Shown here: positions 1 through 35,718 of the stretch, piece by piece
How positions within the stretch are numbered: the stretch's first letter is position 1
Layout: each line of letters opens with the position of its first letter
The notes under the pieces: generated by a model
What the model saw: the letters and a program-made list of their open reading frames with translations, nothing else
Databases searched by the model: none
Told to the model about the DNA's origin: nothing
Made by a program: the position numbers and the translations under genes
Assembly (NCBI GenBank): GCA_016760525.1
Contig: JAESUW010000045.1
Span: 1 to 35,718 of the forward strand
DNA: 35,718 nucleotides
DNA from: Labilibaculum sp.
GTDB taxonomy: Bacteria > Bacteroidota > Bacteroidia > Bacteroidales > Marinifilaceae
Direction: 5' to 3'

Positions 1-821
1 TCAGTTGTAATACCTGTAGTTGCAGGAACTGCTCTTACAGAATAAGTGGCTTTGTTACTTGAATCAGCTGTATCACTATCTGGAGTACCCAATTGATCTT
101 CAGCACCAGAAACAGTCAAGATCAAATCAAAATCCAAATCTTGTCCATTAATACCTGTTGTATTTTTATTTGTACTGTAACTAATTGAGAAAGCAACTTC
201 TGTTGTACCTGCAGCAACGAGCACATTGTTTACTGTAGCAACTCCTCCTGTTATCGAAACAGCAGTTACATCACTTAAATCAAAGTCAGTTGCAATATCG
301 GTAAGGGCATAATCGAATGACCAAGATTTAGTAATATCACCATTCTGCATTTTCACCTTAAACTCGCGGGTTGTTGTTCCAAAAACATCATCGCCATTTG
401 AACCATTCGCGTTTACATCATCAACCGGGTTTAGTACTGTGGCACAAGCATCAGCAGTTGTTACTAATTCAGCATACACATCAAAAGTATTTGCCGTAAC
501 TGTAACTGAAATCTGACGAGTTGTAGGACAAGCTGCAGTAACATCAGTTCTTGTTTCTACTACTTGTAAAATATATGTACCTGCAAGTAACCATTCAACA
601 TCAGCAGTAGCACCATTCGTTGCTCCAACAAAGTTATACTCTGTTCCTGCAGTACCAGATGTTACCGTCCAAGCTAAAGTTGTTCCGGCAATACTACTTT
701 TTGTGATAGTATATGCGTGAGTAGAACCAGCATAAGGAGTTGTTCCATTATTTTGTGCTTGAGTATTCGTAATTAATAATACGCCCACAAAAACCATTAA
801 AAGTTTTAAAAGAGATTTCAT
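1..821 (-). CDS. Secreted PKD-like domain protein (partial, cut by window edge)
   Basis: This open frame starts with ATG at 819-821 and runs leftward off the window: 273 codons and no stop. The first 23 or so residues form a signal peptide (MKSLLKLLMVFVGVLLI... ending NTQAQ). Next comes a PKD-like Ig-fold domain (about residues 30-110) with the pattern W-T...WLLAGTY...ET...C...ISVTV, then a second beta-rich domain beginning near a WSFDYALT motif. It is a paralogue of the next gene upstream (842-1531) over its whole length, and the last visible residues (VPATTGITT) align with that protein's extreme C-terminus, so the true end is probably only a few codons outside the window. It lies 20 bp after that gene's stop and is probably the third gene of an operon. 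Role inferred: secreted or cell-surface structural or adhesive protein. No catalytic motif is visible. Confidence 0.75.
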   Translation of the reverse strand, partial: MKSLLKLLMVFVGVLLITNTQAQNNGTTPYAGSTHAYTITKSSIAGTTLAWTVTSGTAGTEYNFVGATNGATADVEWLLAGTYILQVVETRTDVTAACPTTRQISVTVTANTFDVYAELVTTADACATVLNPVDDVNANGSNGDDVFGTTTREFKVKMQNGDITKSWSFDYALTDIATDFDLSDVTAVSITGGVATVNNVLVAAGTTEVAFSISYSTNKNTTGINGQDLDFDLILTVSGAEDQLGTPDSDTADSSNKATYSVRAVPATTGITT

Positions 822-841
822 ATCGTTTTATTTTATGCTAA

Positions 842-1531
842 TTAAAATGTTATCGTTCCTGTATTTGGCACACCATATATAGTTACACTACCTGTAGTAT
901 CATCTCCAGCAGGGTTACCAAAACTATCTTTCACATCAGAGATGGCAACAGTAAACGTTTGATCGCTGCCATCAGCAGTATTAATCAAAGAAATTACCAA
1001 ATTATGAGTTCCTCCTGATACTGCAACATCGTTACCTACAATTTCTGAAGCTAAACCATCTGTTGTGTAATCAAAAGTCCAATCATTTGATCCATTTGTT
1101 TTTGTAAGAACAAAAGTCACATCAGTGTTCCCGGCAGATCCAGTAGCACAACTTTCAGTAATCGTAGTGCCTGAAATAGTCGCATCAGCTATAGCAACAC
1201 TGAAATCAGCATTAACCGTTACTGTCAAATTCTTTGTCGTAGAACAATCCACTCCAGTATGACTTTCTGTTTCAGTAAAAGTCATGTTGTACACTCCTGG
1301 TTTCATCCATAAAACTGTAATTGACCCTGAATTCAATGTTCCTGCAGTAATACTCCAATCCGTACCTGAGGTTCCTGATAGGGTCCACTGTAAACCATTA
1401 CTTCCACTCTCGGGAGCAACAGTATACGCTTTTGTTTCTCCAACACTTCTTGAATCTGTCTGCGCGGAGGCAGCATACCCAAGTAGTAAGAAAAAGCAAA
1501 CGCTCAATAGTTTTGTAAAATTTGTTTTCAT
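842..1531 (-). CDS. Secreted PKD-like domain protein, small paralogue
   Basis: A 229-residue protein with a signal peptide (about 1-23, cut after SAQ), a PKD-like domain (about 30-107; key pattern QWTLSG...VLWMKPGVYN...ETES...C...LTVTV) and a second beta-rich domain (about 110-218) with a WTFDYTTD motif. It ends VPNTGTITF. The neighbour at 1-821 has the same two-domain plan; the neighbour at 1550-3877 shares the N-terminal domain. It is separated from them by only 18 and 20 bp, so the three are probably co-transcribed. There is no type IX CTD of the usual 70-100 residues and no enzyme motif. Surface location is inferred from the signal peptide and fold; the exact function is unknown. Confidence 0.75.
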   Translation of the reverse strand: MKTNFTKLLSVCFFLLLGYAASAQTDSRSVGETKAYTVAPESGSNGLQWTLSGTSGTDWSITAGTLNSGSITVLWMKPGVYNMTFTETESHTGVDCSTTKNLTVTVNADFSVAIADATISGTTITESCATGSAGNTDVTFVLTKTNGSNDWTFDYTTDGLASEIVGNDVAVSGGTHNLVISLINTADGSDQTFTVAISDVKDSFGNPAGDDTTGSVTIYGVPNTGTITF

Positions 1532-1549
1532 GTTGACTGTTTTTAAATT

Positions 1550-3877
1550 TTAAAAATTTATTTCTGATGGGTTCGGTTTATGATTTACCGAAACCGTATA
1601 TGATTCTACATTTGAAATATTTCCACTTCCATCCAGAACTCTAAAAAATACAGTTGAAACCCCTTCCGGGAATTCATAACCTGATGGATCGGAACTTAAA
1701 CTCGCTCCTGTTGCTTGTACTCCATAGCTATTTGCAAAACTTGCGTCGGGAAGTTGAATTCTGTATTGAACAACAAAACCAGTGGTGCAATTATCAGAAT
1801 ATCTTCCTGCATTAAGTCCTAAACCTGTTAAAACTTTAACCTGAGGGATAATACTTTCATCATCGGCACAATCCACAATATTTAAATCTGATAAATCTGC
1901 TAGTACAGGACTCGTTACATCACGAACAACAACATTTTGATTTACAACAATCGTATTTCCGTTTCCATCATCAAAAGTCCATACTATTACATGAGTTCCC
2001 TGCGTATTATAAGTTAACGGATCTGTTGTGGTTCCTGTGATAGTTCCTGCACAATTGTCTGTTGTGCTCGGCACTGTTGCAGTTGCAGAACATCCTCCAC
2101 TTACATCAGATAGTGTTGGGATTACAGGATCGGTGGTATCATTAATGGTGATCGTCTGAGTCACATTAATGGAATTGCCACTTTCATCTGTTACGGAATA
2201 AGTCCGGACAATAAGCTCTGGAGAGGTATTACCATCTGAAACATCGCTTACAAAAACAACCGTTGGGTTGACTGTACAATTATCAGCTTCATCTGTCACA
2301 ACAGTAATATCAGGATCAGGTGCAGTGCATTGTACAATTATTGCTGCTGGATTTGAAGCTGTTGGATCAATATTATCCTCAAGAGTAACAGTAGCATTAC
2401 AAGTAGATGTATTCCCACAATTATCAGTTACTGTTAATACTGTATTTGCTGTATTTGCTAACGTAAGGGTTTGTGATACGATACCTGGGCCTGCAATACT
2501 TATCTCTATTGAATTACAACCTAAAGATTTTGGAGTAACGGTGGCACAATCAGTATTATTTGTCCAACTAGTTGAAGTATTTACACTACCTGATCCTCCT
2601 GTAGTTGGAAAGCCAAAGTACATATTACCACAAGAAACACGCCCACTTAAAGAATAAAGATTTGCTGGAATATTAACACCCGAAAAGCTAATCTCATATG
2701 CTATACTTACGGAGTAATTATAACCCCATTCACAACTATTGCCTACTGGATTAACAGATGTTGCATATGCTTTAATATATACATAGTATCCATCAGAAGA
2801 AGCTATCGTAGTACTAAACATATCACCACTATCAAAAGTACTGGGAGAAACACTTATACTTGCAATACCGCAAGCATCATAAGAACCATTATCAATTTGA
2901 GCAACATTAATACTTGCATTTCCACCAGCATTCATACTTACAGTAATATCTTGACATAATGCTGTTGGGGCTTGAGTATCATTAATGGTGATTGCCTGAG
3001 TCACATTAATGGAATTGCCACTTTCATCTGTTACGGAATAAGTCCGGACAATAAGCTCTGGACAAGTATTACCATCTGAAACATCGCTTACAAAAGCAAC
3101 AGTTGGATTAGCTGTACAATTATCGGCTTCATCTGTAACAACGCTAATATCCGCTAGCGGAATATCACTGACACACTGAACAGAGATACCTGCTGGATCA
3201 CTTGCTGTTGGATCAATATTATCTTCTACTGTTACTGTACTTTTATCATCAAGTTCCACTCCACACGATAAACTTAAATTTTCAGCATATACATTATATA
3301 CTGTCGTAGCTACTGACGTTACATTAAATGTAATATCACCACCTGTTCCAGAAACAGCAGTTCCAACATTACTATTATCACTATCCAAACGTAATTGATA
3401 GCTAATTCCAGATTCACTATTAATAAGAATTATTGATGCTGTTCCTCCTGAGCAAATAGAAGGATCACTTAAAGTTAAACTTTGATCGGGCAAACTACTT
3501 ACAGTAACTGTTATATCCATATTCGCCGAGACACACGAACCAGCGGTTTCTTCATACGCCCTAACCAAATAATCCCCTGCTGTAACATTCCACAATATCC
3601 CAATTAAACTTTCACCAGAAACAACAAGTTCACTAAACTGAAAACCAGGCGTCACCAAGTCTTGATCAATAACAACTGAACCCCCATCATAAACATCACC
3701 TCCTTGTACTGACCAATAAATTATTGACCCTTCACTTCCTTTAACCTTATATTGTCTTAATTCACCAGCACACACATCTTCCGTAGAAGACAATACTGTT
3801 TGAGCATAAAGATCAACTTTAAGCCAAAAAATTAGAAAAACCAGTATGACAAATTTTATGTAGAAATGTTTCGTCAA
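1550..3877 (-). CDS. Secreted HYR/PKD-like multi-domain protein
   Basis: A 775-residue secreted protein. The start is TTG at 3877: an in-frame stop lies two codons upstream and no ATG precedes the signal peptide (about 1-26, ending LYAQ). Domains visible: PKD-like N-domain (about 30-125) shared with the two downstream genes, an Ig-like domain (about 128-218), then HYR-type modules with TDEADNC, RTYSVTDESGNS and QAITINDT-like signatures. One HYR module is present in two nearly identical copies (see the repeat entries). The C-terminus ends KPNPSEINF. It is the first gene of a probable three-gene leftward operon. HYR modules are known from surface adhesion proteins in Bacteroidetes; the adhesin role here is inference. 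Confidence 0.8.
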   Translation of the reverse strand: MTKHFYIKFVILVFLIFWLKVDLYAQTVLSSTEDVCAGELRQYKVKGSEGSIIYWSVQGGDVYDGGSVVIDQDLVTPGFQFSELVVSGESLIGILWNVTAGDYLVRAYEETAGSCVSANMDITVTVSSLPDQSLTLSDPSICSGGTASIILINSESGISYQLRLDSDNSNVGTAVSGTGGDITFNVTSVATTVYNVYAENLSLSCGVELDDKSTVTVEDNIDPTASDPAGISVQCVSDIPLADISVVTDEADNCTANPTVAFVSDVSDGNTCPELIVRTYSVTDESGNSINVTQAITINDTQAPTALCQDITVSMNAGGNASINVAQIDNGSYDACGIASISVSPSTFDSGDMFSTTIASSDGYYVYIKAYATSVNPVGNSCEWGYNYSVSIAYEISFSGVNIPANLYSLSGRVSCGNMYFGFPTTGGSGSVNTSTSWTNNTDCATVTPKSLGCNSIEISIAGPGIVSQTLTLANTANTVLTVTDNCGNTSTCNATVTLEDNIDPTASNPAAIIVQCTAPDPDITVVTDEADNCTVNPTVVFVSDVSDGNTSPELIVRTYSVTDESGNSINVTQTITINDTTDPVIPTLSDVSGGCSATATVPSTTDNCAGTITGTTTDPLTYNTQGTHVIVWTFDDGNGNTIVVNQNVVVRDVTSPVLADLSDLNIVDCADDESIIPQVKVLTGLGLNAGRYSDNCTTGFVVQYRIQLPDASFANSYGVQATGASLSSDPSGYEFPEGVSTVFFRVLDGSGNISNVESYTVSVNHKPNPSEINF
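2136..2311. repeat. Intragenic direct repeat, copy 1
   Basis: This 176-bp segment matches 2976-3151 at about 93 percent (roughly 13 differences counted by eye), with an offset of exactly 840 bp. It includes a run of more than 60 identical bases near 2156-2222. It encodes the HYR-type segment with TVVTDEADNC and RTYSVTDESGNS. The near identity at DNA level suggests recent duplication or gene conversion inside the gene. Confidence 0.85.
2976..3151. repeat. Intragenic direct repeat, copy 2
   Basis: Second copy of the 176-bp HYR-coding repeat described at 2136-2311. The 840-bp offset is a multiple of three, so recombination between copies would remove 280 residues and keep the reading frame. Confidence 0.85.
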
Positions 3878-4224
3878 GCGCTATACTTTAAGGTTAAATT
3901 CATTTAAGAGACAACAAAATAAATCATTTTTTTCATATTACTAATCATTGATACGGCAATTGTTAAAAAGTGTTGTGTTTTTTTATTACAAACAGCTTAT
4001 TGTTTATTGAAGAATTAGCAAATTGTATGAAAATCATCCTGTTATCACTTAACACAATACTATCAAAACCCATTAGTCTATAAATATAGACACTTCATCA
4101 ATCATCCCAAACATTTAATGTAAAATATTAAAAATCGACCATCATTCTGATTTTAATCTCAGAAATCAACCAGCTTTATTTAAATTTTATACAAATAACG
4201 AACACCGCTTATACTAATAATTTA
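3878..4224. other. Gene-free spacer between two secreted-protein genes
   Basis: A 347-bp very AT-rich spacer between the 4225-8610 gene and the 1550-3877 gene, both leftward. It should hold the terminator of the former and the promoter of the latter. I see no strong hairpin with a T-run and no clean TAnnTTTG element, only a short inverted repeat at 4076-4091 (GTCTATA-AA-TATAGAC) and no credible ORF. Confidence 0.5.
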
Positions 4225-7200
4225 TTATTCATGATAAATTCCGAGAGGAATTGGCTCCGAACCTATTGTATAACTTCCAGTTTCTGTACAAGACTTTGAA
4301 TCTGTTACAGTTACAGAATAAGACCCCGGATTAAGTCCTGTTGCATTTGGGGAATCCAATCCTCCATCATGACTCCATGAGTAATTATAAAATGGATTGG
4401 AACTAAATGGAGTACCTCCCGAAACATCAACATTCAACACACCATTACTTCCATCCGAACAAAGATTACTTGATGTATTCAGAGATACAGCAGGATATGG
4501 ATTTATCAACACACCAGATATATACTCACTATTACTACAACCATTCAATTTAGTGATTGTTAATGAAAAATCTTTTGCACTTATCACAGCAACACTATAA
4601 TTCGCAGTTGTATTCGCAGAAGTAGGACTTACCAGACCAACAACAGGTGTCCATGAATAAGAATCACTGCCACTACTATTCAAAATAGTAGAAGACAAAC
4701 TAATTACTTCACTACTACAATACTCTGTTTTATCAGAAGCAATGGTAAAATGTGAATTTTCTTTAACAGTCAAAATCATAAAATCTGTATCAACACAAGA
4801 GGCCGTTGCAGAATTAAATTCTTTCACTGTTAAGGTAAACGTATACGATCCGAATGGAATGTCTGTTGACACAGTTGGGTTCGAAACATTTACATTACTT
4901 AAATAACTCAGTCCAGACACAGGAGAACAAGACCATTCATAATAAATACCTCCACTACCTTCCAACTGAACAGTTTCCCCTTCACACATTGATTTATTTG
5001 AACCAGCTTCTGCTGCAATAGGAGTAACAGTGGGCATAACAACATCGAAGCTTGCAGATTTACATGCAAAATGATCCTGAACCATAACAGTATGCGTTTC
5101 GCCCACGATAGGGTTATTTAGTGAAAAGACATTATCATCCTGAAAAGCACCACCATCCATACTATACTGATAATCTGCCGGATCCAGGCCTGCTTTAAGA
5201 TCTATAGTTATTGTGGCTACTGGCGTGGCTCCTAAACAAGAAACCAAACTGGTTGGTGAAGCCTCTATTTCTGGAACATCAATAATAGTCACAACCTTTT
5301 CGTAATAATCTGGTGCAGAACAAGGACAACTTTTCAGAAAAGAAAGGCGTAATTCTTCATCACCTTCAATTCCTGTATCTAATAGTGCTTTATAATAATA
5401 AACAACCTCATCAATTCCAGCAGGTATAGTAACCGAGTTTGGCAATTCTCCATTTCCAATCTGATTCCCCACCTGATCGACATAAACATAATCAACACCA
5501 TTTTCAGCTGATCCTGAAATATTTAAATCAAAAGTTAATTCTTCATCAAAATCTTCGGCACGAATAAATTTGATATAACTACCGTTGCAACCTTCATACA
5601 TTACATCGACATCATCTTCAACACCAATTCCGTTCTGAATTGACACCTCATTGGATTTGAAACTTTCCGCCTCCAAAAACACAGCAGAATTATATGCATC
5701 ATCCCAAACATCAGCAATTATCAATCGAATATGATATGTTTGACATGCAACAACATCTGCACTTGCTGTAAGAACACTGGTTCTACCATCGAATTGAGTT
5801 GCAAAACCTCCTGCTCCATCTACATAATAGGACGAATTACCACATCCTTGATCATTTACATTATTAATGGTAACAAAATTTGTGCTGGAAGGTAATAAAG
5901 CTATGTTTTCCCCTCCATTTAAAAATGGACCGGAAATTCCCGGACCGCTCAAAATAAAACCAAATACATCATTGTAAGATCCACAAGCATACTCTGGATA
6001 TTCCTCGGAAGCAAACAAATACCTAAATTCAAGCTTATTCCCTGCAGGCACAAAATCAAACTCTAAAATCTGAATGTCCCTTGCACTTCCATTCAACCTG
6101 TTTACATCCGCATCAACAGCAGCGCTTCCAATATTATCAGATACATTCCCACTATTAGGACCTTCAGCCTTTCTCACCCGCCCTGTAGACATAATAAGAC
6201 CCGAGGATAATGGAAAATCAGAATCTCCTGCATTAAAATACCCTACACCAAGAGTCTGATCGCCACCATATTGAACACCACTAGCTGTCAAGCAGCCTGT
6301 AACAAGAATATTCTGAACCAGATCATTGGGAGAATAAGTATTTTCCGGACTCTGTCGATCGACTCGTATTGGATCTGTTGATGGAACATCATCATCTACT
6401 ATGGTAAGCATGACCATTTGGGTTCCATTTTCAGTTCCATTTACAAGGCTGCCAACACTTACATTCAAAATCTCATCCCCCTCAACATCTACGTCATCAA
6501 CAGAACTTAAGGTTACACTAGCCGTTAAACTTCCATGAGGAACAACTATTTGAAGATTTGATATTGAATAATCTGAACTCGACGCGGTTCCCGACATAGC
6601 CAAATTAACGAACACATCGATAGAAGAAACTCCATTCAATGTAGCAGTAAGGAAGGCATTTCCACCATTTTCATTTATTGAATTTACATTAACAGACAGA
6701 CTTACCTCAGGCACAAATGGATTAACAATTACATTTAAGCTACAAGTTGCTGAATTCCCACTCGCATCTGAAACGGTAAGAACAACAACATTCGATCCTA
6801 TATCGGAAGCAGTAAAATTAGATTTGCTAAGAGTACTAGTAACGATTCCACAATTATCTATAAAGCCAGGATCTACATCGGCAGGAAGAAGAGTTGCATT
6901 ACCAGATGCATTCAATGTCAAAGTAGTTTCAATTATTGTATGATTCAGTATGGAAGATTTAGAAAAGACCTGTCTCGCAACTCCTGCATCAGCAGATGCC
7001 CATTCTAATTCAATTACAGCACCACCTCCTCTTTCATAATATTCCAGTGCAATTGTATGTTCGCCCTTACTTAAGTTTCGAGTACCACTATCAACCGTTG
7101 GACCATGATCTGTCCAATTATCTATCACGTAGGAACCATCGATAGCTAAACGCACACCATCATCAGAATTTGTATAAAAAATATAATTTCCAGTTTCCGG

Positions 7201-8610
7201 AACAACAAAACTTCCGGTATAACGAACTGAAAAATTATCATTCCCAACAAGACCTGCATTGGGTGAGCCATTACCCCAATCGGAATCAATTTCATCCACA
7301 GCCTCTGAATACAGTAAGCTATTAAAATTTATTCCCGTATAATACTCTGCATTTAAATTTAATAAAGATGGAGCTACCAAATCCTGAACAGTAAGCGTTG
7401 AAGTACAGGTAGATACATTACCATCCAGATCATTAACGGATAAAGTTATTGTATTATCTCCTAAATCAGCACAAGTAAAATCTCTTTTATCCAAGCTTAA
7501 AATTAAGTCAGATTCCGCTGTCTCAAGATCATTACTGCCATTATTTATATCCATTGGAGCTATTCTTGCATTTCCCGAAGCATCTAAACTAACTGTATAA
7601 TCTTTACAAATAGCATTTGGTGGATTTCCAACAGCAATTAACTCTCCTGTAACAGATATATTATCCACATAATAGAACTCATTAGTTGCATTATTATACA
7701 TACTTACTCTAATTACCAAATTACTTCCATTAGGTATATTAGAACAAGCCTCCTGAGCTCCTATAACATTTATAAAAGATCCATTACTGGAAAATTCTAC
7801 AAAACCAGCACCATCAACAGAATAAGAAAGGTTAATATAATCAGTATTCTCCATTTTATTCCTCCAAGAACCAACATCCATGGAGACACGAATATCTTTA
7901 AAAGCAGAAATATCTATGCTATTTGATTGCCACGTTCTGAGATTTCCTATATTAGACCCAACCATACCCCAACCACCCGATTGGTTCCCAGGATACTTTT
8001 GTCTTTTAATCTCAGTACTTGTAGAAGTTCCTTTTACTGCAGCAGTTTCAAAATTTTCAGTCCAAATAAGATCAGAACCAACAGAACATGGTGGAGATAA
8101 CACTTCAATAATTGCTTCCCATCCTTCTTCCTCTACACTACCATCCGAAACAAACCTAAAGGTTAATAAATTATCACTTGAAATTACAACACTTGGTCTA
8201 TCCGTATTTGATCCACCTGAAGTTCCATAATACCGACCTAATCTAGTTCCTCCTGTACCAGAACCATCGTAACATAGCAATCTATCATAAATCGAATTCC
8301 CCCTGTCCTCAACTTCAAATTCCACAAAAGTTACCCTAATTACCGAACCTACCGGCGCTTGAAATATGATATTAGCTCTCTGATTTCCTCCATAATCATA
8401 AGCCGCATCATAAGCTCCACTTGGATTAAATCCCCCACTATCAAAAAATCGATCCCCGCTCACCACGTTCACTGTTGTAGTACCTGAGGTTGGCATATTA
8501 TAATCTGTTTGGGCATTAACTTCTATGGAGAAACCAATAAAAGGTAAAATAACACACAGAATACGAAGTGAAAATAAAGAAAAAGAAGAATTAAGTGTAA
8601 AATCTTGCAT
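4225..8610 (-). CDS. Large secreted adhesin-like protein (CUB, PA14, Calx-beta, choice-of-anchor L, SprB/PKD)
   Basis: A 1461-residue mosaic protein. Signal peptide about 1-34 (ends VNAQ). Domains in order: CUB-like (about 36-171, with YDRLLCYDG and EGWEAIIEV), a jelly-roll-like module (about 180-325), HYR-type (about 335-410), PA14 (about 418-555; NSDDGVRLAIDG, DNWTDHGPTVDSGT), HYR-type (about 560-630), Calx-beta (about 635-741), choice-of-anchor L (about 755-985; LFASEEYPEYACGSYNDVFG), a second Calx-beta-like module (about 1000-1105), then SprB/PKD-like repeats to the end. PA14 and CUB domains commonly bind glycans or proteins; choice-of-anchor L proteins are typical of Bacteroidetes cell-surface proteins. 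The C-terminus is PIPLGIYHE, nearly the same as the upstream gene, and no standard type IX CTD follows. Probable role: surface or extracellular adhesin. Confidence 0.85.
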   Translation of the reverse strand: MQDFTLNSSFSLFSLRILCVILPFIGFSIEVNAQTDYNMPTSGTTTVNVVSGDRFFDSGGFNPSGAYDAAYDYGGNQRANIIFQAPVGSVIRVTFVEFEVEDRGNSIYDRLLCYDGSGTGGTRLGRYYGTSGGSNTDRPSVVISSDNLLTFRFVSDGSVEEEGWEAIIEVLSPPCSVGSDLIWTENFETAAVKGTSTSTEIKRQKYPGNQSGGWGMVGSNIGNLRTWQSNSIDISAFKDIRVSMDVGSWRNKMENTDYINLSYSVDGAGFVEFSSNGSFINVIGAQEACSNIPNGSNLVIRVSMYNNATNEFYYVDNISVTGELIAVGNPPNAICKDYTVSLDASGNARIAPMDINNGSNDLETAESDLILSLDKRDFTCADLGDNTITLSVNDLDGNVSTCTSTLTVQDLVAPSLLNLNAEYYTGINFNSLLYSEAVDEIDSDWGNGSPNAGLVGNDNFSVRYTGSFVVPETGNYIFYTNSDDGVRLAIDGSYVIDNWTDHGPTVDSGTRNLSKGEHTIALEYYERGGGAVIELEWASADAGVARQVFSKSSILNHTIIETTLTLNASGNATLLPADVDPGFIDNCGIVTSTLSKSNFTASDIGSNVVVLTVSDASGNSATCSLNVIVNPFVPEVSLSVNVNSINENGGNAFLTATLNGVSSIDVFVNLAMSGTASSSDYSISNLQIVVPHGSLTASVTLSSVDDVDVEGDEILNVSVGSLVNGTENGTQMVMLTIVDDDVPSTDPIRVDRQSPENTYSPNDLVQNILVTGCLTASGVQYGGDQTLGVGYFNAGDSDFPLSSGLIMSTGRVRKAEGPNSGNVSDNIGSAAVDADVNRLNGSARDIQILEFDFVPAGNKLEFRYLFASEEYPEYACGSYNDVFGFILSGPGISGPFLNGGENIALLPSSTNFVTINNVNDQGCGNSSYYVDGAGGFATQFDGRTSVLTASADVVACQTYHIRLIIADVWDDAYNSAVFLEAESFKSNEVSIQNGIGVEDDVDVMYEGCNGSYIKFIRAEDFDEELTFDLNISGSAENGVDYVYVDQVGNQIGNGELPNSVTIPAGIDEVVYYYKALLDTGIEGDEELRLSFLKSCPCSAPDYYEKVVTIIDVPEIEASPTSLVSCLGATPVATITIDLKAGLDPADYQYSMDGGAFQDDNVFSLNNPIVGETHTVMVQDHFACKSASFDVVMPTVTPIAAEAGSNKSMCEGETVQLEGSGGIYYEWSCSPVSGLSYLSNVNVSNPTVSTDIPFGSYTFTLTVKEFNSATASCVDTDFMILTVKENSHFTIASDKTEYCSSEVISLSSTILNSSGSDSYSWTPVVGLVSPTSANTTANYSVAVISAKDFSLTITKLNGCSNSEYISGVLINPYPAVSLNTSSNLCSDGSNGVLNVDVSGGTPFSSNPFYNYSWSHDGGLDSPNATGLNPGSYSVTVTDSKSCTETGSYTIGSEPIPLGIYHE

Positions 8611-8656
8611 ATTGAAATCGTTTCAGAGATATTTTAGGTTAATCAAATTGGCAAAC

Positions 8657-8732
8657 CAAAAATAATTAATTATTCTCAATTCCTTAGGAATACGAAAAAA
8701 AATATATTTTGTTTAATTTTTTTTCAAATTTA
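8657..8732 (-). promoter_or_regulatory. Candidate promoter region for the large adhesin gene
   Basis: Two perfect Bacteroidetes -7 elements (TAnnTTTG) read leftward: TAAATTTG at 8732-8725 and TATTTTTG at 8664-8657, about 115 and 47 bp ahead of the ATG at 8610. Neither has a well-spaced -33 TTTG, so either or both could be chance in such AT-rich DNA. Confidence 0.35.
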
Positions 8733-8766
8733 ATTGCGACTCAAAAAAATATTGATCAATTGGGTA

Positions 8767-10671
8767 CTATTCGTGATATATCCCTGATGGGTTGGGAACT
8801 CCCGAAATTACGACAACTGCAGTATTTGTAAGATTCGCAAGACATACTCCGCTCTGAGCTTTAAAATTAATTGTATTATTCCCAAAAGAAAATCCGACAG
8901 TTGGTATTGAAACTATAATATCTGAACCATTTCCTGTAACGGAACTTCCAATTTGAGTTCCTCCTTTATAAGCAGAATAGACAACACCACTTTCACTTAA
9001 CTGTATTGTAAGCTGCGCATCATTACCAAGACATTTCGTATCACCCAGTACAGAGAGATTAATGACAGGACCACCAATTACATTTACATCAATTACACAA
9101 TTTGACGAATTACCATTTACATCAACGACAGTGAAAGTCAACGAATTCGCACCCAAATCACTACATGTAAAATTGGTCTTACTTAGGGTTCTCGAAGCAA
9201 TTCCACATTCATCAGAATACCCCGGATCTACTTCAGCAACCGTTAAGTTGTATGAACCTGTTGCGCTAACATCGATGGTTATATCCTGGCAAGTACCTGT
9301 TCCATTGTTGCTAACAAATTCTCTTGCAAGTCCAGGTCCCTCCCATTCTAAACTAATAACTGCACCTCCGCCTAGTTCATAATACTCTAATGTGATTGGA
9401 GTAATTTGTCCTGCCAACAAAGCTATTGTGCCCGAATTAACAGTCGGTCCATGATCCGTCCAATTATCAACAAGCAACTGTCCATCAACCCACAAACGAA
9501 CTCCATCATCGGAATTTGTATAGAAAGTATAAGTTCCCGCCTGTGGAGCTTTTACATTTCCTTGAAAACGAATGGAAAAATTATCTGTTCCTACCAAGCT
9601 TGATTCCGGAGCTCCAGATCCCCAAGAATAATTTAATTCATTAACAAGTAAGCTTTCTCTGAAAGTATCGAAGTTTCGCCCGTCATAATAATCTGCTCTA
9701 AGCTGTGATATTCCAGGAGGTGTAATATCCACAACTGTCACATTAAAACTATGCGTTGATGTATTTCCACTATTATCAGTTGCTAAAAAGGTATTAACTG
9801 TTGTTCCGACAGGAAATAAAGAACCAGAAGCCAATCCTCCTGTTTGCACTACCAATGCACCTTCGAATTCGACAACGTATCGTTTATTATTTGTTCCGCT
9901 TGAGTCATTCCAACGTCCACTTGTATACATCTCAGTATGGTCTTCGTTTGAACCGGAATCATTTGGTTCCCCACTATTCCAGTTTGTATAAGCAACAAAT
10001 TCACTTGTGACCCATTGAAAATTCCCCTCAGTGTTTATATCTGTGAATCCAATCCAAATTGAAGCTCCAACCCCATTGCTTATAAAATCATTTTCAGCCT
10101 GACTTCCTATGGTAAGCAAATGCCCTCCATTATCTATTGCATTTTGGATGGCCGTAGTCGCATTCACACTATTATTTGAATAATAATAGGTATGATTATT
10201 TAGCTCACCCAAATAAGAAAATCCTGTTAAAGCCCCCGTAAATGCACTACAATTATCTGTTGCAACAGGAACCGTATAATCAGCAATTTCTCCACATGAA
10301 CTACCAGAGGCATTTACTAAGATATCTGCTTGAGGATTTTGAAAAATTGGATTTTGAGTATCATCAGCAAGCACTGTTTTATTTTGGTCATAAATATCTG
10401 ACCACCATGAAAACCACAAAAACGTCATTTTTTTGGATACAACTACCCTGTAAGTATTTTCCGGTAGATTTGAAATGGTACGAGTTGTAGAAAAATTTGA
10501 GGTAGTCCCATTAACTTTAACCCTATAATCGCCAGAAGGATTAACCGATACCGTAATTTGTCCTGATTCACCTTCACATTGGGGATTGGTAACATTTACA
10601 CTTACTGTTTGTGCACTAACAGAGTTCACAAGTAGAATTTTAATAAAAAATATCCATAAAAATTTATTCAT
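8767..10671 (-). CDS. Secreted C-type lectin/HYR/PA14 protein
   Basis: A 634-residue protein with a signal peptide (about 1-21, VSAQ), an SprB-like module (about 25-105), and a HYR domain starting near 106 that is interrupted after DNCSAFTGA by a C-type lectin domain (about 149-270; HLLTIGSQAENDF, IWIGFTD, WNSGEPND, RYVVEFEG). The HYR domain resumes at VVQTGGLASGSLFPVGTT and ends about 316. PA14 follows (about 322-455; NSDDGVRLWVDG, DNWTDHGPTVNSGT), close to the PA14 of the downstream gene, then a HYR-like and an Ig-like module. It ends VPNPSGIYHE. Ca-dependent sugar binding is a known property of many lectin domains of this fold; ligand binding by this one is inferred. It starts 118 bp from the divergent HAD gene. 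Confidence 0.85.
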   Translation of the reverse strand: MNKFLWIFFIKILLVNSVSAQTVSVNVTNPQCEGESGQITVSVNPSGDYRVKVNGTTSNFSTTRTISNLPENTYRVVVSKKMTFLWFSWWSDIYDQNKTVLADDTQNPIFQNPQADILVNASGSSCGEIADYTVPVATDNCSAFTGALTGFSYLGELNNHTYYYSNNSVNATTAIQNAIDNGGHLLTIGSQAENDFISNGVGASIWIGFTDINTEGNFQWVTSEFVAYTNWNSGEPNDSGSNEDHTEMYTSGRWNDSSGTNNKRYVVEFEGALVVQTGGLASGSLFPVGTTVNTFLATDNSGNTSTHSFNVTVVDITPPGISQLRADYYDGRNFDTFRESLLVNELNYSWGSGAPESSLVGTDNFSIRFQGNVKAPQAGTYTFYTNSDDGVRLWVDGQLLVDNWTDHGPTVNSGTIALLAGQITPITLEYYELGGGAVISLEWEGPGLAREFVSNNGTGTCQDITIDVSATGSYNLTVAEVDPGYSDECGIASRTLSKTNFTCSDLGANSLTFTVVDVNGNSSNCVIDVNVIGGPVINLSVLGDTKCLGNDAQLTIQLSESGVVYSAYKGGTQIGSSVTGNGSDIIVSIPTVGFSFGNNTINFKAQSGVCLANLTNTAVVVISGVPNPSGIYHE

Positions 10672-10683
10672 ATATACTTATTT

Positions 10684-10700
10684 TGATTACATTTTAATCA
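10684..10700. repeat. Short inverted repeat in divergent promoter region
   Basis: A perfect 6-5-6 inverted repeat (TGATTA-CATTT-TAATCA), 13 bp ahead of the leftward lectin-domain gene start at 10671, in the region shared with the divergent HAD gene. It could be an operator or a hairpin in the 5' leader; AT richness makes chance possible. Confidence 0.3.
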
Positions 10701-10789
10701 AACAAATCGACTTATCTTACGCAAGATTATCATTTTTGTTTAATTAATACCAAACAGCTCAATCAACTCAATAGATTTTATTAAACTGG

Positions 10790-11491
10790 ATGAACAATTC
10801 AAAATACAAACATATTTTTTTCGATCTTGACCGTACACTCTGGGATTTTAATAAAAATTCTGAAGCGAGCCTCAATCAACTCTTTAGAGATTACCAATTG
10901 CAATCAATATTTGGAAGCTTCCTGTTTTTCAAATCACGATATGAATATCACAACGGCAAATTATGGAATGCTTACTATCAAAAAAGGATTAAAAAAGAAG
11001 ATTTGATGTACCGAAGATTCTATCTAACATTAAAAGAGGCGGGAAAAAATGATCTTGATTTAGCGAAAGAAATCGCGAAGGATTTTATTGAAATTACTCC
11101 CTTACAAACAGTTACTTTCCCAAATGCCCATCAGATTCTCGAATATTTAAAAACTAAAAAATACCAATTGTATATTATCACCAATGGTTTTAATGAGGTT
11201 CAAGCTAAGAAACTCCAAAACTCAAAGTTAGATGCCTATTTCACGGAGGTAATTACTTCGGAAGATGCAGGGGCAAACAAGCCAACTCCACAAATATTTG
11301 AGTATGCATTTAATAAATCAGGTGCTGTTGCCAACAATAGCTTACTAATTGGGGATGATCTATCCACTGATATTGCTGGTGCCAAAAGAGTAAAAATGGA
11401 TCAAATCTATTTCAATCCGCACAGAATCAACCACAAAGACGAACCAACATTTGAGATTAGTGATTTGCTTGAAATCAAAAATATTCTTTAA
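10790..11491 (+). CDS. yjjG: HAD-family noncanonical pyrimidine nucleotidase (YjjG-like)
   Basis: A 233-residue cytosolic HAD hydrolase. Motif I is FFDLDRTLWDF with nucleophile D12 and general acid D14; motif II is the ITNG segment (about 124-127); the Lys of motif III lies in ANKPTPQIFEYA; motif IV is LLIGDDLSTDIAGA. A helical cap lies between motifs I and II. Length and motif spacing fit the YjjG family, which dephosphorylates (non-canonical) pyrimidine nucleoside monophosphates; substrate preference cannot be read from the sequence. It is a single gene, divergent from the secreted-protein cluster. A candidate structured RNA follows it on the same strand. Confidence 0.85.
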   Translation: MNNSKYKHIFFDLDRTLWDFNKNSEASLNQLFRDYQLQSIFGSFLFFKSRYEYHNGKLWNAYYQKRIKKEDLMYRRFYLTLKEAGKNDLDLAKEIAKDFIEITPLQTVTFPNAHQILEYLKTKKYQLYIITNGFNEVQAKKLQNSKLDAYFTEVITSEDAGANKPTPQIFEYAFNKSGAVANNSLLIGDDLSTDIAGAKRVKMDQIYFNPHRINHKDEPTFEISDLLEIKNIL

Positions 11492-11600
11492 GATGTTAAT
11501 CAACATATTTTCATTACAATCCGTAAGCTAGTTTTAATGTTCTTTAACAATTCGGAACAAAAAACAAGCAGAAACTACGTAATGATAAGAAAAGAACTTT

Positions 11601-11608
11601 TATATTTG
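11601..11608 (+). promoter_or_regulatory. -7 element for candidate RNA
   Basis: TATATTTG is a perfect TAnnTTTG element, placed 110 bp after the HAD gene and not followed by any ORF. No clear -33 TTTG is seen at the right distance. It would start transcription near 11614-11616. Confidence 0.45.
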
Positions 11609-11613
11609 CAGCG

Positions 11614-11810
11614 GTAAACAACAAAACTTGATATGCAAACTTGTTTTGTTGCCAACATCAGGTTTGTACCGTAACATTCATAAACAATTCTAAAGGGTTA
11701 GTGAAGTTACTAAGGTTAATAGATTACAAATGGTTAATAATATATTGAAACTGGTATATGACCGATGTTGAAATACGAAGGCTGCGTTTAGGGGACGCAG
11801 CCTTTTCTTT
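11614..11810 (+). ncRNA. Candidate structured non-coding RNA (about 195 nt)
   Basis: A transcript from the TATATTTG element at 11601 to the terminator at 11778-11810 would be about 195 nt with no credible ORF. Seen in sequence: a 5' hairpin with a 9-bp perfect stem (11619-11627 with 11643-11651); a long-range helix pairing 11653-11663 with 11761-11770 (CAACATC-bulged A-GGT with ACCGATGTTG), continued by TACC/GGTA and TTCA/TGAA pairs separated by internal loops; then the terminator hairpin. A long irregular rod of this size resembles the layout of 6S RNA, for which Bacteroidetes variants exist, but the extra 5' hairpin is not typical and I cannot assign a family. Alternative: an unrelated lineage-specific RNA. 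Confidence 0.5.
11778..11810 (+). terminator. Strong intrinsic terminator
   Basis: A 10-bp perfect stem (AAGGCTGCGT at 11778-11787 with ACGCAGCCTT at 11795-11804), a 7-nt loop and a T-rich tail. It sits about 290 bp beyond the HAD stop, which suggests it ends a separate short transcript. Confidence 0.85.
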
Positions 11811-11867
11811 TATCTTATCGTGCTAATAATCACTGCTTCAAGGGAATTTAAACAAAAATAAAAAAAG

Positions 11868-11995
11868 AGTTTCACCGCAGAGGCAAACAAAGGACTTCAC
11901 AAAGAAACACAAAACAAAACCGGTTTTACCACGGAAGACAGAAAGGGACACAGTGTATTGACTTTTGAGCTCTTGGACTTTTAGACTCTTCTTAC
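11868..11995. repeat. Dispersed-repeat-like intergenic sequence
   Basis: This non-coding stretch carries the words TTCACCGCAGAGGCAAAC, TTTACCACGGAAGACAGAAA and GAGCTCTTGGACTTTTAGAC. Purine-rich ACCGCAGAG / ACCACGGA words of this kind are familiar as dispersed intergenic sequence in many bacterial genomes. Only one copy is in the window, so the repeat status rests on recognition rather than on a second copy. The 65-codon frame reading leftward through it is low complexity and not believed to be a gene. Confidence 0.45.
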
Positions 11996-13281
11996 GTTTT
12001 TCTCTTCTTCTTTTTTGCTGCAGGGAACAAAACATTATTTAATATTAGACGATAACCCGCCGAATTCTTTTTCAAATTAAGATCTGTTGGCGGATCTCCA
12101 ACTAAATGTTGATAATCTTCGGGGTCGTGACCTCCATAAAAAGTCCAGGTTCCTTTTCCAAAATTCCCATGAATATATCTTGCCTCACCCGCCAATTTAT
12201 TTTCTCCCAGAACAAGCACATTGGGCTTAATTAACTCCAACTTAAAAGCTGTGGTTTGTCCCATAAAACCTTTTATCAGATTCTTATGGTTTTGACACAA
12301 CATTGTTGGAATGGGATCCCATTTGGCTGAAAACTCGAATAAGGAAAAATAATCTTCATCTTTCCTTATCTTCCTGGTTAAAGTCACATCAATATCCGAG
12401 AATTCATACACATTAGGATTTTTCTCGATTGTAAAATTCTGAAAAGCGAACGTTTTTGAGTAATCCAGGTGAGATTGAACATCTGGTTCTATGGGATCCC
12501 CATCGAACACAGCATCACAAATATCATGTTCTCCCGATGCCAGTGTTATATCAAAAGTATCGGTAGCAGAACACATAGCAAACAAAAAACCACCAGCCTC
12601 AACGAAGCTTTTTATTTTTACAGATATTGCTTTTTTCAGATCTGAAACCTTCGAAAAACCATACCGATTAGCTACTTCCAAATTTGCTTGCACCCCATCC
12701 TTATACCATTTCATATTTCGGTAAGCCGTATAAAATTTCCCAAACTGTCCGGTAAAATCCTCATGATGCAAGTGCAACCAATCATACTTGGACAGCTTTC
12801 CTGTCATTACCTCATCATCATAAATTATGTCATAAGGAATTTCAGCATAACTAAGAGCTAGTGTAACAGCATCATCCCAAGGCTTCTTTCCTTTTGGAGA
12901 GTAGACTGCAATTAATGGTGGTTTTTCCAACTTAACGGCATCCATATTGAGTTCATCACTCGAAATATCAGTCAATATTTGCTGTGCAGAAATATCACTA
13001 ACAACAGAAAAACCAACTCCTCGTATCAAACACTCATCTTGTATTTCTTTATGGAATGGAACCAAAAAAGAACCTCCACGATAATTTAACAGCCAATATA
13101 TCTCGTAATTCTTTTCCAAAGACCAAAATGCAATACCATAAGCCTTTAAATGATTCTTCTGAGTATCATCCATCTGTATCAATAAACTTGCAGAATAGGA
13201 TGCACAAGCAGTCATAACGAGAAATAGAAGCAAAACTATTTTTCGAAAAAATCTTTTCAAGAACAATCTATCCTCAATCAT
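11992..13281 (-). CDS. Conserved Bacteroidetes exported protein of unknown role (often named 'asparagine synthetase B')
   Basis: A 429-residue protein with an N-terminal hydrophobic export signal (about 13-30; the VMTAC segment is a poor lipobox, so ordinary signal peptidase cleavage after ASYS is as likely). Conserved stretches include LIQMDDTQKNHLKAYGIAF, PWDDAVTLALSYAEIPYD, YDWLHLHHEDFTGQ, FAMCSATDTFDI, GFMGQTTAFK and TWTFYGGHDPEDYQHLVGDP. I recognise the family from other Bacteroidetes, where databases often call it asparagine synthetase B. However, no N-terminal Cys nucleophile or synthetase PP-loop is present, so that name is not supported. The His- and Asp-rich motifs hint at an enzyme or a glutamine-amidotransferase-like fold; this is inference. 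It begins 37 bp after the dnaB stop, so probably the second gene of that operon. The tail is KKKKRKT. Confidence 0.75.
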   Translation of the reverse strand: MIEDRLFLKRFFRKIVLLLFLVMTACASYSASLLIQMDDTQKNHLKAYGIAFWSLEKNYEIYWLLNYRGGSFLVPFHKEIQDECLIRGVGFSVVSDISAQQILTDISSDELNMDAVKLEKPPLIAVYSPKGKKPWDDAVTLALSYAEIPYDIIYDDEVMTGKLSKYDWLHLHHEDFTGQFGKFYTAYRNMKWYKDGVQANLEVANRYGFSKVSDLKKAISVKIKSFVEAGGFLFAMCSATDTFDITLASGEHDICDAVFDGDPIEPDVQSHLDYSKTFAFQNFTIEKNPNVYEFSDIDVTLTRKIRKDEDYFSLFEFSAKWDPIPTMLCQNHKNLIKGFMGQTTAFKLELIKPNVLVLGENKLAGEARYIHGNFGKGTWTFYGGHDPEDYQHLVGDPPTDLNLKKNSAGYRLILNNVLFPAAKKKKRKT

Positions 13282-13318
13282 AAAAACAAGATAAGAAATT
13301 CTATTTGGTAAGAATCAA

Positions 13319-14851
13319 CTAAAAAGGAGCTGCATTATCAAAATCAGTCCCTCCATTTAATCCAGCATTAAAATCGTCAAAACCAGAGGGTTCCTGATTC
13401 ATACTTGAGCTGAATGTTTTCACATCCTCTGCCCCTGCATCGTCAAATGCTGATAATGATTCTCCTTCCAAGTCGGTAAATCTAGCTAAATTAGTACGGA
13501 AACGAAGCTGAATTTCACCTACCGCACCATTACGGTGTTTCGCAATAATAATATCGGCAATACCAATTAATGAATTTCCTTCAGCATCTTCAGTAATACC
13601 ATATCGCTCCGGGCGATGGATAAACAACACCATATCAGCATCCTGCTCAATCGCACCCGATTCACGTAAATCGGAAAGCATTGGTTTCTTCGCATCACCT
13701 GTTCTTTGTTCAACACCACGATTCAACTGAGAAAGTGCAATTACCGGTACATTTAATTCTTTTGCAATAATTTTTAGCTGTCGCGATATTAAACTTACTT
13801 CCTGTTCACGGTTACCACGCATATCAGAACCAGCTGTCATAAGTTGCAAATAATCAATTACTATACAACTAATATCATGTTTTGCTTTTAATCTACGACA
13901 CTTTGACCGCAATTCATAAATAGACAAACCTGGTGTATCATCAACATAGATTGGAGCTTCAATAAGATCTTTAATTTTAACATGTAACTGTTCCCATTCA
14001 AAATCCTCCAGACGTCCGCTTCTTAATTTTTCCGATCCCAATTCCGTTTCACTGGATATCAAACGTTTTACCAGCTGATCAGCACCCATCTCGAGTGAGA
14101 AGATAGCTATTGGTGATTTATGGTCAACAGCCATATTTCGTGCCATCGACAACACAAATGCTGTTTTTCCCATAGAAGGACGAGCAGCAATAATCACCAA
14201 ATCGGACTTTTGCCATCCCGATGTAATTCGATCCAAAGCAGTAAAGCCAGAAGGAACACCACTCAAACCGTCGGTTCGTTTTCCTGCTTCTACAATTTGA
14301 TTAATCACCTCATCTGCCAAAGGGCGAATATGAGAAGATTCTTTCTTAATATTTCCTTCTGCTATTTCAAAAACGTCCTGTTGAGCTCTATCCAAAAGAT
14401 CAGCTACATCGACACTCTCATCGAAAGCTTGAGATTGTATCTCGGAAGAAACTCGTATTAATTCTCTCTGAATGAATTTTTGAGCAATAATTCTCGCATG
14501 AAAATCGATATGAGCAGCCGAAGCAACTCTATTAGTAAGTTGAGTAATGTAAAACGGACCTCCAACATCTTCCAAAGTGCCTTGTCGTTTCAATTCCTCT
14601 GTCACTGTTAAAATATCAACAGGTTCCTCGTTAATTGATAAAGATAAAATGGCTTTGTATATTTTCTGGTGAGCATCCTTATAGAATGAATCTGCATTTA
14701 AAATATCCCCTACCGAAATCATTGCATCTTTTTCGAGCATTAACGCTCCCAAAACAGCTTCCTCAAGCTCCAAAGCCTGCGGAGGAACTTTCCCGTAATC
14801 AAGATCTACTTTATTCTTAGGTTTATTGTTATACTTATTTGCCTCAGCCAT
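13319..14851 (-). CDS. dnaB: Replicative DNA helicase DnaB
   Basis: A 510-residue helicase. The N-terminal DnaB domain covers about 20-125 (VPPQALELEEAVLGALMLE); the RecA-like C-terminal domain about 190-460 has Walker A AARPSMGKTAF at 222-232, FSLEMGADQL, Walker B CIVIDYLQLM at about 329-338 and SQLNRGVEQR. It unwinds DNA at the replication fork as a hexamer and recruits primase. The acidic, Asn/Gly-rich C-terminal tail after about 465 is expected to be disordered. No intein is present. It is probably co-transcribed with the 11992-13281 gene and divergent from ispE. Confidence 0.97.
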   Translation of the reverse strand: MAEANKYNNKPKNKVDLDYGKVPPQALELEEAVLGALMLEKDAMISVGDILNADSFYKDAHQKIYKAILSLSINEEPVDILTVTEELKRQGTLEDVGGPFYITQLTNRVASAAHIDFHARIIAQKFIQRELIRVSSEIQSQAFDESVDVADLLDRAQQDVFEIAEGNIKKESSHIRPLADEVINQIVEAGKRTDGLSGVPSGFTALDRITSGWQKSDLVIIAARPSMGKTAFVLSMARNMAVDHKSPIAIFSLEMGADQLVKRLISSETELGSEKLRSGRLEDFEWEQLHVKIKDLIEAPIYVDDTPGLSIYELRSKCRRLKAKHDISCIVIDYLQLMTAGSDMRGNREQEVSLISRQLKIIAKELNVPVIALSQLNRGVEQRTGDAKKPMLSDLRESGAIEQDADMVLFIHRPERYGITEDAEGNSLIGIADIIIAKHRNGAVGEIQLRFRTNLARFTDLEGESLSAFDDAGAEDVKTFSSSMNQEPSGFDDFNAGLNGGTDFDNAAPF

Positions 14852-14953
14852 AAAACACTAAATTCTAATAATTCTTTTTCCCTTTAAAATCAACATCCTA
14901 AGTATTATTTTCTCCCTCAAAAAGAGTTCTGGAAAAATTACAGAATGCAGTGT

Positions 14954-14961
14954 CAAAGATA
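14954..14961 (-). promoter_or_regulatory. -7 element, dnaB promoter
   Basis: TATCTTTG read leftward is a perfect TAnnTTTG element, about 100 bp before the dnaB ATG. The -33 element is not obvious. Confidence 0.45.
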
Positions 14962-15043
14962 GAAAATAAAAATACTACTAATTGATTTTTTTTGCTCTTA
15001 TAAATCAAGTATTTTTACCATTCAATCATAAAACTTATTACTT

Positions 15044-15859
15044 GTGCTTCGCTTCCCAAATGCTAAAATTAATATTGGATTAAATATTGTTGAGAAAAGA
15101 ACCGACGGATTTCACAACATCGAAACTATTTTCTATCCCATCCCTCTTGCTGATGGATTGGAAATATCCGATTCGGACAATAAAAACAAGTACAACTTCA
15201 AGTCATCCGGTATCCCGATAAATATCGATGACAAGGATAATATTGTTTGTAAAGCGTTTGATTTACTTCATGCAAAACACAGCATTCCATCAACCAATAT
15301 CCATTTACACAAAAACATTCCTTTTGGTGCAGGATTGGGAGGCGGTTCTTCAGATGCAGCCTTTATGATCAAAATGCTGAACGAACAGTACAAACTAAGA
15401 ATTCCATCTAACTCAATGGAAAATCTGGCGGGACAACTAGGCAGCGATTGTTCTTTTTTCATTAACAACAAACCCGTTTTTGCAGAAGGAAAAGGAGATA
15501 TTTTCTCTGAAGCAGACATTAAGCTTTCCGGATATCACATCCTATTAGTAAAGCCCAATATCCATATAAGTACACCTGAAGCTTATTCCAATGTTATACC
15601 TTCATACCCCAGTAAATCATTAAAAGAACTTATTCTAAATCCCATTGAAAACTGGAAACATTTAATCTTTAATGATTTTGAAAACAGTATATTCCCCAAT
15701 CATCCTGAATTAAAAGAAATTAAAAATAAACTATACAACATGGGTGCAATTTATGCTTCGATGTCGGGTAGCGGATCTTCAATATTTGGAATTTTTAGAG
15801 ATGAACAGAAATGCCCTAAAATATGGAATGATTATTTTTTCTGGACTGGAACATTATAA
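15044..15859 (+). CDS. ispE: 4-diphosphocytidyl-2-C-methyl-D-erythritol kinase
   Basis: A 271-residue GHMP kinase of the non-mevalonate isoprenoid pathway; it phosphorylates the 2-hydroxyl of CDP-methylerythritol. Motif 1 is PNAKINIGL with Lys8; the glycine-rich ATP loop PFGAGLGGGSSDAA is at 93-106; the catalytic Asp is in LGSDCSFF (about D135); a C-terminal MSGSGSSIFGIF loop is present. The start is GTG at 15044, placing the PNAKINIGL motif at the usual distance from the N-terminus. It is a single gene divergent from dnaB and closed by a strong terminator. Confidence 0.95.
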   Translation: MLRFPNAKINIGLNIVEKRTDGFHNIETIFYPIPLADGLEISDSDNKNKYNFKSSGIPINIDDKDNIVCKAFDLLHAKHSIPSTNIHLHKNIPFGAGLGGGSSDAAFMIKMLNEQYKLRIPSNSMENLAGQLGSDCSFFINNKPVFAEGKGDIFSEADIKLSGYHILLVKPNIHISTPEAYSNVIPSYPSKSLKELILNPIENWKHLIFNDFENSIFPNHPELKEIKNKLYNMGAIYASMSGSGSSIFGIFRDEQKCPKIWNDYFFWTGTL

Positions 15860-15880
15860 AAACCAAAAGCCTCAAAATAG

Positions 15881-15916
15881 AATGAGCCTGTTCATCAACG
15901 AACAGGCTCATTTTTA
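15881..15916 (+). terminator. Intrinsic terminator after ispE
   Basis: A 13-bp perfect stem (15881-15893 with 15900-15912), a 6-nt loop and a T-run on the + strand. The facing biotin-carrier gene ends at 15933, and the hairpin may serve it too, although the T-run on that side is short. Confidence 0.9.
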
Positions 15917-15932
15917 TTTCAGTTCAGAATAA

Positions 15933-16241
15933 CTATTCAATTTCCACCATTAATAATCTGTTGGGAACCATTATTCCTTCGGTAACAAAAATTTTAGCAA
16001 TTTTACCATCAAAAGGCATTTTAATCTGATTCTTCATCTTCATAGCTTCAAGAATCATAATCGTTTCACCTTCTTTAACGTCCTGTCCTTCCTTAACGAA
16101 AATTTCAACAATTGTTCCAGGAATGAATGAATTGATATGCTTCGGATTAGGTCTAACCCAAGGCTTTCTATTCTCAAACTTCTTAGTTAATTCCGTTATA
16201 TAAATGGTACCATCAACGTTGAATTCTTTTAAATCTCCCAT
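15933..16241 (-). CDS. Biotin carboxyl carrier subunit of acyl-CoA carboxylase
   Basis: A 102-residue protein. After a short N-terminal extension, a biotinyl domain occupies about 33-102 with the biotin attachment motif EAMKMKN (the first Lys is the modified one). The segment PGTIVEIFVKEGQDVKEGET and the closing MPFDGKIAKIFV are typical of the biotinyl hammerhead. It carries CO2 on biotin between a biotin carboxylase and the carboxyltransferase. It starts 12 bp after the carboxyltransferase stop, clearly one operon. It lacks the Pro/Ala-rich linker of AccB proteins and resembles the carrier subunits of propionyl-CoA carboxylase or methylmalonyl-CoA decarboxylase. Confidence 0.9.
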   Translation of the reverse strand: MGDLKEFNVDGTIYITELTKKFENRKPWVRPNPKHINSFIPGTIVEIFVKEGQDVKEGETIMILEAMKMKNQIKMPFDGKIAKIFVTEGIMVPNRLLMVEIE

Positions 16242-16253
16242 ATCTAATACTTT

Positions 16254-17798
16254 TTAAAATGGTGGAATACCGTGTTTCTTCGCAGGTCTGCTATCTACTT
16301 TGTTACTAGAAACCTCAATTGAGTGTAACAACATGCTACGTGTCTCTTGAGGTTCAATAACAGTATCGATATAACCTTTAGCTGCCGCAACATAAGGATT
16401 AGCAAATTTCTCTCTATACTCGGCCACCTTTTCTTTCCTCATAGCCTCGGGATCTTCTGCTGCCAAAATCTCCTTTTTAAAGATAATGTTAGCCGCTCCA
16501 TCAGGTCCCATTACTGCAATTTCTGCATTTGGCCAAGCGAACATGAAATCAGCTTTCATGTGGCGAGAGTTCATTGCAATGTACCCTCCACCGTATGCTT
16601 TACGGACAATAACAGTGATTTTAGGAACTGTTGCCTCACTATATGCATAAAGAATTTTAGCTCCATGACGAATAACACCCATATGCTCCTGCTCAACACC
16701 TGGCAAATAACCCGGCATATCCTCAAAAGTAACAAGTGGAATATTAAAAGCATTACAGTAACGAATAAAACGCGCAGCTTTATCTGATGAATCACAATCC
16801 AACACACCTGCCAAAACTAATGGCTGATTAGCTACAAAACCAACAGTTTCACCATTCATTCTACCGAAACCAATTACAATGTTTCGAGCAAAATTCTCCA
16901 TACTTTCAAAGAAATCAGAATCATCAACAACAGATTTGATTACGTGACGAATATCGTATGGTTGAGTTGGATCAGAAGGAACAATTTCTTCAATTTTGTA
17001 TTCTGGTTTTGGTGGCTTAGGAGGAAATGCCTTCGCTTTTTTAGTATTGTTCCATGGTATGAAGGTGAGCAGCTTCTTAATTTGTTCGAAGCATTCGTAT
17101 TCGCTTAAAGCGTAGAAATGAGCATTACCTGTGATTTCGCTATGAACTTTAGCTCCACCCAGTTCTTCCATACTTATTTCTTCACCCAAAACAGTTTTTA
17201 TTACCTCAGGACCGGTAATGAACATTTTAGAAATGTTCTCAACCACAAACACAAAATCAGTAAGCGCAGGAGAATAAACAGCTCCACCAGCACAAGGACC
17301 AAGAATAATTGACAATTGAGGAATTACACCTGATGCTAACGTGTTTCTGAAAAAGATTTCTCCATATCCTGCCAGTGAATTAACACCTTCCTGAATACGG
17401 GCTCCTCCCGAATCATTAATACCAATCAACGGCACACGCATCTTCAATGCGTGATCCATGATTTTAGTAATTTTACGCGCATGCATAAGACCAAGAGAAC
17501 CCCCGGCAACAGTAAAATCCTGTGCAAAAATACACACGGGCTCACCATAAATAGTTCCAGTTCCAATGATAACTCCATCACCATGAAGTTGTTTCTTTTC
17601 CATACCAAAGTCGCGAGCCTCGTGCTCAACAAACATATCGTATTCATGAAAAGAATCTTCATCCAAAATAGACGTTACTCTTTCTCTGGCAGTCAATTTC
17701 CCCATCGCAACTTGCTTCTGAATGGCTTTTTCACCGCCACCCTGCAGCACTTTTTCTTTTCTCTTTCTAAGATCAAGAATGTTTCGTTTCAATGACAT
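16254..17798 (-). CDS. mmdA: Acyl-CoA carboxylase carboxyltransferase (propionyl-CoA carboxylase beta / MmdA-like)
   Basis: A 514-residue protein with the two crotonase-fold halves of biotin-dependent carboxyltransferases. Visible: GTGTIYGEPVCIFAQDFTV, GINDSGGARIQEGVNSLAG, GPCAGGAVYSPALTDFVFV, FEDMPGYLPGVEQEH and KAYGGGYIAMNSRHMKADF. It transfers carboxylate between biotin and propionyl-/methylmalonyl-CoA. In Bacteroidetes the same family serves either propionyl-CoA carboxylase or the sodium-pumping methylmalonyl-CoA decarboxylase. No membrane decarboxylase subunit, epimerase or biotin carboxylase is next to it here, so which complex it joins is open; the symbol is by family similarity only. 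A perfect 24-bp palindrome lies 46 bp upstream. Confidence 0.9.
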   Translation of the reverse strand: MSLKRNILDLRKRKEKVLQGGGEKAIQKQVAMGKLTARERVTSILDEDSFHEYDMFVEHEARDFGMEKKQLHGDGVIIGTGTIYGEPVCIFAQDFTVAGGSLGLMHARKITKIMDHALKMRVPLIGINDSGGARIQEGVNSLAGYGEIFFRNTLASGVIPQLSIILGPCAGGAVYSPALTDFVFVVENISKMFITGPEVIKTVLGEEISMEELGGAKVHSEITGNAHFYALSEYECFEQIKKLLTFIPWNNTKKAKAFPPKPPKPEYKIEEIVPSDPTQPYDIRHVIKSVVDDSDFFESMENFARNIVIGFGRMNGETVGFVANQPLVLAGVLDCDSSDKAARFIRYCNAFNIPLVTFEDMPGYLPGVEQEHMGVIRHGAKILYAYSEATVPKITVIVRKAYGGGYIAMNSRHMKADFMFAWPNAEIAVMGPDGAANIIFKKEILAAEDPEAMRKEKVAEYREKFANPYVAAAKGYIDTVIEPQETRSMLLHSIEVSSNKVDSRPAKKHGIPPF

Positions 17799-17843
17799 AA
17801 TTTGTACATTTAGTTAAAAAATATATACTTTCATATATATATT

Positions 17844-17867
17844 GAATTTCATGAGCTCATGAAATTC
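17844..17867. promoter_or_regulatory. Perfect 24-bp palindrome, candidate operator
   Basis: Half-site GAATTTCATGAG is followed directly by its exact reverse complement with no spacer, 46-69 bp ahead of the carboxyltransferase ATG. There is no T-run on either side, so it does not look like a terminator for the upstream permease gene. A dimeric repressor or activator site is the simplest reading. Confidence 0.6.
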
Positions 17868-17997
17868 CAAGATACAACATTACTAATTTTTAGGGTAGAA
17901 AAAAATTCTATTCAATATCACCCCACAATTAGCCACATATAAAATAAGCTCTTCAGTCTGATAATCAAACCTTTCGCAAAAAACTATTTGTAATTTT

Positions 17998-19074
17998 CTA
18001 TTTTGGTGCAATTCTATACAAATACACCGCTATAAATGAAAAAACAATATTAGGCAACCAAACAGCAAGCAAAGGATCCATCCCCCCATTAGTAGCAAAA
18101 ACAATAGATATCTGCATAAAAAGTATAAATGAAAAACTTAACAGTAAGCCAATACCAATATGCAAACCCATTCCTCCACGAATTTTACGGGATGCCAGAG
18201 ACACGCCAATAAGTGTAAGAATAAACGTTGAGAATGGATTTGCCATTCTTTTATATTTTTCAATTCTATAGGCTTCAATATTACTATCACCCCGCATCGA
18301 TTGCTGTTCGATATATGCATTTAGCTGAGGTAAATTCATTGCTTCAACAATATTTTTCTTTGAACCAAACTCTTCTGGTCCAAAGTTAAAAGTCGTGTCC
18401 TTTGTCCTTCCTGTCTCAAACGATTCCTTATCACCATCTATTGTGCGAATAAAGAAATCATTAATTGTCCATTTTTTCTTCTCTTTACTCCATCGAATCG
18501 ATCGGGAAGTTAATTTAGACACCAATTCCTTACCCTCAAACTTCTCCAACGTAAATTTGTATCCTGTATTACTTGACACCTCGTAGTTAATCATGTAGAT
18601 AAAGACACCTGGTTCAATCTGCCTATGAATATTTCGTTCCTTATTTCGAAATTGTTTACTAATGTAGGTTGCCATAAAATCAAGTCTTTTTTGATTCGCA
18701 GGAGGAATTATATAGTTGCTTAGAAAAAATGAAAAAACTCCAATTATGAGTGCTGAAACAAAGTAAGGATACATTATCCTGCGAAAGCTAACTCCACTAC
18801 TTAATATGGCAATTATTTCAGTATCATAAGCCATTTTCGAGGTAAAGAAAATTACCGCAATAAAGGTAAATAATGCACTAAAAAGATTGGCAAAGTATGG
18901 GATGAAGTTTAGGTAATAATCAAAAACAATTGCCTTTAACGGAGCTTCTTTATCTATGTATTCATCGATATGTTCCGAAAAATCGAAAACAACTGAGATA
19001 CTTATTATTAAGACAATAGCGAAAAAGAAAGTTCCTAAAAACTTTCGGATAATGTATAAATCTAATTTCTTCAA
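17998..19074 (-). CDS. LptF/LptG-family permease (YjgP/YjgQ)
   Basis: A 358-residue inner-membrane protein: an N-terminal LDLYIIRKFLGTFFFAIVLI segment and further TM helices at about 50-75 and 97-120, a large periplasmic jelly-roll region (about 125-265), then three TM helices from about 277 to the end. This is the plan of LptF/LptG, the membrane parts of the ABC transporter that extracts lipopolysaccharide and hands it to the Lpt bridge. Whether it is LptF or LptG cannot be decided from this sequence. It lies 119 bp downstream of tgt in the same direction, a pairing I recall from other Bacteroidetes. Confidence 0.88.
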   Translation of the reverse strand: MKKLDLYIIRKFLGTFFFAIVLIISISVVFDFSEHIDEYIDKEAPLKAIVFDYYLNFIPYFANLFSALFTFIAVIFFTSKMAYDTEIIAILSSGVSFRRIMYPYFVSALIIGVFSFFLSNYIIPPANQKRLDFMATYISKQFRNKERNIHRQIEPGVFIYMINYEVSSNTGYKFTLEKFEGKELVSKLTSRSIRWSKEKKKWTINDFFIRTIDGDKESFETGRTKDTTFNFGPEEFGSKKNIVEAMNLPQLNAYIEQQSMRGDSNIEAYRIEKYKRMANPFSTFILTLIGVSLASRKIRGGMGLHIGIGLLLSFSFILFMQISIVFATNGGMDPLLAVWLPNIVFSFIAVYLYRIAPK

Positions 19075-19098
19075 AACCTGAATTTTAAATTCCTTATT

Positions 19099-19130
19099 TC
19101 CCGAAAATTGCAGGATAACAAATTTCGGGA
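19099..19130. repeat. REP-like hairpin between tgt and permease gene
   Basis: An inverted repeat with 12-bp arms and one mismatch (TCCCGAAAATTG at 19099-19110 with CAAATTTCGGGA at 19119-19130). No T-run follows. The CCGAAA/TTTCGG core is also found in the palindrome at 30852, so it may belong to a dispersed family. Confidence 0.5.
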
Positions 19131-19193
19131 TAAAAGTATAACTTATTCTTCAATTATCAATTAAGCTAGCTGTATTGTAAGATTTTTTAACAG

Positions 19194-20324
19194 TTATAAG
19201 CGAGCAGCTAATTTCTTAACCATGATTTCTTTCCATGATGAGAAGGTTCCCGCATTAATATGCTCTCTTGCTTCGCGCACCAACCACAGATAAAATGCCA
19301 AATTGTGAATACTACAAATCTGAGAACCCAATAACTCGCCCGAATGAATTAAATGACGAACGTAGGCTTTTGAATAGGCCTGATCGACATATGAAGTTCC
19401 GTTAGGATCAATTGGTGAAAAATCATCATGCCATTTCTTATTCTTGATATTGATAATTCCCTCACTTGTGAAAAGCATGCCATTCCGACCATTTCTGGTA
19501 GGCATTACACAGTCGAACATATCAATACCTCTCGAAATAGCTTCCAATATATTAACAGGAGTTCCAACTCCCATCAAATATCTCGGTTTATCTTCAGGCA
19601 AAACCTGATTTACAACCTCAATCATTGAATACATATCTTCCACGGGTTCACCAACCGCTAAACCACCAATTGCATATCCATCCCGATTCAAAGATGCCGC
19701 ATGTTCTGCTGCCTTAATCCGCAAATCGTTGTAAACACAACCCTGTATAATAGGAAATAATGTTTGTGAATAACCATATTTTGGTTCTGTCTCATCAAAT
19801 CGTTTCACACAACGCTCCAACCATCTTTGAGTAAGTTCCAGTGAATTTTTAGCATACTCGTATGTAGATGTTCCCGGAGGACATTCATCAAATGCCATAA
19901 TAATATCAGCTCCAATTATTCTTTGGGTATCCATTACATTTTCCGGTGTAAAGAAATGCTTCGACCCATCAATATGCGAACGAAACATTGCACCTTCCTC
20001 TGACAGCTTCCTGTTATCGGCAAGTGAAAACACCTGAAATCCACCACTATCGGTTAAAATAGGACGTTCCCAACCATTAAACTTATGCAAGCCTCCTGCT
20101 TTTTCCAACACATCCAAACCAGGGCGCAAATACAAGTGATATGTATTCCCCAAAATTATTTCTGCATTGATATCATCTCTTAATTCTCTTTGATGTACAC
20201 CTTTTACAGAGCCAAGTGTCCCTACCGGCATAAAGATGGGAGTTTTAATTTTCCCATGATCAGTAGTTAACTCTCCCGTCCTCGCTGAAGACTTAGGATC
20301 TGTATTCTGTAATTTAAAATCCAT
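19194..20324 (-). CDS. tgt: Queuine tRNA-ribosyltransferase (tRNA-guanine transglycosylase)
   Basis: A 376-residue TIM-barrel enzyme that exchanges guanine-34 of GUN-anticodon tRNAs for preQ1 on the way to queuosine. Visible: LGNTYHLYLRPG, the active-site Asp in LTDSGGFQVFSL, AIGGLAVGE, and the nucleophile Asp in MFDCVMPTRNGRNG. The usual zinc-binding CxCxxC is absent: the aligned stretch at residues 309-314 reads GTSYVD, although the partner His (H340, in SIHNL) remains. Length is normal for bacterial Tgt. I recall the same loss in other Bacteroidetes Tgt proteins, so the gene is probably functional. Divergent from the glycosyltransferase gene. Confidence 0.95.
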   Translation of the reverse strand: MDFKLQNTDPKSSARTGELTTDHGKIKTPIFMPVGTLGSVKGVHQRELRDDINAEIILGNTYHLYLRPGLDVLEKAGGLHKFNGWERPILTDSGGFQVFSLADNRKLSEEGAMFRSHIDGSKHFFTPENVMDTQRIIGADIIMAFDECPPGTSTYEYAKNSLELTQRWLERCVKRFDETEPKYGYSQTLFPIIQGCVYNDLRIKAAEHAASLNRDGYAIGGLAVGEPVEDMYSMIEVVNQVLPEDKPRYLMGVGTPVNILEAISRGIDMFDCVMPTRNGRNGMLFTSEGIINIKNKKWHDDFSPIDPNGTSYVDQAYSKAYVRHLIHSGELLGSQICSIHNLAFYLWLVREAREHINAGTFSSWKEIMVKKLAARL

Positions 20325-20385
20325 ACGAACTGTTTTTATTTATTTACAAATGGGTTTCTCTCCCAATCTGTAAAAAATCAGGCAG

Positions 20386-20436
20386 CAAAGGTACTAATTA
20401 ATCTTATTCGTAAATCATCCGTTAAATTCAAAGGTA
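20386..20436 (-). promoter_or_regulatory. Tandem -7 elements, tgt promoter
   Basis: Read leftward, TACCTTTG occurs twice, at 20436-20429 and 20393-20386. Both match TAnnTTTG exactly. The nearer one would start transcription about 55 bp before the tgt ATG. -33 elements are not clear. Confidence 0.45.
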
Positions 20437-20539
20437 AACGACTGATATATATGCCCAAAACATCAAATATATGAATCAATTGTTTTTTCGAATATCAATC
20501 ATTCTGCAAAACAAAGTTTTTTAATCGGTAAGATTCACT

Positions 20540-20547
20540 TATTTTTG
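20540..20547 (+). promoter_or_regulatory. -7 element ahead of the glycosyltransferase
   Basis: TATTTTTG, a perfect TAnnTTTG, 22 bp before the TTG start at 20570. It supports translation beginning at 20570 rather than at the internal TTG 20622. Confidence 0.4.
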
Positions 20548-20569
20548 AAAAACATAAACGAGACTAAAT

Positions 20570-21704
20570 TTGGAAACAATAATTACTCTACCTACCTCTA
20601 ATAGTCAATGGGCTATCCTCATTGTTCTTTTTATCACTTTTTGTATACAAATTACATATTACCTGCGCTATATTCTATTTTTCAAAAAAGAGAAAAACAC
20701 CAAGCACCTTACAAAAAAAAGAACCTGTTTCAATAGTTATCTGCGTAAAAAACGAAGGGTATTATTTACAAGAAAACCTTTCGGGATTTTTAGAACAAGA
20801 ATATTCCGCGTTTGAATTAGTTGTAGTTAATGATGGAAGTGAAGACGACACAGAAACGATAATTGCACAGCATCAATTAAAGTACCCTCATCTTCGCACA
20901 ACAAAAATACCGTTGGATGACAAATTTCATCATAACAAAAAACTAGCCCTCACTATAGGAATAAAAGCTGCCAAAAATGAAAAAATAATCTTTACAAATA
21001 TTCAATGCAAACCGTCAAGTAATAAATGGTTGCAGGAATTTGTAAACTCATGGGACAAAGGGGTACAAATAGGATACGTTAACTTTGAAAACAAAAAAGG
21101 ATTTCTGTATAATTTTCTCAAATTTGATTTGCTTACACAAAACATTAAAAACGGCAGCTTTGCATCTTCCGGTAACGCTCATTCCGGTAATGGTGATAAT
21201 CTGGGATACAAGAAATCAGAATTCTTTGCAAATAAGGGTTTCATAAAACATTCGCATTTTGAAGCAGGATATGATCACCTAATGATTTTACAACTTAGCA
21301 AGCTTACTCAAGCATCGGTGTGTATCCAACCTGATGCAAAAATCAACCTTCCTTCTGAGAAGGCATTTCAACAATGGGTCCACATCAATCGACAATATTA
21401 TAAATGCCGAAAATATCTTCCTTTAAAAATTCGTTTTCTTATTGATTTAGAACCATTAAGTAAAATGTTTTTTTACGCACTTATTGTTTACGCATTATTC
21501 TTCACACACCTACACTTTATCATAGCAATTATTTATTTAACAAGAATAATTTTGCTTGGAAGCTTCTTTAAAATAAGCACTAGTCATTTGAAGGAAAAAA
21601 AATTATTTTTATATTCGTATATATATGACATTTTTGTGCTATTTTCAAAAATATATTTTTTGTGCACTAATTTCATTTTCAGTAAAAACAACCAATGGAA
21701 ATAA
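20570..21704 (+). CDS. Membrane-anchored family 2 glycosyltransferase, apparently frameshifted at an A8 run
   Basis: The GT2 catalytic domain is in the frame ending at 21704 (PVSIVICVKNEGYYLQENL, ELVVVNDGSEDDT, then HSGNGDNLGYKKSEFF), followed by C-terminal membrane helices. The natural N-terminus lies in another frame: TTG at 20570 gives METIITLP..., one TM helix (about 14-32) and LFFKKEK, as in related Bacteroidetes enzymes. The two frames meet at eight A's (20713-20720); with seven A's the protein would read ...LTKKEPVSIV... without a break, about 377 residues. As given, only a shorter product from TTG 20622 could be made directly. Possibilities are a sequencing error, phase variation or transcriptional slippage. 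The 3' end overlaps the sigma-factor start by 10 bp. The sugar substrate is unknown. Confidence 0.75.
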
Positions 21705-22309
21705 ATCCTAATCTCTCAGAAAAAGCTCAATACGATTACAGGCTTGTTTTATCTGCCATTAGTGGTACACAGAAAGCATACGAAGAACTTTTTAAAAGAT
21801 ACAAAGACGCTATCTTCTTCATGTTATTAAAAATGGTAAATAACAAAAACGATGCTGAGGATTTAACTTTTGAAGCATTTGGGAAAGCATTCAGGAATAT
21901 CAAACAGTATTCTCCCAAATATGCATTTAGTACATGGTTGTTTAAAATTGCTTCTAATAACTGCATCGATTTTCTAAGAAAAAAGAAAGGCAACACCATT
22001 TCAATTGATGGAAAAGACGACTCTGAAAACGAAAGAAGTATTTCTCTGGAATCCAACACACTTAATCCTGAGCAAGAATTTATTAAAGATCAAAAAGCAA
22101 AGATAATGCGCAACGAGGTAGGTCGTTTGAAAGAACGCTACCGAAGACTAATAGAACTTCGCTATTTTGAAGAATTTTCCTACGATGAAATTGCAAAAGA
22201 ATTAAATCTGCCTATTGGAACTGTAAAAGCGCAATTATTTAGAGCTAGAGAATTACTTTTCAACACTCTTAAAGATTCTGAAATGAAGATTGATAAGAAA
22301 AGGAACTAA
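21695..22309 (+). CDS. Sigma-70 family (ECF-type) RNA polymerase sigma factor
   Basis: A 204-residue two-domain sigma factor: region 2 about 25-97 (AYEELFKRYKDAIFFMLLK, DAEDLTFEAFGKAF, FSTWLFKIASNNCIDFLRKK), an acidic linker (about 100-130), and region 4 about 137-190 with the helix-turn-helix FSYDEIAKELNLPIGTVKAQ. It directs RNA polymerase to specific promoters; the regulon is unknown. No adjacent anti-sigma gene is present. The ATG lies inside the last codons of the glycosyltransferase gene, so translation is probably coupled. Confidence 0.9.
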   Translation: MEINPNLSEKAQYDYRLVLSAISGTQKAYEELFKRYKDAIFFMLLKMVNNKNDAEDLTFEAFGKAFRNIKQYSPKYAFSTWLFKIASNNCIDFLRKKKGNTISIDGKDDSENERSISLESNTLNPEQEFIKDQKAKIMRNEVGRLKERYRRLIELRYFEEFSYDEIAKELNLPIGTVKAQLFRARELLFNTLKDSEMKIDKKRN

Positions 22310-22356
22310 GATCTTTTCCCGTACTGCTTTTTTATCCTCATCTTCAAAAATTAGCC

Positions 22357-22364
22357 TATCTTTG
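22357..22364 (+). promoter_or_regulatory. -7 element, rsmG promoter
   Basis: TATCTTTG is a perfect TAnnTTTG element, 23 bp before the rsmG ATG, giving a predicted leader of about 17 nt. A second match (TATATTTG) ends only about two bases before the ATG and is too close to use. Confidence 0.45.
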
Positions 22365-22387
22365 CCAAGTTTAAATTTATATTTGGC

Positions 22388-23008
22388 ATGGAAATCATAA
22401 AAAAATACTTTCCCAATTTAACTGAAGAACAAAATCAAAAATTCTCCAGACTAAAGGAATTATACGCTTTTTGGAATGAGCAAATTAATGTTATCTCCAG
22501 AAAAGATATGGATTCTTTATATGAACATCACGTTTTACACTCCTTAGCAATAGCAAAAGTAATTCAATTTACTCCTGGCACAAAGATAATGGATGTTGGA
22601 ACCGGAGGTGGATTTCCTGGAATTCCGCTGGCAATTCTATTTCCGGAATGCAATTTTTATTTGATTGACTCAATTGGAAAAAAGATAAAAGTTGTAACAG
22701 AAGTTGCCAAAGCCTTGGAATTAGGAAATATAAAAGCAGAACACATTAGAGTTCAGCAAATTACTAATAGATTTGATTTTATTGTGAGTAGAGCTGTGAC
22801 TGCATTCCCTAAATTTGTGAACATGGTTAAAAAAAATAGTAAGGCAAAAGATCAAAATAGTTTACCCAATGGAATCATTTATTTAAAGGGTGGTGATTTT
22901 GAAGATGAAATCTCTGAATATGGAAGTAGAATCAGCCTTTACGAGTGTTCAGATTATTTCAAAGAAGAGTTTTTTGAGACCAAAAAAGTGGTGCACCTTG
23001 ATCTTTAG
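22388..23008 (+). CDS. rsmG: 16S rRNA (guanine527-N7)-methyltransferase
   Basis: A 206-residue Rossmann-fold methyltransferase. The SAM-binding motif is KIMDVGTGGGFPGIPLAILF (about 65-84), with the FYLIDSIGKKIKVV segment after it and FDFIVSRAVTAFPKF (about 129-143) for the catalytic region. The N-terminal helical part (about 1-60) contains LYAFWNEQINVISRKD, typical of GidB/RsmG. It methylates G527 in the 530 loop of 16S rRNA. The length is normal. It precedes rpmH in the same direction, but rpmH has its own promoter. Confidence 0.95.
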   Translation: MEIIKKYFPNLTEEQNQKFSRLKELYAFWNEQINVISRKDMDSLYEHHVLHSLAIAKVIQFTPGTKIMDVGTGGGFPGIPLAILFPECNFYLIDSIGKKIKVVTEVAKALELGNIKAEHIRVQQITNRFDFIVSRAVTAFPKFVNMVKKNSKAKDQNSLPNGIIYLKGGDFEDEISEYGSRISLYECSDYFKEEFFETKKVVHLDL

Positions 23009-23029
23009 TAAAAAAAAAGCGCTGATCTT

Positions 23030-23059
23030 TTTGTTAGATTAAAAAAAACCCTATTTTTG
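23030..23059 (+). promoter_or_regulatory. rpmH promoter with both -33 and -7 elements
   Basis: TTTG at 23030-23033 and TATTTTTG at 23052-23059, separated by 18 bp. This is the best match in the window to the Bacteroidetes TTTG / TAnnTTTG consensus and fits a highly expressed ribosomal protein gene. The predicted leader is about 45 nt. Confidence 0.7.
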
Positions 23060-23110
23060 CAATCCGAAATCAACGCATATAATAACTTTATTCGATAAAA
23101 AATTTTCGCG

Positions 23111-23269
23111 ATGAAAAGAACATTTCAACCTTCAAATAGAAAGAGAAGAAACAAGCACGGATTCAGAGAGAGAATGTCTTCAGCAAACGGAAGAGCAGTA
23201 TTATCTCGCAGAAGAGCTAAAGGCAGAAAAAAACTATCTGTTTCTAGTGAGCGCAAACACAAGGCTTAA
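23111..23269 (+). CDS. rpmH: 50S ribosomal protein L34
   Basis: A 52-codon gene found by direct translation: ATG at 23111, TAA at 23267-23269. The protein begins [20 protein letters not shown] and ends SERKHKA, with [20 protein letters not shown] in the middle, a textbook L34. It is very basic, binds 23S rRNA, and is slightly longer than the usual 44-47 residues, having an extra basic C-terminal tail as is common in Bacteroidetes. It has its own promoter and a terminator, so it is monocistronic. The classic rpmH-rnpA-dnaA neighbourhood is absent here. Confidence 0.97.
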
Positions 23270-23294
23270 TTTCAATTAAGTTGACGATATACAG

Positions 23295-23326
23295 AAAGTA
23301 AAGAATTCTATATTCTTTACTTTTTT
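23295..23326 (+). terminator. Intrinsic terminator after rpmH
   Basis: A 12-bp perfect stem (23295-23306 with 23312-23323), a 5-nt loop and a T-run overlapping the stem end, 25 bp beyond the rpmH stop. Confidence 0.85.
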
Positions 23327-23368
23327 GTATTTTATAGAATATAACATTATTCTATTATTGATGAAGAT

Positions 23369-23393
23369 AGAGTTCCGAGGGAGCTCTTTTTTT
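23369..23393 (+). terminator. Second intrinsic terminator downstream of rpmH
   Basis: Stem AGAGTTCC (23369-23376) with GGAGCTCT (23380-23387), including one G-T pair, a 3-nt loop and seven T's. It backs up the first terminator and insulates the PASTA operon. Confidence 0.65.
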
Positions 23394-23465
23394 ATGGATT
23401 AACCCCAAATCAAGTATTTAATTCTGGTTTACTTCATTTTTTTCTTTAATCTAAAAAATCTCTGC

Positions 23466-23473
23466 TATTTTTG
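23466..23473 (+). promoter_or_regulatory. -7 element, PASTA-rluD-ddl operon promoter
   Basis: TATTTTTG, a perfect TAnnTTTG, about 83 bp before the PASTA gene ATG and just after the two terminators. No clear -33 element. Confidence 0.45.
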
Positions 23474-23555
23474 CAGAAGACAGATGAAAGTTTAATAAAA
23501 AAATATTTTCTTTTGCAATTAGTTGTTTATAAAGAATACTAAAGCCCACTATTAG

Positions 23556-24383
23556 ATGAAATCAGCAAATTTCTTCAAGAGCAAACTGTTTTTAATACAA
23601 ATTGGAATTGCTCTACTAGTTACAATCATTTTAATTTGGATCACTCTTATTAGTTTAAGGTGGTACACTCATCATGGAGAAGAGCTGGAAGTTCCTGACT
23701 TATATGGAATGAGTCTTGAAGAGGCTGAGAACAAACTTGAATCGGAGCAATTAAAATTCTCTATTTACGACTCTATCTTTAATCCAAATTTTGCCCCCGG
23801 CTCTGTTCTTGACCAAAGACCTTTAGCTGGATCAATTGTAAAAAGAAAGAGAAATTTATTCTTGACAATTAATGCCAATCAGCCTGAACAAATTCGCTTT
23901 CCTAATCTGGTCGATAATTCATTCCGACAAGCGTATGAATTACTAATTACCAATGGATTTAAAATTGGAAAATTAGAATATAGAGAGAATCAATTTTTCA
24001 ATTTGGTTTTATATCCAAAATACAATGGCGACACAATTCATGCTGAAAGTTTGATTAATAAAGGTTCGAGTATAGATTTAGTACTGGGGAAAGGTGACAA
24101 CAATGGAATAATTGCACCAAACTTATTAGGAATAATAAACTCACAAGCTGAGGAGAAAATTATTCTATCCAACATGAATTTGGGAAGAATAAAATTTGAT
24201 GCATCCATAAGCAATCATTCTGATTCTATTCAAGCTAAGGTCTGGAAGCAATCTCCATCCTTTACTAACAATCAAAAGATGCGTCCAGGATCCAAAATTG
24301 ATATCTGGCTAACAAGAGATTCGTTAAAGCTTCAACGTGCTGATTCTTTGTTACAAAAACGTTTAAGCACATTGCTTTACTAA
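23556..24383 (+). CDS. Membrane-anchored PASTA domain protein
   Basis: A 275-residue protein: a short cytoplasmic N-terminus, one TM helix (about 12-35), then three PASTA domains (about 45-110, VPDLYGMSLEEAENKLESE; about 113-180, FPNLVDNSFRQAYELLITNG; about 185-255, APNLLGIINSQAEEKII). There is no kinase or transpeptidase part. PASTA domains elsewhere bind peptidoglycan fragments or beta-lactams. The gene is followed after 15 bp by rluD and then ddl, so a link to wall synthesis or envelope sensing is likely, but this is inference from context. Confidence 0.9.
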   Translation: MKSANFFKSKLFLIQIGIALLVTIILIWITLISLRWYTHHGEELEVPDLYGMSLEEAENKLESEQLKFSIYDSIFNPNFAPGSVLDQRPLAGSIVKRKRNLFLTINANQPEQIRFPNLVDNSFRQAYELLITNGFKIGKLEYRENQFFNLVLYPKYNGDTIHAESLINKGSSIDLVLGKGDNNGIIAPNLLGIINSQAEEKIILSNMNLGRIKFDASISNHSDSIQAKVWKQSPSFTNNQKMRPGSKIDIWLTRDSLKLQRADSLLQKRLSTLLY

Positions 24384-24398
24384 AACAATTCAAAAAAA

Positions 24399-25475
24399 AT
24401 GACTGAAAAAAAGCCTTTAGATAATATCAATATTGACAATGAATTGGATACAAACCAAGAACAATTCGAACATTTTCGTTTCAAGGCTGATCCGGGACAA
24501 TCGCCACTAAGGATTGATAAATTTCTTGTTGCCCGAATGTTAAACTCATCTAGAAATAAAATTCAAGATGCGGCTAACAATGGAAAAATCTTCGTAAACG
24601 ATGTGCCTGTAAAAAGAAATTACAAAGTAAAACCAGGGGATATAATCACTATTGTACTGAGTTATCCTCCTAGAGAAATTGAAATTATTGCCCAAGATAT
24701 TCCAATAAATATTGTTTACGAAGATGATGCGTTCCTAATTATTAATAAAAAGCCAGGAATGGTTGTACATCCTTCGTACGGGCATTATTCCGATACTATG
24801 GTGAATGCATTGGCATTTCATTTGCAAAATTTACCTCTGTTTAATGCAAAGGATCCACGTCCGGGATTGGTGCATCGCATCGATAAGAACACCTCAGGAC
24901 TTCTGGTCGTTGCCAAAACAGAAGATGCTAAAACAAAATTAGGATTACAGTTTTTCAATAAAACCAGTAATCGTAAATATCATGCGCTGGTTTGGGGAAA
25001 TCTTGATGACGACGAAGGTACAATAACCGGTCATGTTGGAAGAAACCTAAAAAACCGAAAAGTGATGGATGTTTTTCCTGATGGAGAATATGGAAAGCAT
25101 GCCGTAACGCATTATAGGGTTCTGGAGAGACTTGGTTACGTGAATTTAGTTGAATGTACTTTAGAAACCGGAAGAACTCATCAAATACGGGTCCATTTTA
25201 AGAGCATTGGTCATCCTCTGTTCAACGATGCTGAATATGGCGGAGATGATATCAGAAAAGGAACCACTTTTACCAAATACAAACAGTTTGTACAGAACTG
25301 CTTTAAAATTTGCCCAAGACAAGCCTTACATGCTAAAACATTAGGCTTCATTCATCCGGTAACTGAAGAATATATTTCATTCGATTCAGAAATACCTGAA
25401 GACATGGCTACTCTAATCCAGAAATGGAGAGATTACACATCTAACAGACCCTTAGAACCAGAAGAAGAGGAATAA
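24399..25475 (+). CDS. rluD: RluD-family 23S rRNA pseudouridine synthase
   Basis: A 358-residue protein with an S4 RNA-binding domain (about 37-95; LRIDKFLVARMLNSSRNKIQ) followed by the RsuA/RluA catalytic domain (about 105-330). The catalytic Asp is D162 in PRPGLVHRIDKNTSGLLVVA; ETGRTHQIRVHF and ALHAKTLGFIHP are also conserved. RluD makes the pseudouridines of helix 69 of 23S rRNA; the exact sites of this member are assumed from the family. It lies between the PASTA gene (15 bp) and ddl (15 bp), in one operon. An acidic N-terminal extension of about 25 residues precedes the S4 domain. Confidence 0.92.
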   Translation: MTEKKPLDNINIDNELDTNQEQFEHFRFKADPGQSPLRIDKFLVARMLNSSRNKIQDAANNGKIFVNDVPVKRNYKVKPGDIITIVLSYPPREIEIIAQDIPINIVYEDDAFLIINKKPGMVVHPSYGHYSDTMVNALAFHLQNLPLFNAKDPRPGLVHRIDKNTSGLLVVAKTEDAKTKLGLQFFNKTSNRKYHALVWGNLDDDEGTITGHVGRNLKNRKVMDVFPDGEYGKHAVTHYRVLERLGYVNLVECTLETGRTHQIRVHFKSIGHPLFNDAEYGGDDIRKGTTFTKYKQFVQNCFKICPRQALHAKTLGFIHPVTEEYISFDSEIPEDMATLIQKWRDYTSNRPLEPEEEE

Positions 25476-25490
25476 AACTATATTGTCCCT

Positions 25491-26462
25491 ATGAAAAGAA
25501 TAATCGCTGTAATTGCCGGAGGAGATTCTGCTGAATTTGAAATCTCACTTCAAACTGCAAATCATATTTTCTCAAACTTGGATACTGAGAATTACACTCC
25601 CTTTTTAGTAATTCTAAAGGGAACAGATTGGAATGTAAAAATCGAAGATCGATATTACCCAATCGATCGAAACGATTTTAGTTTTAGTACCAAAAGTGAA
25701 AAAATAAAGTTTGATTTCGCTTACATCGGAATTCATGGAACTCCCGGCGAAAATGGTATTTTACAAGGATATTTGAATCTGCTAAACATTCCTCATTCAA
25801 CTTGTGATGTTTTTAGCAGTGCGCTTAGTTTTAATAAGCATGCCTGTAATTCATATCTGAAATCATTGGGTCATACTGTTGCCGAGTCTATTCTACTAAA
25901 ACAAGGACAAAATTTCTCAGCCAAAGCAATTGGAGAAAAACTAGGCATGCCTTGTTTTGTAAAACCAAATGCAGATGGATCTAGTTTTGGCATTTCGAAA
26001 GTTAAAAAATTAGAAGACCTTGATGTTGCAATTAAAAAAGCTTTTAAAGAAGGCAATGAGGTAATTATAGAAGAGTTTATAGATGGGCTTGAATTTACTT
26101 GCGGACTCGTTAAAACAAAAAAGGAAAGTATTATTTTCCCGGTAACAGAAGTATTGCCTAAAAAGGAATTTTTCGATTACGAAGCGAAGTACGATCCAAA
26201 TATGGCGGAAGAAATTACTCCGGCAAGAATCTCTGAAGAATTAACAGTTCAATTTCAGAATTTATCTTCTGAAATTTACGATGCCTTAAAATGCAAAGGA
26301 ATTGTACGAGTTGATTATATGCTTCGAAAAAATGAGATTTTCATTTTGGAAGCGAATACAGTTCCTGGAATGACAGCAAATAGTTTTATTCCGAAACAGG
26401 TTGCTGCAATGAATAAAAAATTAAAAGATATTTTGAGCATGGTGATTGAAAATGAATTTTAA
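25491..26462 (+). CDS. ddl: D-alanine--D-alanine ligase
   Basis: A 323-residue ATP-grasp ligase that joins two D-Ala for peptidoglycan. Visible: VIAGGDSAEFEISLQTA at the N-terminus, IGIHGTPGENGILQGYL, FVKPNADGSSFGISKVK in the ATP site, EEFIDGLEFTCGL, the metal-binding end IFILEANTVPGMTANSFIPK, and DYMLRKNE. The N-terminal loop has GGDSAEFEIS in place of the GGxSxEhxVS of many Ddl proteins; this looks like an ordinary variation in Bacteroidetes. It is the last gene of the PASTA-rluD-ddl operon. Confidence 0.95.
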   Translation: MKRIIAVIAGGDSAEFEISLQTANHIFSNLDTENYTPFLVILKGTDWNVKIEDRYYPIDRNDFSFSTKSEKIKFDFAYIGIHGTPGENGILQGYLNLLNIPHSTCDVFSSALSFNKHACNSYLKSLGHTVAESILLKQGQNFSAKAIGEKLGMPCFVKPNADGSSFGISKVKKLEDLDVAIKKAFKEGNEVIIEEFIDGLEFTCGLVKTKKESIIFPVTEVLPKKEFFDYEAKYDPNMAEEITPARISEELTVQFQNLSSEIYDALKCKGIVRVDYMLRKNEIFILEANTVPGMTANSFIPKQVAAMNKKLKDILSMVIENEF

Positions 26463-26520
26463 ACTTCATCATCATTCATTTTAACTTAACTTAAACATTT
26501 GAATTACTGGCAATTACAAT

Positions 26521-26554
26521 ACTTGGCTAAATAAAGAGTCAAGTGTCTTTTTTT
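26521..26554 (+). terminator. Probable terminator of the ddl operon
   Basis: Arms ACTTGGCT (26521-26528) and AGTCAAGT (26537-26544) pair with one mismatch and are followed by a T-run at 26548-26554, about 60 bp after ddl. Confidence 0.55.
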
Positions 26555-26784
26555 CATTTTTTTTCACCATCAGGAAAGACCAGTAATAAAAGGAAAGCAC
26601 TCATTTTTATGAAAATCAACAACGCTAAATTGCAGCTCTAAGCTCCTAGTAACTAAAACTTTTTCACAACTCTCACGTAAATAGATATAGATTTAATGAA
26701 TTTATTCAATTCATTATTTTCATAGTTAAATTTTAGGGTTAGTAATAGAACAATAAAAGGAGGCCGGGGCAGCCTCCTTTTTTG
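26555..26784 (+). other. Gene-free region, possible short transcript
   Basis: No credible ORF. It contains a perfect 8-5-8 hairpin (AATGAATT-TATTC-AATTCATT, near 26695-26715) and a CTAAAA/TTTTAG pairing that could enclose it, and ends with a very strong second terminator about 300 bp after ddl. A separate small RNA is possible, but no clean promoter is visible in it (the nearest is AACATTTG at 26494-26501, one base off consensus). Confidence 0.3.
26755..26783 (+). terminator. Strong intrinsic terminator
   Basis: A 10-bp perfect stem (AAAAGGAGGC at 26755-26764 with GCCTCCTTTT at 26772-26781), a 7-nt loop CGGGGCA and six T's. It may be a back-up for the ddl operon or the end of a separate small transcript. 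Confidence 0.85.
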
Positions 26785-26812
26785 CGCACTAAATTTCGTT
26801 ATTATTTATACG

Positions 26813-26844
26813 AAAAAATCCGATGAGAATTTACTCACCGGATT
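26813..26844 (-). terminator. Intrinsic terminator of gcvP
   Basis: Read leftward, an 11-bp stem with one G-T pair (26844-26834 with 26827-26817), a 6-nt loop and six T's, 25 bp beyond the gcvP stop. Confidence 0.85.
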
Positions 26845-26868
26845 CTACCATTTATATGATTAGACTAC

Positions 26869-29760
26869 TTAGTCGACATCAATATATTCTTCATTGTACG
26901 CCTCTAATGGAGCACATGTACACATTAAATTTCTATCACCAAAAGCATCATCAACACGACCTATTGAAGGCCAAAATTTATTATCAGCAACCCAAGCTAA
27001 TGGATAAGCTGCTTTTTGACGATTGTATGTATGATTCCACTCATCAGCGGTTAATACTTTATGTGTATGAGGTGCATTTTTCAATACATTATCAGAAACA
27101 TCAGCAATACCATCTTCGATCTCTTTCATTTCCTCATTGATTTTCGCCAACGCTTCAATAAAACGATCCATCTCTTCCAACGGCTCACTTTCCGTAGGTT
27201 CAACCATTAAAGTTCCATGAACCGGGAATGACAAGGTTGGGGCGTGAAATCCATAATCCATTAATCGTTTAGCGATATCAGTATCGGTAATACCAACCGA
27301 TTTATTAAACTCGCGACAATCAAAAATCATCTCATGCCCTACACGTCCCTTTTCACCAGTATAAAGGATTTTAAATCCTAACTTTTGAAAAGATGAAGCT
27401 AAATAATTGGCATTCAAAATTGCCATTTTAGTAACTTCTTCCAATCCATCAGCACCCAGCATGGCAATATATCCATATGTAATTGGCAATACACTAGCCG
27501 ATCCAAATGGAGCTGCAGCAACTGCAGTAATCGCATTTTCGCCACCGGTTTTCACAAATTTGTGAGATGGTAAGAATTGCACCAAATGCTCAGCGACACC
27601 AATTGGACCAACACCGGGTCCACCACCACCATGAGGAATTGCAAATGTCTTATGAAGATTCAAGTGACAAACATCAGCACCAATAATCCCTGGATTAGTC
27701 AAACCAACCTGAGCATTCATATTAGCTCCATCCATGTAAACCTGTCCTCCGTTTTCATGAATCAAATTCATCATCTCCTTAATACCTGTTTCGAACACAC
27801 CATGCGTAGATGGATATGTGATCATATAAGCACACAAATCATCTTTATGCTGTTCAGCTTTCTCTTTTAAGTCCTCAAATTCTACGTTTCCATTATCATC
27901 GCATTTTACGATAACAACTTTCATTCCTGCCATAGTTACCGAAGCGGGGTTTGTTCCGTGAGCCGACGATGGAATTAAAACAACGTTTCTGTGACCTTCA
28001 CCTCTTGAGATATGATATTCTCGAATCACCATCAATCCGGTATACTCACCTGCTGCACCTGAATTTGGCTGTAAAGTACATCCTGCAAATCCGGTAATAA
28101 CCGAAAGCCATTTTTCAAGATCCTCAATAATTTCTTTATAACCAAGCGCCTGATCAATAGGCACAAATGGGTGAATACCACCAATCTCCGGCCAACTAAG
28201 AGGCAACATTTCAACAGCTGCATTTAGCTTCATTGTACACGAACCCAAAGAAATCATAGATGTATTCAATCCAATATCTTTCTTCTCCAAGCTTTTAATG
28301 TAACGCATCAAAGCCGTTTCGGAACGGTAACGCTTAAATACATCAAAAGTTAAAAATTCGCTTGTTCTTGTATATTTTGAATCGAAAGAGATTCTATCTT
28401 CGATATCATTCACCACTACTTCATTCTTACCAGTTGCTTTTGCGAAAATGGTAAGAATGCTACTTAATTCCGCAGCACTAATTTTTTCATCAATAGAAAT
28501 TCCTATTGTTGTTTCACTAATATAATTAAAGTTGAATTCTGCTTTTAAGGAAGCTTTACGGATCTCCTCAATAGAAACTCCTGCAGGAATCTTAACTTGC
28601 AAAGTATCAAAGAAGTTGTCAATAGTTTGTTGATAACCCAAAGATTTTAATCCTTCGGAAAGAATACCTGTTGCAGAATGAATGTGCATCGCAATTCTCT
28701 TCAAACCTTCTTGTCCATGATAAACGCCATAAAAACTAGCCATTGTTGCCAGTAAAGCTTGAGCTGTACAGATATTCGAAGTCGCTTTTTCGCGTTTAAT
28801 ATGCTGTTCGCGAGTTTGTAAAGCCAAACGCAAAGCATTATTTCCCTGAGCATCTTTGGTTACACCAATAATACGTCCAGGAATATTTCGCTTGTAAGCT
28901 TCGCGACAAGCCATATATGCTGCATGAGGTCCTCCATATCCCATTGGAACACCAAAACGTTGAGATGTACCAACAACTATGTCGGCTCCCCACTCCCCAG
29001 GAGGAGTTAACAGCACCAAACTCATTAAATCGGCAGAAACTGAAACCAAAGCCTCAGCCTGATGAGCACGCTCAACAAAACCTGTATAATCCTCAACACT
29101 TCCGTTTGAAGCTGGATATTGAACAATGGCTCCGAATACATTCTTATTAAATTCAAAAGTATGAAAGTCTCCAATCACTAACTCGATTCCCAAAGGAATT
29201 GCACGAGTCGTTAATACATCTAAAGTATGAGCAAAAACATTCTTATCTACAAAAAACTGATTTGCACCAGCCTTTTTCTTAGCGCGAGAACGAAGAGCTT
29301 TCATCATATACATAGACTCCCCAACAGCGGTCGCTTCATCTAAAAGAGAACTATTTGCCAATTCCATTTTAGTCAGATCCAAAATCATGGTTTGGAAGTT
29401 CAATAAAGCTTCCAACCTACCCTGCGATACTTCCGCCTGATAGGGTGTATAAGGAGTGTACCAGCCCGGATTTTCCAACACATTCCGCTGAATAGCAGCA
29501 GGAGTAATTGTATCATAATATCCTTGTCCTATAAATGTTCGGAATACTTTGTTCTTAGCAGCAATTCCTTTAATCTTCGAAAAATATTCGTATTCTGATA
29601 ATGCTTTGGGAAGATCCAGTGTTTTTTCCAAACGAATATCTGAAGGGATTGTTTCATCAATCAAGGCTTCCAAAGAAGGAGCACCAACAGTTTCCAACAT
29701 TGTTTTAATATCGCCATTGCGAGGTCCAATGTGACGGGAAACAAACTTTTCAGTAGCCAT
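26869..29760 (-). CDS. gcvP: Glycine dehydrogenase (aminomethyl-transferring), P protein
   Basis: A 963-residue PLP enzyme of the glycine cleavage system. It decarboxylates glycine and passes the aminomethyl group to lipoyl-GcvH. The start is the ATG at 29760 ([15 protein letters not shown]), since the family begins at this motif; the frame is open a further 33 codons upstream, but those residues are not conserved-looking. The PLP lysine is in [42 protein letters not shown] and [10 protein letters not shown] are also conserved. Both homologous halves are in one chain, the homodimer form. There is no gcvT or gcvH nearby and no recognisable glycine riboswitch upstream. Confidence 0.96.
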
Positions 29761-29904
29761 ATTGTAGTTTAAATTAAGTGTTGTTTGTAAAATATTTGTG
29801 AATGTAAAAGTAGTAAAAGATTTAAATTTACATGGAGCTGTAACACTGAATTTAGTCACTGTTTTTCAACATTTTATACTCCCACAATAATTTCTGTTAA
29901 CAAA

Positions 29905-29925
29905 TTGTATTATAGAATAATACAA
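29905..29925. promoter_or_regulatory. Inverted repeat upstream of gcvP
   Basis: A perfect 9-3-9 inverted repeat (TTGTATTAT-AGA-ATAATACAA), about 145 bp before the gcvP ATG; a looser ATGAC-N4-GTCAT repeat lies next to it near 29928-29941. It could be a regulator site or chance in AT-rich DNA. Confidence 0.35.
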
Positions 29926-29975
29926 ACATGACATTTGTCATATTTACGGTTTTAAAATAAGCCATTATGGGATAC

Positions 29976-30005
29976 AAAAAAACCTCATATTTTTAATGAG
30001 GTTTT
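29976..30005 (-). terminator. Intrinsic terminator of the MBL-fold gene
   Basis: Read leftward, AAAACCTCAT (30005-29996) pairs perfectly with ATGAGGTTTT (29988-29979) around a 7-nt loop, followed by a T-run. It lies about 15 bp after the MBL gene stop. Confidence 0.8.
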
Positions 30006-30020
30006 GAAAAAAAAAATGCT

Positions 30021-30671
30021 TTAACTTAAGCCTTTTAAGAACAAATTATTAACCCTCTCATGGCCAATAGATGTTTCTGGTCCATGACCAGGATACACAC
30101 GAACTTCATCATCCAAAACTAAAAGTTTATTTTTGATTCCTTCAATTAACTGATCGAAATTTCCGTATGGTAAATCTGTTCGTCCAATGCTTTCTCGGAA
30201 TAAAACATCACCTGCAATTAAAAATTTTTGTTCCTCGTTGTAAAATACGACATGACCTGGTGAATGTCCGGGAACATGAAGAACTTTCAACTCAGAATTA
30301 CCAAATTTAATAAGGTCTCCCTCCTTAATTAGCTTACCAATAGGAGGAGGTTCTACCACATTCTCAAGTCCTAATCGAACTGCATAGTTAGGTGCTTCAG
30401 CCAACAAAAACTCATCATCTTTATGAGCCTCGGTAAGCAATCCAAACTGATCTTTCATAAATTGATTGCCCAAAACATGATCGATATGTAGATGAGTATT
30501 CAATTGCTTCACCAATTTAATTCCTTTCTTTTCCACAAAATCAACCAACTTTCCGCCTTCGTCTTCAAAGAAAACGCCACAGTCTATTAATACTGCTTCC
30601 CCGGTTTCATCATGTAATATGTATGTATTTTCTTGCCAGTGATTAAACACCAATGTTTCTATCGTGATCAT
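30021..30671 (-). CDS. MBL-fold metallo-hydrolase (glyoxalase II-like)
   Basis: A 216-residue single-domain metallo-beta-lactamase fold protein. Metal ligands: THLHIDH (59-65, HxHxDH), GHSPGHVVFY, AGDVLFRESIGRTDL (bridging Asp) and YPGHGPETSIGHE. The layout is that of the YcbL/glyoxalase-II-like group, shorter than GloB because the C-terminal substrate-binding helical domain is missing. Thioester hydrolysis (for example S-lactoylglutathione type substrates) is typical of the group; the true substrate is unknown. It is a single gene with its own promoter and terminator. Confidence 0.88.
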   Translation of the reverse strand: MITIETLVFNHWQENTYILHDETGEAVLIDCGVFFEDEGGKLVDFVEKKGIKLVKQLNTHLHIDHVLGNQFMKDQFGLLTEAHKDDEFLLAEAPNYAVRLGLENVVEPPPIGKLIKEGDLIKFGNSELKVLHVPGHSPGHVVFYNEEQKFLIAGDVLFRESIGRTDLPYGNFDQLIEGIKNKLLVLDDEVRVYPGHGPETSIGHERVNNLFLKGLS

Positions 30672-30693
30672 ATTTGAATTTATTTAAGTAGCC

Positions 30694-30701
30694 CAAATTT
30701 A
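30694..30701 (-). promoter_or_regulatory. -7 element, MBL-fold gene promoter
   Basis: TAAATTTG read leftward, a perfect TAnnTTTG about 23 bp before the ATG at 30671. Confidence 0.45.
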
Positions 30702-30851
30702 CATCTAATCCTCAGTTTTTAAAAATTCTAATGAAAGGAAAGTTTAAAAGCCTTTTATAATTGCTTATTTCAACACTTTACAAATGGAAAAGGCTATAGT
30801 TTAAAATAGCGTAGTTATTTGTCAATGTGTGTTTCACCCTTTCCCCTTCGG

Positions 30852-30886
30852 ATCCGCGAAAGCTTTCGGGATTCCCTGCAAGGGAA
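30852..30886. repeat. REP-like double palindrome
   Basis: ATCCGCGAAAGCTTTCGGGAT-type near-palindrome centred on AAGCTT (30852-30872), followed at once by a perfect TTCCCT-GCA-AGGGAA hairpin (30872-30886). It is GC-richer than its surroundings and non-coding. The same style of ATCC...GGAT palindrome with an AGCT centre occurs at 32439-32458. Confidence 0.5.
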
Positions 30887-30996
30887 AGATACTTCGAGTA
30901 GGCTTTTAACAAAAAATGGCATTATACCTCAATTATTTTTTGGCTATAATAGTCCTAAAAACATTGCTATGCTAAACTACAGCCATGGAAAACGAC

Positions 30997-31572
30997 TCAT
31001 ACATTCTGCCTTTTCAATCTAAAAGTTTCCAGAACATCATAAACGGGGCCTTTCTGAGTTAGAACACTTTCCATCAAAACAAATTCAGTAATTAAAAGCT
31101 CACAATCTTCCCATTCATTCCATTTCAAAATACATTCCTTTACTCTATCCGGATTCTTCACTCCCCCTTTAATTCGACCAATGGTTAGGTGAGGAGAATA
31201 TTTATAATCCTCGGCAGGCATGTGATTAATTAGATGATATAAAATAGCCTTTTGCAATTCGAATAAAGTTGAAGCAGAATTAATTCCAGCCCATAGTATT
31301 CTTGGTTGATTTATAGACGGGAAAGCACCTAAAGATCTTAAACGCAACCGAAAAGCAGTAAATTCATTCGCGATACCATTCAATTTATTTTTAATCGTTT
31401 CAATTTCCTCCAAATTTTTAGTTCCTAAAAAAAGAAGCGTGACATGTAATCCATTTTTATCAACCCATTTTATTTTTTCTTCCTTTAATTCCAGCCCAAC
31501 TTGTCGAAAAACTTTACTTATTTCATCGGTATTAGTTATCTTTATTGCTATAAATATGCGTTTCGTCTTCAT
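30997..31572 (-). CDS. thpR: RNA 2',3'-cyclic phosphodiesterase (2'-5' RNA ligase family)
   Basis: A 191-residue 2H phosphoesterase with both HxT signatures: LHVTLLFLG and SPHLTIGRI. ATG 31572 (MKTKRIFIAIKI) is preferred because the family starts with this strand; the frame could extend five codons to a TTG at 31587. The enzyme opens 2',3'-cyclic phosphates and can ligate tRNA halves in vitro; the cellular role is not settled in any bacterium. It is divergent from elbB; no operon partner. Confidence 0.9.
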   Translation of the reverse strand: MKTKRIFIAIKITNTDEISKVFRQVGLELKEEKIKWVDKNGLHVTLLFLGTKNLEEIETIKNKLNGIANEFTAFRLRLRSLGAFPSINQPRILWAGINSASTLFELQKAILYHLINHMPAEDYKYSPHLTIGRIKGGVKNPDRVKECILKWNEWEDCELLITEFVLMESVLTQKGPVYDVLETFRLKRQNV

Positions 31573-31687
31573 TCTTATATTTTGCAATTAGTAAATCACA
31601 CAAGCTTATTTTACTATGAAATATAAAGAACAGATATTCGTTAATTGAAAACAAATAACTTAGACCCTAATATTAAAGTGTATTAAA

Positions 31688-32341
31688 ATGAATTCAAAAA
31701 TAAAATTTGCAGTTGTTCTGGCAGGATCGGGTGTTTATGATGGTTCAGAAATTCATGAAGCAAGCTTAGCTTTGTACTCAATTTCCAAAAATGGAGGTGA
31801 ATATCAGATTTTCGCCCCAAATATAAATCAGCATCATGTAATCAACCATATCACCGGTGAAGAAATGCCTGAAACCCGAAATGTATTGGTTGAAGCCGCT
31901 CGAATTGCGAGGGGAAACATTAAGGATTTAAACGAATTCTCAGCTACTGATTTTGATGCAATTCTTTTCCCTGGTGGATTTGGTGTGGCAAAAAACCTAT
32001 GCACATTTGCATTTCACGGAGCAGACTGTCAAGTAAATCATGATGTGGAAATTGCACTAAAAGCAATGCACAAAGCAAAAAAACCGATTGGCGCCTTATG
32101 CATTGCCCCTGCTCTTATCGCAAGAATTCTTGGGAAGGTTAAAGTTACGATTGGACAAGATAAAGAAACTGCCGAAGCAATAACATCATTAGGAGCAACT
32201 CATGTAAACACAACTCATGGTGAAATTGTGTTTGACAAAGAAAACAAAATTGTAACAACGCCTTGTTATATGCTTGATGCAACAATAGCTCAAATTGGAG
32301 AAGGTGCTGAAAATGTAGTAAAAACAATTATGGCACTATAA
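31688..32341 (+). CDS. elbB: Isoprenoid biosynthesis glyoxalase ElbB (DJ-1/PfpI superfamily)
   Basis: A 217-residue protein with the ElbB hallmarks: VVLAGSGVYDGSEIHEA at the N-terminus, FDAILFPGGFGVAKNLCTFA, the nucleophile-elbow Cys in IGALCIAPALIA (family glyoxalase residue), and THGEIVFDKENKIVTTPCYM near the end. E. coli ElbB has glyoxalase activity in vitro and its overexpression helps isoprenoid (lycopene) production; the physiological role is unclear. It is a single gene. A dispersed-repeat-like sequence follows it. Confidence 0.93.
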   Translation: MNSKIKFAVVLAGSGVYDGSEIHEASLALYSISKNGGEYQIFAPNINQHHVINHITGEEMPETRNVLVEAARIARGNIKDLNEFSATDFDAILFPGGFGVAKNLCTFAFHGADCQVNHDVEIALKAMHKAKKPIGALCIAPALIARILGKVKVTIGQDKETAEAITSLGATHVNTTHGEIVFDKENKIVTTPCYMLDATIAQIGEGAENVVKTIMAL

Positions 32342-32384
32342 ATAAACTATTCGCTGTTGAAACAGTCCCAAAAGCACAAACAAT

Positions 32385-32458
32385 TGTCATTCTGAGCAAA
32401 GTCGAAGAATCTACTTGATTAATATGAGATGTTTCGATATCCCCATAGCTATAGGGAT
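32385..32458. repeat. Bacteroidetes intergenic repeat element
   Basis: It begins TGTCATTCTGAGCAAAG then TCGAAGAATCT, a sequence I recognise as a very common dispersed intergenic repeat in Bacteroidetes, and ends in the near-palindrome ATCCCCATAGCTATAGGGAT at 32439-32458. It lies between elbB and a small membrane protein gene, outside any ORF. Only one copy is in the window, so the family assignment rests on recall. Confidence 0.6.
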
Positions 32459-32521
32459 TAATATAACATTTAAACATTACAAAAATGCCTTTTAGACGGC
32501 ATCAACATCATATTCCTTTCT

Positions 32522-33082
32522 ATGAAAAATCGCAATACAAAAGATGTGGCCGAAAACCATATTTACCCTTTTATTATTTCCAATTTTGTACTGTTTGCTG
32601 CTATTTTCTTCTCGTTAAATTCTGCTGCAGAAGCTGCAACACTATTATACAGCATCGCTCTTAACCTCTTTAGCCACTGGCTGATTTTTTATTCATCGCA
32701 AAAAAAGAAATTGGCTCATTTTTCAGAATATTACAACAATCTGGCCATAGGAGTATTTTGTATTGCTGCCATTATACCTGTTTTTGTAATAATAATCCCA
32801 TTACTTTTTTTTCCTGAAATCAGTAATTCGCTTTTGCTATTCACAAGCCTGATAATTGCTTTGCTACTCAAGAAAATTATCCTGACAAAATATACTTGGG
32901 AAAGAAAGGCGGAACAATACATGAACGTCTACAGAATGAATATCGAAGAAAAAAAAGAGCTGGCTTTTGAAGACTTAAAAAAGTTCATTACTAAATCTGG
33001 CAGCATTAAATTTGCTGATTACTTAGAAAAAAACCAGATGTTTGATCGAAGAATGGAGGAATATTTAAAAGAACAGAGCTGA
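32522..33082 (+). CDS. Small membrane protein of unknown function
   Basis: A 186-residue protein not recognised as a named family. Four hydrophobic helices are visible (about 15-33, 38-56, 73-97, 100-118), then a charged cytoplasmic-looking C-terminal part (about 120-186) with basic and acidic residues and likely helices (YTWERKAEQYMNVYRMN, EEKKELAFEDLKKFITKSG). No catalytic motif. It starts with ATG 63 bp after the repeat element and ends 3 bp from the convergent DUF4294 gene. Possibly a membrane-bound accessory protein; no function is proposed. Confidence 0.75.
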   Translation: MKNRNTKDVAENHIYPFIISNFVLFAAIFFSLNSAAEAATLLYSIALNLFSHWLIFYSSQKKKLAHFSEYYNNLAIGVFCIAAIIPVFVIIIPLLFFPEISNSLLLFTSLIIALLLKKIILTKYTWERKAEQYMNVYRMNIEEKKELAFEDLKKFITKSGSIKFADYLEKNQMFDRRMEEYLKEQS

Positions 33083-33085
33083 AAC

Positions 33086-33724
33086 TCAATTAATTCTCTT
33101 CATTGGAAGTTTCCCGGGTGACCTTAATTCATTTCGTTTCATTCGATCAAGAATTTCTTCAATCATCCAATCGTCGCCCAAGGGATCGTATTCTGCTTTT
33201 AGCGATGAACCAAACATAGTAGCCACCGATTGCCAGAATATTGCTGTAAACGATCCTTTTAATTCTTTTAAATGATTGTAGCTTGTGTTTCCTGTTTCCC
33301 GATCAATCAATTTCATCAACAATTTACCTTGTGATATTTTAAATTTCATAAGTGGCCTTTTATATTCTTTCATCAAGCCTTTATACTCTCGTCGGATCAG
33401 TTTTCTGCGTTGTTTTTTATTTTCAATCGTCACTAACTCCTTATTTAGATTTTCGATAGTCATAGTAGCCCCTTCGGCATAAGGATAAACCAAACGAATA
33501 TTACGAATGGTTCGCCAATATTTTCGGGTATTTCGATAATGCTTTTTCTTCCTCTTTTTGTAACGCAAGATTTTAACCTCGTCGAGATTAACATGCAAAT
33601 TGGTATCGAGGAAGACGACAGTGTCTTGCTGTAAAATTACACGAGTGCCACACAGATCCTTTGCTGATGCTGAACCAGCAAAAGAAAATAAAATTAATAA
33701 AGCTATTTTAAACCATCTTGCCAT
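33086..33724 (-). CDS. DUF4294 domain-containing exported protein
   Basis: A 212-residue protein with a signal peptide (about 1-21, SASAK), a basic stretch (RYKKRKKKHYRNTRKY), then the DUF4294 core: IRNIRLVYPYAEGA, ENKKQRRKLIRREYKGLM, ISQGKLLMKLIDRETGN, TAIFWQSVATMFGSSLK and EYDPLGDDWMIEEI. The family is restricted to Bacteroidetes as far as I know and has no established function; it is exported, probably periplasmic. It meets the preceding + strand gene tail-to-tail and is divergent from ggt. Confidence 0.88.
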   Translation of the reverse strand: MARWFKIALLILFSFAGSASAKDLCGTRVILQQDTVVFLDTNLHVNLDEVKILRYKKRKKKHYRNTRKYWRTIRNIRLVYPYAEGATMTIENLNKELVTIENKKQRRKLIRREYKGLMKEYKRPLMKFKISQGKLLMKLIDRETGNTSYNHLKELKGSFTAIFWQSVATMFGSSLKAEYDPLGDDWMIEEILDRMKRNELRSPGKLPMKRIN

Positions 33725-33740
33725 ATCTAAAATTCCTACC

Positions 33741-33748
33741 CAAAGATA
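33741..33748 (-). promoter_or_regulatory. -7 element, DUF4294 gene promoter
   Basis: TATCTTTG read leftward, a perfect TAnnTTTG only 17 bp before the ATG at 33724, so the leader would be about 10 nt. Confidence 0.4.
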
Positions 33749-33807
33749 ATGTTTCCTATCTTAGAACATTCTCGCAGACTAACTAATCATTAAAAATCTC
33801 CTATGAT

Positions 33808-35496
33808 ATGAAAAAAACACTTCTCCTCTGCTTACTATCGCTCCTCGCAGTTTCATCATTTTCTCAAGACAGAATTACCGGATTAAATTTTGCAAGCCGA
33901 TCCGAAGTTATCGCTCAAAACGGGATGGCTTGTACCAGTCAACCACTAGCCACTCAAATTGCACTGGACATACTAAAAGCCGGAGGAAATGCAATTGATG
34001 CTGCTATTGCGGCCAATGCAGCACTGGGTTTAATGGAACCTACAGGAAACGGCATCGGTGGTGATATTTTTGTTATTCTTTGGGATACAAAAACAAAAAA
34101 ATTATATGGTTTAAATGGAAGTGGCCGATCACCAAAATCTTTGACTCTTGATTATTTTAAAAAGAACAATTACAATTCTATTCCATCATTTGGAGCCTTA
34201 CCTGTTTCTGTTCCAGGTTGTGTAGATGGCTGGTTCACCATGCATGACAGGTTTGGAAAAATGGATATGGAAGAAATTCTAACTCCCGCAATTCAATATG
34301 CCCGAAACGGTTTTCCTTTAAGCGAATTAATTGCTTATTATATGAATGCCAGCGCCAACAGATTAAAAAAATACAAAGGATTTTCAGAAACCTATATGCC
34401 AGATGGTAAAATGCCTCAGAAAGGAGATATTTTCAAAAATCCATATTTAGCCAACACTTTGGAAAAAATAGCAAAAGGCGGTCGTGATGCATTCTATAAG
34501 GGTGATATTGCCCGAACAATTGCTAAGTACATTAAAGAACAAGGTGGTTTTCTTTCCTACGATGATTTAGCTTCCCATAAATCAGAATGGGTTGATCCGG
34601 TATCGATTAATTACCGTGGATATGATGTTTGGGAACTTCCACCTAACGGACAAGGTACTGCAGCCCTTCAAATGCTGAATATTCTTGAAAAATATGACAT
34701 TGCAAAAATGGGCTTTGGAAGTAGTGAATACATTCATACATTTATTGAAGCTAAAAAACTTGCATTTGAAGACAGAGCCAAATATTACTGCGATCCTGAT
34801 TTTTCTACTATTCCTTTAAAAGAGCTTCTTTCAAAAGAATATGCAATGGAAAGAAAAGCTTTAATTGACCCAAATCGTTCAGCAAAGAACTATCCTGCAG
34901 GCGAATTGGAGCAGGGCAATACAATTTACCTGACTGTAGCTGATAAAGAGGGAAATATGGTTTCGCTAATTCAAAGTAACTATCGCGGTATGGGTTCTGG
35001 AATGACCCCTGATAAATTGGGATTTGTATTGCAGGACAGGGGAGAATTATTCAGTTTGGAAGAAGGACACGCCAATGTGTTCGAGCCTGGAAAGCGTCCT
35101 TTTCACACCATCATTCCTGCTTTTATTACAAAAAATGGCAAACCATTTATCAGTTTTGGTTTGATGGGCGGAGCAATGCAACCACAAGGTCATGCACAAA
35201 TCGTGGTCAATTTGATTGATTTTAAAATGAATTTGCAAGAAGCTGGCGATGCTGCAAGAATTCGTCATGAAGGTTCTTCGCAACCAACGGGAGCAAAAAT
35301 GACCGATGGTGGTTGGGTAAATCTAGAATCAGCTATTTCCTACCAAAATATTCGCGAACTATTAGAAAAAGGTCACAAAATAAAATTTGATATGGGTGGC
35401 TACGGTGGTTACCAAGCTATTCTTTATGATGAAGTAAGAGATGTGTACTTTGGTGCATCAGAATCGAGAAAGGATGGCCAGGCGGCAGGATATTAA
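33808..35496 (+). CDS. ggt: Gamma-glutamyltransferase / glutathione hydrolase proenzyme
   Basis: A 562-residue secreted Ntn-hydrolase precursor. Signal peptide about 1-20 (SSFSQ). Visible: NGMACTSQPLATQIALDILK, GGNAIDAAIAANAALGLMEP, GNGIGGDIFVILWD, and DGWFTMHDRFGKMDMEEIL in the large subunit. Self-cleavage is expected before the nucleophile Thr at about 372 (GN-TIYLTVADKEGN), releasing the small subunit with SNYRGMGSGMTPDKLGFVLQ and GLMGGAMQPQGHAQ. It hydrolyses gamma-glutamyl bonds, for example of glutathione, in the periplasm. The TIYL at the cleavage site in place of TTHL and the overall layout are closer to YwrD-like members than to the E. coli enzyme, so substrate range may differ. Confidence 0.93.
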   Translation: MKKTLLLCLLSLLAVSSFSQDRITGLNFASRSEVIAQNGMACTSQPLATQIALDILKAGGNAIDAAIAANAALGLMEPTGNGIGGDIFVILWDTKTKKLYGLNGSGRSPKSLTLDYFKKNNYNSIPSFGALPVSVPGCVDGWFTMHDRFGKMDMEEILTPAIQYARNGFPLSELIAYYMNASANRLKKYKGFSETYMPDGKMPQKGDIFKNPYLANTLEKIAKGGRDAFYKGDIARTIAKYIKEQGGFLSYDDLASHKSEWVDPVSINYRGYDVWELPPNGQGTAALQMLNILEKYDIAKMGFGSSEYIHTFIEAKKLAFEDRAKYYCDPDFSTIPLKELLSKEYAMERKALIDPNRSAKNYPAGELEQGNTIYLTVADKEGNMVSLIQSNYRGMGSGMTPDKLGFVLQDRGELFSLEEGHANVFEPGKRPFHTIIPAFITKNGKPFISFGLMGGAMQPQGHAQIVVNLIDFKMNLQEAGDAARIRHEGSSQPTGAKMTDGGWVNLESAISYQNIRELLEKGHKIKFDMGGYGGYQAILYDEVRDVYFGASESRKDGQAAGY

Positions 35497-35548
35497 ATTG
35501 TAAAACATACATAGCTGAAATTAAAGCATCGCTTTTCATGAAAAATAC

Positions 35549-35680
35549 TGCGTTAAGGATTGAAGCGACTACCCCACAGGCATGCTGAAAGCGAAGCTGG
35601 AAGTTATGACGAGGAGTAATAGCGGAAAGCCTGACCTGAATTCGCTGTAACGCTAGTGAAGAGAAATTCAGGAAACGTCC
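35549..35680. repeat. Repeat-like intergenic element at window end
   Basis: Non-coding, GC-richer than its surroundings. It contains TGCGTTAAGGATTGAAGCG (35549-35567) and GCGGAAAGCCTGACC (35622-35636), words I associate with a dispersed Bacteroidetes intergenic repeat in which they are normally contiguous. Here about 57 bp separate them, flanked by a 4-bp AGCG direct repeat. A hairpin CCTGAATT/AATTCAGG follows (35635-35642 with 35665-35672). No second copy is in the window. Confidence 0.45.
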
Positions 35681-35718
35681 AAAAATAAATAATTTAAACT
35701 AGTAAACAGTTAAGTAAA

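Follow-up and report, generated by a model that had tools for sequence, protein, structure and literature searches.

The five leftwards-transcribed genes at the left end of the window, the 35,718-nucleotide stretch of DNA analysed here (the whole contig G000:C125:1-35718), stand at the head of a conserved operon, which the contig edge interrupts. The operon probably specifies a hetero-oligomeric fibre built in gene order, in which the short C-terminal tail of each subunit would dock on a PKD/Ig-like domain (D1) at the N-terminus of the protein encoded next, and only the base protein would carry a T9SS type B signal. The case for the tail as a connector is strong, and that for the tail as a strand donated to the next D1 is moderate; export of the chain as a whole is conjecture.

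All five genes lie on the minus strand, and the open reading frames confirm both the genes and their ends as described in the initial annotation. The predicted proteins start with signal-peptide-like stretches, and neither a type A nor a type B C-terminal sorting domain (CTD) was found in them, as had also been noted. The first gene encodes a secreted-type protein (tip 1; 8767..10671) that combines C-type lectin, HYR, and PA14 domains, lacks the N-terminal acceptor D1, and ends in the tail VPNPSGIYHE (8770..8799). Tip 2 (4225..8610) similarly lacks D1 and contains CUB, PA14, and choice-of-anchor L domains, a SprB-like repeat scoring below its cut-off, and the tail EPIPLGIYHE (4228..4257). The third gene product, g3 (1550..3877), has an N-terminal D1 acceptor (3497..3808; residues 24–127, D1 profile E 4.5e-12), HYR-type domains, and the tail HKPNPSEINF (1553..1582); its D1 is the predicted receiver of the GIYHE-type tips. 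The small subunit g4 (842..1531) consists of a D1 (approximately 1211..1468, a limit estimated from alignment within a profile match at 845–1471), a second domain, and the tail GVPNTGTITF (845..874). The small subunit g5 (3..821) is truncated at the contig edge and has a D1 (approximately 498..761, similarly estimated; profile match 3–761) and the tail AVPATTGITT (3..32), whose last residue is cut; its orthologs end VPATTGITTD, VPATTGIITD, or VPATTGILTD.

Gene order is constant among the 24 operons compared, all from the window's own family: tip adhesins are followed by g3 and small two-domain subunits, then by one base protein, and then by a PorP/SprF gene. The tip adhesins have a tail and no N-terminal acceptor, g3 and the small subunits have an N-terminal PKD/Ig-like D1, a second domain, and a tail, and the base has a D1 and a T9SS type B sorting domain and is tailless. 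An N-terminal D1 (E<1e-3) is present in all 23 bases, in 133 of the 137 tailed proteins at middle positions, and in none of 18 tip-type proteins, with eight further N-termini being cut. The type B domain (TIGR04131) is matched in the L004 base (E 4.1e-11) and in a base fragment from the window's own genome (L019; E 2.1e-12), the other bases being assigned by CHU_C-like sequence alone; the PorP/SprF gene directly downstream of the base matches TIGR03519 in L004 and in the own genome and was recognised by reading the genes in the remaining operons. PorP/SprF and CHU_C neighbours had been guessed from the window alone, and they do exist, beyond the contig edge on contig C144 of the same genome. 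All 23 bases contain an LP-type tail-like stretch after the second domain, and in each of eight bases examined a D1-profile match (E 9.5e-6 to 0.025) lies just behind it. In a paralogous base the match begins only at residue ~110–120, and at 14 loci (located by script among 16 fetched, the end pattern missing L083 and L084) this paralog never has an N-terminal D1, a tailed gene close upstream, or an adjacent PorP/SprF gene.

The pattern P-x(4,5)-[IVLMF]-x(1,3)-end, defined once the tails had been inspected, describes 134 of the 140 different tails in the operons vs 22 of 437 other ORFs of at least 150 aa at the same loci, an enrichment beyond chance. Among the other ORFs that are crudely secreted-like, 9 of 95 fit, and five of these nine are further operon-type proteins that had previously been uncounted. 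When 35 divergent subunits are aligned, mean column identity is 22%, with the tail Pro and two Cys invariant and the tail Ile conserved in at least 90%; Pfam comparison of the 35 yields two PKD models, each matched by one member. An invariant Pro and near-invariant Ile, together with disagreement between two docking models (below), might also be expected if the tail were a covalent joint or a cleavage site (isopeptide, transpeptidase, or protease) acting without strand insertion. However, no other tail column reaches 90% in this alignment, so there is no fixed Lys, Asn, or Asp, and no obvious enzyme gene was seen in L004 and L008, which were read fully, or at the gene ends of the other operons; this alternative is very improbable.

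The tails form a position-specific set that changes with the downstream neighbour. Tail similarity was compared over 11,597 pairs, which are not independent because the operons are related and some (L004, L005, L009, and L053) are near-identical and were retained; L006, a near-duplicate of L056, was excluded. It is 0.81 where the own last domain and the next D1 are both alike (222 pairs), 0.38 where only the own last domain is alike (101 pairs), 0.49 where only the next D1 is alike (76 pairs), and 0.24 where both are unlike (9896 pairs), the remaining pairs being intermediate between these classes. Regression over 156 tails gives standardised weights of 0.39 for the next D1, 0.25 for the own last domain, 0.15 for the own D1, 0.09 for the 26 residues of the same protein that precede the tail, -0.09 for the next second domain, and 0.00 for the next signal peptide; the partial r for the next D1 is 0.30, a value reached in 0 of 999 permutations. 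The tail thus follows the D1 of the protein encoded next, beyond its dependence on its own body, and the N-terminal domain of that protein is its likely partner.

Within the g7 family (20 loci) the partial r for the next D1 is 0.67 (0 of 999 permutations). If the gene that follows is of the g8 type, the g7-family tail is KPxIxxIxLN-like; if it is g7b, the tail is LPAKPxITVKN or LPAKPIITIIN. A third gene type is preceded by PIVDDINY or PTVSDIEY, and the base, where it follows immediately, by KPVISGTIIVN. Within this family the next second domain is also weighted (0.28 vs 0.42 for the next D1), so the two are not cleanly separable. The code relating tail and acceptor is loose, as similar acceptors can be preceded by different tails (L003/L007 g7b vs L057/L063/L064; T about 0.2). 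Tip tails remain alike despite differing next genes, which fits docking only if the g3 acceptor is common to all tips.

Two of the operons, L003 and L005, differ by a natural cassette swap. Their DNA is about 97% identical through g7 as far as its last 12–13 codons; the subunit genes beyond the start of the g7 tail differ (two vs one), and identity resumes at the base ATG (58/60 and 60/60). The exchanged DNA extends from the g7 tail codons to the base ATG. That cassette exchange does occur is in keeping with an explanation in which the tail is simply the final strand of the protein's own last domain and co-variation reflects only recombination of neighbouring DNA, as are the weight of the own last domain (0.25) and that of the next second domain in the g7 family. 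However, the exchange border coincides with the start of the tail, within g7, and does not fall at the end of that gene; and when all tails are taken together, neither the signal peptide nor the second domain of the next protein contributes anything beyond the next D1. Moreover, tails of unrelated bodies preceding the same acceptor type can match (L057/L058 and L062/L063; T about 0.55), and one tail type is common to tips that do not adjoin the acceptor gene. We consider this explanation unlikely. The narrower proposal that the tail is just the final strand of one Ig-domain family does not hold, because unrelated last domains can carry like tails before alike next D1s and because the single body family g7 bears several tail types.

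Two fusions are also present. In L069, a divergent operon, two complete neighbouring subunits are fused and the tail is retained inside as a linker, and the L004 g3 protein has a start like the CUB tips and a body like g3, without the GIYHE tail and without the g3 D1. The L069 linker bears on the proposal that the T9SS or PorP/SprF recognises the tail, instead of a CTD, as a brief signal for secretion or sorting, since a terminal signal could not work at an internal position. The signal-peptide-like starts and lack of a CTD in the window proteins, the absence of any Pfam CTD match in the 35 subunits, and the type B substrate and PorP/SprF at the operon end are all compatible with such a signal, yet tails vary by position within one operon served by one PorP/SprF, tracking the next gene; it is quite unlikely. 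Of the functions proposed in the initial annotation, assembly onto a partner is thus the one favoured by the sequence evidence, whereas a sorting or processing signal common to all five proteins is not supported, the tails being position-specific and the last protein of the operon, followed by PorP/SprF, bearing a normal type B CTD.

Docking of the tail on the next D1 is fitted by one of two AlphaFold read-through models, which were judged from alignment ranges and secondary structure, without coordinates; alignments A1, A4, and A5, in which unpaired second subunits were aligned to the first half, were excluded from folding. In the g7–g8 model a PKD domain (1l0q_A) aligns to residues 215..328 (81 residues, 2.2 Å, Z 9.2) and a Sas6 domain (7uww_A) to 215..326 (80 residues, 2.2 Å, Z 8.8), both alignments omitting long low-confidence stretches. 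The g8 D1 accounts for at most 75 aligned residues, and by count at least five tail residues would therefore lie within the neighbour's domain; confidence in this model is modest (pLDDT 72.8, pTM 0.53; pLDDT 46 over 221–230). In the g3–g4 model from the window the tail is disordered (pLDDT <50 from residue 118) and D1-starting matches begin at 151–158, downstream of the tail. A profile of covalent tandem domains does not support the strand idea: joining each tail to the next D1 gives a mean gain of 1.27 vs 1.08 bits for shuffled tails, with 70 of 156 above the mean shuffled and 89 of 156 above the mean background score. The best match in a sequence search of solved structures has an E value of 0.66.

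In the fibre proposed here, subunits would reach the periplasm through their own signal peptides, and each tail would most likely supply the first beta-strand missing from the next D1, a donor-strand type of complementation from C-terminal tail to N-terminal domain. If each tail docks on the next D1, gene order is fibre order, running from exchangeable tip adhesins (lectin, PA14, and CUB) through g3 and small spacer subunits to the base, which has an acceptor D1 and is tailless and whose type B C-terminus the PorP/SprF protein encoded next to it is expected to handle. With each tail plugged into the next protein, the last protein alone would need an export and anchoring signal. A more tentative extension, which we think possible although doubtful, is that what the T9SS exports is a train of non-covalently joined proteins: tips and shaft subunits, themselves signal-less, would be linked by their tails to the base in the periplasm, and its single type B CTD would take all of them across the translocon and onto the PorP/SprF shuttle, and perhaps onto the gliding track.

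The operon parallels the SprB–SprF type gliding adhesins of Flavobacterium johnsoniae in its TIGR04131 base directly before a TIGR03519 PorP/SprF and in its Ig/PKD-like and SprB-like modules; here, however, shaft and tips are divided among several proteins. Among 40 further PorP/SprF loci of the class, chosen from the matches listed, the motif located PorP in 35, of which 22 have one upstream CHU_C-motif protein (612–4113 aa), five are without a close upstream gene, and one (L133) has two loose tail-pattern matches; none of the 35 has as many as three consecutive genes for tailed secreted proteins. Chaperone-usher pili are assembled by donor-strand exchange and resemble the proposed fibre in that a neighbour's strand would complete an Ig-like subunit and in their tip-to-base order, but in the operons described here the donor is C-terminal, the acceptor N-terminal, and the subunits differ from one another, their gene order being fixed. 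Reading L004 and L008 fully, and the other operons at their gene ends, revealed no usher or periplasmic chaperone genes. Strand complementation is reportedly also proposed for the type V pili FimA/Mfa1 of Porphyromonas gingivalis (PMC4789730), another member of the Bacteroidota. None of the 35 subunits matches FimA/Mfa Pfam models (E 0.01), no lipobox Cys was seen by eye in the signal-peptide-like starts, most of which end in AQ or GQ, and the operon differs in having a T9SS type B base. The best whole-chain structural matches of the two-subunit model are to the Aureispira grappling-hook protein GhpA (Z 8.5–11.4), but the matched parts are fragments of one giant polypeptide, and the rmsd of 8.5–19.9 Å over the chain indicates a general bead-string likeness only.

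Among 395 genomes drawn from the phylum, 30 gave matches to the subunit profile, with G000 the sole one from the window's family. Of the other 29, 13 were inspected at one region each, and these regions contained long multidomain ORFs or ordinary genes and no tailed chain. In other lineages, 175 D1-profile matches are within long multidomain ORFs, and the L004 g6 protein gave a single weak match (E 3.2e-4) when 198 genomes from the order were searched; other bacteria may possess such chains with unrelated sequences. No report of such a tail or chain was found in the open part of the literature that was searched.

If correct, these operons would encode a multi-subunit surface fibre on a T9SS type B base whose assembly order can be read from gene order and tail/acceptor pairs, and whose tip adhesins would be exchangeable through the swap of a ten-residue tail. 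This would explain how Bacteroidota secreted proteins without a sorting domain may travel on a partner, and makes T9SS transport of pre-assembled complexes a testable question.

The five leftward genes reported in the initial annotation, together with their C-terminal ends, are confirmed on the window sequence, and Pfam and NCBIfam detect no T9SS C-terminal domain in any of the five proteins. The window spans an entire contig from a genome that is 63% complete, so the locus is cut within its fifth gene; the end of the base (the last protein of the chain) and its PorP/SprF gene lie on a separate contig of the same genome (C144, L019). A g4 scan of GTDB contigs yields eight relatives (five Labilibaculum, one Marinifilaceae MAG, Marinifilum and Ancylomarina) that reveal the operon past the window's edge. 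From the tips the operon runs through g3, the small subunits and the base to PorP/SprF, with TIGR04131 on the base of locus L004 and TIGR03519 on the gene directly after it. Within the window's family, 35 of 56 genomes give matches to the L004 base, many via other repeat proteins; 22 among the matches listed are base orthologs, aligning near end-to-end (in G233 over most of the length). Twenty base loci were fetched, and 24 operons were used after duplicate removal, including the window and some cut at contig ends. Uncut operons have 6 to 11 genes ahead of PorP/SprF by our own gene lists, which end at gaps >1.8 kb and omit more distant tips of L060, L061 and L067.

A 429-aa protein with a signal-peptide-like start (window 11992–13281) is kept beside the operon in Labilibaculum relatives, and a conserved ~162–175-aa protein (IENRI...) with no obvious signal peptide lies between the tips and g3 (L059:2530–3018, L060, L061). 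A paralogous base (L070:13871–16201, L071–L085) is missing the first ~115 residues, has no D1 domain, mostly adjoins an ABC transporter gene, and occurs, among the matches listed, in most genomes having the fibre operon; close upstream tailed subunits and an adjacent PorP/SprF are absent in 14 of 14 loci checked.

A profile of D1, the proposed N-terminal acceptor domain, built from 35 subunits, matches the N-termini of 23/23 bases, 133/137 middle proteins and 0/18 proteins with a tip-type tail (G-[IVL]-[FY]-x(0,4)), eight N-termini being cut. The four exceptions are L004 g3, which has a CUB-tip-like start on a g3 body, L059 g3 and L060 g3, neither of which matches, and L067's first protein (E 0.22). 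Otherwise, every tailed protein comes before one that has an acceptor domain, either immediately or beyond other tips, and the base is the last acceptor and has no tail.

Tails were compared across operons with their own last domain, own D1 and preceding 26 residues, and with the next D1, second domain and signal peptide, in pairs that are not independent. Over all tails the next D1 weighs most, followed by the protein's own body; neither the next second domain nor the next signal peptide contributes further, even though the signal peptide sits between the tail and the next D1 in the DNA. Within the g7 family (20 loci) the next D1 again ranks highest (0.42; next second domain 0.28), and tail type switches according to the following gene. 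Similar acceptors are sometimes paired with different tails, so pairing is not one-to-one.

Loci L003 and L005 are ~97% identical in DNA as far as the g7 tail codons, beyond which the subunit genes differ until near-identity resumes at the base ATG, a clean natural exchange of a fibre-subunit cassette between close relatives (L003:12474–14705; L005:3883–5391). In L069, a divergent operon, the gene preceding the base (13868–15229) encodes 453 aa: two complete subunits naturally fused, joined by FEQPDINDIVAD at the expected tail end, with the tail retained as an internal linker. All 23 bases have an LP-type stretch (LPNT, LPDT, LPST or LPNP) after the second domain, followed in the eight bases examined by a weak to moderate D1-profile match (E 9.5e-6 to 0.025). 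Long multidomain ORFs of other lineages typically have tail-resembling stretches ahead of D1 relatives (140 distinct, 70 inspected), such as VTVNPLPTPSISG, comprising one domain's end and the next one's start; this likeness is a resemblance only, because a quantitative comparison with the tails was negative.

A read-through model of L004 g7 into g8 (pLDDT 72.8, pTM 0.53) aligns with the 1l0q PKD domain (2.2 Å over 81 residues) and a Sas6 domain (2.2 Å over 80 residues), both ranges starting in the g7 tail and continuing into g8 D1; the free g8 tail has no strand. These ranges, rather than coordinates, suggest that the g7 tail may form a strand in g8 D1. The window g3-into-g4 model does not show this arrangement and has a tail of very low confidence; the proposed docking geometry derives from one of two read-throughs.

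No such chain was found outside the window's family in the regions and PorP/SprF loci examined, by a search that chains of unrelated sequence would escape, nor a description of one in the literature searched (open library only). Locus L161 (G687:C58:22300–37300), possibly another multi-subunit locus, has four consecutive short secreted-like ORFs ahead of a 2698-aa CHU_C protein and PorP/SprF, three of them ending in HQALIRT- or QALVRV-like stretches; L151 is similar. In L122 (G425:C34:6000–25900), four or more similar secreted-type proteins of 882–1301 aa lie in a row, forming an expanded family.

Only the base carries a T9SS signal in the operon. Type B substrates depend on a cognate PorP/SprF shuttle, according to PMC12618676. 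A Cys-x-Cys pair in the SprF C-tail bonds with GldK of the gliding track (PMC12635249); the operon PorP/SprF C-termini share a single-Cys SCPKF motif (14 distinct ends; L004:16726–17790 and orthologs). Labilibaculum glides and has cell appendages 30–40 nm wide, and nothing links these to the operon; Marinifilum and Ancylomarina, described as non-motile in the same source (PMC5760507), carry the operon as well.
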